NCBI GenBank assembly: GCA_028753945.1
Contig: JAPNXP010000013.1
Coordinates: forward strand, 4,837,501 to 4,901,500
DNA length: 64,000 nucleotides
Source of the DNA: Hexactinellida sp. DTS-2022
Taxonomy: Eukaryota > Porifera > Hexactinellida
Direction of reading: 5' to 3'
Positions 1 through 64,000 of this stretch are shown piece after piece. A program made the position numbers and the translations under genes. Positions within the stretch are counted from its first letter, which is position 1. Every line of letters starts with the position of its first letter. The notes beneath the pieces are model-generated. The model did not search any database, was not told the DNA's origin, and saw only the letters and a list, made by a program, of their open reading frames with translations.

Positions 1-44
1 GTGGGGCAACTTAGCCATTCGACAAATTAAAAATCTAATCTAAC

Positions 45-201
45 TACAGTAGAACCTCGTTAGTACGAACACGAAGGGACTGTCAAATGCGTTCGCCTTA
101 TCCGGTTTATTTGTATTGAATGGCTTTGAAGGGGAGTGAAATAGTGTTCATATTAACCGGAATTTCGTATCAACCGTGTTCGTATAACGAGGTTTACTGT
201 A
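45..201. repeat. MITE, family A (pogo/Tigger-like termini)
   Basis: A foldback element begins TACAGTAGAACCTCGTTAGT and ends with the imperfect inverse, GTTCGTATAACGAGGTTTAC plus TGTA. The interior carries the motif TTATCCGG. There is no coding capacity. Closely related copies lie at 24481, 30880, 34452, 45957, 49366 and 51747, so this is a dispersed family. Assignment to the pogo/Tigger superfamily rests on the terminal sequence style and the TA at each end. Confidence 0.8.
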
Positions 202-467
202 ACATTATAAGTAGAGCTCTATCTAAGTACTTTATGCCTCACAAGATTATACTATAGATCAGGTATGCTAGTGTAATTTCACTGGTGCTATCCATTGTCC
301 AAAACATAACTTGTAGAGAGCCTTTAAACAGGGGTCCACAAGATGTATTACGGTCAATGGGAGGGGGGTCCACAGATGTCTAATATTTACTATAGGTGAA
401 GAAATGGTTGGGAATCTCTGCTTTAACCAATGTATACCAATACAGTCACCATTACAGGAGTATAATG

Positions 468-953
468 CTACTCCTCAGCATAGGCTCTGGCTATCCTAAC
501 GTCCTCAGTGGGCTGATCCCCCGCGTCCGTTGGCACCAAACCGATTCTGTTAACGACGCCTAACCCGGCACACACTCGCCCGAATATAGTGTGCTTCCCG
601 TCCAGGTTCTGCGTGGGGCCTAGCGTTATGAAGAATTGACTCCCGTTAGTGTCGGGCCCGCTGTTAGCCATGGAGAGGATGCCCGCGCCCGTGTGCTTAA
701 GCTCAGCGTGTATTTCGTCCGGAAACGATTCTCCGTAAATGGAGCTGCCTCCCCTCCCGGTGCCTGTCGGGTCTCCCGTCTGTATCACGAAGTCCGGCAC
801 TATTCTGTGGAACCTGCAGTTGTCGTAGTATCCTTGGTGCGCCAGTGTTGCGAAGTTCTGACAGGTGCGCGGCGCGTGGTCCCAGTAGAGCTCGCAGGAC
901 ACCCGACCCATCGTGGTCTCCATGATAACGTAGCGGGGCGGAGCCTCAGTCAT
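468..953 (-). CDS. PPIL1: Spliceosomal cyclophilin PPIL1 (peptidyl-prolyl cis-trans isomerase)
   Basis: This intronless gene encodes 161 residues, essentially one cyclophilin domain and close to the usual 166 of PPIL1. The catalytic region FHRIVPDFVIQTGDPTGTGRGG contains the active-site Arg of FHR and the Gln of VIQ. MANSGPDTNGSQFFIT and LDGKHTIFGRV complete the pocket. Known PPIL1 is a nuclear isomerase of the activated spliceosome, bound to SKIP/SNW1. The usual cyclosporin-contact Trp in TQWLDGKH reads TQNLDGKH here, so drug affinity is probably reduced. The start is the first ATG, 951-953. The next gene upstream in the transcription direction is EMC2, 286 bases away. Confidence 0.95.
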   Translation of the reverse strand: MTEAPPRYVIMETTMGRVSCELYWDHAPRTCQNFATLAHQGYYDNCRFHRIVPDFVIQTGDPTGTGRGGSSIYGESFPDEIHAELKHTGAGILSMANSGPDTNGSQFFITLGPTQNLDGKHTIFGRVCAGLGVVNRIGLVPTDAGDQPTEDVRIARAYAEE

Positions 954-959
954 GCTATA

Positions 960-1174
960 AACAGTGCTGTAAAGGAAATGTAACTTGGTTATAATGTACT
1001 CCTTGGGAGAGGAAAATAAGTACGTACTAAGTTACTAACCGAGTTCAATCCTACATAGAAATACATACTACTGCTTTATAAACTAGTTAAAAAATAGTAG
1101 TACGTACTGTCATACAACAATACTAAGCCGAATTACGTTATAACCCATGTACGTTATAACAGAGTCCTACTGTA
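960..1174. repeat. MITE, family B
   Basis: This spacer element begins ACAGTGCTGT, contains TTGGTTATAATG and GTACGTACTA motifs, and ends with GAGTCCTACTGTA. It resembles the copies at 19432, 44500 and 56870 but is degenerate. It fills most of the PPIL1-EMC2 spacer. Confidence 0.6.
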
Positions 1175-1239
1175 TTTCACTGTACTATATTTCCAGTATT
1201 ACATTTGATATAGCTACAACTGATATAACCTAGCAGTGT

Positions 1240-2094
1240 CTATTTATCAAAATAACTGATTGCATTATGTAACATCCTCGCCCCCGCTTCGTTACCAGAT
1301 TCCGCATACATCTCCATTAGCCGCCCCTTAGCCCAGTCCACCATTCTCCTCTCCTTGCCCTGTAGACTCTGTTTAGTAGCTCTCGTTATAGAATAGAAAG
1401 TTAGAATAACCCCGTACATAGCTCGTGTGGAGTCCCGTTTGAGAGCCAGCACCTGTGTGTAGTGCTTAGCGGCGCTGTCCCAATGCTCCTCTCCCTTCGT
1501 GTAGCAAATCTCAGCGTACTTCAAGTGGTGCAGGTAGCTGAGTGGGTTGGTAAGAATCAACTCTTCTATGCAGAACCCTGCATTGTGCATATCAAGCTCT
1601 TGTGCGTACAAATCGCATAGCTCCAGCCAGCCCTCTGTGTCGCCCATAAACAGAGTCAGATACTTACACAGCTCTTGAATCGCCAGTTTTATTTGCCCTT
1701 TCGATTTGTGTAAAGACACCTTGCGTCTGCGACACCCCCTATTAAGCGGCTCCCTATTTATAGTGTCCTGATAAAGCGTGAGTGCCTCCTCTGTTAATCC
1801 CTGTGCTTCTAACAGCAAACCCTTTAGCATAAGGACACGAATGCTCTTAGGGAAGCGAGCAGACAGCTTAGAGAGAGCAGATTTAGTTATATCGTACTCA
1901 CTGCAGTCTAGAGAGGCTATAACAAGAGACTCGTATACCTCCCATACGGTCCCCCCCAGGCTGCCGGCGTGATGCGACACCAGGTGATTAGAGAGGGATA
2001 GGATACTCGCGTAGTTCTTCCTGTGCTTATTCTGCTCCTCCTGCAGATCTCTGTGCACTGAGCGCCAGTCAGAACCGATATACTGGTCGGACAT
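1240..2094 (-). CDS. EMC2: ER membrane protein complex subunit 2 (EMC2/TTC35)
   Basis: The intronless gene encodes 284 residues of tandem TPR helices. Diagnostic stretches are EALTLYQDTINREPLN, a CRRRKVSLHKSKG basic helix, and GFCIEELILTNPLSYLHHLK, all in the order seen in EMC2. Known function: EMC2 is the cytosolic TPR scaffold of the ER membrane insertase, which inserts tail-anchored and multi-pass proteins. There is no signal peptide or membrane segment, as expected. Length matches the family (about 297). The ATG at 2092-2094 is the only plausible start. Upstream at 2110-2137 there is a curious 28-base GTAAGT...TACTAAT...CAG arrangement in the 5' leader. Confidence 0.95.
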   Translation of the reverse strand: MSDQYIGSDWRSVHRDLQEEQNKHRKNYASILSLSNHLVSHHAGSLGGTVWEVYESLVIASLDCSEYDITKSALSKLSARFPKSIRVLMLKGLLLEAQGLTEEALTLYQDTINREPLNRGCRRRKVSLHKSKGQIKLAIQELCKYLTLFMGDTEGWLELCDLYAQELDMHNAGFCIEELILTNPLSYLHHLKYAEICYTKGEEHWDSAAKHYTQVLALKRDSTRAMYGVILTFYSITRATKQSLQGKERRMVDWAKGRLMEMYAESGNEAGARMLHNAISYFDK

Positions 2095-2411
2095 TTTAAC
2101 TAATATATACTGGGAAATAGTTCTATTAGTAACTTACCGTATTTTCCCGATAAGAGCCGGGCCAATAAAAATAATACCGTTAGTTGATAACTGAAGTGCA
2201 ATTTCTTTATTTAAGTAATTTTGGGATGTTTACTGTCGCTGAGAACCATTCAAATCACCCTAAATATTTTCGGGATTTTCAAAAAATTTGAGGGTAAATT
2301 GGGCCACAAAACACTAACCATTAGCGAAATGAGATTTCTTATTAATGAATACCACTTACTAAAATCAGCGAATAAATAGCAATGCAAGGCTTGGGGCTAC
2401 AGTTCTAACAA
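2095..2411. other. Spacer and leader between EMC2 and MUL1
   Basis: AT-rich spacer with no gene. On the minus strand, the EMC2 leader holds GTAAGT, TACTAAT and TTTCCCAG within 28 bases (2110-2137). This has the parts of an intron but is shorter than any intron deduced elsewhere in the window (minimum about 60). Confidence 0.5.
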
Positions 2412-3482
2412 TCAAGGAAAGTATATTTTCTCGAAGCTGGTTATTTTAGCTCTGCATATGGGACATTGTCCCTCCACCTTAGGAGCGCAGGCGAAACAAA
2501 GACAAGCGTGGTTGCAGCTCTTAACCAACAGCTGGACCGGCCGTTCGTAGCAAATAGAGCAAACAAGCGAGCCTTGAACAGGCGCTGTGGTCCCGGCATC
2601 CATTGTACCAGTTGTATCGAGTGGGAGCTCAAGTACGAACTCTGGTTCTTCTCTGGCTGCAGCGAGGTGCGCGTACACGATTCTATAATAACGGATTATG
2701 CAGTATGTTAGCATAAAACCGAGTCCTACGCCTAAACATATTGTGAGTGTTTTGAGTAGTTTGACATTCAATATTTTCATATTTAGGAACTCTTCGTATG
2801 GCAAACCAGTGCATTGGAAAGTGAATGGCGACTGTGGCTTGCTTACGCGTAATATAGGCTTAATTCCGTCCAAATCTCTTGTCACCTTTCCACAGAATAA
2901 AACTGGTGAACCGACTTTTAGCATGTTTTCAATACGCTTGTAACCGACAACCACTTCGCTCTGAAGAATATTGTCGAGTATTTTCTTTAGCATTGGGTCA
3001 TCAGTTGGCTCTGTAAAGTTAGACACCTGTTTCAACAGCTGGTATTGCTTGCACTCAGGGAAATCCTGTACATAAACCCTTGTGCTATTATTCGGGTCCA
3101 CTAAGTGCATTGGAACATTGCTCTTATAGGCCGCGTGGAGACTGCTGCCCATGTCCCAGGTACGGGTTATTACGTTCCAAATCTTCTTAAGTTTCCACGT
3201 CTTGAGCTCCCTGACTACTCCCTTGGTGTAAGGGTCATACAGGCTGTGTATTGGCGTAGAACTGGGGTGAACCTCTCCTCCGACAATCGCGAAAGGAAAT
3301 TCCGTGTCCCAGTCAGCTGAGAGTTGCTGAAAATCGCAGATTCTAGGCGCGTACTGGATATGGTTCAAATCGCTCTGATGCAATTGAAGAACTTTTGAAG
3401 AAAGGTAGTAAGCTCCCCAAGTCACGCCAGTTGTCAATAGAAGGGGTAGACTGTCTTCTATGAATTCTTTCAGAATATCCAT
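2412..3482 (-). CDS. MUL1: Mitochondrial E3 ubiquitin/SUMO ligase MUL1 (MAPL)
   Basis: The 356-residue product has the MUL1 layout: a short N-terminal hydrophobic segment, a long intermembrane GIDE/BAM-type domain, a second membrane segment (about 246-265, TICLGVGLGFMLTYCIIRYY) and a C-terminal C3HC4 RING. The RING starts at about residue 308 (CSICYERPVQ), continues with SCNHACLCFAC, and ends CPIC. Known MUL1 sits in the mitochondrial outer membrane and ubiquitinates mitofusin and other targets. Length equals human MUL1 (352). No intron is present. Its ATG lies 99 bases after the O-fucosyltransferase stop, and a TTTTCTAG acceptor-like site sits about 20 bases before the ATG, so a leader splice or operon is possible. 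Confidence 0.93.
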   Translation of the reverse strand: MDILKEFIEDSLPLLLTTGVTWGAYYLSSKVLQLHQSDLNHIQYAPRICDFQQLSADWDTEFPFAIVGGEVHPSSTPIHSLYDPYTKGVVRELKTWKLKKIWNVITRTWDMGSSLHAAYKSNVPMHLVDPNNSTRVYVQDFPECKQYQLLKQVSNFTEPTDDPMLKKILDNILQSEVVVGYKRIENMLKVGSPVLFCGKVTRDLDGIKPILRVSKPQSPFTFQCTGLPYEEFLNMKILNVKLLKTLTICLGVGLGFMLTYCIIRYYRIVYAHLAAAREEPEFVLELPLDTTGTMDAGTTAPVQGSLVCSICYERPVQLLVKSCNHACLCFACAPKVEGQCPICRAKITSFEKIYFP

Positions 3483-3581
3483 GGTTACAACCCATAATAG
3501 CTCATAACTAGAAAATATAATTTACGAATTGTTTAAATTAAATAAATAAGGAGACAGTTAGTTAAATTTTTTTCAAAATTT

Positions 3582-4835
3582 TTAGTTAAAATATTTTGAA
3601 ACTATGCTATCAAGGTAATGCTGTATATAATAAAAATAAAAGTGTTTCATATATAGCCCATCTTTCACAGGGATTTCTCCTCTAATTCTGTTCACATAGT
3701 ATGTGAGTGTACTTTGGTTGCTAGGTATAAAAACAGAGCTGTGAACACATACCAACTGCTCATGGATACCGAGTAGTGTGTTATGGAATGCAAGTGGAAA
3801 GTTGTTGAAGTGTATTAGAGGTGTAAGTGAAGTGGAATTGATACATTGATATGAACTGAAGTGATCGAAAAATTCCTTTTCAAGCAAATCGGTTGCTATG
3901 TAAAGCAAGCTTCCTAATTTGCAACCTAAATCCTCTGCTAGCTGCAAATAAAATTCCCACGTGAGATACGATCTGGAGTAGCCGGTTCTACGAGCGTGAA
4001 TGCAGCAATAATTCGCGGGGAAATCTGAAATAAAAGTGTCAACAGTCGCGAGAATATCCGGATGGTATCTAATGTAACTTGAAATCCAATGTTGGGAAGC
4101 GAGAGCTAAATCCTCGCTGAAAAACCGCACATCTATTGCGAATAGTGTACCCTCTGAAAAATAGAGTAAATCCGAATTGTCATTTGACAAATCTGGGAAA
4201 ATATACCGCAAAATCGGAACAGAATTATCTGAGTTAGCCAGAGTCGATTTGCATTTGCCTAACATATCCTTCTTTTCACGAAAAAATTGATTTTCGATAA
4301 TAATCTCCTCTAGAGGTGTTACCGCCCGTCGATCCACCCAGTACCCATACGCCACACTGTGACACACCTCGTTTCGCGACAAGTGAGAAAAATCGCGGAG
4401 AAACTCGCTATGCGGCTTTATATTCTCTATAATAGGAACCAAATTCGAGAGGTGATGCAAATCAATAATCTTTGAGATCGGCAGTAGGTTTGATTTGCCC
4501 ATAAGATTATAGGCTTCGTAACCTTTTATTTTCAAATTTCTTGTCATATCTTGGCCTAGGGGGTGCTCAGAAACCGGATGTACGATTAGGGTGCGGTTTA
4601 AAAGTTTCGCGAAAACAACCGCGTGTTCTAAAACAATTCTCTGATTATTCCAGCCTTGACCTCCAGGCTGGTAACTCAGGAATTTCAAACCAGCTTTATT
4701 AACTGGAGAAGATAACCCATGGTGCAAAACGTATACTGTATTACGTAAAGTAAATGCCTTGATTAGCAAAAATATGAGAATAAATATACAAAATATAATG
4801 AAGGGCTTTATAGCTTGTTTGTGTATAATTTTCAT
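3582..4835 (-). CDS. O-fucosyltransferase-like type II membrane glycosyltransferase
   Basis: The 417-residue product opens with a cytosolic stub and one signal-anchor (about 12-31), so it should face the Golgi/ER lumen. GGQGWNNQRIVLEHAV near residue 60 matches the N-terminal donor-site loop of GDP-fucose protein O-fucosyltransferases. CIHARRTG near 278 matches their HxRR nucleotide-binding motif. LLYIATD and QLVCVHSSVFIPSNQSTLTY fit the C-terminal Rossmann half with its ...STF/L-Y signature. The family is clear but the exact acceptor substrate is not. It is intronless. A near-copy of its 3' end is found at about 50081-50185 inside ATG4 intron 6. Confidence 0.8.
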   Translation of the reverse strand: MKIIHKQAIKPFIIFCIFILIFLLIKAFTLRNTVYVLHHGLSSPVNKAGLKFLSYQPGGQGWNNQRIVLEHAVVFAKLLNRTLIVHPVSEHPLGQDMTRNLKIKGYEAYNLMGKSNLLPISKIIDLHHLSNLVPIIENIKPHSEFLRDFSHLSRNEVCHSVAYGYWVDRRAVTPLEEIIIENQFFREKKDMLGKCKSTLANSDNSVPILRYIFPDLSNDNSDLLYFSEGTLFAIDVRFFSEDLALASQHWISSYIRYHPDILATVDTFISDFPANYCCIHARRTGYSRSYLTWEFYLQLAEDLGCKLGSLLYIATDLLEKEFFDHFSSYQCINSTSLTPLIHFNNFPLAFHNTLLGIHEQLVCVHSSVFIPSNQSTLTYYVNRIRGEIPVKDGLYMKHFYFYYIQHYLDSIVSKYFN

Positions 4836-5667
4836 ATTACATAAAGCTACATCCGTTTTCCTGCAAACATGATCAAATTACGGCAATGAATACTGTATGA
4901 GAAAATAGAACTAAAATCTACACATGTGGTTTATTAAAATTCCCAATTGCAAAGTTCGCTAAACTTGTCAACGTTGTATATAATACTAGCAATAATTATT
5001 CAAGCCACAACATAATTCCATAATGACTCGGAAATATATTTGTTTAAGAGGAAATGGATTAATTATGTCAGCACTTGCTTTAACGTAGAATGTCATGCGA
5101 TCTAAGTTTTATGAAAGTACGTATATTCCTTCCATCAATTTAACTGAATTCGTGGATCTTTTTGTTTCAATTCTATACAAATTATAAATTTAGCCCGATA
5201 AATCAAAACTAATACAATTTTGGTTAGAATTTCTTACGAAGGAAATAATAATTAATAATGTCAATGTATGACTAGATCATTTTCTAAAGCACAAGATTAA
5301 CCGTAATCTATTATTTAAAAATCGAGTTTGCAATTCCAATAAACAAATGAATATGTTTTCATTGTTTTGCCACTAAATCAGCCATAATTATAATTATATT
5401 ATAATTTAGTAGGGTAAATTCAGTATAGAAATATTGTGGACATGGGTAAATTTAGGTAAATCACGTTATACTGTGGTGTATTCGCCACACAATCGCTTAT
5501 TCATTGTCTATGAGATGACTACAGCATTATGAATTATGTTAATTCTATTTTAAATACAAAATATAAATCGAGTTCATGCATTAATCAGTAAATTAAAGTA
5601 ACGAACAATATCCTGATTAGATAAATCTAAAATAAATCAATTACAAAGCTTGATAGATGTCTTCCAT
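4836..5667. other. AT-rich intergenic spacer
   Basis: About 830 bases of AT-rich DNA with stops in all frames and no recognisable gene. It must hold the O-fucosyltransferase promoter and the TMEM161 3' end. No MITE terminus was seen. Confidence 0.6.
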
Positions 5668-6978
5668 CTAATCTTTCGATTCAATATAGTTTTGATAGAA
5701 AAGAGATATAGTACCACTGCACATACTGGTTAGGCAGCACCACCAACAGTAGAACACGCAAGTGTGGAAGAGACACGTGTAAATAGCAGTCGAAAATGAG
5801 GCTAAAAACCAAGCAGACAACCCGAAACATAGAACGAAACAAGGCAATAAACTACATTGTATAGCTACTACACTAATATATGAATTTGGAAGTATTAGAG
5901 TTGAGTAGAGGAGAATAGCGTTAATGCGAGAATTCTTACTTTGTAGCGAACATAAAATATCTTTCGGTCGTTCAAGGAAAGCTTGAATATACGCACGGCA
6001 GGAAATAATTCGAATGCAAACAACTAAAGGTAAAGAAATATTCCGAATAAACAAAAAGGTTTGTAAGTCTAAAACTCCATGAGAACCTCCAACAAGCATT
6101 TCTCTTCCACACATAGGAATCCAGAACATACAAGGAAATACTGGCAGCCAAAATACCAACTGATACCACAGGTAACTAAGGAAATTCCTATTGCACATTT
6201 GAATACATCTAGTGTGGGAAATAGCGACACGGTTACTAGGAAACAGAAATATCATTCCTAAAAATGCTGAGAAGATTGATATGGCAAAACGTATAGAATA
6301 TGCGTACTTGAGTTCTAATTCGGTAGCATTGTTAGTCAAATTTAAATCTTTGAGAATTGAGAATAATGAACTCTCCAAATCACCAATGTTTAACTCCACG
6401 CGAGTTGAAGGAACAGTGGTGACCACAAGAGACAACAAAAAGTAAATAAGACCAAACAGAATACACAAAGACCACTCGTGACTTAGAGATTCTGAAAAAT
6501 AAATAATCAAAAGCTTTGTAGAACGATAAACCAGATTCAATAGCAAACCCAGTAACCAGAATAGAGCTAAGTTGAGCTGACTCTCTTCATTTGAGGGAAA
6601 TAAATAAAATAATATTTGAGTTAGAATTGCAACTAAAAAAGTAAGGAAACATGCATCAATTTGTGTTGTAAAGTCTTCAAAATGGTCTGTTTCTATCAAG
6701 AATCTGTAGGATAGTATTTGTTTGAATAGTTTAACCTCGCGAATGCTGTCAATAGTAAAATTGAGTTTTGAAGAAATAGATTCCAAACTTTGGTTATTAA
6801 TTTTCTTAGACTTCTTTTGTTCGGTATTTTGTTCAAAAATTGAATCCAAAGAAGGGTAGAAAAGATAGAGTTTACCACTGGTTAGGAACCACTGGGCTAA
6901 CGAATAGCTTTTTCCAAGTTTTCTGTATAGCAGCACAACCAATATTGTGAACCCAATTTGTATTCCGAAAAAACGCAT
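5668..6978 (-). CDS. TMEM161: TMEM161 family multi-pass membrane protein
   Basis: The product is 436 residues from the ATG at 6976-6978; an in-frame TTG further upstream is not a credible start. It opens MRFFGIQIGFTILVVLLYRK, the N-terminal helix typical of TMEM161A/B. It then has SLAQWFLTSGKLYLF, a hydrophilic loop, and about eight hydrophobic segments including FLTFLVAILTQILFYLF and LALFWLLGLLLNLVY. Length fits the family (about 480). Known members are poorly understood; TMEM161B modulates membrane excitability in vertebrates. There is no intron. No second protein family fits as well. Confidence 0.85.
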   Translation of the reverse strand: MRFFGIQIGFTILVVLLYRKLGKSYSLAQWFLTSGKLYLFYPSLDSIFEQNTEQKKSKKINNQSLESISSKLNFTIDSIREVKLFKQILSYRFLIETDHFEDFTTQIDACFLTFLVAILTQILFYLFPSNEESQLNLALFWLLGLLLNLVYRSTKLLIIYFSESLSHEWSLCILFGLIYFLLSLVVTTVPSTRVELNIGDLESSLFSILKDLNLTNNATELELKYAYSIRFAISIFSAFLGMIFLFPSNRVAISHTRCIQMCNRNFLSYLWYQLVFWLPVFPCMFWIPMCGREMLVGGSHGVLDLQTFLFIRNISLPLVVCIRIISCRAYIQAFLERPKDILCSLQSKNSRINAILLYSTLILPNSYISVVAIQCSLLPCFVLCFGLSAWFLASFSTAIYTCLFHTCVFYCWWCCLTSMCSGTISLFYQNYIESKD

Positions 6979-7647
6979 ATTATCTAATAAATTTAACAAG
7001 TTTTACATACGTATGGACCATGCCAATTGAATTCTGTGAAGTTTAAATTAGAGCATAATTGTTGCCCGCAGTCACCTGATAGCACCACAATGCGATGGAT
7101 GATTTTACAAACGAATTAACTTAGTACGTGGGATCTAATATATATTATCATGACTCGTATATGGTGTGGCATAAAATACACGTGGCGGTCACACTGTATT
7201 ACTGGACTATTAATCATCCACGTGTGGTTAATATTATTAGAAAATAGTAAGATTGGTGCGTGTGTGTGTGCTATAATGAAGATGTCATGAATTAATTAAA
7301 TATTTGGTAAGTGTGATTACTTGTATCATTAATGATCTGACGAATTGTCAGATTAAGTATTAAATTAGAGATAAATGACCGGGTTAATTAATCTAGAACT
7401 TTTTCTGGAAAATAATATTAGAATTTGCCAACCTGGCAACTTGTAATTTCACTATTTCAGGAAGTATTATTTTGTATTTTTACCGCTTTGCTTTGTAGAA
7501 TACTAAGAGACTAGATTACTAATAATAATATATTTTAATGAGTTTTGTAAGAAGATTGGATTTCAAAAGTGATGATATTAAAATACACAAATAAAGTATA
7601 ATGAAATACAAGTTAAGTCTGCATTTTAAAACTGTCAAACATAGAAA
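6979..7647. other. AT-rich intergenic spacer
   Basis: No ORF of note. It contains a GTGTGTGTGT run near 7260 and several TTAATTAA stretches. Nothing else is supported. Confidence 0.5.
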
Positions 7648-8727
7648 TTAATTTGTTGACTCGGGAGATAAGTCAACTGAGTTTGTTCCTTTGATTGTGA
7701 AGCTGACTGGTGAATAGCTGGACATGTCTAGTTGGTTTTGCAAGATAACATAATCAGTTGCGCTGGGTACTATTTGTGCGTCTGCTTGGTAGGGAATTAG
7801 CTGAGCTAACTGAGGGTAGGCTATGACCTGAGGAACTACCATTTCGTTTTTAGGAGATTTAGTTACACCTTTTGTTGTAACGTATTTGTATGGAGAGTTC
7901 GACAGTTGTACGCGGCTTCTTCTCGGCCGCCTGCAAACCTCATTTATGCTCATTTTGCATTTCTTCCAAATATTTTTTACATTTTCTGAGTTGCAGTCCA
8001 TTTTGTAAGCATAGCAGACTGCTTGTTTTATAAGGTCGAGACGGTGTGTGTCTAATTTATTGATGGCCCTGCCTGGAATTGAGGTCCTGCCAGTAATGTT
8101 TGATGTAGACAACTCTTCTTTCGTGAACATTTTCTGCGCTAGTCTAGCTGCGAAATGTGCCTCGTTGTGAGCGGTCGCTAGACATTTCTGTATCGTGCTC
8201 GAACTGACTCCACGCGTGATGTTAGCAGAAATGTAGGAACAAATGTCGTTCGAGAAATCATAAATCGTATCTGTGTAGACACTAGAGTACACGCTAACAC
8301 CATTCATCTCCTCCTGTTTTACAGCTGGAATTGATTCGTTCTCGCCCGAATTATCGGATTCGTAAGCGACTGAGTTCTCAGTGGAGTCCGTAGTAGGCTC
8401 GACTTTCATGTCCTCAGACTGAATTTGGTTTGGTGCATTGATGTATACCTGTGTGGGTATTAGTATTTCTGGCGAAGTTCGCATGGTTTCAATTATGCTA
8501 ACAACGGGTATATTGGTGTGCGGGTCTATTAGCAATTGCGCTGCTTGTGACTGGTTAAAAAGGGAGTTTATGATAGAATAATTATTCTCGTAATAGACTA
8601 GTTTTTGTCTGAGAATAATGTTATCACGTTCCATGCTAGATAGCTTATCTTTACATGTCTCAAGCTCGCATTCTTTTAGCTCGCATTTGGGACAAGATTC
8701 AGCTTCAACTTCTATAATTTGATCCAT
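7648..8727 (-). CDS. BEN-domain nuclear protein (BANP/BEND-like)
   Basis: The product is 359 residues from the ATG at 8725-8727, which follows a TTTTCTTCAG acceptor-like leader. N-terminus: CPKCELKECELETCK followed by a short coiled coil (about 20-48). Residues about 187-267 form a BEN domain: HFAARLAQKMFTKEELSTSN, then the basic ITGR turn, a central helix, and WKKCKMSINEVCRRPRR at its end. BEN domains bind DNA and recruit chromatin repressors. MKVE (107) and VKQE (137) fit the SUMOylation consensus. The domain end resembles BANP most, but flanking regions do not settle orthology. Intronless coding region. Confidence 0.8.
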   Translation of the reverse strand: MDQIIEVEAESCPKCELKECELETCKDKLSSMERDNIILRQKLVYYENNYSIINSLFNQSQAAQLLIDPHTNIPVVSIIETMRTSPEILIPTQVYINAPNQIQSEDMKVEPTTDSTENSVAYESDNSGENESIPAVKQEEMNGVSVYSSVYTDTIYDFSNDICSYISANITRGVSSSTIQKCLATAHNEAHFAARLAQKMFTKEELSTSNITGRTSIPGRAINKLDTHRLDLIKQAVCYAYKMDCNSENVKNIWKKCKMSINEVCRRPRRSRVQLSNSPYKYVTTKGVTKSPKNEMVVPQVIAYPQLAQLIPYQADAQIVPSATDYVILQNQLDMSSYSPVSFTIKGTNSVDLSPESTN

Positions 8728-10698
8728 TTGATTTCTGAAGAAAAGATTGTTGTATTTATACAAGAATATAATATAAATTCTTTTTGTGAGTTTAATAAAT
8801 AATGGGATGATGTATTACTATTTATACTAGCACAATTGAAAGTGTGTAATACAATACTCCATATATTACGTATTATATTGAGCTTCCTTTTATTAGACTC
8901 ATAACTCTATTGAAAGTAGTGCACAATGGTAAATACTGGTTAGAGACATTGATAAGATTGATAGTAATTGATTGTATTTGCAGTAACTGAAAGGATATCG
9001 TATTTGCTAGTCATAATTAGAATATGGTATTATGGGAATTAAAAGTAACTGGATATTTGTCGTCACTAGAAATATAGATTGTACGCAATGAATTAGTAAG
9101 TAAATCTATTTATAAAAGTGTATAATAGACAGTGTGATAGAAAGGTTATATTTAGAAAGGGGTAATTTTCATCGTTAAACAGGTTGACCTTTAATTCCGT
9201 ATATGGGAAAATGTAGTGTTTGCAGGAATGGAATTGCAAAATCATATGGCTAGATATTTTCTGGAATAATATTGTACTCGATTTAAATTGTAGTCTAAAA
9301 TCTGATGTGTATAATCCTTTTGGAAAGCTGTAAAGGGGGGAAATTTAATCTACATAAATTAGGTAATCTTAGCAAACTTTATAACATAAAATCATAACCA
9401 AGTACTGTAATGGAACGCAGCATGATATAGAAGGGATAAATACAAAACATCTTACCTCTTAAAAAGAATACCAGGTAACATTGTTCTTGTTGATTTGAAA
9501 AGTCGAAGCAAAAAGATTAGCATACGCTGAGAAAAAGTCGCCATAGGTCGTAGAAATAAATCCAAGGAAAGGCATGGGAAGTTATAAAGAAAATCTAATA
9601 AAACTAATAAACAAAGTCCTGATATGGAAATACACGTAGAATAAACGTTTCCATAACAAGAACTGATTAAGAATATGAATAGTGAATCTCAAATTGAGAT
9701 AAATACCGGGCAAACGTACATGCACTTGGTTTCAATTATAAGCATATCATATCCCTGACGAGAGTACAAAAGTTAAACAAAGATTACTAATAAAATCCCT
9801 AAACTAATAAAAAGCGAATGTGTAATTATTACAGCATAATGATACAAGGAATTAGCTATGTATAATCAAAGATTGACGCAAATACAATTCAATAAGTTTA
9901 GCCTATAAGATATAAGTCATTATCTTAATTTAAAATAATAATAACCACTGGGACAAGTGTAGAGTTAGAAAATAACTGAGTAGGCAAATTTCTAATGAAC
10001 AGACAAACGTCACAATTCCATGTCCAAATTCTAATAATTAATGAGATATGATATTCTTACACACTGAAACATGAAACGCGTATTGAAGTATAAGCTAAAT
10101 TAAATCCTTAAATAGATTTAACATACCATTTGTGTGATATTGTCGAGAACCAGTTACTCTGCCCACGTCATAAAGCCAGAAGATCTTCGTAAAGAGAATA
10201 TGCTTACAAAATATCAACGCATATTTACGTTAATCACTGTAATGTTATACTAGCAAATACAAATAATCAATTAATCAAATGAACAATATTAACTAATTAT
10301 TATTCAACTCAACTTCAAAAAGAGAGTGGTACAATTTAGTTAAAATTCAGTTCCTAATTGCAAGAACTGAAACAAATTCGAAAAGATAGACAAATCTAAA
10401 GTTGGTAAGAAATTTCACTATAAATAATTTGTCATTAGAATCATTCTCCGAAATTGAAAAATTGGTTGCATATCCACATGACAACTTTTTGCGTTTTAGT
10501 TAAAGTTCGAAATGGAAGTAAAAACTTTCAAATTAATAATAACAAGAATAAACGGGATTGAAAATGACCAATTGCAGAAATATAATTTAGTGTGAGACTG
10601 TGGTATGTATATAAAAAGCTTTGTTATCATGACATTATTCAGAGTTACTTTCGTATTAATAATAATTCTAAGTATTTACCAACTAAACATAATATGTA
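8728..10698. other. Long gene-poor AT-rich spacer
   Basis: Nearly 2 kb between the BEN gene and OCIAD1, the longest region without a gene in the window. I see no conserved coding exon, tRNA or MITE terminus. The slightly GC-richer patch at 10140-10210 is open in one plus frame for about 35 codons but matches nothing I know. A 5' leader exon of the BEN gene could lie here. Confidence 0.5.
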
Positions 10699-11436
10699 TT
10701 ATTCCTCGTAAATAACATCTCCATATTTGTTTCTCTTCACTTTTGATTTATCTTCCGGTCCAGGCGGAAGGTTACCGTCTGTGTCAGGTCGCTTAGCCGG
10801 CGGTTTGTTATTACTTTCTTGGACATTCGGTGTATTATAATCGCGAAAAGAAGGATAAGTGCTCTTGGCTCGGTTTTCTTTCTGAAAATCTTGGAACGAT
10901 TTTGGTTTGTAGGGCGGTTCAGGCTTTTGTGTTTTGAACATATCATCCGACTGAGCTGATTCCTCAGGAGATTGAGCTGGGGTAGAAAGCGAAACGTTGT
11001 CTCCAGAATCAAACGTCAATATTTGAGTCGGATCAAGAAGTTTCCTCTGTTCATCTGGAGGGTATTTCTGTAAGAATTCAACTCGAGATAATTTCTTCTT
11101 ATCCTCGTGCATTGTAATAGCTCGCCTTGCAAACTCGCCATAGCGGGAGTTCTCAAGGGTCGCGAGACTCTTGAGGCAACTCTTGCCCGATTCAAGGACG
11201 CCTTGATAGAGTGCGAACCCTACGACAAAAGTGTAAATCAAGCCAGAATGGCGAGCTAGAGAAGTGTTCTTAAGAGGAGTGCTGGTGAGAAGGTACCTTG
11301 TGAGTAGCCAAGAGATTCCTGAGGTAACGAAACCAGCAGTAATGGCATCTCTCCTGCATTTGGTCAACTTTTCACGTTCATCCGGACGAATATCTGCAAA
11401 ATGATTGCCTGCTTGCTTATCATCGTTATCGGTCAT
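10699..11436 (-). CDS. OCIAD1: OCIA domain protein OCIAD1 (asrij)
   Basis: The 245-residue product equals human OCIAD1 in length. The OCIA domain (about 20-106) has ECREE-like start EREKLTKCRRDAI, two membrane hairpins (SGISWLLTRYLLTSTPL and GLIYTFVVGFALYQGVL), then KSLATLENSRYGEFARRA, matching the KKLENSPLGE signature. The disordered tail ends KSKVKRNKYGDVIYEE, the family's conserved NKYGDxxxE terminus. Known OCIAD1 acts on mitochondria and endosomes, in prohibitin/respiratory complex assembly and JAK/STAT-linked stem-cell maintenance. Intronless. Confidence 0.93.
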   Translation of the reverse strand: MTDNDDKQAGNHFADIRPDEREKLTKCRRDAITAGFVTSGISWLLTRYLLTSTPLKNTSLARHSGLIYTFVVGFALYQGVLESGKSCLKSLATLENSRYGEFARRAITMHEDKKKLSRVEFLQKYPPDEQRKLLDPTQILTFDSGDNVSLSTPAQSPEESAQSDDMFKTQKPEPPYKPKSFQDFQKENRAKSTYPSFRDYNTPNVQESNNKPPAKRPDTDGNLPPGPEDKSKVKRNKYGDVIYEE

Positions 11437-12113
11437 AGGACCTCAAAATCAACACTAATCAAATGAATTAATTAGTTCTAATCTAATTAAACATTTTAGC
11501 TACTAGTGAATTTTATTTTAGTGGCATATTTAACAAGTTATAGTCTGCTGATTATAATTATTTCTTGGAGAATAATGAGGATACTTCGTTGCACGCAATA
11601 ATGTACAATCATTGCAAATCGAAGTTAGTTTTGTTTCTCACCCGAAGAAAATACAAGATAGACAATATTTTAACTTAGCTATTTTGTTCCAAAGTAATTA
11701 ATCAGATTCAAGCTAGTCAGTAATTGATCTAGATATCTTCAAAATGTCAGTTGCAGTTCTTTTTGAACAAATGGATTATTTCGAGTAAAGGCAAAGTTGC
11801 CGTATGAAATAAATAGGAACCATTTTCCGAAAGAAATTCTAAGAGCATTTTGTGGGGATTCCTTGAAATGCATTTATTATTACTGTTAAAATAACATAGC
11901 AAGTTATTTATCTGGGATTGGGAATTAAATGGAAATTCTCTTCCAGTTCCTACCGCAAACCTTGGTATACATAATTAGAAAAAGAAAATTTGAATAAACT
12001 AAATAAACTGGAAAAGTGAACTAGAATTTCTAAAAGTCAATCAAAATATGGAAAATATGAAATTCAGAATCAAATATTTCTACTCTTGTGCGTAAATTAA
12101 TTAATCATTTGTT
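11437..12113. other. Spacer between OCIAD1 and the FAM98 3' end
   Basis: AT-rich, with no coding signal found. It carries the OCIAD1 promoter side and the FAM98 3' untranslated region. Confidence 0.5.
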
Positions 12114-15100
12114 CTAATAAGAGTCGCGGTATATCATGCCGCCTTGCCCACCATTTGAACCTCTTCCTCTCCTTTGGTATCCGCCGCCCCCACGCGGTTT
12201 CCTCTGCTCACCTAAATTGCATTTATCCTTTCAAAATTTAATTGTTATCCTTTCAAAAAATAACGTTATCCTTTTCAAAAAGAATTCTATGAATTAACAA
12301 TTAATTTCGTGAATGGAATATGATATTTAATCAAATACAAAGGGAACACCTAATCATTCAATGCGGTAATTGCAGAGTTATAACATCATGAAACAACCAT
12401 TATGCGAAGCCGATTTCAGGAAATAGGATGTTAAACAGAAAGTTTATGTAAGTTAATTGTCGTTTTAAAAAGGATACAAATCATTAGTGAATAAATAAAC
12501 GCATAATAAGCACACAAGTTGGGCAATTTTACACGGCGAATAAATCATATTACGAGAGTATAACGGTAAATTAAAATAATAATGTAATAGTAGGAACATT
12601 GCACAATTAAAATTACAAACCTTGGTTCTCTCTTGCTTCATAATAATCTCCACCTAAATCCCTTTTGTAAATACCAGGTTGGGAATTATCAAAGCTGATG
12701 GAAGATTGAAAAGATGGATTGTCTTTGTAATTTGAATTATTAATGGTTCTGACTTGGTGAAGCTGTCCTTCCCGAGGAGGTTCATGTGAGAATTGACGAT
12801 TTGTCTGTTGTCGCTCCTGGGATTGAAAAGCAGTAGGCGGATTATTAAATGGTCTGTCCCAAGATTGAGACTGAGGTTTCTGAAAACCTTGTCTTCCACC
12901 TGTGAAATATTAATTAACAGAAGCACTAAACCTGCAATGGCACATCTCAGTAACTAATTTGATATTACGATTGCACTAGTATCAATTTCTAATTAAAAAC
13001 CAGGATAGTAATTATATTGAATGAGACAATTGAATTCAGAGACGCAAATGATAATATCATTCCTTATCCTGCATACCTCGATTGTCAGACTTTGGGAGCT
13101 CAACTCGCGGCTGGAAGGAGGGCATCTCCGGCGGGGGTCGCGTTTCCCAAGCCCTGCCCCCTCTGTCTGGGACCTGAAAGTGGATACGGATTTCGTTAAT
13201 AGATAATAGATATGATTAAGCAGTATTGGCAATTAATTATTAAGAAATAACTTAAATTAATAAGAAATAACAGACCGTCTATTTCAATACCAGGTTTTCT
13301 TACATATACAATACCTAGTAATACCCATAGACGACAGGGCTTTTGGTCTACAGAATTTATAGATGGTCTACATATAAGGATGCTCTTTAATTAATAGCAA
13401 CTCTGACTTTTCCCATTTTATATTTGTGAATAGAAGAGTGAGTGTTCTTCAACACAGAACTATTACTCGTCTTAGATTGATAAGCTAGATCTAAACAATA
13501 AATAAATTAAAATTATTAATAAATATTAAAATAAGCAAATAAATTCCCAACCTGTTCGTGCAGCCAGTAGTTGGTGCAGAGGTATAGAACAGTTTGGATG
13601 TACACCTTTATCGAATTCTTTTCGTATAACTTTCTCTACTTGTTCTGATTTCTCCTATACAATAATATAAGCATTACTACTCACATTAGTTAAGCTAGGC
13701 CACTAAAGTGAAATTAACAAAATTTCCTACTTTTTTCCAGGTAAAGGCTTGCAGTGTAACTTCCAGGCGCGTAAGCAGCAGTTGTCTCCGAGTCTTGAAT
13801 TCTTCTTCCAATTTGATATTCAGTCTTTCGATGTAGCTCTAAGACGAGTTCAAATAAGGAAATATAACAATGCAACTGTACAATTTTCATAATTATGTGT
13901 TTACGTCAAAGAAAAACTTTCTATGTATTAAATTCGGAATTCAGCTTACAGACAATGACATTGTACAACTAAAATAGTACGGGCATACCCATTGCTCGCG
14001 GTTGAGGAATCTGTTAATGAAAGGCGTACCAAAATAACTTGGTTTACCATCAACAAGTGGTTGCACCTGGGAAAAACAAAACGTAATGTGAATAAGGAAT
14101 CATATAGCTGTGGAAACCACGTTGGTGTAATCTAGGACATTGTGTAGTAAAAGGTTATTTTGGTTATTCAATGAGAATAACAGGTATAAAGTTTTATTTT
14201 AGTCATGCAATGTCTCGGGTTGGGAAGTATCTTTATAATAAGCTTTTTGTAGAATAATCAATTATCAATATTTAATTTACATCAAAATTCATATATTATG
14301 CTCATATTTTGTATTATTTTGTATTAGCTAAAGGTCAATCTTATGAATAGATAAACATAAACATAAATTTCCGGACAATTTTTCCCGGTTTTTTTTTTTT
14401 AGTAATAGCTGGAAAATATGGCATAATTATTACACAATCTCTGTCATACAAGTTTAATAAATTAATCCTGAAATTACATACGAAGAAATCAAGGTGTTTT
14501 TATCAGAAATTCACCAGTAAAATAATCAAGTATTAATATATTACACTATTACAAAAGCTATTGATTTACTAACAGAAATAAGGAACTATTCAAATATAAT
14601 CTCAGGTTTCTTTTCTTTGGTAAGCAAGTCTACAAGGAGTCTAATTATCGTAGTAATAACGGGATAAGTGTATTTCTAATCAACCGCAAGTCCATTAATG
14701 ATTCATCGGACAATAGAAATTGGTATCCTAAATTCATTTTTTCGCATTCAAGGGTACTTCAAAACAATTGGCAGAAATGAAAGGAAATCCTCAATTAGGA
14801 ACGAGACGCAAAAAGGCAAAGATACCCTTGTTCACAAGCGGAACATCTAATGACGAAAAAAGTATTCAAACTCCAGTAAATTCGAATTGGATACAACCAG
14901 AAGACTCCATAATTACTCAAATAAAATCTCATCGGGTAGCAACTAGAAGCAATAAAGCATTGCGTTTATCTGAAGACTGTGCTAATGGGTCAAATCCTAT
15001 AGCAGTGGCAAGCACCCCACTCAATTCACAGTCTATACGAGACAATAATGCTAGGAGAAGTATCAGTGAATTACCACTGTCATTCCACGAATGCGATTAT

Positions 15101-18100
15101 ACGCAAGGAATTTGCCCAGAAGACCTCAACCATACATTCAACACTACATTCCAAATTCCAGGACAGTCGTTAGATTTTGAGTTTCCATCTTTTATTCTTC
15201 GAGATGAAAACTTGGAAGAGAAATGTCCACTAGAGAGTAACAAACTGAAAAGTGTATTGCCTGACAAGTTTTGGCAAGTATTGAAGGAGGAGAGAGGGAT
15301 AACCGAATTGTACGATTGGCAACGAGACTGTCTTAGCCTAGCAAACAAGTATAAAGATAAGAATTTGATATATTCCTTGCCAACAAGTGGAGGTAAAACT
15401 CTGGTTGCAGAAATAATAATGCTAGAGACGCTCCTGGTCAGGAATCTAGACGCACTTCTGGTGCTACCGTACGTATCATTGGTGCAGGAGAAAGTCCGGG
15501 GCCTGACCACCCTGGCCTCAGAGCTGGGATTTAATCTGGAAGAGTACGCGGGGAGCAAGGGAGCCCTCCCGCCCCGAAAGCGACAGAGACGCTGTCTGTA
15601 CGTCTGCACGATAGAGAAAGCCAACTCCCTGACCAACTCACTGCAGGACGAGAAGCGCCTCGCGGAAATAGGACTCGCGGTTGTAGACGAGTTACACATG
15701 ATCGGAGAGGAAGGGGGGCGGGGGGCTTGTTTGGAGGCGTGTCTCGCTAAGATTATGTACTGCCAGCCGTCCATAAGGATCGTAGGCATGAGTGCGACTC
15801 TAGCCAACTTGCAAACTATCGCAAACTTTCTAAACGCACAGCTCTATGTGTCAGATTTCCGTCCAGTGACCCTACACGAGTACTTCAAGCTAGGACACAA
15901 TATATTCCGCGTGAGCGTCAAGAACGATAAGCCTACTCTACAGCTGGAGAGAGTGCTGCCTCAGATAGTTACCGCTCGCAGCCAAAGGAATGTGCAAGCA
16001 GATCCCGACAACATTACCGCTCTGGTGGCAGAGGTTGTACCCAACAAATCCTGTCTGATATTTTGTGCTAGCAAAGTTAACTGTCAGAACGTAGCGTCTC
16101 TCCTCACCACTCAACTTCCTAAAAACAACAGAAGCCACAAGAAAGAAGAAAAGATAAAAATGTTAGAAACGCTAGGATTAAATGCGAGCGGTGTTTGTCC
16201 AGTTCTTAGAAAGACAATTCCATACGGAATAGCCTATCACCACTCAGGACTCACATCGGAGGAGCGGAAAGTGATAGAAGAGGGATTCCTGTCAGGCGCC
16301 CTATGTGTGATTACCTGCACCAGTACGCTTGCGGCCGGGGTCAACCTGCCGGCCAGCCGAGTTATAATACGCAGTCCCTATACGGGGACCGTGTTCCTCA
16401 CGCGCACGCGCTACGTGCAGATGGTGGGGCGGGCGGGGCGGGCCGGGTTCGGAGAGGAGGGAGAGAGCTACGTCATCGGAGACAGCAAGGACAGACGGGG
16501 GATTATGGAACTAATGTCTGCGCCAATTGAGTCATGTGCCAGCACGCTACTGAGCGACGGTAGCACCCATCTGAGACAGCTGGTGCTGTCGGCTATAGGC
16601 CTAGGGATAGCCAACTCGGATAAACAGATTCAGACGCTTATGAGCAAAACCCTGCTCTCTAACTGTATGGGAACAGAAGAACTGGTCGGTCACATTAAGC
16701 AGTCGATTAGGGATCTCCATGGGAAGGAGTTAATATGGGCAGCCTACGCCCCGTCCAATACAGCGACTCCTACAACAGAAGAACAGCAGCTATTTGAGAT
16801 CCCACAGAGCTCTAATGCAGAGAGAGAAGTCTTGTACCAGGTGACGTATCTCGGGAAAGCAGCGTACAAATCCAATATAGATATCGACAGAGCCGCGGAG
16901 CAGCTGAGAGAGATGGAAGAGACTCAGAGCAATTTGATGCTTACGAACAAAATACATCTGCTGTATCTCGTAACCCCGCCTGACCTGGTTTTCAGCATTA
17001 AGCCCGACTGGAAGAACACATTCAATATGGTCACTATGGAGGGCGAAGAGGAACTGATTAGAGTGGCTCACCATTTGAAAGTGACTCCCTACTTTATCTC
17101 TAAGCTGATGACAGGCACCTCATTCGACAGCCCCGAGCAAGAGACCGCATACAGACGGTTCTACCTGTCTCTCTTGCTGCATAGAATAGTGCTAGGGGGA
17201 GGGGAGGAAGCCATTTGGAGAGTGGCAGACGAGTTTCAGTGCAGCAGAGGATTCATACAGAGTCTGCTCGCCTCCACAGCTGGTCGCTGTTCCTGTCTAA
17301 TTAGATTCTCGGAGCAGATCGAGCATCTCTGGCCCCTGTACCACCTGCTGCCTAATCTGCTGCAGAGAGTGGCGTACGCGGCTAGGCCAGAGCTGGTGCC
17401 GCTTATGGAGCTGAGTGGTGTGGGACAGGGACGGGCCAGACAACTCCTGGAGGCAGGGTTCTCAGGGGTTAAGGAAATAGCGCGAGCTGACCCGATGCTA
17501 CTCGTACAGGGCATGAAGCAGGTTAGTAGGAGCCAAGCGAGACAGATAGTAGCCTCAGCCAAACTAGTATTGCAAGAGAAGGCAGAAGCACTGAGAGAAG
17601 AGGCCGAAGAGCTCACGAGTTTTAGCGTTTGAACTTGTGTATTAATTGTGTTACCAGTTTGTTTGATATGAATAGAGAATGCATTGTTGATAGTTAGTGT
17701 GGGATAAAGTATTTGCAGAGAAATCTTTCGAGATACTACAATAGTAACAGAGTCAAATTAAATCGCGGTTGTGCTTTTCGAGAAGATTATATATGGAAAG
17801 TATTGATTCGTTTGCAGAGTACAAAAGTATTAAGAATTTGTTGGATAATTATCCCTTCTATTTACAGTCCATTAAGTATTTAATTAACTGAGATTGCGAG
17901 TTATGCTCAACTCAACATAGCAAGAAGATTAGATTAATTTCGAAATTCCGGTTCAGCCGTTATGAACGTAATCTTGGTTAATTAATTAATTTTACCAATG
18001 GCACACGCGGCGAATAATAACATAACAAATCGAAGTTATGACCAGCAAATCTATAATCATAATACAGTGTATTAGCCAATCATTAGAAACAATGCGAGAC

Positions 18101-20734
18101 TCGTTATATTGATTAATTAAAGACGAACTTTCATTGGAATGGTTATAAATGAATTACCTTTGTTAATATTTTTGAAGAAATCATCTCGAACGTGACGTGG
18201 GCAGGTGGTTGGCTGCAGTGCAATCCTTGCAGAACCGACATTGTAGCATCACGAGCCACAACTATGGCTGGATGCTCCGTCTACAGAATTTTAATTTTTT
18301 AAGAATTCACATACGTAAAACCAAGCTACATGGACAGAAAATGAATATTCAATTGTACAAAATGTAGACCACCAAGTGGTGAATTAAGTACCTTTTTGGA
18401 ATTTTCTTCGATTTGATCCAACGCAATTAATTTAGAGGCTTGGAGTTCTGATGTTAAAAATTCTGTCAAATAGCAAAATTTAAACTCAGCATTTGTGTTA
18501 CAGTATTAATGGGGAAATACACTTACCGATAAGAGCAAAACGATTGTCTAATTTTGTAAGTACTTCTAAGTCACTAATTAAAAAGCGATAGGGGCATTCT
18601 AAAATTAGAAAATAGAGCATAATTTCATAAAAAGAAACTACTCAACAAAAAAATTGAAATCACTACTACGAAAAGTGAAGTTAGTAGTAATAATTAATTA
18701 ATTAAATAATTAATTAAACTTACGTAGAGATGATAACAGCCCTTTTAATTCTACTTTAAAGACGCTATCGTCATCAGGGCCTGGATTAACAAATCAAACT
18801 AAATTGTAAATTTCATGATATAGAATATTCGAAATAATATGAATCATATGATGCATAACATTTGTATATTAATTATAGACTAAACATCAAATGATGCAAT
18901 GATGAGAAAATTTCAGGTAAGATTACATATTAAAAATGTCATATATATTCCGTATAAATCGGCGAACGTAACATGATGGTATAATCTGAATTGAAAACGC
19001 CAACTGACGAGAAGTTTAATAATGTGACTAAATATAAAACCAAAGCGACTAATCAATACCGAAAATGAACTCTTAATAAAAGTGATACTCCGACATATCA
19101 AAATTAGGTATAAAGTTGAGAAAATAGTTGTTTAATCAAATATTGCAAGCTGTTTGTGGTAAAATTATAAGTCCCAATTCCCGATAAGTGATAGCCATTA
19201 TTTCGCAGGTTTATAAGGCGCAATTAATCAGTTGCTAATTTACTTATTAATTAAAGGAGAAATTATTCGAATTCCTACAAGCCACGAATACTGAGTGCAC
19301 AGGTCAATCTCATGGCACATTATAAATTGTATTAAATTGTATTAATATACCAAACAATTAATTAATGTGATTGGTAATGATAAAATAAACTCTTAAAAGT
19401 TTATTTTAAATACCTTAATATTAATTCATAGTACAGTATAACTCGGTTATAATGTAAATGGGTTAGTACGTACCACTATTTGATAACAAGGTTAATATAG
19501 CAGTATGTATTTCTATGTAAGGAAACTCGGTTTGTACGTACACTCGGATAATAAGTACTTATTTTTAATTCCCGAGGGATAAGGTGAAGACATTTTGACG
19601 GTCCCCTGATGTTCGTACTAATGAGGTTCTACTGTAAGAGAATTAAAGAAATATAGAACTTATAGACTAGATTCTCGTGAGTACAACACAAGGGAAACGT
19701 ATCAACCTGAGTTGATCAGAGAACTGAAACTTATACCCACATGGAGTTAATTAAGAATTATATCTAAGTTCAACTAATAATAGTAATCTAGAATAAATCA
19801 TCCAAAACTCAATAATGAACAAGACTGGTTATATGGCACGTGAGCTAGAAATTTAATATGAAAGGGAACTTTCTTTACAAAGAGTTAACCAAGATGGATA
19901 ATCAATAATTAATGGCATAAGGAAATTTAAAACAATAGAAGTTCAAATGACAATGAGCGATTGAATATTTCCGCAACAAATAAATAATGTATTATATCCA
20001 CAAATATTTTGACCAGAAAAAAAAACATCATTTAGTTGAATTTATAATAATTATAATCAAATAATACAGAGAAAAACTTGAACAATTGTGCAATAATATG
20101 GAAATATATTAAAATTCCCAAATAATATCGGACGACTTGATATATTTACTGTTTAAATGGATCACTTAAATAAAGCAATGTCATGTTCAGTATAATTGCT
20201 TACGAATTCTAAATTCCACACAATGGAATTAATATCTGAAACATATTAATTAATATAATATGGGCATTGGTAAATAGTTGAGGTTAAAGTTACTTTGCAA
20301 TATTTAATTCATTTAGTCGTTAAATTTAGCTAGAGATTGTTAGAAACGGAATGGACCAAAAGATTATTCATATCATTTTATTAGTTCAAATAATTACTAT
20401 GCCAAATCTCACCGAGACCAGTGGAAATCGATTCTTCTAACTTGAGCAACTTTGCTATATCGTTACTCAACCAAGTAACGAAGTGAATGAACTGCTCACT
20501 TTCCAAACCCGAACCCAAACACTCTTGAAGATTCTCCTCTTGTAGCAGAGGACCTTCATACCTGAATATAAATAGATTTAAACAGGATTTGTATATGTAC
20601 AGATTTATAACTGATTAACTAAAGTGAATGCTCTGTATAAGAACCTACCCTAGGTCAGTTAGGGAATCTATAATGTCTTTTATCTGTCGAGTTTGAGGAC
20701 TGGCATCAGTCACCATCCCACTACACTCTGCCAT
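12114..20734 (-). CDS. FAM98: FAM98 (tRNA-ligase complex / RGG protein), 13 exons
   Basis: Exons read from the minus strand, all GT-AG and in phase: 20734-20649, 20561-20413, 18780-18724, 18598-18527, 18462-18392, 18280-18158, 14066-13989, 13838-13731, 13654-13552, 13490-13408, 13173-13077, 12899-12621, 12211-12114. They total 1,404 bases, or 467 residues. Diagnostic stretches: YEGPLLQEENL, SVLQGLHCSQPPAHVT, YIERLNIKLEEEFKTRRQ, PLHQLLAARTD, VPDRGGRAWETRPPPEMP. The tail is Q/N-rich then RGG-type (RGGGGYQRRGRGSNGGQGG). FAM98 proteins partner RTCB, DDX1 and CGI-99 in the tRNA splicing ligase complex and RNA granules. Intron 6 (14067-18157) encloses HELQ on the opposite strand. Confidence 0.93.
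13273..13396. repeat. Dispersed repeat, family H
   Basis: Lies in FAM98 introns 10/11, just beside exon 10. It shares ACCCATAGACGxCAGGGxxTTTGGTCTA, ATTTATAGAxGGTCTAC and CATATAAGGATGCTC with 57477-57612. Internal GGTCTA/TAGACC repeats fold back. Coding capacity is absent. The stated end stops short of the exon at 13408. Confidence 0.65.
14777..17632 (+). CDS. HELQ: HELQ (Hel308-type) DNA helicase
   Basis: Single-exon gene; the first ATG (14777) gives 951 residues, while an upstream in-frame TTG is not used here. Superfamily-2 motifs are complete: PTSGGKT (about 202-208), DELH (about 304-307), VGMSATLAN, YHHSGLTSEERKVIEEGF, TSTLAAGVNLPA and QMVGRAGRAGFG. A winged-helix/ratchet region and a C-terminal helix-hairpin-helix (LMELSGVGQGRARQLLEAGF) follow. 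FRPVTLHEYFKLG after motif III favours HELQ over POLQ, and no polymerase domain is present. HELQ unwinds forked DNA in crosslink repair and strand annealing. It sits wholly within FAM98 intron 6 in antisense, and lacks introns although most animal orthologues have many. Confidence 0.95.
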   Translation: MKGNPQLGTRRKKAKIPLFTSGTSNDEKSIQTPVNSNWIQPEDSIITQIKSHRVATRSNKALRLSEDCANGSNPIAVASTPLNSQSIRDNNARRSISELPLSFHECDYTQGICPEDLNHTFNTTFQIPGQSLDFEFPSFILRDENLEEKCPLESNKLKSVLPDKFWQVLKEERGITELYDWQRDCLSLANKYKDKNLIYSLPTSGGKTLVAEIIMLETLLVRNLDALLVLPYVSLVQEKVRGLTTLASELGFNLEEYAGSKGALPPRKRQRRCLYVCTIEKANSLTNSLQDEKRLAEIGLAVVDELHMIGEEGGRGACLEACLAKIMYCQPSIRIVGMSATLANLQTIANFLNAQLYVSDFRPVTLHEYFKLGHNIFRVSVKNDKPTLQLERVLPQIVTARSQRNVQADPDNITALVAEVVPNKSCLIFCASKVNCQNVASLLTTQLPKNNRSHKKEEKIKMLETLGLNASGVCPVLRKTIPYGIAYHHSGLTSEERKVIEEGFLSGALCVITCTSTLAAGVNLPASRVIIRSPYTGTVFLTRTRYVQMVGRAGRAGFGEEGESYVIGDSKDRRGIMELMSAPIESCASTLLSDGSTHLRQLVLSAIGLGIANSDKQIQTLMSKTLLSNCMGTEELVGHIKQSIRDLHGKELIWAAYAPSNTATPTTEEQQLFEIPQSSNAEREVLYQVTYLGKAAYKSNIDIDRAAEQLREMEETQSNLMLTNKIHLLYLVTPPDLVFSIKPDWKNTFNMVTMEGEEELIRVAHHLKVTPYFISKLMTGTSFDSPEQETAYRRFYLSLLLHRIVLGGGEEAIWRVADEFQCSRGFIQSLLASTAGRCSCLIRFSEQIEHLWPLYHLLPNLLQRVAYAARPELVPLMELSGVGQGRARQLLEAGFSGVKEIARADPMLLVQGMKQVSRSQARQIVASAKLVLQEKAEALREEAEELTSFSV
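19432..19636. repeat. MITE, composite of families A and B
   Basis: Begins TACAGTATAACTCGGTTATA like family B, and ends GTTCGTACTAATGAGGTTCT plus ACTGTA like family A. It lies in FAM98 intron 2. The mixture suggests either recombination between related elements or one diverged lineage. Confidence 0.7.
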
Positions 20735-21125
20735 TAATTTTAGATTTCTGCTAGCTAGGAAGTAAATTATTTTTGTCATCATGCATTGGTAGGAAGAGAA
20801 TTTAATTCCATTTCCACAGGATTTGTAAGGGAATTCTTACACGATTCAAACTAAATTCCTCCTAGCCTAGATTTCCCATCACATTCTTAATAGATTCCCA
20901 CAGATTACAAATAGGAATTTCCATACAAATTCCCACATAATTCTCACTAAATTCAAATTGGAAATCCCACAGATTTCCGATTAGAGTTTCCATAAGATTT
21001 CCTATATAATTTCTGTCAAAAATTTCTTACAGTAATTGTGACAGAATTCTTACAAAATTCCCATATAAATTCCCACATTCCCACAAATGAGAATAGGAAT
21101 CCTTTCCAACAGCTAGCTTCCTATA
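20735..21125. repeat. Degenerate AATTCCCACA-rich stretch
   Basis: About 390 bases upstream of FAM98 exon 1 repeat variants of AATTCCCACA, ATTTCCxAT and AGATTTCC many times (for example near 20896, 20930, 20967, 21056, 21072). It looks like an old decayed short tandem array. No coding potential. Confidence 0.5.
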
Positions 21126-21345
21126 TACATTAAACTCTCGTTATAACGATGTGCTTGGGACCTGTAAATTCCTTCGTGCATTTAGTGCTTTGGCCTTTGG
21201 CCTTTGGGGGAAAATAATATCAGGGTTGCCGTGGGTATGGGAATTCTGTGGGAATTTTTTTAGCCTATGGAAATTCCCACATAAATCCTGTGGGAATGGG
21301 CAACCCTGGAAAATATCCATTTCGTTATAACGGGAGTTCGCTGTA
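21126..21345. repeat. MITE, family C (CGTTATAACG)
   Basis: Begins near TACATTAAACTCTCGTTATA and ends TTCGTTATAACGGGAGTTCG with CTGTA. It contains GTGCTTGGGACCTGTAAATT, shared with 30361 and 50864. A foldback around GGGAATTC/GTGGGAAT lies inside. Confidence 0.75.
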
Positions 21346-21522
21346 CAATAGCAATCCTGTTTACCACTACAACAGTGGATAAGTACTATAGTAAACTAAT
21401 GGACAAGTATAACAGAGAATGTAACAAAATACTTATCAGTATCAAATTAAAATAATAAAATTCAAAAAGAAGTATTTAACAAATATACAAAGTATAATAA
21501 TGAGTAGAAAAGTTATAAATTA

Positions 21523-24466
21523 CTAAATTTGTATCCGTTTGATGTCCCCGAACAGAATGAGAGGCTCCACTTGGTGAGAGACAGCAGGGGGCTTGTCTCG
21601 CGTGTGCCACAGAACAACACGCCCGTCCTCCCCAACTGACACCAGTTTGTGTCTGTCTCCTGTCAGACAGGTGACAGGAGCCGCGTGTCCCAACAGAATC
21701 CGCGAAAGCGAGCAGGTTGCCAAACTCCACTGGTATACAGCTGCGCCGTTAGACGCGAAGAGATACGAGTTAACTATTGCTATCGATCGGATAGGAGATG
21801 GCTTAGTACACTCCACCATCACAAACACATCCAGCTTTTTGAAACACTTCCTTTGCCTAACGGACTCCCCTTGCTCGCTTCTTCCCAGAAAGGAGGCCAT
21901 CACCTGATCGCAGAGCTCTTGAGAAGCGTTCAGCAAACTCAGCTCCTCGCGAAAAGTCGCGAGGCTCCACAGACGGATGTACCCGTTTTCGCAGCCGGCC
22001 ACACACAGCCCGCGACTCACAGCCATGCAGCTGACTGCAGATCCTATTTTTAGCACAGTCACAAGCTGCCAGCTGTCATTCCTCCAAACCCCAATAGTCC
22101 CATCGAGAGACGCAGTGTATGTACACACATTCCGAAGTGCCAGTCCGGTAACGCTGTTCCTATGCAGCACCAGAGAGGCCACGAGTCCCCAGCTGTCTCT
22201 CCTCCACACACTCACCTCTCCGTCCTTACAACAGCTGATGACCACATTCCTATCTACCGCTACCTGTGTCACGCTCTCTGCGTGTGCGTGGATAATATGT
22301 CGCACCTCGAAGTGCACAGAGTCCCACACAACAACTGTACAGTCCCACGACCCGGTCACTATGACCCCCTGAGTAACAGCAATGCAGTTAACGCCCCCCT
22401 TGTGTTCCCCCAGACACCCGATCTCGCGCCCGCTCCGAGTATCGAACAGCCGCACTCTCAGGTCGGCGCTGCTCACGAGCACGCGCTTGGAGTCACAGGC
22501 CGCACTGAATAGCGGCTGCTGCGGCGCAGCTATAAATAGCCGCACTGAGCGCAGTGGGAAAAGCGGGGAGGGAAGCCGAGGCTCCTGGTTACCAGTCTGT
22601 GTATTTGGAATGCAGCCAGCCAGGGATAGACACAAGTAGAACCTTGAATCCATGGTTGAAGGGTCGACAGTGCTCGCATCAGATTGAGTCTGGATAAAAT
22701 CAAAAACTCTCCAACGCAGGTCATCCCTGTACACGCTAGGATGCAGCACTCGCTTGTGTGAGGCCTGCTGTTGGCTGGCGGGAGATTTAACCAGCGGGAG
22801 AGGAGTAGACTTGTTGGTACGCATTGTACGAGACCCGCTCGGGCGAGACGTCTTAGCTGACTCGTCGCACTCAATCAGAGGCAGCAGAGGCGCTATAAAC
22901 TGGGAGTCTCCCTCTCGACTCCTGATCCTGTCGGCCAGCTCCTGGGCTCTCCGCTCCCTCTCGCTTGGGGGCACAGCCCTCAGCAGAGACTGTACGTCCT
23001 CCGGCTCTATTGAGTCCTGTCTGCAGTGTCCGTGTCGGTCCCGCACCACTCGCAACAGATCTCTCAGACTAGCTCTGCTCAGCAGCTTCATGCCTAGCGC
23101 CGAGTAGGGAGAGATGGAATGTCTCATGTCCACACGGTGTCCAGCTGCGGGCTTAGCTACTTTCCGGACTTTCTTCTCTTTCCCTCTGTGACAGAAGTCT
23201 CGCATTGCCTGAGCAAACCCCTCATCCATAGTCCGACGTATGGTATAGAAGTCCTTGTAAGTTGCTCGCCAGTCGACTGTGCCTTCCCCTCCCATCAACA
23301 CTGCTTTATCCAAACCTGAGAGTCGCTCCTTCTCACCGAATGCTCTCACCTAGAGACAGGGTTATGAGGCTATTCCTCTATAGATCATAACAGTGTATTA
23401 TACAGACATTTGTAAATACGCTCCTAATCCTGGTCTGGTCCAATTCCCATACGCCTAAATTACAAATCAATGTTACGGTATAGGAGAGGGTTCCAAATTT
23501 TCGCGCTCCTAAATTCAAATTTCTCAAAAACTCCAAAAGGAGCGTCTCGGCTCCTGGATAATCCTTGGTTCACATCCCAGTACTCACATGGTGTCTCCAC
23601 AGGCTGGGATCGAGAGCGAGCTCCCTCCAGCTTTTGCTGACAGCAGAAGCAAGCGACAAGCTAGTCGGGTCTAGAAACGAAAACACTTTTGTCAGCACTG
23701 TGTCTGGGAGAGATAGCACATCCACTTTCTCATTCAGTCTCTCCTGCAGACAGCTGGCCATGAGCATCAGCTGTGGAGCAGAGCTGCGCCTAATTAGCCA
23801 CGCCAGGAATCTGATCAGCAGCAGAGGCTGACAGCCGCCCACCCACCGTCTGCAGGCCAGCAGCTCAGAGCGGAATTCTCCCACCAAAGCAACTGTCTTA
23901 GGTCTCCTGGCTTTCTTAGCGTATTTAGCTGTCCGCTTATCCGCACGGCAGAAGTCGGACGTGTTAACTGAGAGAGTTAGTTTCGGAATATTTAGCTCCC
24001 TCAGCCGATTACGGCCTGACTCAGGCGTCAGTGCGAGGGAGCGAGCAATGGTAGCATTCCTATCGACAGACTGCGTATCTAGGAGAGTGCTATGTCTGAG
24101 TGAGTGGAAATACGGTAGAAGCACCGTATCGAAGAGACGAGCTGTGTGAATAGGAATGTACTTAGCGATGACAATTAGCATCAGTCGTATTTGCCAGTCC
24201 CTGTAGCCCTCACAGAATCCGGTCAGCTGTTCCAACCGATTCTCGTCTCTTGCCCTCAGCTCGTTACTTATGACGTCATAATCTGGTAGCACGATAGCGT
24301 TGTGAGAATGCTGTGAGTGGGAGTGTATAGGCATGAGCTGATCTGTGTGGTCAGCTGTGAGATTTGAGGTTTTGGGAGGAATTATAGGGAGGTGCACCAG
24401 TTCTTGTTCCGATGACGTAACACTCTCAGGCGCCGACTTGACATTATTACGGTATTGGTAGGACAT
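21523..24466 (-). CDS. F-box/WD40 repeat protein (FBXW10-like)
   Basis: Two exons, 24466-23588 and 23349-21523, joined at CAC CAT | GTG AGA in phase 0, give 901 residues. An F-box lies at about 250-293 (VDVLSLPDTVLTKVFSFLDPT, then SKSWRELALDPSLWRHH) and runs across the splice junction. About six WD40 blades follow in the second half (for example GEHKGGVNCIAVTQG, GSWDCTVVVWDS, ENGYIRLWSL, LLGHAAPVTCL ending GEDGRVVLWHT). Such proteins are SCF ubiquitin-ligase substrate adaptors. A mid-protein F-box after a long helical N-terminus resembles FBXW10/CDRT1, but the exact orthologue is uncertain. No membrane or signal segment. Confidence 0.8.
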
Positions 24467-24480
24467 ACAACCCAGCTATA

Positions 24481-24625
24481 TACAGTAGAACCTCGTTAGT
24501 ACCAACATAAGGGGACAGTTAAATGCGTTCCCCTTATCCGGAATTCGTATTAACCAATATAATTTGCATTGAAAAGGCTTTGAAGGGGACTGAAATAGTG
24601 TACGTAATAACGAGGTTCTACTGTA
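24481..24625. repeat. MITE, family A
   Basis: Starts TACAGTAGAACCTCGTTAGT and ends TAACGAGGTTCTACTGTA, only 14 bases upstream of the F-box gene ATG. It therefore occupies its proximal promoter or leader. Interior: GGGGACAG, TTATCCGG and GGCTTTGAAGGGGACTGAAA, as in the other family A copies. Confidence 0.9.
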
Positions 24626-24740
24626 GTTTGAAGGTAACAATGCTAAATCTCAGATCATGTAGAATCATTGTAGATAGCAAGAATCAAAACATTTGATTTA
24701 AAATGAACATTATACCAAACAGAGTCTAAATAATTACAAA

Positions 24741-25208
24741 TTACAGAGATTTTATTCTCTCTAAAACAGTCTTAGCTAATTCTCTACTGTGTTCCGAGCT
24801 AAAGTGCAAATGCGCTTCTTCGGCCCTAACCCACTTCCCATCGGTTATTTCCGCCGCCTGCAGCTTAACCACGCCCCCGTCCACCGTCTCGGCGATCCAG
24901 AAATTAACCGTTTTATCTTTCCACAGTCCTCTCTTCCCATACTGGTACCTAACCGTAAGCGAATCTTCGAAAAGCAACCGCTTTACTTCCAAGTTTGACT
25001 CCTCTTTCAGCTCCCGACAGGCCGAGTCGAATTCGCTCCGATCTCCGGGCTCCGGGTGTCCCTTTGGGAATCCCCAGTGACCAGCCTTCTGCTGGATTAT
25101 GAACAGCTCGCAAAATCCGTTTATAAAACGTGCTGGGATTATTCCAAAACAGTTTATTTTTCTGGTCGGGAGTCGTTTGGGATTTATTACAGACGCAATG
25201 GCCGCCAT
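24741..25208 (-). CDS. Nudix hydrolase, NUDT2-like, copy 1
   Basis: The product has 155 residues from the ATG at 25206-25208. An upstream in-frame ATG (25262) would add 18, but alignment with the neighbouring paralogue starts at the downstream Met. The Nudix region reads WGFPKGHPEPGDR, then CRELKEES. REL-EE metal-binding residues are present. The first Glu position is Asp and the spacing to RE is one residue longer than the GX5EX7REUXEEXGU consensus, and the final Gly is Asn. FPKGHPE is typical of Ap4A hydrolases (NUDT2), which cleave dinucleoside polyphosphates. Paired head-to-tail with copy 2, upstream in the transcription direction. Confidence 0.82.
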   Translation of the reverse strand: MAAIASVINPKRLPTRKINCFGIIPARFINGFCELFIIQQKAGHWGFPKGHPEPGDRSEFDSACRELKEESNLEVKRLLFEDSLTVRYQYGKRGLWKDKTVNFWIAETVDGGVVKLQAAEITDGKWVRAEEAHLHFSSEHSRELAKTVLERIKSL

Positions 25209-25297
25209 TACACGTATATTACCAATACTAATATAGGAATGAAAGGGACAATTCAATTCCATAAGTTAAATGCAAAAATATGATGCATTTCTAATTA

Positions 25298-25420
25298 AAG
25301 AAAACTGTTTCTAAATAGCAAATAGCAAAATTATTCCTATTCAACTTTTAACAGAGCTCAAAGAAAACTGTTGCTAAATAGCAAATATAAATTATTTCTA
25401 TTCAACTTTTAACAAAGCTA
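25298..25420. repeat. Local tandem duplication including a Nudix 3' end
   Basis: Two roughly 60-base units, AGAAAACTGTTTCTAAATAG... and AGAAAACTGTTGCTAAATAG..., each end in CTATTCAACTTTTAACA. The second unit contains the last codons and stop of Nudix copy 2 (stop at 25398-25400). The first is therefore a truncated 3' remnant lying between the two genes. Confidence 0.75.
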
Positions 25421-25883
25421 ATTTAGCTGCCACTTGCTTGCTAAGCTCTTTCGCTTCGACATACGTCATTCGTGTATGCACCTCTTCAGCCCGCATCCAC
25501 TCACACCCCTGCACCTCTATGTCCTGCAGCTGTATAACGGAGTCAGCTACAACCTCTGCCAACCAATACTCCACAGTCTTATCCTTCCAAGTATCCTTCT
25601 TGTACTCGAATCCGTATTTCTCCTGGACTCTCTCTTCCGTTAACAATCGCTTAACTTCCATATTTGTTTCCTCTTTCAATTCGCGACAAGCAGACTCGAA
25701 CTCACTCTTGTCCTCGGGTTCGGGATGTCCCTTACAAAAGCACCAATGCCCAGCTTTCTGCTGGATAAGAAATACTTCCCAAACACCGTCCTTATAGCGA
25801 CATGGAATAATGCCAAGTGACTTGTCAGTAACAATCGGGAGGGCTTTAGGATTCCATACTATTGGAACTGAGTGAGAGGCCAT
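25398..25883 (-). CDS. Nudix hydrolase, NUDT2-like, copy 2
   Basis: The product has 161 residues from the ATG at 25881-25883. It is the paralogue of copy 1: both share QQKAGHW-F-KGHPEP, SEF-SACRELKEE and the KDKTV strand. The Nudix box reads GHPEPEDKSEFESACRELKE followed by ET; it keeps REL-EE but has the same one-residue-longer spacing. CFCKGHPE replaces GFPKGHPE, so substrate preference may have drifted. Likely a dinucleoside-polyphosphate or nucleotide-sugar hydrolase in the cytosol. No introns. Confidence 0.82.
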   Translation of the reverse strand: MASHSVPIVWNPKALPIVTDKSLGIIPCRYKDGVWEVFLIQQKAGHWCFCKGHPEPEDKSEFESACRELKEETNMEVKRLLTEERVQEKYGFEYKKDTWKDKTVEYWLAEVVADSVIQLQDIEVQGCEWMRAEEVHTRMTYVEAKELSKQVAAKLALLKVE

Positions 25884-26839
25884 TGCATAATCAGTGTGTT
25901 TGGATGTAAATTAGCGGATATCTGGACTGGAATTTTGTATTTAGTTAGTTAACTACAAATACTTATTATCTGTTGAAACCCAAATATACAAGCGCCACAC
26001 AGACTGTATTAGAACAGTTCTACGTATTAGAGCAAACTTGTCATTCCAAGCCAAAAATGTAGATTAATAACCAATTGCTAATTAATCAATTAATTAATTA
26101 TCGTATTTCCCTGCTAAGTTATCTTTGTGAATTCCTCAATTCCTCTAAATATGTTGGAATTTACATTTTCGGAATATACAGACCTCGTGGCCAATACACC
26201 CTGTTAAATACAGGGCCGTAGCAAGGTGTTTAAAAAAACAAAGTTAGTTATATGTCCGATTGGCCGTACCACTTTTAATTACCATACATGCAATGGGCTT
26301 TTATTGCCTTTTAATGAGCTATACAATGCAGTTCGTTATCGATGCTTGTTGTTAAAGTAATACAACTTCTTGTTTTAATTAAATAAACACAAATACAGTA
26401 GATTCCACTTAATTGAACCACCAGGTAAACGGGTTAATAATTCATAGGATTTATGTCATTTACGGTACATAATTACAGCAATATTTTCTGTTAATTGTAT
26501 GGGGTAATTACCTTCAGACTAAAGTAACCCAATTAAGCGGAGTAATTAATTATTCTTACTAAAATAGTAGAGGCAAACCCACTAGTGTAGTAGTATTCAT
26601 TAACGCATTCACTCAGTTAACAATCTCGCTTTAAATAAATACACCTCAGATCTAGAGATAGTATGTACATACATAAATATATATATTTATACAAATAAAG
26701 CTCAATATTATAACTAAGAGAAGCGATAAATCCGGGGTCTATAGAGAGGGAGTGACTAGTAGAATAGATATGTTGTAAAAATACAAATAAATGGATAGTC
26801 ATTTCAGTAAAATGTCCATTTGGAGGTGAGCTTATGGGA
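25884..26839. other. Spacer with a MITE-like element
   Basis: No gene seen. At about 26395-26548 an element starts TACAGTAGATTCCACTTAATTG and has matching CAATTAAGCGGAGTAATT near its far end. It is related in style to the other ACAGT-terminated elements. The remainder is AT-rich and includes an ATAAATATATATATTT run near 26674. Confidence 0.55.
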
Positions 26840-29551
26840 CTATAAGTGGGAGAGTACGCCGATCAGAAGAGCGGCGAGAGAGAACAACACGATATTGACG
26901 TGCGAGGTGGCGGCGGAATTTCCGTAGTTCTCTTGGTAAGGTGCTAGAAATAATAAATTACATAAATTCACATAAGTAATCAATATATTTGTACAAAGAA
27001 TGTCTCCCAACGTTTATACAACTTTTGTAGTTTTTATACAAATTACCATTAGCTTGTTAACAAAGGTTACTTATATATCGGCCAACACCTTTTCAATATA
27101 ACAAGCCGGTTTCGTAAAAGTTATTTTTTATGTAAAAAAAATACTTTGCCAATGGAAAAAGTGTTGACCAATTTCTATAACTAATTGCTTAATAAATTAT
27201 GTTGCATTCCATGGATACTTACAGCACAGGCCCTGGTAGCAGTAGGGAGCGTCATCGAGACACTTGTTACAGCTGGAGCCCTGGGAGTAAGGCCTGGGAG
27301 AGCTCAGTCCTCCGTTGTTGTTGTTGTTGTTATTGTTGTTGTTGTCGTTGTCATCCTCTTCAGGGTTTGCACTACAAAAGTTGGAAAGTAAACACAAGTA
27401 GATAGAAAATGTAGAGTAACAATCGCACTATAAAGAAGTCTCAAATAATCCTTTTAAGAAGTCAGTAAAATTGAGAGTTTACAAGTGACATAACGATGGC
27501 TTTAAATTGATTACAATTAAGTTCTAGCAATATATCTATATCTGTATTGTGAAAACCTTCGAATATTCTACTGTATTGGTGATGAGGTATATCCAATCGG
27601 CTTCTTCCACTCACAACACGATAATGCAAATTCCAAAGAAATCTTAAAACTAGCTACCATCTGGCGAAATTGGACGTAAAGTCCCATGAAAGTAATTTGT
27701 TTGTTTGTTAATAGATTCAGTACAGAGTCACTTTAATAGACATGTTTGTTGTAAAGATTAGCGGACAAATTAGTTTACATAATTATAAACTAAACGTGAA
27801 TATACCAGACATATTTCACGCAGTATTATGTACTAAAAAGCCATTGAATATTGCAAACTTTGAACAAACAATCTTTTACTTATAAATTAATATTTTAGCC
27901 CAATGATTAATATTTAAACCAGTAAACTCCATTTAGCACCTGCTTTTAATGAAGTTATAAATAATCCTCGCACAATTAAAAATTTACTGCTTTTACCAAG
28001 GAAAACTAAGTATATACCCCTTGGACTATACGACTATATTAAATAAGTATGTAACAAATTACAAAGAACTCACATCCATCCAGGAGTGTAGTAGCAGACC
28101 AGAACAGTGCCTATGTACTGTCCGTCGTCCTTAATATCCAAGTAGCACATGCTGGAAGCACAACCGACAGCTGTCACGTTGGCAAACACAACCTACCAAA
28201 GGCATAGAGATAAATACAATACCTATTTAATATTATAATTAGTTGCACAGGATTCCTTCCTTATAAGGCTGCTGCAAGAATCAATTGAACTCTCTCTCAA
28301 TTAGTTTTGTAAACAGAGTAATTGGAAGTCAATCAATAGATCTATTCGCAAGTATATTCTAATGCCACGGTCATTGAGTAACAACAATAATTCTATTATT
28401 AATAATTATTCAAACCTGTAGGTAAGCAGAGCATGTGTATTCCTCTTCTGCGTAGCATAGATTATAATCAAAGTTGTAGTACCCGCCAAGGTCATACCAT
28501 GCCCTGACCAGATCTTCGTAGGTGGAGGGATCAGGTCTGGACACGTATTTCGCGAACCCTTGGTTGTAGCCTACTGCGCCGAATCCGCCGCATTCTTCCT
28601 TCTGGTCTCCGCCCCTCTCCTCCTCCACGCATTGGAGAGCGGTGTAGGAGGCCATCGTCTCCAGCACTAAACTCCATTCCTACAGGCAATGACATTAATT
28701 AATAATGCATTAAGAGGATCCCCGTAAGTACTCAATAAAATAATACAGTCGAAACCGGTTTATTCGAACTCGTGTTATTCTAACTTATCGGTTTTTTCTA
28801 ACTAATTATTGTAAATGTGTAAGAAATTCCAATTTTGTTATAGTTTCAATCGGATTATTCTAACTATCGGACTTTTCTTACTATATTTCCATGCAAAGAA
28901 TTGGTTTGACTGCACTCAGTAAAATATTTACTGGTTACATTGGAAGTTTTAATTACTTAATTAATTTGCATTTCTTAGTCTATAATTTGGAAATTAATAA
29001 TACATACGTACCTATTTGTCTGTATTAATTAATGTAGGGTTTTGGCAAGGACAAGCAGCAGTTTGTTAACTGTAATTAATTAACTAAAAAAGACGAATAA
29101 TTCGCTACATAGTACATCAATTATTTTCGCAAGGCACAATTGAGATTCTTATTAGACTTATTGCATAAAAGATATATTTATACGTCGCACAAAAGTCGTT
29201 GAATGACCTTATAGTTCACTTATCAATTATGTAATTAACTGTTGAAAATTTTAAATTAAACATAATTAAATCATCGTTATAAAAATAAATATATAAGGAT
29301 TCGTATAATGAAATAAACTAAATTAGCTACTTTTGTAAATCTTCTCTCCTATTATGAGACTGATCAGATAATAATGACTTAAGAAAGATCAAATGTAAAC
29401 TTACCAATTTCTTCATATCACTGGAAGCGGGAACGACAGCGGCTCGATTGTAGTTGTGTGAGTCTAGAATTGTTTGTCGGATCGAATCGGTGAACTGCTC
29501 AGCAGTTATGAGCGACAGAAGGGATACAAAAAGAGCTGCGAAGTATTTCAT
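26840..29551 (-). CDS. CAP/SCP-domain secreted or anchored protein 1
   Basis: Five GT-AG exons in phase: 29551-29405, 28679-28416, 28192-28074, 27371-27223, 26943-26840; 260 residues. A signal peptide (MKYFAALFVSLLSLITA) precedes a CAP domain: ILDSHNYNRAAV, EWSLVLETMASYTALQC, VVFANVTAVGCASSMCYL and TVLVCYYTPGW. After it come ANPEEDDND, a run of ten Asn, a cysteine pair region (CNKCLDDAPYCYQGLC) and a C-terminal hydrophobic tail (NIVLFSLAALLIGVL), so GPI or tail anchoring is likely. CAP proteins act in adhesion, sterol binding or defence. The exon plan is identical to the divergent paralogue at 32382. Confidence 0.88.
27064..27180. repeat. Dispersed repeat, family G
   Basis: GGTTACTTATATATCGGCCA, ACACCTTTTCAATATAACAA and GCCGGTTTCG, ending with AAAAAGTGTTGACCAATTT, form a loose foldback. 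Related sequences lie at 31075-31215, 43965-44160 and about 50265-50330. It is in CAP gene 1 intron 4. Confidence 0.6.
28744..28914. repeat. MITE, family D (GAAACCGGTTTATTC)
   Basis: Begins TACAGTCGAAACCGGTTTAT. Inside are CGGTTTTTTCTAACTAATTA and AATCGGATTATTCTAACTAT, and the end reads ATGCAAAGAATTGGTTTGAC. The second copy is at 46158. Located in CAP gene 1 intron 1. Confidence 0.75.
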
Positions 29552-30701
29552 CGTATATTATGTTGGGTGTCAGCGAATAATGATGGTACTTAGTGCTATT
29601 ATGGCTTAGTCAATTGTTACCTGCTTTGAGGAAGAATGAATGGATGTGAGCCGAATAGCTCTGTTTTATAGCGCGGGCTGATAGAAGCGGGCTACAGGCA
29701 CAGTTACACAGCTTCGCTACTGATCCATCATATGAACGAACGCCTAAGCTTTCCCTGTATGCTTTTAGAGAAATGTATTTTGAAGTGATTCAGAGTAATA
29801 ATAGTGTAGCATTGAGCAGCAATTAGCAACTGAGAATCTTGAAAAATACGACACGAAAGATTCGTACCATCCGCATGATCTCAGAATCACAATGTTAGAA
29901 TGCGATATCGAATTATTAATTAAGTTGTAGTAATGAGAAACCAGAATTCGAAATAACTGCAAGGTTTTATCAATATTCTTTGAGGATAAAGCTATTCTTA
30001 ATTCTATAAGCTGTTAAATACTTGTATGACGCTCCACGCTGGTAAATACAGCGCGAGATGCGAGATGTGTACTCACTACTTGTAAACAACACTAATATTC
30101 GGAGAAATCGAGTTGCATATTTCTGATCAATTAAGGATTTAATTACGTTCAGAAACCTCAGAAATGCGCGTTGACGACATTAAAATTATATGAAAGTGGC
30201 AAACCACTTTTCGCGACACATGAATTATAATTACAGATAAAGAACGTAGAGCTTAAAACAACTCAGCTATTTTATAACTCAAATACATAATCAGTAGTAA
30301 CATTAAATAAACTATAACTCAATTAGTATATGCCAATTATTTAACAAATACTACGCTAAATACAGTGAACTTCCGTTATAAGTTATAACGAAAGGGATAT
30401 TTTCCCCTAGAGCACTAAATGCACTAATCATTATCCGCTTAGAAGGAATATCCGGATATAACGAAGGAATTTACAGGTCCCAAGCACTTTGTTATAACGA
30501 GAGTCCACTGTCATTGCGAATTTTACAACTAGAAATAACTTGTTGATAGCACGTAGGTTCGCTATAAGCTTGAATTCTATAGTGCTCTGTACCATATGAA
30601 AGCTGATCTAGTTACTATGCAATAGATACCCAACCAATTGGAGTATAAGCTATAGTGGCATATCCCATAGCTTGCATTATTGATAAGCTGTTAATGAGTT
30701 G
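29552..30701. other. Divergent promoter region of CAP gene 1 and DUSP, with a MITE
   Basis: No coding sequence supported. A family C MITE at 30361-30512 runs from TACAGTGAACTTCCGTTATA to GTTATAACGAGAGTCCACTG. It contains GGTCCCAAGCACTT and TTATCCGC motifs shared with 50864. The rest is AT-rich. The region separates the minus-strand CAP gene from the plus-strand phosphatase. Confidence 0.6.
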
Positions 30702-31707
30702 ATGGCAGAAGCAAAGAGTAAAGAGAAAACAACAAAATTAACTGTTCAAGATTTGGAAGAAATTATCGAGAATGAAAATGGGTTATTCGAGCTGCCATTC
30801 AAAAGTCATGACCTAGTCTATCCCAACATATACATCAGTGAAGAGTGAGTAGCAATTTAGTTATAATTACAGTGTCTAATACAGTAGAACCTCGTTATTA
30901 AGGGGCCATCAAAATCGTTCGCTTAAATCGGATTTCGTATACGTATTAACCAATATTATTTGTATTGAAATGGCTTCGAAGGATACTGAAATAGCTTAAT
31001 AGTGTTCGTATTAACCGAGTTCGTACTAACGAGGTTCTACGGTATAACAATTAAGAATATTAGATCCAAGTTGGGGTTACTTATATATCGATCAAAACCT
31101 TTTTAATATAAACCCGGCTACAAAAATAAAATTTTGATATTAAAAAATGGCCTTGCCAGTGCCTTGAAAATAATTATAAAACGTATTGGCCAACATACGA
31201 GTAATTCCTTATAAGTTCGATAAGTTAAAAATATAATAGCAATAGCGTTATATTATTGAACTTATAAACTTATAAAGAAACTCTGTTCTTAGATCCTTAG
31301 TACGAAATAAGCTGAAAATGAAGTCCATCGGAATAACACATGTTCTGAATGTAGCAGAGGGAGTCACACCATTTCATGTCAACCTGACAGGAGAATTCTA
31401 TGAAGATTCACAGATAACTTACAAAGGAATTAAAGCGGATGACAGCAATCATTTTAGCTTCAAACCGTATTTGTCAGAGATTTGTGATTTCATTGACGGG
31501 GCTCTGGATAATGGAGGTACAGTGGTGGTTAACTGCAGAGCGGGGATAAGTAGGTCTTCCACCTGCGTAATTGCATTTCTAATGCTGAGACGCAATATGA
31601 GTCTAGTAGAGGCACTGACAACGGTGAGGGAGAAAAGGTATGTTATTCCAAATCGGAACTTTTTGAAGGAACTCATCGAGTTAGAAGAAGACAGAAAGAA
31701 GAGTTAG
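30702..31707 (+). CDS. Atypical dual-specificity phosphatase
   Basis: Exons 30702-30844 and 31293-31707 join in phase (GA|A) to give 185 residues. The domain begins YPNIYISEES, continues IGITHVLNVAEG, and has the P-loop VVNCRAGISRSSTCVIAF with the catalytic Cys and Arg. The usual His before Cys (HCxxGxxR) is Asn here, as NCRAGISRS. The general-acid Asp is probably in IKADDSNHF. A downstream EKRYVIPNRNFLKEL helix is typical of small DUSPs (DUSP3/13/19 group). It is a cytosolic phosphotyrosine/threonine phosphatase; substrate unknown. The 448-base intron carries a family A MITE and a family G repeat. It sits between two divergent CAP genes. Confidence 0.88.
30880..31044. repeat. MITE, family A, in the DUSP intron
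   Basis: TACAGTAGAACCTCGTTATT at the left and ACGAGGTTCTACGGTA at the right. GGCTTCGAAGGATACTGAAA corresponds to the family A core. It lies entirely in the intron and is followed by family G sequence at 31075-31215. Confidence 0.88.
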
Positions 31708-32381
31708 AGAAGAAACCAATCGAATTTCTTAAGTATTTAATTCAGTTCTATACTTTATTAAGTATTTAATTAAGTTCTATACTATACTATATTATATGTA
31801 GATGCTCTATTATAATCAACAAAATAAACACATCATATACTAATTGTATATATTTACGTATATTATATATTTTTAATAAAGATCCATTAGAAATGCAGGT
31901 AGAGAGGAAGCCGGTATTTCCTTGTAACAATTACAATCTTATATTCAATGACATTCCAACGATATATAATCGGCAGCATGTTTATTGAATAGCTAAGGTA
32001 TTCAAGTCAAAATGATGTAAGGCCAGATGTTGTTTTACGAAAGATAAGATAAGAAAGAACCATCGAGTGCTTCATTAGAAATCGTTTAAGAAATTCGGAG
32101 TTTGTCCTAAATCCAATTTCCCCACTCAAATAAGGTTTAAAGCAATTACTATCAAACGAGGAATACTCTCAAATCTAGTTATACGACAGTTAGGAATATA
32201 TAATATTGCTAGCGACTGCAGTTGCGAGTTAGAATACTTACGAAGGGTTGTTGGAAACTGCAACAAGTCAAAGGAGGATATAAAGAGGGATTACAAGACT
32301 TCCTATATGCACACATCTGAAAAGATACATTTAAGCGCTTGTCTGTGTAGAATAGAAGTTGAACAGTAAAATATAACAGAA
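31708..32381. other. Spacer upstream of CAP gene 2
   Basis: AT-rich, with an ATTATATATTTTTAATAAA polyadenylation-like stretch near 31860 for the phosphatase. No further gene seen. Confidence 0.5.
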
Positions 32382-34777
32382 ATGATGAAATTTACAGTTT
32401 CAATTCTCTTCCTGCTTTCTGCGGTATTCGCCAAGAATGACAACAACAACAATAATCAAATAACTTATCCAATGTCGGGGACTGAGCTAGAAACGAGTCT
32501 CAAAACGCAAATAGTTAATTATTTCAACTACCAGCGATCTAACGTTCAGCCGACTGCTGGAGACATGCGATACATGGTGAGTAAACTTCTATTTATTCAT
32601 AATTAAATAAACTTTTCGTTTCTTTCCCAATAAATCCTATTAATGTACAGGAAATAAGCAGATTAATTAGTATTTTCTTAATGTAATACCAGTCCGTTTC
32701 GTTAATGCTTTTGTGTTGTTATTATCTGGATGCTAAACACACGATAATGGTGATAATAGAAGTTGCTAACTGTCAAATAAAAGACTAAATTATCAAAGGT
32801 TTCGTTAAAATAATGTACACTTCATCTGTAATTAGTTTAATTGAAGCTGAATTAATCATGCTCTTACATAAATGAGATTGGAGGATTTCTTAACTAATTA
32901 TGGCCATGCCCAGTATGTCGAATCACGACATACTTCAATCAAGTTAATCAACACGATGTACCATGGGACTTAAAATACTAATTATCAAAGATTAACTATT
33001 TCTCAAAGAAAGCATTCAAATGGCAAACTAAACATTAGGTTTCTTCTAAACAAATATTACAATACACCCTCGCTAATCCGAACCTCGATAATTGGTTCGT
33101 ATTATCGGGGTCACATTTTATAGAGGTCAATAGAAAATGTATTACTTCACTAATCCAAACGAATTCACTATAGGGAACATAATTTTCTTGAATCTGGTTC
33201 GCATTAACTAGGGTATATACTGTATCGTATTATAGAGATGGAGCACTGTACTGGAGACAATGGCTATGTATGGAGCCGCGATGTGCGAAGAGCGGGTGGG
33301 CGGCAGGGAATGCAGCAAGGCCTATGGAGCAGTGATGGGATTCGCCCCTTACGTGACGTCACCGGATGAGGCGACATACGAACAACTTGTTGAAAACTGG
33401 TTCGATTCTACTTACTATATGTATGAGTGTAATGAGTGCTATGCTGACGAGCCAGAACAGTGTGAGCAGTATACACAGGTGATGATTTAGTTATAATTAA
33501 TAAGCTATTATAAGAGTGTAGTTTGCTGTTAATCGGAAGCACTTAGCAGAAGTGTAGAACAAATCAATAATTAGAGAATGCAGTCTCGTAGGAACACTAA
33601 TTATGTATTCTAAAAGCCATCAGTGAACAGTCTAGATACCATTCGAGTCGATTGATGGATGGAAATGCCAAATGTTCCAATGATTCTTTCTGATTGATTT
33701 TAAGATTTGTCGAAATTGATTAAAAGCTAAGGTTTCTACCGACAATTTCAACAAATGTTAATAGCAATTTAGGTAAGTAAGATTCTAAGAGACTTCTTGA
33801 GGAATGCGCTTCCGATTGGTTTTCCTATTCAACTGGCGAATGCCGCGAAATACGTTCAGTAGCTTCAATACAAATATAGCGACATGTAATTTGTTATTTA
33901 GGTGACACATTCAAACGTCACTGCAGTGGGCTGTGCCAGCAGCCTGTGTTACATGGAGGACAACAACAATAACAACAACAACAATAACAACGATGATGAT
34001 AATAATAATAACAATAATCAGATTGGGACAACTCTAGTCTGCTATTTGACACCCGGATATACGTAAGTTAAAATAAATATTTTTATACATTTAAGTTAAT
34101 TGCTTTCAATTACAGATATGAAGGTGATGAAGGCAACGATAATAACAATGACAACAACAACGATAATAACAACAATAATAACAACAACAACAATGTTGTA
34201 ATCCCTTACCCCTACGTGCAAGGAGAAAGCTGCTCAAAGTGCGGAACCGAATCTCCTTTCTGCATAGATGGATTGTGCGGTGAGTGAAATCAGTGCAATT
34301 CTATTGTATAATCTCTATACTAAGAATACAAACAGATTCTCTCTTGAAAGGATCTTTTTATAATTAATAACATCTGTAAAGGAAGCAAGATTAGTGACAT
34401 TAAGTAGAACATAGTCTAACTTTGGTAGGGATACAGAATAGAAATTGGAAATACAGTAGAACCTCGTAACTACGAACACCAGGGGACCTCAAAATGCGTT
34501 CGCTTTACCCGGAATTTTTAACCCATAACATTTGTATTGAAAAGGCTTTGAAGGGGACTGAAATAGTGTTTGTATTAACCGTGTAAGTACTAACGAGGTT
34601 CTACGGTATATTCATAATCAATCTGTATTATGCTGAACTAATTCTGAGTGTCCGTATTTAACAAATTGTATTTATCCCCTAGCCACTTGGAGTGATGTAT
34701 TTGGAGCAGCACACATGACCTCAGCTAATATTCTCATGATTGCCAGCTTCCTATTCGTGCTCTGGAGCATTTTATAG
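32382..34777 (+). CDS. CAP/SCP-domain secreted or anchored protein 2
   Basis: Five in-phase exons: 32382-32576, 33236-33478, 33902-34062, 34116-34279, 34683-34777; 285 residues. Signal peptide MMKFTVSILFLLSAVFA, then an Asn run, the CAP domain (IVNYFNYQRSNVQPTAGDM, RWSTVLETMAMYGAAMC, HSNVTAVGCASSLCYM, TTLVCYLTPGY), a second Asn/Asp-rich stretch, CSKCGTESPFCIDGLC and a hydrophobic tail (ANILMIASFLFVLWSIL). Unlike CAP gene 1, an Asn/Asp run of about 16-20 residues is inserted inside the CAP domain itself, between LCYMED and QIGTTLVC. Intron positions match CAP gene 1, so the pair arose by inverted duplication. Confidence 0.88.
33062..33226. repeat. MITE-like element, family F
   Basis: ACACCCTCGCTAATCCGAAC, CCTCGATAATTGGTTCGTAT and CACTAATCCAAACGAATTC, ending GGTTCGCATTAACTAGGGTA and TACTGTA. 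Termini are of the same CTAATCCGAAC/GATTATCCGAAC style as Tigger-derived elements and the short piece at 60798. It ends about 10 bases before the CAP gene 2 exon 2 acceptor. Confidence 0.55.
34452..34608. repeat. MITE, family A, in CAP gene 2 intron 4
   Basis: TACAGTAGAACCTCGTAACT at the left, TAACGAGGTTCTACGGTA at the right, with GGCTTTGAAGGGGACTGAAA inside. Full-length copy. Confidence 0.9.
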
Positions 34778-35179
34778 ATACAGAGAGCAATATATTCTTG
34801 TTTTGTAGTTTTTGAAAGTAGCCATTCTATACTCACTACAATGTATCTTTTCTGGCCACGATGAGTGCTAGTTGGTATTCTATCCAATTATATTAAACTA
34901 TATTTCCCCGTTATTATGTGTATTATTTCAAATATGAATAGCTGAATTATTTAATATACTGTATATTTGTAAGAATACTTCCTAAACTGGGTATAAATCT
35001 ATAAATTTGTACAGTTAATAGAGCCAATGTGATCTAATATTATAGTATGGAGACACACACATAAAACCATAGGAGCAATTAGATATTAAAAACTAAAAAG
35101 TCAGTAAATATGCAAATATACACTAAATTAGATATAAAACAGAATATCCTCTGTGAATGTTTAGAAACAACTTTGTTAA
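34778..35179. other. Convergent spacer between CAP gene 2 and the GTPase-MACPF-Hog pair
   Basis: AT-rich, no gene. It carries the 3' ends of a plus-strand and a minus-strand gene. Confidence 0.5.
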
Positions 35180-38155
35180 TTACTTTTGAAAGAGCCCCTC
35201 GACTGGTCGGAATGCGTAATACAATTTCTGAAGCGCAGAACAGTAGAAATGCATCTTGTACTTATGGTCCATTTGGTAGCTCACCCATTTGCAAAGACCA
35301 GATTTGTAGGCGAGTCTTACAGGGCACATTATCTTGTGGCCTCTTTCGTGCGCTTTCTGGGTGTTCCCAACTGTAACTTCAGGGACAGCAAACACACTAC
35401 AAACAATCCCATTAACTACAATACAGCTGTTGAGAGTGAAAGGAGAGTAGACACCAACCTCTCTAACAGAGCTCACTTCCAGAACCTCGACACTCCGCAC
35501 CTCGGATCCACACACGGACCTGAGTCTCTCTCCCACGCGCACTCTCCCAGCTGGAACAGCTTCCCCTCTCCCCTGTCCCTGTCCCTGTCCCTGGTCCAGG
35601 AACACCAAATGGTTCTCACTAACCCTCAGTTCCCCCGCGGAGTGTCTGATGCACAGGAAGTCCGTCTCGGAGTCCGGGTCCAGGTGTCCCCAGAGGAACA
35701 GCGGAGACAGACACACCCTGCCCCGAGAATCCACAGACACAACTCTATCCGAGATACGCACGTCTCGCATGCGCACCACGCGACCTGACTCCAGCAGAAC
35801 TGTAGAGGTGCTGGGGAAACAAACGTTGTCACCCGTCTTAATCTCAGACTTAACACTTTCAGCAACATGCCTGCGTGTATGTATTCCTAAAAACATCAAT
35901 GGATTTACAAATCTTTCCTTCTTAATGGTTGCCGACCGATTGTGGAATTTCTCAAACGCACTGTGTAAAGCAACGTTCTTATCTCCGGGGATTATTAAAT
36001 CATGAAGAGGTTTAGGGAGTATTCTCAATGGAAGTATGGCTGGATTGTAATTGAGAGATTCCTCCCAGGAATTCCATTGTTTCTGAGAGATCTGTTTTAA
36101 AGTCGGTTGGTAATACCTCCGGTCCCCACCAAACCATTCCAAATCCGCTCGAAGCAAATCGAATAAAGGAGACATCACCTCTTCTTCTTCGACATCGTTA
36201 GTTGGCTCTATTAATTGGTCAACCGAAAAGCCATGTTTTATATTAATTATTAGATAAAAAAGCCGTTGCCTTAGAAGCTGGAAATAGTCGGGACTTCTCG
36301 CCCTCTCGAAACTGACTTCAAACTTGCCCTGAAGGTAACCCCCTATGCCAACCTTAGACACAATGCAATCCCCGTATTTGGTGAATAGGTGAGTAAATTT
36401 CGCTACATTTGCTGAATTGGATTCATCATAAATTTGAGGAATTTTATTTAATGCTTGAATAAAACTGTTTGTTAGAGTGGTGTTATTTATTTTTATAGTT
36501 AAGTTAGCTTTCTCGATTACAAAGGAGAGTTGTATTGTTTTACTTGAACTGTGTGAGGGGACAATATTAAATCCTGCTAGAGGTTGTACCTGAATTAATT
36601 CTACGTAATTATTCAAATCGAATTGTCTAAGTACATCTCCAGAATACTCAACAATGTTAGAGTAACATTGACAAAAATACTTTGTCTCATCGAGAGTTAA
36701 ACCCTCACAGTTTTCTGGGATTAAAAACCCGTACGGAGGCAATGGGATATCAAGAAGAAAATGCAATGACAGCTTTATCCTTCACTACTTGTTGTTTGGA
36801 TATATCGTAACCGTAGCCTAGATTGGTAGAAATGTTGTGTACAACTGGTTGTTTTATATTGAATTGACAGGTCAGTGCGCGAACCTCTATTTTATTAAGT
36901 TTGCATGGGTGAAGAATTATTTCTATTTCATCCAATGACTTTGATTCTAAATCTTCTATTTTCTTCAATCCACGTTTAACGAGTCTAAAAGTGAGAGGAT
37001 AAAGCTCGTCTTCCAGGTTGAGACCCTGATTCTCAGGGTCGTTGCCGTACTTTGTATATTCAACAATTCTTTCAGATACCTTTGTAGCTTCAAAGGGCGG
37101 TTTTATAACAGTAAGTTTGCGAAAGAAATATATCTTTCTTTCGCTGAAAAGTGCTTTGTCAGCAACAGAGTAAGGAGATATTACTTTAGGCGGAATAATT
37201 ATGGGAATTTCTTTCTGGGATTTAGCAAAGAATAACCGAACAGCTTCTATGCCAATCTCGTCTTGACTCTTCCTCATTATCTCAATGCAAGCGGTGAACA
37301 AATTCCTGGGTTGTTCCTCTCCGTTAAAAAGCTCAGAGAAATCTCCAACTCTATTCAAGTCGTAATCGTCAATTTCATTTTCAATATAAACGACTGGGAC
37401 ATCAAATTTGAAGAATCTCCTAGCGAGCAGTTTTATGTAATAAGCTTTGGATTTAAGCTTTGTTTCCCAAGTTTTTTTCGGGAGACTACACACGTGAGTA
37501 AGCACGATGACAACATTTGGATGTTTTCTGTCGATGAGGTGCAATCTCTTTTTCTGAATAATACTGAACATGCTGGCAACTCGCGATTCGGAACCTAACA
37601 GTCTCTCGTCATTCACATCAACCACAAGCATAACAATGTTAGGAAATACAGTGTAACGATGGTTGATGCCAAGCCAATTCAGTTGCTGCAAGCCTACTGC
37701 TGATGCTGTGAAATGAATTCTTCGATCAAAGCTAGGTTCGCTGCGTCCATATGCAGCCCCTGTGAATCCCCAAAGCCAGGCACGTCTACCCAGCTTAGCT
37801 CAAGGTTTTCCGCCTCCCAATGATCGCTTGTCAATGAAGTTATGTGCTCGATGACATCTCCAGTAGCTGAGTGCTTGCAAGAGGTAGCCATTAGATCCCT
37901 CGCTCCGTTGAACAAATGCTTGAGTGTGGAAGTTTTCCCAGAACCCGAGAGGCCATATAGGAATATAATAGCACGGTTAGCCGGTCTCTGAGCTAGCATA
38001 CTTTTCTCAACCATTCCAAGTGCTTTATGTCGTCTCTGAGATAATGACTTTATTGGGTTGCTTTCTAGCACGTAGTAGTCACGTGTAACTGTTGTTGGTG
38101 CTGGAATTTCTATCTCAATTTCATCCCGTATTTGGATAGGATTCTTCTCAGCCAT
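35180..38155 (-). CDS. GTPase-MACPF-Hog fusion, copy 2 (frame broken twice)
   Basis: Three overlapping open segments cover the gene. 38155-37694 has the P-loop LYGLSGSGKTSTL and the G3 motif DVPGFGDS. 37691-36750 has VVDVNDERLLG, the G4-like VIVLTHV and the MACPF start LGYGYDIS. 36766-35180 has the rest of MACPF (FTKYGDCIVSKVGIGG, then ADLEWFGGDRRYY and WNSWEESLNYNPAI) and a Hedgehog-type Hint domain from CFPSTSTVLLESGR. The Hint has SENH for the TxxH motif, ends VVNGIVCSVFAV, and is followed by a C-terminal HFYC segment. A -1 shift at about 37694 and a +1 shift at about 36750-36766 are needed. No GT-AG intron explains them. Either a decaying gene, recoding or assembly error. MACPF domains form membrane pores; Hog domains self-cleave. 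Confidence 0.7.
35381..35821 (-). repeat. Near-identical Hint module, copy in gene 2
   Basis: Aligned base by base with 38603-39037 it shows three substitutions and one 6-base (GTCCCT) length difference. Two substitutions are silent; one is Val/Ala. On the coding strand it starts at the first base of the predicted catalytic Cys codon (35821) and ends with a Pro codon (35381-35383). Two counted 60-base samples inside it have 60-63% GC, while a sample of this gene's upstream coding sequence (36421-36480) has 25%. Confidence 0.95.
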
Positions 38156-38380
38156 TCTATACTCAGTAAGAGTAATTGTAAATTAATTTAAAGTTTATAG
38201 TTACTAGGAAATCGGAGTTGTTTACTAATTCTTTTTGCCAAAAGAAAACTTAGTGTAAACAAGATAAAGAGAAATAATAAAAAACATTTTTAAAACCATT
38301 CAAAATATGAAACAGAATTCCCTAAAAAGATAGATAAAAACAATTCTAGCATTTATACAAATTCAATTTAATTAAAAATT

Positions 38381-41379
38381 CTATAATCTTTCAGTCATTG
38401 TTTTGCCAAAAAATAACTTCTCAATTGGTTTCATTCCAAAATAACCTTTCTGTAACAAAGTACAGTATAAGTGCATTTTGTGTGTGTGGTTCATGGGAAA
38501 GCTAATTACGTCAGAGAGACCAGCTTTGTAGCTGTATCTGAGGGGGGCGAAGAGGGCGTGACCAATTCTGTGTACTTGGCTTATGTCCCGTGCTATCCCA
38601 GGAGGGACAGCAAACACACTACAAACAATCCCATTAACTACAATACAGCTGTTGAGAGTGAAAGGAGAGTAGGCACCAACCTCTCTAACAGAGCTCACCT
38701 CCAGAACCTCGACACTCCGCACCTCGGATCCACACACGGACCTGAGTCTCTCTCCCACGCGCACTCTCCCAGCTGGAACAGCTTCCCCTCTCCCCTGTCC
38801 CTGTCCCTGGTCCAGGAACACCAAATGGTTCTCACTAACCCTCAGTTCCCCCGCGGAGTGTCTGATGCACAGGAAGTCCGTCTCGGAGTCCGGGTCCAGG
38901 TGTCCCCAGAGGAACAGCGGAGACAGACACACTCTGCCCCGAGAATCCACAGACACAACTCTATCCGAGATACGCACGTCTCGCATGCGCACCACGCGAC
39001 CTGACTCCAGCAGAACTGTAGAGGTGCTGGGGAAACAGGAATCGCTCTTAATCTCACTTTTTGCTTGGTGTGAAGCTTCGTTTCTTGTATTGGGGAGAGA
39101 ATAAGATGTTTTACTCTTCCTAACAACAACTCTGTTCGTTAGATATTCATAAGCTTTCTGCACTGGCATGGCTCGCGGATGGTTGTGTGAATGTAAAATG
39201 GAATGGAGAGTGACTGGTATAAAGCTGTGTTGGAGAATTATAGGATTCAATTTGAGAGACTGTGTCCAGGAGTTCCAGCTACTGCTGGTTAGCTTTCCGA
39301 GAGATGACGTATGATGGCGCGCGTCACCCCCCCTCCAGGTGAGATCAGCTGTGAGCAGCTGATTGTAAATCTGTTCTTCTTCGTCTAAGTTATCACCAGG
39401 ATGAAAAGTCTCGGAGAATTTAGCTCCGTTAATAGTATTGCCGATGTGAGTAATGACCAGTTTACGGATGGTAGTATAGTAGTCTTCTCGCAGTGCATTA
39501 GTCCTCTCTACCGATAGCACCCCTTCGATACAGCCTCCGAGCGTGGCTTGTGTGATAGCCCAATAACCGTAGTTCGTAAAGAACGCAGAAAAAGCATGGA
39601 CACATGACTCATTTCCCTCTTGAAATGTTTCCGGGATATTCGAGGCCTCTTTCACCAAATCTGAGGAGAGCGGGTAGCTGTCACTCGACGCGAGACTAAC
39701 GCGATAAGTAGTCTGGTCGATGCGAAATGATATTTTACAATCCTTTTTAGGTACAGAGTTCGGATCGATAATATTATAGCCGCTAATCAGAGGGAATTTT
39801 GCAAATTTTGAGTATTTATCAAGTCCAACGTTTATGAGTATTTCTCTTGCAAAATCAGAGATATGTTTAACTCCGCGACAAGTCGCCTCTGTATTCACAT
39901 AAGCAAACAAGCTGGCACCTGTCGGCAATATAAAGTTGTACGGAGGTTGCTCATATACCTGTGACGTATCAATAACAGGTTGTAAGATTGTATTATCGAA
40001 TATATTGAAGCCGCAGCCTAGTACAGGCGCTATGTACTCCGGTTTGGGCTGGACAGGATTAAACAGCTGACATATGATCTGTTTCTCTAAGTCAGATAGT
40101 TTGTATGGAATCAGAATACTCTCTATCTCTGGAAGAGTGAGAGATCTTATTTTATCCACCTCTGTGAGATTGTTTTTCTGTAAAATGAACTTTAATGGAT
40201 ACAACTCTTGTTCATCTTTTTCACTCTTGATATAAGCGTTTATTTTCAAGTCAACATTTGTTGTTTTCAAAGCCTCGAAAGGTGTTGAGACTTTCGCTAA
40301 CCAGTAACTGGCGTTTTCAGATAGCTCCTCTTCACATTTTTCAGTACACAATTTCCCTTTCACACAATTATCCAGAACTAAAGGTATTTCCATAGATCGC
40401 TCGTAATACAGTCTCATTGCTTCTATCCCAACTTCGTCCTGATTAAGCTGCATTATCTCAATGCACTTTTTGAATAGGTTAAGCGGCTGTCTCTCTCCAT
40501 TATGTAGCACTGTCCATTCGCCTTCTCTAGTCAGGTCCCAGCCTGCATGGTCGTTCTCAATGTACACAACCGGGGCGAGAATCTTTAGGTATCGCCTTCC
40601 TAACAGCTGGAGACAGTAGGCTTTGGATTCAAGTTTGTTCTGCCAGTTGCCTTTCGCAATTCCGCAGACATGCGTCATCACAAACACTACATTCGGACGC
40701 TTAACATCAACAATCCGCAATCTCTTCTTCCCGAGAGTTCGCAGCATTCTACCAACCTCCGTATCGTAGCCGAATAATCGCTCGTCATTAGCGTCTATGA
40801 CTATTAGCACTATGTTGGGATAGAATATTGCGTATGTGTAGAATAGACAACGTATTTCGCGAAATTCTGCAGTCCCAATTGCTGGTGCTGGGCTATGAAC
40901 TGCTCAATATTCGCGAGGTTTAACGCGTCTTGGTATCTCCCGCCGGAATCATTAAACCCTGGAGCATCAACGAAGCTAATTTCCAAGTTATCAGCGCACC
41001 AATACTCGCTGGTCATAGAGCCGACATACTCAACTACGTCACGCGTGCCGGATTTGTTATGGGATATGTCAACTGAGGTTTTGTTGTTGAATAGATGGCA
41101 AAGTGTGGAGGATTTTCCAGCCCCCGAGAGCCCGTATAGGAAGAAAACAGCGCGATTCGAAGAGCGCTGGGCGCATAAACTTTTTCCAACCATTTCTAGG
41201 GCTTTATGCGAAATTTCGCGAGACATTTTAAACGCTTCCATCGGTGTTTTTGGTAGCGACAAGTTACCGGTATGCGGATGTGTTGGGGTATGCAAAACTG
41301 GTATTAAACTCGATCGCAATGACACTCTAAACTCCTTTACTGGCGTTCTATTAATCTCATCTTGATTTTGTTCAGCCAT
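38381..41379 (-). CDS. GTPase-MACPF-Hog fusion, copy 1 (frame broken once)
   Basis: Segment 41379-40810 (189 residues) holds a P-loop, YGLSGAGKSSTL (83-93), and G3 VDAPGFND (137-144). The second segment, open from above 40810 down to 38381, continues with PNIVLIVIDANDERLFG, the G4-like VFVMTHVCG, a linker, a MACPF domain (about 260-545, signature NYGYWAITQATLGG at 413-426, then WRGGDARHH and WNSWTQSLKLNPII) and a Hog domain. The Hog domain has catalytic Cys592, SENH (His662), VVNGIVCSVFAV and the tail HRIGHALFAPLRYSYKAG...HLYC that matches the sterol-recognition region of Hedgehog. The two segments overlap in different frames and need a -1 shift at about 40812-40880. Role inferred: a GTPase-regulated pore former with self-cleaving C-terminus. 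No signal peptide is seen. Confidence 0.75.
38603..39037 (-). repeat. Near-identical Hint module, copy in gene 1
   Basis: 435 bases covering Cys592 to Pro736 exactly on codon boundaries; the partner is 35381-35821. The first mismatch lies immediately outside the block on each side. The flanking coding sequences align only as diverged proteins. Confidence 0.95.
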
Positions 41380-42364
41380 TGCAATGCCTTACATTATTCA
41401 GTGAGGAAATCACAGTAAATAAACAAGGTAAATGACTGCACTTTTTTTCTCTTAGGCCAGTGTTAATTATTAGTAGTAAACTAGTTTCAGCTCCACCGCC
41501 CACATTATAATGTTTCTACCGCACTTTATTGTCAAATTGTCATAATTGTCATAATTGTCATAATTGTCATAATTGTCAATATTGTCAATTTTGTGGTAAG
41601 ATTAACAATTAATTAACAATTATTATCACACTCTAGAGTCTAAACTATAGTATAGTCGGCATAGTAAAAATCCATAATAAGCTAGTAACAAAAGCAGAAA
41701 TTATGACAAGCATTATTACCCAACGATTGCAAATATTAACAAAAACACTCACAAATTATAATATTTGCAAAGCAAATGCTTTACAAACATTATAATTTGT
41801 GAGTGCCTTAGATAAACTATGCCGACATCAAATAATGATATAATACAATCAGAAGCCGCCTTATGGAGTTTGAAACAATATTACCATTAGCACTGGCCTT
41901 AAATACATTATTATGTAAAATTTATAAAAATAAGCAAAATAGGGTGAAATAATTTGTTTGCATGTATAAAATATGGGACCATAAATGAATAATTTAATCA
42001 ATAAGGAATCAGAGATTTCATCATAAACAAGTGAGTATTACATCGCAAATATGTACCTTTCATCATGGAATGGAATAAATACACAGAATTGTTGGAAATG
42101 CGGCAATATACTAATTATAAACTAGATTCTATAAGTTTAGAGTGAATAAATTGAATCGAGAGAGTTAGAGTGAAACTATAGGATAGTAAGAAGCTCAATA
42201 AAATGCATGGGTATTTTACTGTAAGATGCATGGACAATGAAAGACAATAGATCGCTTGCACAAGAATTATTAGAGGCCCAAATAAGCTAGGAGCTATAAT
42301 TACATCAGGTCTGAATGGATACAACAGTAGCCTATATACGATACTGCGGAGTAACTGGAGAATA
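41380..42364. other. Spacer with tandem and inverted repeats
   Basis: No gene. It holds a 9-base tandem array (ATAATTGTC units, 41530-41595). It also holds an inverted-repeat element (41653-41826) whose outer arms are TAGTCGGCATAGT and ACTATGCCGAC. A strong inner hairpin (41747-41806) has arms CACTCACAAATTATAATATT and a near-perfect complement ending AATTTGTGAGTG. It separates the divergent CHRAC1 (plus) from the fusion gene (minus). Confidence 0.8.
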
Positions 42365-42736
42365 ATGGCGAGCAACAATCAAGATCCCAGCGATAAACCC
42401 ACCAAACTACCACCCGGCAAAGTCAAGTTCCTCATGAAAACAGCACCGAATCCAGGAGCGATTTCCGGCGAAACGGTAATAATAGCCACTCAATCAGCAG
42501 AGTGGTTTCTAGAGAAGATGCTCACAGAGGCGTATAAGCGGAACAAAAAGCTGAGAGGCAATTCTGGCAACAAGGTCTCGATCTCCTACCAAGACATCGC
42601 TACCATTGTTAACCAAAACGAATGCTACGACTTTCTCGCAGACATTGTGCCATTAAAAGTCACGGTGGGTGAAGCGATAGCTATGGCAGCCCCGAGCAAA
42701 GACAATAGTACAGAAAATAACCTCAGTTCACAATAG
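42365..42736 (+). CDS. CHRAC1: Histone-fold protein CHRAC1 (CHRAC-15)
   Basis: A 123-residue histone fold. LPPGKVKFLMKTAPNPGAIS is the H2A-like first helix and loop, TVIIATQSAEWFLEKMLTEA the long central helix, and SISYQDIATIVNQNECYDFL then ADIVPLKVTV the last helices. YxDxAxxxxQxxxxxFLxDIxPxK is the CHRAC1 signature. Known CHRAC1 pairs with POLE3 in the CHRAC remodeller and the DNA polymerase epsilon accessory dimer context. POLE4 is the main alternative, but the length and loop fit CHRAC1 better. Intronless. Confidence 0.85.
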   Translation: MASNNQDPSDKPTKLPPGKVKFLMKTAPNPGAISGETVIIATQSAEWFLEKMLTEAYKRNKKLRGNSGNKVSISYQDIATIVNQNECYDFLADIVPLKVTVGEAIAMAAPSKDNSTENNLSSQ

Positions 42737-43409
42737 AACAACAATAGTACTACATAACTTTTAGCTATTTTACCCATTAAACAATTGCTCTTTCTCTCTC
42801 TACAAACTGAATTAATTCAACTATCGTTATTAGCTGCATTCCCTGCATGCCTTGAAGCCTCGATTGTGCTAGGCATGCAATTATACACAACGTCTAAATA
42901 TACGTATATTAGATTCTTATTAGTTTTTCCATCACATGTTAAATGTATGGGGCTTGGAAGACAATAAAATTTGTATAAGATAGCTCGATCTTTTGACGGA
43001 GTTTGTGATAAAGATTTTGCATACCAAGATGAACACATTTTGGTACTACCAGATGGCTAAACATGTTAGATAAATGTGAAATCTTAAAAATAAAAAGCAA
43101 TGAGAGTTTGGTCGTACACAGGAAGCCAGTATTAACCTGATTATTGAGTGTCAGTCAATGATTAGTGCTCTTATAGGAATTTCACATTTTTAAGTGGACA
43201 ATCAAAATAAAAATGTTCTAGCGAATTAGAGAACATAAATATAATTAAATTGAACTCTTCATTGTGAACTATGTGATTACGCCCTGAATATACATAATTA
43301 ATTTTAGAGATAAATAGTATAAAGTAAACAAATAGCATTAAAAGTTAAACAAAACAACAAAAGTTAATAGAGCTTCAATACAACATAGTACCTGTTTGTT
43401 TGCAAACAA
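42737..43409. other. Convergent spacer CHRAC1/HDAC11
   Basis: No convincing gene. A 73-codon minus-strand frame at 42817-43038 has no recognisable motif. AATAAAA at about 42964 and ATAAAAAG near 43090 may serve as polyadenylation signals. Confidence 0.45.
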
Positions 43410-45218
43410 TTATTTCAATAGACCTTTGCTTTGTAAATTAATAATACTGTCTGCCACAATTCGGCCTGTAATAGATTGATAACCTCCTGACGTCACCATT
43501 AGAATAGGAATAGCTTTCCCTCTACATTCTTCCCAAACTATTTCATCCCTGGTTATAACGCCTTCCCGTGTAATGTTAAGAGCACCAAGTCTGTCGTTAA
43601 TTAGTATATCAGTGCCGGCATTGTACAGCACCATATCTGGCTTGAATTCTGCCAGGGCTCGGGGGATAGCCTCGCGAAGGTGAGATAGGAATGTGACGTC
43701 ACCTGTCCCAGGCGCTAGTTCTATCTTCAGTTTAATCGCAGCTTTCGCTTCTCTATCCGCGGGGTAAATACCTCTGTAAGGAATAAGGTATAATGCGTTT
43801 ATAAGCTACCATAAGGTCGCAACAATAAAGTTAAACAAATTAAATATTTAATTTGTTGCATTGCTCAATGATGAATAACGAAATCCAACTCTGAATCAAA
43901 AGTGTGGATAATTTCTTCAACTGAGAGCATTTATTATCGACAAATAATGAATGAAAAAAATATTATTACTAATATCTCAACTAACACCTTTTCTAATGTA
44001 ATTTCAGGTGTTGTTAAAAAAATCATTTTATTGTGTCGACTACTACATAGTGGGCCAATTCTAATTCACTGTCTTGTTTAACTTCAAAAATTAACCTTTG
44101 CGAAGCCTGGTTTTATATTGAAAAGGTGTTAGCTGATATACTATAAGTAACACATATAATTAACCTGTTGTATACGTCCAGTATGTATACCCTATCATCG
44201 CCAATAAAGTCGGTTTCGTGTCCATTACCCTGATGTGCGTCCAGATCTATAATCATGACTTTCCTGACCAGCTCGGGCATGTGGTCGAACAGGTGGTGAA
44301 TGCAGATACTGATGTCTGCGTAGAAACAGAAGCCGCCTCCCAAATCCTTGGAGCAGTGGTGGAATCCGCCCCCCAGGTTTATGGCCCAGCCCCGCTCCAT
44401 CGCCAGCTTGCCGCCCAGAATAGTGCCGCCCGTCTAGGCAAACATAACCATGGATATCACAGAATAATAGTTAGTGTACAGCGATCATTGCAGTTGTAAT
44501 ACAGTGAACTAATACGTATTTCCTCGGGAATGGATAAGTACTTATTATTCGAATGTAATAGTTAGTTAAACAGAGTTTACTCTACATATAAATACATACT
44601 GGGATATAAACTTGGTAAAGAGATAGTACGTATTAACCCAGGTACCTTATACCCGAGTTCTACTGTATTATAATTCCCTGTCTACTTATGCGAACACATA
44701 ATTATGACCACTATACACGTATATCTGTTAATGGCACTAACCTGATATCTGATGGGAGTGAGTAGCACCTTCTGAACAATAAAGTTAGGAATAGCTGCTA
44801 CGGGGGGAATCTCTGCAATGCCCGCCACATTCAAGCTAACGGAAAGAGAGTCTATGTATCGCTTCGTGTGATGAGTCAGCAATTCTGTGTCGATAACTTC
44901 AAGCGGTTCCACGCTCTGAGCCTTATTAGCCAAGACACCCGCTTCCAAAAGGAACTTATAAATGTGTCCCCATTTCTGAGTGTCGAATGGATGTAGTTTC
45001 TCGAACCCAAAGAAACATATATCGTAAGCGGGAGAGTATATAATGGGCAGTTGAGAGGGCTTAATGTCCAGGTATAGTCTGGGGACTGAGGGTAGAGCTA
45101 CTGTCGGTTTTGACGTAGGTTCCGTACTAATTACTGGCTCCTTAACTGAGCTCATAATCCTGTGGTACAGTATAGCAGATATGACACAGACAGGAATGAT
45201 AAAATAACGATATTTCAT
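43410..45218 (-). CDS. HDAC11: Histone deacetylase 11
   Basis: Three in-phase GT-AG exons, 45218-44742, 44433-44165 and 43773-43410, give 369 residues (human 347). Class IV signatures are complete: FGFEKLHPFDTQKWGHIYKF, EIPPVAAIPNF, GWAINLGGGFHHCS with the HH pair, IIDLDAHQGNGHETDF (zinc-binding Asp/His), YNAGTDIL and VTSGGYQ. HDAC11 removes long-chain fatty acyl groups from lysine. A hydrophobic stretch at residues 4-19 (YFIIPVCVISAILYHRIM region) precedes the domain and could be a membrane anchor, which human HDAC11 lacks. The ATG at 45216-45218 is preceded by an in-frame TTG. Intron 1 carries a family B MITE. Confidence 0.95.
43965..44160. repeat. Dispersed repeat, family G, in HDAC11 intron 2
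   Basis: AACTAACACCTTTTCTAATG near 43979 and TTTATATTGAAAAGGTGTTA near 44110 form imperfect arms with AGGTGTTG between them. Similar to 27064 and 50265. Confidence 0.55.
44500..44667. repeat. MITE, family B, in HDAC11 intron 1
   Basis: Begins TACAGTGAACTAATACGTAT and ends ACCCGAGTTCTACTGTA. AAATACATACT, GGTAAAGAGATAGTACGTAT and the CCTCGGGAA motif recur in family B. Confidence 0.8.
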
Positions 45219-45404
45219 CAAATATCAAATTCTAAAAAGCACCAAACTTACTAGATTTAACATTAAATTATATCAATGATTTCCCATTGATACAATTAAT
45301 CATCATTTAATTTTAGAGCATCCCTTAATTTTAATACATACTAATAGAAAATAGTTAGAAATCACTAACAATTCTCACAATCTCCTATGGAACTAAACAG
45401 AAAG

Positions 45405-47149
45405 TTAGTCGGCACCCTCGTTATCAGATCCGCTGTCCTCATCAGCTGTTTCTAACCAATCTACCATTCGCTTCATGTTTTCCAGGAAAGTGCTTTTGCC
45501 CTTATCGAAGGGAACTTCGTAAAACCACTTGAGTATCGCTTCTTCTATGATGACGTCATGCAAATATAGCAGCAATACGATCTTATGGAACAACTGCATG
45601 AAGTCAACATTCTCATAACAGTAGTCTTGTAGCTTTATAAGGAACACCAGTTGAGATTCGCCCGTTAGAGTGAATTTCTGTAGAATGCACGCGTATATTT
45701 CCAGCTGAGACAATACGTATTCTGCCACTTGGTCTTCTGGCCAGTTCCATTCACGAGCGGGGACAATCACCCGCCAGAGCGTCCAACATATATCGTAGTC
45801 GGTGAGGTTCTTCTGTGCGTCTCTTGACACCTCCTCGAGCTCGTCCACGCTGGGTGTGTCGTGACTCATTAGCTCATCCAGCTTAGCTTTGAGCTCCTTC
45901 TTGTGGATATTCGTTACCTGTTAAGAGTTGTTAAACGATAGTGTATATTAACCAACTACAGTAGTACGAACACGGTTAATACAAACACTATTTCAGTACC
46001 CCTCAAAGCCTTTTCAATACTACAAATGATATTGGTTAATATGAATTCCGGATAAAGCGATGCATTTTGACGGTCTCTGGTGTTCCTACTAACGAGGTAT
46101 ACTATGTATACTATGTATATGCTCTATATGAACTTGTAGATAATTAATTGTTACTGTTACAGTTGAAACCGGGGTTTTTTTCTAACTAACTATTTATTTC
46201 TAAAAAAATCCAATTTTGCCCTATTTTCTATCGGTTTATTCTAACTATCGGATTTTTCTTACTTATTTCCATGCAAAGAATTGGTTAGAAATAACCGGTT
46301 TCCACTGTTATACGTACGTACCTGTATCCGTTGGAAGTCAGCTAGTGGCTGCAACTGGTGCTCTAGAAAGTGTTTCTGGAATTCTTTCGGAGAGCATTTG
46401 GATTGCGGGAAGAATCTGTCCAGTTTATCGTCCAGCTGAGATCTCCGTAGAACCATGCTCACCTGCGAAATGTCCTTCTCTAGCAACCAACTCCTGCAGA
46501 AGGAATTAGCGTCAAACCGTTAAATATACCATGGATATTAAGCAACAAATTTGTACTTGAATACTTGAGTTATGAAGTCGAGAGAGAGTCCCTCCTTCAC
46601 TAGGATTTCCGTGGTATATAGGTTGGTAAGAATACCAGCACTTAGCAAGTGGTTAGACAAGAAAAGTGCGGTTATTTTCGCAAGTTTAGACCGCTGTTCC
46701 TCATCAAACCGATTGATAAACTTCAGAATTTTCTTCATTTCTTCTTGCCATAGTTTCTCCAAATACTTGTATCTCCGTAGAATCTGTACAAACACGTTAT
46801 TGAACTCCTTTATGGAATCGAAGTTATCGATCTGTCCGAACACACACTTATCAGTAGTACCCGGCTGAATGGACCCCCCCTGGGCCAACACGCCCCCCAC
46901 TATAAGCAGGTCCAGGAGCACATCGTAGTACGTCCGATAGTTTAGTTTACCCCCCGCCTCTATAAGGAACTGGGCTATAGCAGTGTTGTCTACAGCTGAG
47001 CCCAAACCCAGGAGAATGGCATCTTTGAAACCGCTACGGTCGTACTTAACCACCTCGGTCCGCTTGCGGGACTTAACCTTGGGACCGGAGAGGGTGGGCT
47101 TAGCCTGGGCACTGCCTGGCGTAGGCTGCTGGTCTTTCTTATCACTCAT
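45405..47149 (-). CDS. BZW1/2: BZW / eIF5-mimic protein (5MP)
   Basis: Exons 47149-46557, 46493-46322 and 45917-45405 join in phase to 425 residues (human 419). The N-terminal half is a MIF4G-like/HEAT region (FLIEAGGKLNYRTYYDVLLD, RRYKYLEKLWQEEMKKIL, ILTNLYTTEILVKEGLS). The C-terminal W2 domain ends AILKWFYEVPFDKGKSTFLE, then KRMVDWLETADEDSGSDNE with an acidic/aromatic-box tail. Known 5MPs bind eIF2 and eIF3, compete with eIF5 and raise start-codon stringency. A single gene is expected outside vertebrates. Intron 2 holds MITEs at 45957 and 46158. Confidence 0.95.
45957..46106. repeat. MITE, family A (left end shortened), in BZW intron
   Basis: TACAGTAGTACGAACACGGT at the left lacks the ACCTCGTT segment. 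CTACTAACGAGGTATACTAT at the right. TTCAATACTACAAATGATAT is the reverse of the family A core. Confidence 0.75.
46158..46310. repeat. MITE, family D, in BZW intron
   Basis: TTACAGTTGAAACCGGGGTT at the left and ATAACCGGTTTCCACTGTTA at the right make clear inverted ends. CTAACTATCGGATTTTTCTT matches the 28744 copy. Confidence 0.8.
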
Positions 47150-47208
47150 TGTTTCTTATACAAAGATACTTTATACAGAATTAATATAGTATACGTACTT
47201 ACTAATAC

Positions 47209-47379
47209 AGTCAGGTCTGCTTATGTGAACAATTTTTAGTCTGCTTAAATGAACGAAAATTACTTTTACAAGCCCTCCCAATTTAACAACTTACATAGGA
47301 TTTGTATTAAGTTGAGTTCGTTATTATGAAGTCTCTTTATTCCCTTGAATGTTCCAAAATAAAATAACCTGACTGCATG
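47209..47379. repeat. MITE-like element with CAGTCAGGT ends
   Basis: Starts ACAGTCAGGTCTGCTTATGT and ends AAATAACCTGACTG, a 9-base perfect terminal inversion. GTCTGCTTAAATGAACG repeats inside. It lies between BZW and PCID2. Confidence 0.7.
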
Positions 47380-47411
47380 CGTGGAGAGAACTTTAATAAA
47401 TAATTAAATCA

Positions 47412-48602
47412 CTAACTAATGTTTGGAAACGGGTTCTGCTTGCTAACCACTACCTTCTGGTGCTGCTGTGATATGTACCCCCTGACCAGGTCGCCCTGAA
47501 TGAGGTTAGCAATCACGCAGTGCGCCAGGTCTATATCGGCCTCCTCCCCCTCTGTCTCTCCCAACTTCAGCGCCGATAGAAACGCGTCTATCGGCATCAT
47601 GGAGGTGCCCAACAATAGCCACACTCGCTTAAACAGATTCCTGTAAGCTAGCAAGCGTAGCTTCTCAACTAACAGGAATATACCCGAGCGGATAAAGAAT
47701 ATTTGCTGTTGGTGAGTAGTGTGTGAGAACAGCTTTATATTGCCAGTTGTCACAGCCTCAACCAAACTACTGAACTGAGTTAGTTTATACTTTTCTAGCA
47801 GCTTAGAGGCTGGCATTACCCCACTCAATATCTTGAGGGGAATAAGGTAGATTAAGATCAGCTGTTTGTTCTTGAATTGTGACCTGTCACACTCTACAAA
47901 TGCTTTGTCCATGCATCCGACTGCGTTCTTAAAATCTCCATCTAGGATCCGCTTCCTGCCCAGGAAATATAGGTACGTAACGTGGTCAGCTCGCGTAACT
48001 TTATCCTCAATGCTGAACTTCTCCACAGTGCGTATTAGCGGCACACACAAGTGCAGCTGGTTTATCTTAAAGTAGAACTTGAACAGCTGATTGATCAGAA
48101 ACAGGATGCTACTCTTCCGGTTAGTGTCGCTCTCCTGTCTACAGTATTGCACGCAGGAGCGGAACAACTCTCTCAGCTGTTCGATAACTTTTTCCAGCAA
48201 CAACCCGGGTTTAGTCTTCTTCTCGACAGCCAGGATTTTATCGGCTTTATACGACACAATTCTGAGATTAAGTACGATCCCCTGCATCATTGGGAGGGCC
48301 CAGGCTTCGGACGCCTGTTCATGCAGCTTGATGTACAGCTGCAGCATTTGTAGCTGCGCCTCGAAACCTTCGTAGTACTTCTTAGCGTACAGCGCGTGTA
48401 GGCAGTCCAGGTGGCAAACGGTTAGGTTGCTGAGAGGCGACGCGAGGTACTGCGAACACTTGGCTCGGTAGTTGTCCGCTACAATGCCGCGAGAGTGGGC
48501 GTGCGCGTCATCAATGGAGAGGAGCGCGCGACACTTGTCCCCATTGTTCTGGTCCCATGCCGTGCGTAGCTGGTGCAGGTAGGAATCAATGGAGTAGGAC
48601 AT
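47412..48602 (-). CDS. PCID2: PCID2, PCI-domain subunit of TREX-2
   Basis: The 396-residue intronless product matches human PCID2 (399) end to end. ENWALP-like EAWALPMMQGIVLNLRI, LFLINQLFKFYFKINQLHLC and VTYLYFLGRKRILDGDFKNA form the helical repeats. IFFIRSGIFLLVEKLRLLAY and NLFKRVWLL lead into the PCI winged helix, ending GYISQQHQKVVVSKQNPFP. Known PCID2 (yeast Thp1) works with GANP, SEM1 and ENY2 at nuclear pores in mRNA export. Confidence 0.96.
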   Translation of the reverse strand: MSYSIDSYLHQLRTAWDQNNGDKCRALLSIDDAHAHSRGIVADNYRAKCSQYLASPLSNLTVCHLDCLHALYAKKYYEGFEAQLQMLQLYIKLHEQASEAWALPMMQGIVLNLRIVSYKADKILAVEKKTKPGLLLEKVIEQLRELFRSCVQYCRQESDTNRKSSILFLINQLFKFYFKINQLHLCVPLIRTVEKFSIEDKVTRADHVTYLYFLGRKRILDGDFKNAVGCMDKAFVECDRSQFKNKQLILIYLIPLKILSGVMPASKLLEKYKLTQFSSLVEAVTTGNIKLFSHTTHQQQIFFIRSGIFLLVEKLRLLAYRNLFKRVWLLLGTSMMPIDAFLSALKLGETEGEEADIDLAHCVIANLIQGDLVRGYISQQHQKVVVSKQNPFPNIS

Positions 48603-49056
48603 AATGAATGGGAACTGTTATAACTGTGTGGACGACTTATTGGGAATAAATTGTACGTTTATATTTTGATATTATAGGAATAGAATAACAAATTATAATT
48701 TTGTATCCCATAATTATCGATCAACTTATGTTCATAATTAAATAACTTATTAGTGAGTATGCCTGTTGTATTGTGAATGCTAATCGTACATTAATTCGTT
48801 TATTCGGAATATTATTACCTTTTCGATACATTACTGTCCAAACTAAAGCTAAAAATAAGACTGAGAAATAAGCTGGGATACAGAAAGGGAGTATGGAAGT
48901 GCTTTTATTTACAAATCAATAAACTAGCATATTATATCTACAGAGTTCCAAGAGTAGCAATTCGCGTTAGAAAATCGACGAATACTCATAATTAAAATGC
49001 CAATTAGAGCTATTACTATAAATAGCATGTATGCTCACAGCTCAGAGCAGTGAATA
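48603..49056. other. Spacer PCID2/ATG4
   Basis: AT-rich, containing the PCID2 promoter side and the ATG4 3' end. Nothing further seen. Confidence 0.5.
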
Positions 49057-52000
49057 CTAAGTAAACGAAACCACAACGTAATCGTCATCCTCTGGAACTG
49101 AGTCAGAATCTAAAGGACGGAAATCTGGATTCTCAAAGAAGTCCTCTGTCACGAGGTGCGAAGTGGTGGAAGAACTGTTGTTGGACTTTTGTGAATTTTT
49201 CCTTTCGAGTCTCACAATGTGACTTATTGGCATTGACATGGATAGTCTGTTGTTTTCTTCTTTCTCCATTATAGAGAACATGTGGTAGAGCTGAGATTTG
49301 ACCGTGCCCAGGATCTGACGTATAAATCGTAAACAAGAAACAAGACACAATATTTGATAACTAAATACAGTAGAACCTCGTTAATTAATTAATTAATACG
49401 AACACAGTTAATACAAACTCCGGATAAAGCGAACACATTTTTGCCGTCCGTTGGTGTTCGTATTAACGAGGTTCTACAATAGTTTCCTTTTCATAAAAAT
49501 GGATTTATTAGTGTTCCTGTATAAAGACTAACAGGGTGTAATACCATAACTAATGAGAATAACAGAAGCTAATAATTATTGCTAACTCACTGAATAAGCT
49601 TGTTCACAGAAGTCTAGGAATTCAGGATAATTCCTGCAGTAGAATCCGATGGTTGAGGAGGGATCCAGTTTTGAGCTGGCCAGCTTTTTAGGAGTCGAAC
49701 AATGATAAGTCTAACATAGAAGTACGTAATAAGTTATCCCACGCAGCAGGCAATAACTGTAGGAGGTTGCACTGTAGTTTATATCTTATCTAACATTCGG
49801 AAGCTAGTCTCTTCTCAAATATAAATGCGGTTTTTATTCCCCCATCACTTTAATACAATACGGACGAACAAACAAACAAACAAACAACACCAATGGAGTT
49901 TGAATAACATAGATTGTTGTGTACTTACGTGATACTCTCTGTTTATGTTCTTCACAAGTGTCTGGGAAACATGGGGATCCAGACATATCAGAGAATCCCC
50001 TACAAACACAAACGAAATATAAATCCAAGAAATTTCGGAATTTTACAGACAAAAAATATTCATTTTTTAGTTATGGCAAACATTTTATTTTATTATATAC
50101 AGCAATACCTTGATAGTATAGTTTAAAGATAGTTGAATTGAAATATTTTCAAAATATTTTAACTAACTGTCTCTTTATTTATTTGTTTAAATAGAAGAAA
50201 TTTGGGAATTTTGCAGACAAAAAAATATTTTTTTTTTAGGCATGGCAAGCCATTTATTTATTTATTTATATTTGCGAAGCCGGGTTATATAAGAAAGGTG
50301 TTGGCCTATATATAAGTATGTAATTCCATAAAACAACACAGTTGGCTACGTATTTAATAATTAAATAAAACCTTGAAATCCTAGGAAGTAGAGAGAATGC
50401 TTCGGTTTGCCTCCAATCATCCCGAGGGAGAAAGGCAGAGCTAAGAATTGCTACAAAAGAGAAAATGTGAGAAGAATAGTTTGTAATGGAAGCCAGGGTT
50501 TATGGGATGATCACATCCAATTTCTGGTGAGAGAACAAACAGATCAACATTTAGGGATTTATAAAATTAAATTCCAATCACATTACCAGATAATCTAAGA
50601 AAAGCCAGTCTCTTGGCTTTAATTAATTAATTAATTAATAAGTTAATAAACACGTACCTTGACACAGTGTGCATATTCTAAGTTGAAACTCTCCTTCCCT
50701 AATCGCACTGGAATGTAGATAATAATCCCAGTTTGGGAATCCCCCTGCGGACAATTCTCATTCACATTCATAAGTCCAGCCACCTCGTTCTTGTATACTA
50801 ATAACAAAACAATTCAAACAACTAATACAGAGCATTACTTAAATGCTATAATAAACTTGTAAATACAGTTAACTGTTATAACGAAGTGCTTGGGACCTTT
50901 AAATTCCTTCGTTATATCCGGATATTCGTTATAAGCGGATAATAATTAAGGCATTTAGTGCTCTGGATGGAAATCTCTATTTTGTTATAAGCGTATACGT
51001 ACTTGGTTATAACGGGAGTTTCCTGTACTATAATAATATAAGATCGCTTACTAGTGCAGTCTCTGGCTATATAGATCTGTATATTATCGAATCGTTCGGG
51101 ATGATAATGCTTCGCTTCACAAAGTGCATCTCTAAAAGGGAACATGTAAACAACAACTACAACAACATGCAACAACAACAAACAAAGAAATAAACAAACC
51201 TCAGAACAAAACAGACTTGAGAGGGCCCATACCAATCTCCCGGTTTCTTTCCACTAACATTCCCTATTCTACACAGATTGTGTATCGAGAACGGATACTC
51301 GCTACCCGGCATATCTAAGAACCACTTCAGTATCTGGTTGTGTTCCCGCATTCCTTTGTCATCAGTGGTATCCAGGCGCCAGTCCCGCCCCATGGAATGC
51401 GCCATGAGTCCGTTAGCCAGCATCATTTGTCCGGTTCGGATCATGCAGCCCCATCCACAGTCCGACGTGAGAACTGAGCCGTCGAGGGGAGCGAAGTTCT
51501 TCCGATAGGTTATCCAGATTCTGGTCTGGAAGTCTCGTACGAACTCTACCAGGTGGTTAGGCAGCATGTCCGAGTCGTCGAGCTTGCCTCCGATCTGTCG
51601 ACACGTGTGTTCTATAAAGCCATTATAACACAACCACATAGTTAACGAGTCTACTGTACTCATTATAACAAAACCATAAAATTAACGAGAGTCTACTGTA
51701 CTCACTAAGCATGTTATAACACAACCATATAAGAAGCTATAAAGTGTACAGTGGACTTCGTAATAGGAACATGGATAAGGTGAATAAGGTTTAATTCGCC
51801 TTGCCTATACAAAGGCATACAAGTGACTCCGGTTAACTTAAGATTTGGATGGTCCCTTGGTGTTCCTATTAACGAGAGTCTATACCACTTGACATATTAT
51901 AACACAACCATATAAGGAGGTATACTCACTAATGGGTGGGTTTATGTCCATGTAGTGCTCTCCCATAAGCCAGATGGGTCGGTCTGAGAAGTGCGCTTTA

Positions 52001-52938
52001 TGCTTGGTGGGCATAGCTATAGGAATAGAGTTATTAATAAATTGGGGCTGTTAAAACGTTATGTAAACTAAAAATCCCGAAAGTTAGATATTACCCATGC
52101 TTTGCTTTTTGGTCATTTTGTTAAAAATCAAGAAATGATCGTTTGTCACACGTTGACTAACCCCCCCCCCCTACCCCTTGGAAGCATTACGTTCCCTGTT
52201 CCGACATAACTCACAGTGCTTGAAGCTGTACCAAGAGGTGATAACAGCTGTTTTCCAGTGAGACGGGTCCAGAGACATTGACTGAGACCTGTTGAGCGGC
52301 TTGCTCTTCTTGCTCTTCGGTCGGACCGCACAGCTGTTATTCTCTAGACCGGGATCCGGCTTCTCCGCGACCGGCTGTCTCGTGACCGGGTCCGGCCGGA
52401 AAGTGGGGCCTAGGCTCTCGAAGGCTGTCAGGGAGCAGGAGAGATAGGGATCCGGGTTATACTCGGGCAGGTAGCTGTAGGCGTTCGCGTAGAGAGTGTT
52501 CTCGCGGGAGTTTGGTGTCGTGATGGATCCGATCGAGGCCTGGACAACTGAGTAGCTGCGCTCCCTAGGCCTGTACCCGTTGGAATCGGATTCGAACACG
52601 AGACCGTAGTCCCTCTCCAGGATAGCAGAAGTTAGGTTCTCGTAGGGACTGGTCCCGTACTGACCGGTGTCCTTCATGAGAGTGGAGCCACTCGTGTCCA
52701 GGTTGTCATTCGGATCTGGGATGGGAATGGAGAGAGCAGAGATAGACTTAGGATAGCTGGTAGAATTGCCGTATGCAGTGACCTGTAGTGAGGATAGAGT
52801 AGGGATGTTCGTATCCTTTTCGGAGAGAACCTGGTTTGTATAGTCCATCTCTCTCGATCCCATCTCCACTGTGAAAGCTGCCATCATTATAAAGGAAGAG
52901 CTCCCTCTCTGGAGGGGCAACACGAATAAATCAGTCAT
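49057..52938 (-). CDS. ATG4: Autophagy cysteine protease ATG4 (C/D-like) with long N-terminus
   Basis: Nine in-phase exons: 52938-52215, 52016-51930, 51611-51200, 51131-51052, 50797-50658, 50450-50372, 49999-49929, 49710-49591, 49314-49057; 656 residues. The first 240 residues are Ser/Asn/Pro-rich and disordered. HWKTAVITSWYSFKH begins the ATG4 fold. SDCGWGCMIRTGQMMLANG carries the catalytic Cys, SGKKPGDWYGPSQV the regulatory loop, and DSLICLDPHVSQ the Asp and His. The tail ends PEDDDYVVVSFT, an acidic-flanked YxxV motif like the C-terminal LIR of ATG4B. Known ATG4 trims and delipidates ATG8. TWNN-like start and two-part layout fit ATG4C/D. Introns contain four repeat insertions. Confidence 0.94.
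49366..49480. repeat. MITE, family A (internally deleted), ATG4 intron 8
   Basis: TACAGTAGAACCTCGTTAAT at the left and TATTAACGAGGTTCTACAAT at the right, about 115 bases. The GGCTTTGAAGGGGACTGAAA core is missing. Confidence 0.8.
50029..50265 (+). pseudogene. Fragment of O-fucosyltransferase 3' end inside a duplicated segment
   Basis: In ATG4 intron 6, 50080-50185 matches the reverse complement of 3545-3640. ATTATATACAGCAATACCTT, GATAGTATAGTTT and AAAATATTTTAACTAACTGT then CTC are nearly the same. One frame encodes YYIQQYLDSIV versus YYIQHYLDSIV at the O-fucosyltransferase C-terminus. It is flanked by two copies of an AGAAATTTxGGAATTTTxCA, GACAAAAAA...TTTTAGxxATGGCAA unit (50029-50095 and 50194-50260). 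A truncated insertion, not a gene. Confidence 0.8.
50864..51027. repeat. MITE, family C, ATG4 intron 4
   Basis: TACAGTTAACTGTTATAACG at the left and GTTATAACGGGAGTTTCCTG at the right. GTGCTTGGGACCTTTAAATT and TAAGCGGATAATAA also occur in the copies at 21126 and 30361. Confidence 0.85.
51747..51889. repeat. MITE, family A variant, ATG4 intron 2
   Basis: TACAGTGGACTTCGTAATAG at the left and CCTATTAACGAGAGTCTATA at the right; GGTCCCTTGGTGTTCCTATT is shared with the family. Before it, ATAACACAACCATATAA repeats at about 51624, 51717 and 51899. Confidence 0.7.
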
Positions 52939-53772
52939 AAGAAACTCATTAGTTATTAGTTATTTCTTATTTATACGATTGATAATTATCGCTAGAACGC
53001 GTATAAGTCATGCCCAAGTTCAAGAGCACTCAATAGTTATGGCTTATATTATGTCCCTGTCAAAAGCGTTATGTAAAATGCAGAGGGAAACAAAGGAAAT
53101 TTCCTATATTTATTAGAGTTGCAACAAGAAGCGCTATACTATATGTAGGAAGTTTAACGATGGTGGTGAGTGAATGTAACAGATTGTACAACTTGTGAAT
53201 TACAATTATTCATTCAATTTATAGGTAGAAGAAGAAGAGAGATATGTTGCAAACTTCCTATAATTGTGATTTTTTATTCAAATACAACAAATTTACAAAT
53301 AATTAGACTGTAAAACAGTGATTTGGAATATAAACCATGGACATAACCAATTGCTTGCCAGAGTTAGTAATTGAATGACTAGAAGAAGATTTTATAAGTG
53401 AAATTCACAGATCAGAAATAAAATTAAATGGACTCGAATCACTATACCCAGTATTTACATGTGGGATAATATAATGTAGGTTTAGGACTTTAGGTTAAGC
53501 TAATTAGGAATGGAACAAACGAGTAATTGCGAAGCCTGATGCTAATTGAATAATGATGCCAGAAACAATTGATAAAAGCAGATAAGGAAAACAGTTTGCT
53601 ACCTTATAACGCGCAATAAAGACTGAATCTCTGAAATTAAACTTATGAGTGTATGCATGTCTCAGTATAATAACAAATTAACATCTGTGCATGTTGTAAT
53701 TATTCTAATTAATAAATTAACAAACTAGCATTTAAGTAGGTATATGTATTATAAATTAATGAATCACTAATT
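52939..53772. other. Spacer upstream of ATG4, downstream of OST4
   Basis: About 830 bases with no supported gene. It includes the ATG4 promoter side. No MITE terminus identified. Confidence 0.5.
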
Positions 53773-53889
53773 CTATTGAGATATCTTTTTCTGAGCAGAG
53801 GCTACGATGAAATGGTAGAGTAGGACCAGAAGGAATACCGTCACGCCCAGGACATTGGCGAACACCGCGAGTTGGACGTCTGTAATCAT
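53773..53889 (-). CDS. OST4: Oligosaccharyltransferase subunit OST4 (38 residues)
   Basis: A very short ORF. It encodes [20 protein letters not shown], then [18 protein letters not shown] and a TAG stop. The N-terminus is almost identical to animal OST4, a single-span mini-protein that stabilises the STT3-containing oligosaccharyltransferase in the ER membrane. The single membrane helix covers about residues 8-31. Intronless. The ATG is at 53887-53889. Confidence 0.96.
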
Positions 53890-54147
53890 TTCCACAATCT
53901 CAGTACAACTAATTTAATACAAATATTTAGTCCGACTACACATTTTGAGCTAAAATAAGGAAAGTAAAAGATGATAACCAATTATATAACTATAGAATTA
54001 AGCCTAAAACCAATGTAATTATTAGGTCCTATGAGACATCTAATTAACCTCCAAAACATGGGATCTGACTGTATACAATTTCAGCAGTAAATGTATTCAT
54101 ATATATTGTCTATATAGTATACCAAAAGTACAAAATAAGAAGTCTTA

Positions 54148-56821
54148 TCAAACCGATTTCCCTATAACTTTCATCAGCAGCATCATGCAGACAAAAGCTG
54201 CGAACACAGACGCAACTAAACAGAGCTGACACGTACAATGCCACTCTCTACTGTAGTTCTTCAGTTTAGTATTACTGCTACCAAGTTTAGCAGTTGTACG
54301 GTCAGTAAGGTCATTAGCCTTGTGCAGTCTGCTGATGTCGGTTTGTATTATCCTACGTGCATGCACTGATATAGACTTAAGGCCTCGAGTCATCTCTTGC
54401 AGTTCGTCCGTAAGTCGGTCTTGTTCGGTCTGATATCCCTCGACACTCCCCCTGGTGGCTAGAGTGGGGGAGGGGGGGTCGGTATCTAAATATAGAACTT
54501 ATAAACTAGTGCGGTTAATACATGCTAGAGAACAAACGTAGGGGATTGACAAACTTAGAATTGATAGCGGGAAATGTGAGAAAAGAACTCTCAATTTACA
54601 CCGGATAGGAAATTAGATTTTTGTAAGAGGATAGAAATTAGAAGAATCCGATCACTAGCTGATAGAAAGTATACAATATATAAGATCAAATACTGAGTAG
54701 TCAAGCAGACCTAGTGTAGATTAGAATTAGAGAGTTATACTAACATAAGAATAGTTGATTAGCAACCCCCAGATAAACTATAGGAAAGAATAACTGAGGA
54801 ACTACTACAGTAAATAGAAAGAAGAAGAAAAAAGACGAGTCCAACAAATCAGTAACTAATGATAGGTAATAGGAGGGATAGAGCTTATAGAGCTAACACA
54901 GATTCTGAGATCAGATACGGGACTTGTAGGTAGTCATAGAATCGGAGCTACGCGAGTATTCCCCGCTGAGACCGTAGGACCGGGAACTGGTATCTTCTCT
55001 CCGGGAGAGGTTCCGGTAGAGACGCTCCTCTCGGTCCCGGTCTCGCTCCGGGGACGCCGCGTAGATCTTCTCCAGCTCGCGTCGGGAGCGGCGATCCTCC
55101 AAATAGAGGTCTACGAGCGAGTCCTCTCTGTCTACGAGGTCTCGTCCCAGCAGTCCCATGCGCTCAGCCTCCGAGTAGGGGATTATCTGATCGTCCTTGT
55201 CGAGAGGAATGAGACGCCCGGACCTGTCCAGGATGAATAGCGGCTCGCCCTTACGCCTAAACGGCTCCAGAATGTCCACAAAGGAAGACCGATAGTTGTG
55301 CTGATTGTAGTAGCGTCGGGGGGTCGCGTCTACGTTGCTGGCCGGGTCGTAGAGGATGGTTCGGCGGTCGTTAATTCCCTCTCCGCGCTCCTTTATCTTC
55401 TCCTCGATGTCGTCGAGAATGCAGCGAAACGCTTCGCACACCTCTTCGTACTTCCCCTTTATAAACACGGGTCGCTCGTTTGAGTTCGGCAGTGTGTCTC
55501 TGTCGATGCGGATCTTGGCGCCGGTAAGTTTCCGCAGATCCTTCACGTGCTCGCCGCCCTTCCCAAGCACCGCCCCCACGTCAGCCTGAGGCACCAGAAG
55601 GATAATCTCGGTGGACTCTCGGTCTCGGGAGTCCCTGTCGCCCATCTTTGGGAGGAGCTCTGCCAGGATGCTCTCCGCCTCAGCCGTGAGGTGCGGCTCG
55701 AAACATAGGATCCGTTCTGACGACTTCACATTCACGTTGGGAATATCGATAGTGCAGTCGTACTTCTTGCGGAGATTGTTTATGTTCTCGCCGGAGCGGC
55801 CTATGATCAGCCCCACGTCCAGCTGTTTGATGAGCAGACGGATCTTGCTGGAGAGGGTCACCTCGAGTCGCGGGTCGCTGTGACGCCGCTTGGAGGGGGA
55901 GGGGCCCGTGGGGTCGCGGGACCGCTTCTCGCTACGCCGGTCATCCGACTCCCGCTTGTTCAGAGGAGAGTTCGGGAGCTCTTGCTCGCTGTGTCCAGAC
56001 ATTACTAGCTACACATATACCAAGGTAAGGGGACCGTAGCGAAGATATAACAGGCCGGACATTGGAAAATTAGTTCAGACAACAAAGCACATAAGACACA
56101 TTACCATTAAATTATATAAATTAACGACAAACGATTAAACGATCAAGAAAAACGATTTGGCATTGGCAAACTTTCGTATGCTTGCTATTGTAAAGCTACA
56201 GAATAGAAAGCAGAAGTTATTAGGATTGTACAAACTAAATTATACTCAATAATGGTTAGAACTTAGAATGAATTCATGTTGCGGTCTCAGCTCTATTGTT
56301 CTGTGTAAGATATTGGGAGACAATAGGGCGCCAAAAGTGAGATAGGATACAGCATTGCAAGCAGAGACAAGATATATCTATATATCTAATATATATGACA
56401 AGACACTTTATTTCCAAGAGTATTCGTCGATAAATGTAGAAGATTCAAGATATAACTTCGTTTCCAATGTGTTCGAGCTGATAGCATACCAATGGTACAT
56501 GTTGTTGTTATGGAACAATTACAACGTACTCTCGGGAGGGGGGTCTCCTTCTGGCCCCTTTATCTGAGCTGACTCCAATCTTCTGAGAGAATTGTTTAGA
56601 ACCTCGACTCGCGGTTTGTGTCTCTGAACAAATTCGCAGACACCAATACCGTCCCTCTCTCTACTCTCAATGAATGAGAGTAAGTACTTTACGAAAACCG
56701 GTATTTTAAGCGCGAGGTCTTCCCCCAGAGAGGAGGCCCCTCCGCGAGCGGAGAGCAGCATGGCTTCGCACCGCTCCAACAGACGTATGAACCCTATTTC
56801 GTCGGGGGTGTACGGGGGCAT
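54148..56821 (-). CDS. USE1: SNARE protein USE1
   Basis: Exons 56821-56530 and 54485-54148 join in phase (A|AT) to 209 residues (human 259). Exon 1 has IGFIRLLERCEAML, matching the USE1 N-terminal helix, then VFVKYLLSFI and EVLNNSLRRLE. Exon 2 has the SNARE helix from DELQEMTRGLKSISVHARRI, the zero-layer Asp in IIQTDISRLH, and a C-terminal membrane anchor (CLVASVFAAFVCMMLLMKVI). Known USE1 is the ER Qc-SNARE for Golgi-to-ER retrograde traffic. The 2,044-base intron contains the hnRNP K-like gene on the same strand. Confidence 0.87.
54911..56002 (-). CDS. hnRNP K-like two-KH RNA-binding protein
   Basis: The 363-residue product has a basic/acidic N-terminus, then KH1 (about 50-115, IRLLIKQLDVGLIIGRSGEN with GRSG, ending SERIL) and KH2 (about 130-200, ILLVPQADVGAVLGKGGEHV with GKGG). 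The spacing and sequence follow the first two KH domains of hnRNP K. The tail is Arg/Asp/Ser-rich (ERDRDREERLYRN) and lacks the third KH domain. Such proteins bind C-rich RNA/DNA in nucleus and cytoplasm. GC-rich codons contrast with the surrounding intron. It is intronless and sits inside the USE1 intron, same orientation. Confidence 0.87.
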   Translation of the reverse strand: MSGHSEQELPNSPLNKRESDDRRSEKRSRDPTGPSPSKRRHSDPRLEVTLSSKIRLLIKQLDVGLIIGRSGENINNLRKKYDCTIDIPNVNVKSSERILCFEPHLTAEAESILAELLPKMGDRDSRDRESTEIILLVPQADVGAVLGKGGEHVKDLRKLTGAKIRIDRDTLPNSNERPVFIKGKYEEVCEAFRCILDDIEEKIKERGEGINDRRTILYDPASNVDATPRRYYNQHNYRSSFVDILEPFRRKGEPLFILDRSGRLIPLDKDDQIIPYSEAERMGLLGRDLVDREDSLVDLYLEDRRSRRELEKIYAASPERDRDREERLYRNLSRREDTSSRSYGLSGEYSRSSDSMTTYKSRI

Positions 56822-57640
56822 AGGAGTATAACAGCTATAACAAAGTTTGTCAATTTATATGTATATGTATAGTGTCAACTGACTCAACTCGGTTAGTACA
56901 CTAGGATAATACGTACTAATTATTCTCTCGAGGGTTACGTACTAACGTTATAACCGAGTTCTACTGTAGTAGTTGAAGTATGTATTATGTTCATAAAATT
57001 CCCAAAAATATTACTTGTACTGTACAGGCATCCACTACGAATTTGTGTAGAAATAGCCAATATACTATATTTCCAAGTTATCCAAAAAGTAGTTCATAGA
57101 ACAGATAAGGAATTACTCTATTCGGAGAAGGCATTTCTCCGTTGTAACAGAGATATTATATTACTGATAAGTATTACTCTCAATGAGTCGAAGATAGGCT
57201 TTGGAATCCATTACCTATCCTAAGGTAATGGAATTCAATCTGATATAAAAATATAAATCTGTGCGAGCAATAAATAACAATTACAGTAGAACCTGCTTAT
57301 AACGGCCACCTAGAATTAAGTCCCCACATGACTTCCCATATAACCAACCTGTGTATAGCGGACACCTGTACATAACGGCCATTTTTGGTCAATCCCTTAG
57401 ATGACCGTTATTAATAGGTTCTACTGTACATCAATTATAATACAACATTAGGTATGAAATAACTTATATGTAGACCAGGTTTTTTACTTAAATACTATTA
57501 CCCATAGACGGCAGGGGCTTTGGTCTATATAATTTATAGACGGTCTACAAATTTTGTTTATTTTGTATGGGCCTTTATAGACCGTCTACATATAAGGATG
57601 CTCATTAGTTATTTGTATTCATTATACAGATCCCTGTTAG
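56822..57640. other. Divergent spacer USE1/secreted protein with three repeats
   Basis: Contains a family B MITE (about 56870-56968, ending AACCGAGTTCTACTGTA). It contains an element with ends TACAGTAGAACCTGCTTATA and TTAATAGGTTCTACTGTA (57282-57428, family E). It also contains a family H repeat (57477-57612) sharing ACCCATAGACGGCAGGGG and CATATAAGGATGCTC with 13273. The last element stops about 30 bases before the next ATG. No gene in the spacer. Confidence 0.8.
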
Positions 57641-58288
57641 ATGGACAGACTACTGCTGCAATTAGCGCTATTGCTAGCTGCTGCGTTTACAGTGTCGGGA
57701 CAGACAATAGTTAAGGATCCTAACTTCTGCACTGCCTACCAAAACCTGAGCAGCCTCTTCAACAACACGGACACGGCGGTTAGCGAGACCATCCTAGGCT
57801 TCCAGGAGATGACGTGGCGACCTTACGAGGAACAAGAGGAGAGCCCCTGTGTGTACCTCACGGGAACCGAGAACAGCCACATATTCATACAGGTGGAGAC
57901 AGAAGGAGAGCTGTGTATCGATATAGAGACAGGGGACAGCAGCTGTGGGAGTGGGCAAATAGAGAGGTGCTCAGCTAGTCCAGTTACCGGCGGGGCGAAT
58001 CAGTATATTTATTTTACGTGTCAGCAATCCTGCTCGACTTCGAGCTTCCCGTTCTTATTCCGCGTGATACAAAGCGCGCCAACTGGGAACCTTGAGTACT
58101 GGTGCACGGACATTTCCGGGGAGCCTAACAACATGTATCCACAGGACGTTATATACGAACAGGTCGGGGGGACGGGGGTCTCGTTTTCTAGAACATTCCA
58201 GCAAACTCCAGATCCTGTCGGAGGATCTGCTGCTGGCATTGTAAGCAACAAGATTGTTTTATTGCTCGCATTAGCGATCTTACTATAG
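57641..58288 (+). CDS. Secreted, probably GPI-anchored cysteine-rich protein of unknown function
   Basis: Single-exon, 215 residues. Signal peptide MDRLLLQLALLLAAAFTVSG, cleaved near GQT. The ectodomain has about nine cysteines (FCTAYQN, PCVYL, ELCIDIE, SSCGSG, ERCSAS, FTCQQSCS, YWCTD) and N-glycosylation sites at NLS and NNT. The tail GGSAAGIVSNK followed by a run of Leu/Ile/Val/Ala to the stop is a textbook GPI-attachment signal. I do not recognise a domain family. Codons are GC-richer than the flanks. The family H repeat abuts its leader. Confidence 0.8.
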   Translation: MDRLLLQLALLLAAAFTVSGQTIVKDPNFCTAYQNLSSLFNNTDTAVSETILGFQEMTWRPYEEQEESPCVYLTGTENSHIFIQVETEGELCIDIETGDSSCGSGQIERCSASPVTGGANQYIYFTCQQSCSTSSFPFLFRVIQSAPTGNLEYWCTDISGEPNNMYPQDVIYEQVGGTGVSFSRTFQQTPDPVGGSAAGIVSNKIVLLLALAILL

Positions 58289-58424
58289 TCTCAACTCGAT
58301 ACTAACTAGCTTGTGTTAATTAGGACACTGCTTAGTGATTTTAGTTAAGTACTCCTGTAAATTTATTTTATCAATAAATGTGTTTTAATGGTAAGAATTA
58401 ATTCTGGTAATGTGTCCAAGATCT

Positions 58425-58667
58425 CATCCAGGCAAAATATCGTGTTATTTAGTTTGAGCTCGCTCACACGCGCCTAGAAAAGTTATTTTGCAAATTTACG
58501 CGCATTTACCTGGATCCTTACAGTTATAGAAATCAGGGCTTCATCCAGACGCGTAATTTTGAAAGGAAACTTTTCTAGGCGCGCGAAAATCGAGAGATTC
58601 TCCCAGACGTAATACATGTGAGCGAGCTCAAACTAAATCTAGGCGCGCAGAAAATTTTGCCTGGATG
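58425..58667. repeat. Complex foldback element with GGCGCG motifs
   Basis: Outer arms CATCCAGGCAAAAT and ATTTTGCCTGGATG are exact inverses. Next come AGTTTGAGCTCGCTCAC and GTGAGCGAGCTCAAACT, also exact. CGCGCCTAGAAAAG and CTTTTCTAGGCGCG invert again. Its CpG-rich motifs stand out in AT-rich surroundings. Unrelated to the ACAGT-ended families and probably a distinct MITE. Confidence 0.85.
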
Positions 58668-58991
58668 AAAGGAAAGCCTGATAGAAATCTTAATAAATGG
58701 TAAATATAGATTTTTATTCAAGTCATTTCTAATAATCTAAACTAATAATTGGAGACAGATACTAGATAAAATAGATGTTTTTCTTCTTTCAGAGTGCAAA
58801 TATGTTTCTGCGGACTATTATTATTAGTATTTACAACTCAAATAATAAAATGAGGAATACAGACTAAATGGTCAGGGTATAATTACATACAATCAAGGCA
58901 GTAGTCAAATCAATGGATAATTATTCAAATCCCAATAGAGGCTCATACTTGAGATCAATATATATAAATACATATCTGCCCGAAACACCGT

Positions 58992-59882
58992 TCATATTTT
59001 CTTCTTACAGGCGCTGGGGCCGCCAGTAAAGAAAACGTGTTTGAGAGCCTCGTCAGCTGATATCCGACCCGAGGGATTGCAAGTTAAATGCTTCTTTAGG
59101 AGAATTATCCCAGAGTCGTCTAGGTTTGTGACGTGTGTCTTTAGATTAGCAGCGGGGTAGATTGGGAACTCTAGGTAGTCGGGGCACTTTCGGATGTCCG
59201 GCCAGTCTGCTTCGGTGGAGGTGCCGACCACTTTGTAGATTCTCTTCAGCTGTTCTTGTACGTCGTTTCCCGGGAATAGGGGACGCCCCCCTTGGGCCAT
59301 TTCTGCGAAAATGCACCCAGCGGACCATATGTCGACTGACGTTTTGTATATTTTAGTCCCCATCAGAATATCCGGGGGCCTGTACCATAACGTAACGACC
59401 TCCTCCGAGAATTGCTTAACCGGAATTCCGAAACTTCTCGCCAGACCGAAATCTGCCAACTTCAACTCTCCTTTCTTTGTGATGAGAAGATTCTGCGGTT
59501 TCAGATCTCTGTGGAAAATATGTTTCGCGTGGCAAAAGTGTAACCCGAGCAGCAGCTGATGCATAAACGATTTTACGATTAGTGGGTCAATGTACCCCTT
59601 GTGGGTGTCGAAATACTTTTTCAGATCTTGGTCGCAGTACTCGAATACCATAGTTAGTTTGCCATCCGTAACGATGACATCTTTTATAAGAACAATATTC
59701 GGATGTCTGAGTTCTTTCAGAATACAGATTTCTCGCAAAGCCGAACTTGGGACGCCCTCATCGTCCAAATCTAGTCGCACTCTTTTCAGAGCGACAACGG
59801 ACATAGTTTTGTTATCGAGTGCTTTGTAGACCGTGCCATAAGTCCCCTCGCCAATCTTCTCGAGCTTATCGTAGCGACTCAT
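58992..59882 (-). CDS. CDK5: Cyclin-dependent kinase 5
   Basis: A 296-residue intronless kinase. [11 protein letters not shown] glycine loop, VALKRVRLD with the catalytic Lys, and PSSALRE as the cyclin-type helix, which is the CDK5 form of [15 protein letters not shown] catalytic loop, [11 protein letters not shown] and [14 protein letters not shown] activation segment follow. [15 protein letters not shown] [15 protein letters not shown] also points to CDK5. Activation-loop Ser (KQFSEEVV) corresponds to Ser159. The C-terminal tail ACKKKI is basic, unlike vertebrate CDK5. Known role: p35-dependent kinase in neurons and cell adhesion. Confidence 0.93.
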
Positions 59883-60388
59883 TTCTGCTCAAATATGCAC
59901 ATTAAATACTACAGTTATTTATAGGCATTGATTCAATGGATAATATATTAATTTGAATTCGTAGCAATGTCGCTGTGCCATTGTGTCTACACACAATGAA
60001 TTACAGTAATCAAAAGAAAAGTATATAAATATGTAAATATATATTTAGAGACAAATGGCGTGGGAACGAATTATTCGTGATTTAACTACTAATTTCTGGA
60101 TATTTGTGTCCATAATTAACTAAAGTCAACAACAGTTAATTACGTTATTCGAATTACAACTTTAAATATTTTTTAATCAGTTACAAATTATGATGTTTGC
60201 AATAATCTGGTTAATTTAAGCAACAGTCATATACGTCATAAAGTTGTGTGGTATAGTATCCATTTTAGGAAGCAGGCAATTAATCATAAATTATAATAAT
60301 GGGATAAATAGGTTACACATATATAGAAGTGAGAGGGTTACAGGTTGATATCAGAGGAGTTAAAAGAATAAGATTAATACGAGTTTCG
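59883..60388. other. Spacer CDK5 / proline-rich gene
   Basis: AT-rich with no gene; CDK5 promoter side. Nothing else supported. Confidence 0.5.
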
Positions 60389-63300
60389 CTACTGATCAAG
60401 CAAACTCTCCAATCTTGCTTGTGTTAAATGACTAGACGTCTTAAGTTTAAGTTGATACCGTTTGACCCAAGAGGTGTTTGCTCTCACCGCCATGGGGTAT
60501 AGCGGCTTGATAACGCCCACACTGGCGTAGACAGGGGTGTACTCTCGGTTTGGGAGCGTCCGGCTGGGGGGAGGGGGGCTCGGAGACGCCGTGTTCCTGA
60601 GAGGGGCTGTGTAGTGTCGCGGGGGGGAGGGCGGGTAGTAGGGGATGTCCGGGAGCCCGTGGAAGTCCCCCAACACCTAGGGAGAGAGTTATAAGTCCTG
60701 TCAGACCTCTTAAGTAATAGGGAATACTCGTATTAGTATAATAATAGGAAATGCCAATGTGTCACTAGGTTGTCAGACAATACCTGTATCAAACTACGGA
60801 GCAACCGCGATTATCCGAACTCGTTAGGCAAACAAGTTCGGATAATTTAAAGCTGAACTAATTCATAGAATAACTGTAAGGAATAGGAAACAAAATAATA
60901 ATTTCGCACTCACATATACAAAATGACACGGACTCTACCAATTAGCCCTTTTAACATAAATAACTAATGTGTGCTGTTGAAGCTAACAACAGCGCCTAAT
61001 TGAAAACTACAACATTCCTCTATTTAATCATAGTGAATTCCCTGTATTCGTCTTCATCCTTGAAGCTCTTAACGTGCAACATTACAAATTCGTACAGGTT
61101 CTTCTGAGCGCGTAGGAGCCTCAGTCCCTCCAGCCCTCTGTCAGATAGGTACAGCTGGGCACACAGGGTCTTGAGGGGGTACGGCTTAAGGATAGCCGGA
61201 CAGGTTTCGAGGAAGTCTTTAACTTCTTGTACAGCGGCGTCTAGCAGGTTGAAGAACATCTTCCCTTCGTTGTCAACTGTGAATGGGTAGGCGCCGGCTG
61301 ATAGGAGCTCAACGCAGGTCGGGATATCGTTCTTCTTTGCGGCTATAAACAGAGGTGTTTCGGGATCGGTGTATATCAGGCCGCGCTTGCCTCTGTAGCA
61401 GAAGAGCTTCTGGTTGAGCTCAGACGCGAGGTAGAAGAACAAATCTCGCTTGTCCACGTTCTCCATTAGCTCAGGGCTGTGCGTTATAACCTCGGTTAGC
61501 AGCGAGAAGCGGTCGGCGAATGCGCGGAGTCTGAATAGGGAGTCGTTAATGGAGAGCAGATAAGCATGCTTCTCAGCTATCTGGGACTCGTTGATCAGCT
61601 GATTGAATTTGTAAATAAACACAACACCCGCGGCGCGAATTGGACCGAAAACCGATTGTTGGAATTTGTAGAGCCGCTGGGGGTCTGTGTTTTCAGGACA
61701 GTTTTCCTTCAAAGCTTTCGATAGAGATTCGTACGTGAAAAGGTATTGGCGAATTATAAAGTCCATTGCATGCATGTTTTCTTTGAAAAAGTCAAACAAT
61801 TGATTGTAGCACTTCCGGATATTAGGCAGCTCTTCGTTAATGAATACATCGGAGTTAATAGGCATTGTTATAATGGTGACAACTCGCATGAACAAATGAC
61901 CGAAACAAACTTCTTTCCAGAGGTGACAGAGGATCCCGCCGAGCGAAATCGCGGAACTGTCGTCGCGAAGTTTGGGCGCCAAAGTGCCCTTGAGTCCTGT
62001 CACCAGAAGCGAGAATATCTTGGAATATGGTTCGTCAACAAACATGTTCGGGAATCCGAGTATGCAGTCTATAATGGCGAAGTGGTATAGTTTTTTCAAA
62101 TTCTCATCGAGATTTCGTATTTGGTGCAGAGTCCATGGTTCAGCTAAGCAGTCAGATCTTCCTACAATAGGCTGGTTAAGGAGACCAATATCGGAGTATG
62201 GAATGTGTTTCTCATATAGCATAGTACGTGAAAAGCTACGAGGTTTGTTGAGGCAATAGTTGACGTCATAAACCGGTAAATTCATACCAAATTTAGTTCT
62301 AAATACCAGAGCTTTCTGAGCGAATTGATTTTCTTCTTTATCCAATAACATAACAAAGAGTAAATATGCAAGTATGTCGCTCGCCTTGAAATCACAGTTG
62401 TTCAACAGATGGTTTCGGTAGCTAATACTGCCCTGGGTTGGGGGCGTATACACCTTAGGGCCGGGGGGCCCCTCTATGGGGACAATGGGTATCGAGTGGA
62501 TGTGAGGCTCCCAAATTGTACGAGTTAGCTTGTCCCACATTGCATTGTGTAGTTCGCTGGGTGACTCTATCTCTAGGTAGACAGCCATTTGGAAGGGACT
62601 GAGATGGTTGAACGGACGAACGAAAGGAGAGGCTCCTGAATCTATGAGTGCATCGATCATAGGAATACTCTTCTTGTGAATGGCAGAATGGAGAGATACG
62701 TGTCTCTGGTATATTTCATTCGGGTCCGAGCCAGATGAGAGGGCTTGGGTAACCGCACTGGTGTCGTTCGGTTTGGAAATATACATCGCGCGGAAAAGCG
62801 GTGATAGTATATCGACATGTGGTAGAAGTCTGTCCTGGTTTGTCATGTTTGAAATAAATATTATTTGATTTGTAATAGAACTGATATTGTTAGAGAAGTT
62901 ATTATTATCCTGAGTTGTACTTGTGGAAGATTTATAACTTAGCTAGCAATCTATGCATATTGTATTGAATACAGTGCTAATATAGAAAGTAATACGATTG
63001 CAACTTGATATTAAAATTAGCAAATGGTTAAGTAAGAAATTAAGAATAATACTCACCATCGGTTTTGTTATGGGTGATAACTTTTGTGTTCTCTTAGGAG
63101 GAAAAGTAGCTACAAACTTGTTGCTTTGACTTGGACCAGGGGTAACTTGTTGGTAATAATCTAAAGCAGAAAATACGTGTGAGAAATTGGGTCCATTGGC
63201 ATCGAGGGAATTAGGGAGAGTAGAATATCTTGAGTTTTCTTGCAGTTTTAAAGAAGTGTCCCAGACAAATAATTCTGGGGCGGTTCTAAGGGAATTTCTG

Positions 63301-63470
63301 TTCGGTCTGACGGCAGATAAACGGGACTGGGGTTTATGTTTCATGTATTGTTTCATAGACCAACCGTCCTCTATAATTTCTAGCTCCGGGGGAGGTGTCT
63401 CGGTATAGGAACACTCGTCGAAAGGGCGCGGTTGGACACTCTTCATCTCGCTGATAACTCTGGAATTCAT
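60389..63470 (-). CDS. Proline-rich protein of unknown function, two exons
   Basis: Exon 63470-63057 (138 codons) ends ATG|GTGAGT. Exon 60676-60389 begins after CCCTAG with GTG TTG GGG. Both are phase 0, giving 233 residues. No known domain. Exon 1 is rich in Pro/Ser (PPPELEIIEDGWSMKQYMKH, RYSTLPNSLD). Exon 2 opens LGDFHGLPDIPYYPPSPPRH and continues with SPSPPPPSRTLP. Probably a disordered scaffold. The 2,380-base intron contains an entire ankyrin gene on the same strand. The splice is inferred from signals and phase only. Confidence 0.6.
61020..62846 (-). CDS. Ankyrin-repeat protein, FEM1/ASB-like, unknown substrate
   Basis: Single-exon, 608 residues. Ankyrin-type repeats lie at the N-terminus (ALSSGSDPNEIYQRHVSLHS, then IDALIDSGASPFVRPFNHLS) and near the C-terminus (TPLFIAAKKNDIPTCVELLS and AGAYPF). 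A long helical region without a recognised family lies between (about 150-450). The tail AILKPYPLKTLCAQLYLSDR faintly resembles a SOCS/FEM1 end, which would make it an E3 adaptor, but this is weak. No membrane segment. Nested within the intron of the proline-rich gene. Confidence 0.7.
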   Translation of the reverse strand: MTNQDRLLPHVDILSPLFRAMYISKPNDTSAVTQALSSGSDPNEIYQRHVSLHSAIHKKSIPMIDALIDSGASPFVRPFNHLSPFQMAVYLEIESPSELHNAMWDKLTRTIWEPHIHSIPIVPIEGPPGPKVYTPPTQGSISYRNHLLNNCDFKASDILAYLLFVMLLDKEENQFAQKALVFRTKFGMNLPVYDVNYCLNKPRSFSRTMLYEKHIPYSDIGLLNQPIVGRSDCLAEPWTLHQIRNLDENLKKLYHFAIIDCILGFPNMFVDEPYSKIFSLLVTGLKGTLAPKLRDDSSAISLGGILCHLWKEVCFGHLFMRVVTIITMPINSDVFINEELPNIRKCYNQLFDFFKENMHAMDFIIRQYLFTYESLSKALKENCPENTDPQRLYKFQQSVFGPIRAAGVVFIYKFNQLINESQIAEKHAYLLSINDSLFRLRAFADRFSLLTEVITHSPELMENVDKRDLFFYLASELNQKLFCYRGKRGLIYTDPETPLFIAAKKNDIPTCVELLSAGAYPFTVDNEGKMFFNLLDAAVQEVKDFLETCPAILKPYPLKTLCAQLYLSDRGLEGLRLLRAQKNLYEFVMLHVKSFKDEDEYREFTMIK

Positions 63471-63842
63471 TTACACCTGTTTAGCACACAGATAGATAAT
63501 CTAATCTATAAATAGAATAGTGCACGTTTTTATCGGGAATGCTATTATCTTCATTTTCTTACAGTTTTCCTATTTTAACCACTTTATTTGCTTATAAAGT
63601 TATTGCTTTCTAGTATACTACTGTATTTGTTTAGATTTAAACACATCCAAAACATTGCAAATTATGTTGTTGGTAAAATTAACTGTTAGCTGGCCTATCT
63701 GTCCCCAAGATAATACCTAAATCCTAATATAATAAACACAAAATACAGCAAAATAATAATACATTGCTTTTATGTATATTAAATCTCGAGTTGGCGTAAT
63801 GTCAATTAGTATCTACACAAATAGATGTAGGATAGGATCCGT
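63471..63842. other. Spacer upstream of the proline-rich gene
   Basis: AT-rich. It includes the PIN1 3' untranslated region (AATAAACA-type signals near 63731). No gene. Confidence 0.5.
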
Positions 63843-64000
63843 TTACTTTGTTCTGAGAATAATATGAATTCCAGAGTCGGTTTCCACTGGCTGACTCAGT
63901 TCCCCCACTGACAGAGAATAGGTAGCATCTTCAAACGGCTTCTGCATTTGCCCGCGACCAAATTCACCTAAATCTCCACCATTTTTCGCACTGCTACAAT
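63843..64000 (-). CDS. PIN1: PIN1 prolyl isomerase, C-terminal part (truncated by window edge)
   Basis: The 52 visible codons read from the window edge to the TAA at 63843-63845. [38 protein letters not shown] and [12 protein letters not shown] form the second half of a parvulin domain. This includes the catalytic-site CSSAK cysteine, the QMQKPFE helix and the C-terminal His. The match to animal PIN1 is very close. The WW domain lies beyond the window. PIN1 isomerises phospho-Ser/Thr-Pro bonds in cell-cycle proteins. Confidence 0.96.

Follow-up and report, generated by a model that had tools for sequence, protein, structure and literature searches.

Two genes that stand side by side in the genome of the glass sponge Hexactinellida sp. 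DTS-2022 seem to place a GTPase, a MACPF domain, and the self-processing Hog domain of Hedgehog proteins in a single polypeptide, and this locus therefore raises two questions: is the combination a genuine protein architecture, and what would a Hog domain do at the end of a putative pore former? The genes occupy positions 35180 to 41379 of the window, by which we mean the whole 64,000-nucleotide stretch of contig JAPNXP010000013.1 that was analyzed. The answer that we prefer, and that we think rather probable, is that they are tandem members of a GTPase-MACPF-Hog family, probably cytosolic and membrane acting, in which the Hog domain would cut itself off and add a sterol anchor and GTP-driven assembly would let the MACPF domain act, most plausibly in defense.

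Domain architecture and distribution of the family

The first-pass annotation had described tandem three-domain genes with G1 and G3 motifs, a MACPF signature, a GGD...WNSW...NP pattern, and a Hint domain starting at CFPST. All of these elements were found, on the minus strand, and both genes run in the order GTPase, MACPF, Hint, and short tail (Table 1); the gene 2 motifs on that strand read GLSGSGKTST, DVPGF, and GGD...WNSW...NP. That description had the domain order right but contained neither the frame breaks, nor the His that replaces the Asp base, nor the loss of Cys143, nor the homogenization of the Hint segments, all of which are described below.

Table 1. Features of the two minus-strand genes in the window
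Feature	Position	Strand	Evidence or remark
Gene 1 (GTPase-MACPF-Hog)	38381..41379	-	Two open frames, 41388-40810 and 40903-38381; start Met 41379
Gene 1 GTPase domain, Toc34/AIG1-like	40400..41150	-	Limits approximate
Gene 1 G1, GLSGAGKSST	41133-41104	-	
Gene 1 G3, DAPGF	40968-40954	-	
Gene 1 G4-like, MTHV	40681-40667	-	
Gene 1 G5-like, YIEN	40570-40553	-	
Gene 1 MACPF domain	39182..39712	-	Pfam PF01823, 9.8e-13; perforin-1 by sequence, E 0.0013
Gene 1 MACPF signature YGYWAITQATLGG	39571-39533	-	
Gene 1 GGD...WNSW...NP	39331-39242	-	
Gene 1 Hint, Cys1 codon (CFPST from 39037) to ...VFAVP	38603..39037	-	PF01079, 3.2e-33
Gene 1 His46 codon (= Asp46/Asp303 in Drosophila Hedgehog)	38900..38902	-	Alignment to 1AT0 and 6TYY
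Gene 1 C-terminal tail, resembles sterol recognition region (HxxGHxLFAPLR)	38384..38602	-	Relative P0025, 93% identical here, aligns with Sonic hedgehog
Gene 2 (GTPase-MACPF-Hog)	35180..38155	-	Three open frames, 38182-37694, 37799-36750, and 36781-35180; Met 38155
Gene 2 MACPF domain	35948..36547	-	Pfam PF01823, 2e-11
Gene 2 MACPF signature YGDCIVSKVGIGG	36376-36338	-	
Gene 2 Hint, CFPST from 35821 to ...VFAVP	35381..35821	-	PF01079, 5e-33; blastn versus gene 1
Gene 2 His46 codon	35684..35686	-	Hint alignment
Gene 2 tail, SRR-like	35183..35380	-	38-45% identical to gene 1 tail

The Pfam check that had been proposed for the MACPF and Hint domains placed both far above their cutoffs in both genes: the Hint scored 115.6 bits in gene 1 and 114.9 bits in gene 2 (cutoff, 29.7), and MACPF scored 49.2 and 44.9 bits (cutoff, 21.5). 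The GTPase profile MMR_HSR1 gave 24.0 bits in gene 1, above its cutoff of 21.9, and 19.2 bits in gene 2, below it, and a sequence search of the PDB with the GTPase piece of gene 1 returned no match. Nevertheless, the GTPase part of the predicted structure of an intact paralogue clearly resembles Toc34, and both genes have the G1 and G3 motifs of a putative GTP-binding and GTP-hydrolyzing domain. The MACPF profile exceeded its Pfam cutoff in 30 of 39 family rows. Foldseek matches included C9 (1.4e-10), perforin (1.6e-10), and Astrotactin-2, and helical stretches were seen by eye at the expected sites of the MACPF hairpins, the first of them (residues 494 to 521) at a pLDDT of <50. Pfam matches of the 39 rows and the window pieces included no N-terminal Hedgehog signaling domain, and among the 39 rows no additional membrane-binding domain was recognized. 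An intein was considered and rejected: the Hint is followed solely by an SRR-like tail of 66 to 73 residues and then a stop codon, with no C-terminal extein.

The genome (112.4 Mb in 18 contigs) holds at least 18 family loci, 13 on contig C11, two on C1, two on C5 (the window genes), and one on C18. Thirteen of the 18 are single open frames and five are split, namely both window genes, C11_f, C1_1, and a locus at C11:14.29 Mb. Fifteen loci carry a Hint with Cys1; a profile search of the genome, in which the best candidates were scored, found 17 Hint places (these 15 plus two degenerate first Hints), and all 17 belong to this one family. Intact relatives of approximately 960 to 1250 amino acids occur in this genome, in the glass sponge Oopsacas minuta, and in further ENA assemblies. 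Three rounds of protein database searches, each scoring the nearly 8000 candidates that shared most words, gave 23, 12, and 48 matches, two of them repeats, from O. minuta and ENA assemblies. Among the matches scored, the lone species-assigned protein from outside O. minuta was a springtail GTPase without MACPF (P0082), and all three domains together were seen, where a species was assigned, only in glass sponges (O. minuta). Sponge proteomes had been named as a place to look for the same architecture, and O. minuta has it, entered in the databases under automatic names; its loci LOD99_14043, 14044, 14045, and 14047 have neighboring numbers and lie on contigs of one and the same length, so that O. 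minuta, too, has a tandem cluster. We conclude that the triple architecture is that of a real, conserved, and mostly intact family and not an accidental fusion or a row of three genes.

The Hog active site and a probable C-terminal anchor

Residues were surveyed in 96 proteins (81 from the database and 15 from this genome), 67 of which have a Hint. The Cys1 nucleophile and His72 are present in all 67, both window genes among them. Position 46, the catalytic Asp46 of fly Hedgehog, is occupied by His in every one of the 67 Cys1-bearing Hints, and Cys143 occurs in none of the 66 scorable ones (Val in 61, Ile in 3, Ala in 2). At least 14 of the 67 members have a second, degenerate Hint; neither Cys1 nor His46 was found in the 14 degenerate first Hints that were aligned, two of which have no residue at position 46, and in the single modeled case the degenerate domain folds like a Hint. 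The His46 assignment rests on alignment and not on the ranking of matches: the engineered D46H Hedgehog (6TYY) is the top solved match of gene 1 and one paralogue, Sonic hedgehog comes first for P0025, and in a Foldseek search with a second model MACPF structures ranked first and 1AT0 was level with 6TYY.

In fly Hedgehog, the general base is Asp46 (Asp303), and the D46H variant reportedly keeps its structure and activity, is more active with coprostanol and epicoprostanol, and still transfers sterol (PMC9163320). Since Cys1, His72, and His46 are conserved, and since activity is kept in the fly D46H protein, the Hogs of this family look competent, with what appears to be a natural version of the engineered base. 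The absence of Cys143, which in Hedgehog reportedly forms a branched intermediate (so the title of a 2025 paper), counts against an unchanged Hedgehog mechanism. Downstream of the Hint, the P0025 tail can be aligned with Sonic hedgehog up into the start of the sterol recognition region (SRR), and an SRR-like pattern drawn from these very tails, which are putative sterol-binding regions, fits 46 of the 67, compared with 0 of 1340 shuffles. That only 46 of the 67 tails fit counts against our preferred reading, as does the variable residue before Cys1, which is not always Gly (Ser in gene 1, Val in gene 2).

The family members that have no Hint bear most directly on the role of the domain. A CaaX box (X being Leu, Phe, or Ile) ends 16 of the 29 Hint-less database homologues and none of the 52 Hint-bearing ones (Fisher test, 2e-9, a value that overstates the case because the homologues are related); the split was made by Hint profile, and the three permitted endings were fixed after the tails had been seen. 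When any Cys at position -4 is counted, the figures are 17 of 29 (a fragment among them) and 3 of 52 (P0005, P0007, and P0042, with other endings). Both Hint-less paralogues in this genome end in CaaX (...PSPCRIF and ...TSMCVIL) and are predicted to be prenylated, and the Hint-less O. minuta proteins LOD99_14043 and LOD99_14044 end in CSIL and CFIF. Within one cluster, GTPase-MACPF proteins thus end in either a predicted prenyl signal or a Hog. The 13 Hint-less homologues without CaaX include many fragments, P0028 (a truncated Hint gene), and the springtail GTPase; P0048, P0049, P0051, and P0065 are not obviously fragments, and they count against the anchor explanation. Because CaaX is found in Hint-less homologues and in none that bear a Hint, the Hog is most likely a C-terminal lipid anchor. 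Lipid anchoring by the Hog had been suggested in the first-pass annotation, and it is supported by the catalytic residues, by the Hedgehog-like tail, and above all by the CaaX boxes of the Hint-less paralogues.

CaaX boxes with such endings are signals for geranylgeranylation, a cytosolic modification, which makes a cytosolic location of the family probable. A crude hydropathy scan points the same way: a hydrophobic 19-mer lies within the first 25 residues of none of the 51 Met-started proteins longer than 900 amino acids, and elsewhere in 17 of the 51. Hedgehog autoprocessing takes place in the secretory pathway and is not known to occur in the cytosol, which counts against a cytosolic Hog anchor.

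Alternatively, the Hog could be a release switch, in which water or some other nucleophile would attack at Cys1, so that an inhibitory C-terminal domain is cleaved off and the GTPase-MACPF part freed. The lost Cys143, the replaced Asp46, and the variable residue before Cys1 would all suit such a switch, and the degenerate Hints (at least 14 of 67, with a Hint-like fold in the one model) show that a Hint fold can have a structural role. However, many Hint-less paralogues end in CaaX rather than in nothing, the SRR-like tail has been kept (46 of 67 by pattern), and D46H Hedgehog still transfers sterol; we regard a release switch as rather improbable.

Proposed action and relation to known systems

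On the preferred reading of the Hog as an anchor, the precursor would be made and folded in the cytosol, where the Hog would cut at Cys1 and pass the C terminus of the GTPase-MACPF part to a sterol, with His46 acting as the general base in place of Asp46. The sterol would then be a C-terminal lipid anchor, a service that a CaaX box would render in the Hint-less paralogues, and the anchored protein would sit on a sterol-rich membrane. GTP-driven self-assembly, which is known for GIMAP, Toc, and GBP proteins, could gather the MACPF domains on a target membrane, which would be pierced or reshaped. The most plausible setting would be cell-autonomous defense, by analogy with the lipidated GBPs but with the pore domain built in. 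We infer cleavage and sterol transfer from the sequences with fair confidence; pore formation, control by GTP, and a role in defense, all of them already proposed in the first-pass annotation, are guesses.

Related fusions have been described in other animals. The available text of the respective papers reports four AIG1 GTPases with a C-terminal Hint in the coral Acropora, none of them among three immune-induced genes (PMC3723955), AIG1 GTPase genes with a C-terminal Hint in the snail Biomphalaria (PMC7053062), and CARD-AIG1-HINT proteins in the lancelet (PMC12373286). Like the sponge family, these proteins combine an AIG1-type GTPase with a C-terminal Hedgehog-type Hint, and theirs lie in immunity-linked AIG1 families; unlike the sponge family, they are not said, in those portions of the papers, to have MACPF in the same protein. 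That the coral genes are not among the immune-induced ones counts against the defense part of our preferred reading. Among the best-ranked open-license literature, no AIG1-Hint protein with MACPF inside was found. The earlier statement that no protein with such a domain order had been described therefore needs to be narrowed: AIG1 with a C-terminal Hint is published, and O. minuta members are in databases, but the combination with MACPF was not found in the best-ranked open-license literature. In glass sponges, the genome paper on Aphrocallistes vastus reports an expansion of single-exon AIG1 genes (PMC10282587), which resembles the sponge family described here in consisting of single-exon tandem AIG1-type GTPase genes; its main text, as available, has no mention of MACPF, perforin, or hedgehog, and has "hint" three times, in the software sense where seen. 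In the genome paper on O. minuta, the main text mentions none of hedgehog, hedgling, MACPF, perforin, and GTPase. The sponge genes thus look like a variant of the published AIG1-Hint GTPases, with a MACPF domain inside, a natural His46, and CaaX-ended sisters.

A second alternative concerns the MACPF domain, which might be nonlytic, so that the proteins would mold membranes or hold them together, for instance those of the trabecular syncytium or of its plugged junctions. Such a syncytium is peculiar to glass sponges, and the restriction of the triple architecture to them, among the scored matches with an assigned species (O. minuta), would fit, as would the existence of MACPF proteins that are not lytic, one of which, Astrotactin-2, was retrieved by Foldseek. 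However, AIG1-Hint fusions occur in nonsyncytial animals, in families read as immune, and tandem expansion with divergent N-terminal parts (30 to 85% identity) looks more like defense genes. We consider a nonlytic role unlikely, though deserving of weight.

Compared with the Hog of Hedgehog (1AT0), the sponge proteins have no signaling domain and no sign of a signal peptide, and they differ at Asp46 (His in 67 of 67, shared with the D46H mutant 6TYY) and Cys143. With perforin, C9, MPEG1, and the bacterial proteins GNIP1Aa and Mpf2Ba1 they have the MACPF fold and the YG...GG signature in common; unlike in those proteins, the domain stands behind a GTPase, and there is no sign of a signal peptide. 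Guanylate-binding proteins are lipidated immune GTPases with CaaX at the C terminus. They offer an analogy in joining a large GTPase to a C-terminal lipid, by CaaX in their case and by CaaX or Hog in the sponge, whereas the sponge GTPase is of the Toc/AIG1-fold class and MACPF stands where guanylate-binding proteins have a helical stalk.

Hedgehog proteins are described, in the available text of one paper, as singular in their covalent attachment to cholesterol (PMC7242414). The sponge family suggests that sterylation might also operate inside cells, anchoring membrane-attacking proteins, and one tandem cluster whose paralogues carry either Hog or CaaX is a test provided by nature. Since His46, as engineered into fly Hedgehog, is present in all 67 active-type Hogs, nature may already supply, in these Hogs, protein-lipidation domains that accept a range of sterols. 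Combining a pore domain, a GTPase, and a self-lipidating tail in a single polypeptide would be an arrangement new to cell-autonomous defense, and it would occur in animals that consist for the most part of syncytial tissue.

Frame breaks and homogenization of the Hog segment

The reading frame is broken once in gene 1 and twice in gene 2, and at the frame changes no GT-AG intron that would preserve both the frame and the conserved core was seen by eye. Of the eight proteins closest to gene 1, seven are continuous across the position of its break, and the eighth, P0031, begins downstream of it; the intact relatives P0025 (86% identical), P0026 (77%), and P0027 (O. minuta LOD99_16130; 65%) are single proteins of 999 to 1010 amino acids. 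With no suitable GT-AG pair and seven of eight relatives continuous, introns were rejected as the cause in gene 1, and programmed frameshifting was dropped for this gene because its relatives are intact; judged from the sequence, its break is recent frame damage or an assembly error. The rejection is limited to gene 1, since gene 2 has no close relative (the best-scoring matches of its three pieces show 46%, 41%, and 46% identity). Differences between the two genes at codon positions 3 and 2, used in place of dN/dS because dS was undefined for two pieces, were 0.685/0.288 and 0.648/0.332 in two GTPase-side pieces and 0.698/0.39 in MACPF plus linker, values that match the expectation for proteins under selection.

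Both window copies are frame broken and may be inactive. If they are decaying pseudogenes, the architecture would be real elsewhere and idle at this locus, which is compatible with our preferred reading of the family. The three breaks and the isolation of gene 2 speak for decay; against it, seven of the eight closest relatives of gene 1 are uninterrupted at its break, long open frames of 840, 533, and 349 amino acids persist, both Hints are in frame and 99.3% identical, and assembly indels are possible. We count decay as possible but lean against it.

At the DNA level, the blastn alignment of the two Hints has 97.96% identity in 441 columns, the first of which belong to the Cys1 codon and the last to the final Hint codon, and the flanking regions gave no blastn match between the genes. 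At the protein level, the genes share 99.3% identity in the Hint, 27% in MACPF plus linker, and about 38% in the tail; the corresponding values for P0025 and gene 1 are 90%, 82%, and 93%. Because the Hint is nearly identical across the two window genes, more so than to P0025, these comparisons indicate that it was copied between them after their split from the P0025 lineage.

The same pattern extends to the paralogues, whose Hog cassettes are 95 to 99% identical overall in protein while the remainder has diverged. In the C11 cluster, seven of the nine members were combined in 21 pairs (C11_a had a separate comparison, and C11_f, alignable with C11_g over approximately 1.3 kb, was omitted), and identity in these pairs was 30 to 85% (median, 35%) in the N-terminal part and 95 to 98% in the Hog. 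Ungapped DNA identity, a measure that lowers the upstream values, is 0.36 as far as the Cys1 codon, where it jumps to 0.98, and identical runs upstream of this codon are at most 2 bases long in 19 of the 21 pairs. In gapped blastn alignments, most pairs begin to match no more than 12 bases from Cys1; in the others the start lies at -30 to -44 or at -588. The 3' edge varies: in C11_a it falls short of the end of the Hint, in the window genes it coincides with that end, and in others it lies beyond, through the tail. Trees, which were quick and had some long branches, were built from 31 of 38 Hint-bearing rows (both window genes, C11_f, C1_1, P0004, P0016, and P0023 were dropped). The N-terminal tree scatters the genes of this genome among those of others, with 10 changes of label, whereas the Hog tree unites seven C11 genes of this genome in one group (support, 98) and needs 4 changes, a number as low as which was reached in 0 of 500 shuffles. 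The plain reading of these alignments and trees is gene conversion, halted at the point beyond which the upstream sequences are no longer homologous. Taken as a whole, the proposal that a glass-sponge Hog puts a sterol, possibly an unusual one by way of His46, on a GTP-gated MACPF pore former, and that conversion ending at the self-cleavage codon keeps the Hog uniform, is a tentative one that we would place slightly short of probable.

Could the Hog instead be a selfish element, similar to an intein, that moves from one host gene to another and whose function is its own copying? This might explain why the 5' edge is abrupt and falls on the Cys1 codon in two separate clusters, why the G+C content is 0.57 in the Hint and 0.38 to 0.43 upstream, and why degenerate Hints stand alongside intact ones. 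However, the 17 Hint places found among the best genome candidates are all in one family, Pfam names no endonuclease in the 39 family rows, the 3' edge varies as ordinary gene conversion predicts, and the 5' edge coincides with the end of upstream homology, so that we hold a selfish cassette to be very improbable. When the gene 1 Hint DNA was used as a genome query for solo copies (common words skipped, best candidates scored), it recovered the two window genes and two short matches on C1.

Base composition and the glutamine run of the Hog region

In the two tandem GTPase-MACPF-Hog genes of the window, G+C content is 0.57 in the Hint segments (35381-35821 and 38603-39037, minus strand) and 0.38 to 0.43 upstream in the same genes, a rise such as repeated GC-biased conversion would leave.

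The Hog domains of three family members on contig C11 (L010, L011 and L013) are near-identical except in a glutamine run, which varies in length from about 7 to 11 residues; this variation suggests repeat slippage between conversion events.

Split members of the family

The frame split of L016, a copy on contig C1, lies close to where the MACPF signature begins, and split copies are found in the family beyond this one. In the additional C11 member (see table), the region of the degenerate Hint, the decayed second copy seen in some members, was matched weakly; there was no match to this locus among the best candidates scored in the genome-wide Hint search.

Other genes in the window and a MACPF protein outside the family

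Location of split family members and other genes
Feature	Location	Strand	Description
L016	C1:16155460-16158265		two frames; close copy of intact C1 paralogue L017
Additional family member	C11:14294762-14297666		two frames; about 150 bases separating matches
L018	C8:2132647-2133171		MACPF frame; hydrophobic N-terminal stretch
Histone-fold protein	window 42251-42733	+	PF00808 (Pfam); neighbour of gene 1
Histone deacetylase piece	window 43413-43805	-	PF00850 (Pfam); neighbour of gene 1
Helicase	window 14732-17629	+	966 aa, single frame; POLQ-type helical domain, PF21099 (Pfam)

A polymerase match was absent within the helicase frame. The L018 frame is without a Hint match and presumably resembles a classical secreted MPEG1-type perforin; the usual kind of perforin thus seems to be present alongside the GTPase-MACPF-Hog family in the same genome.
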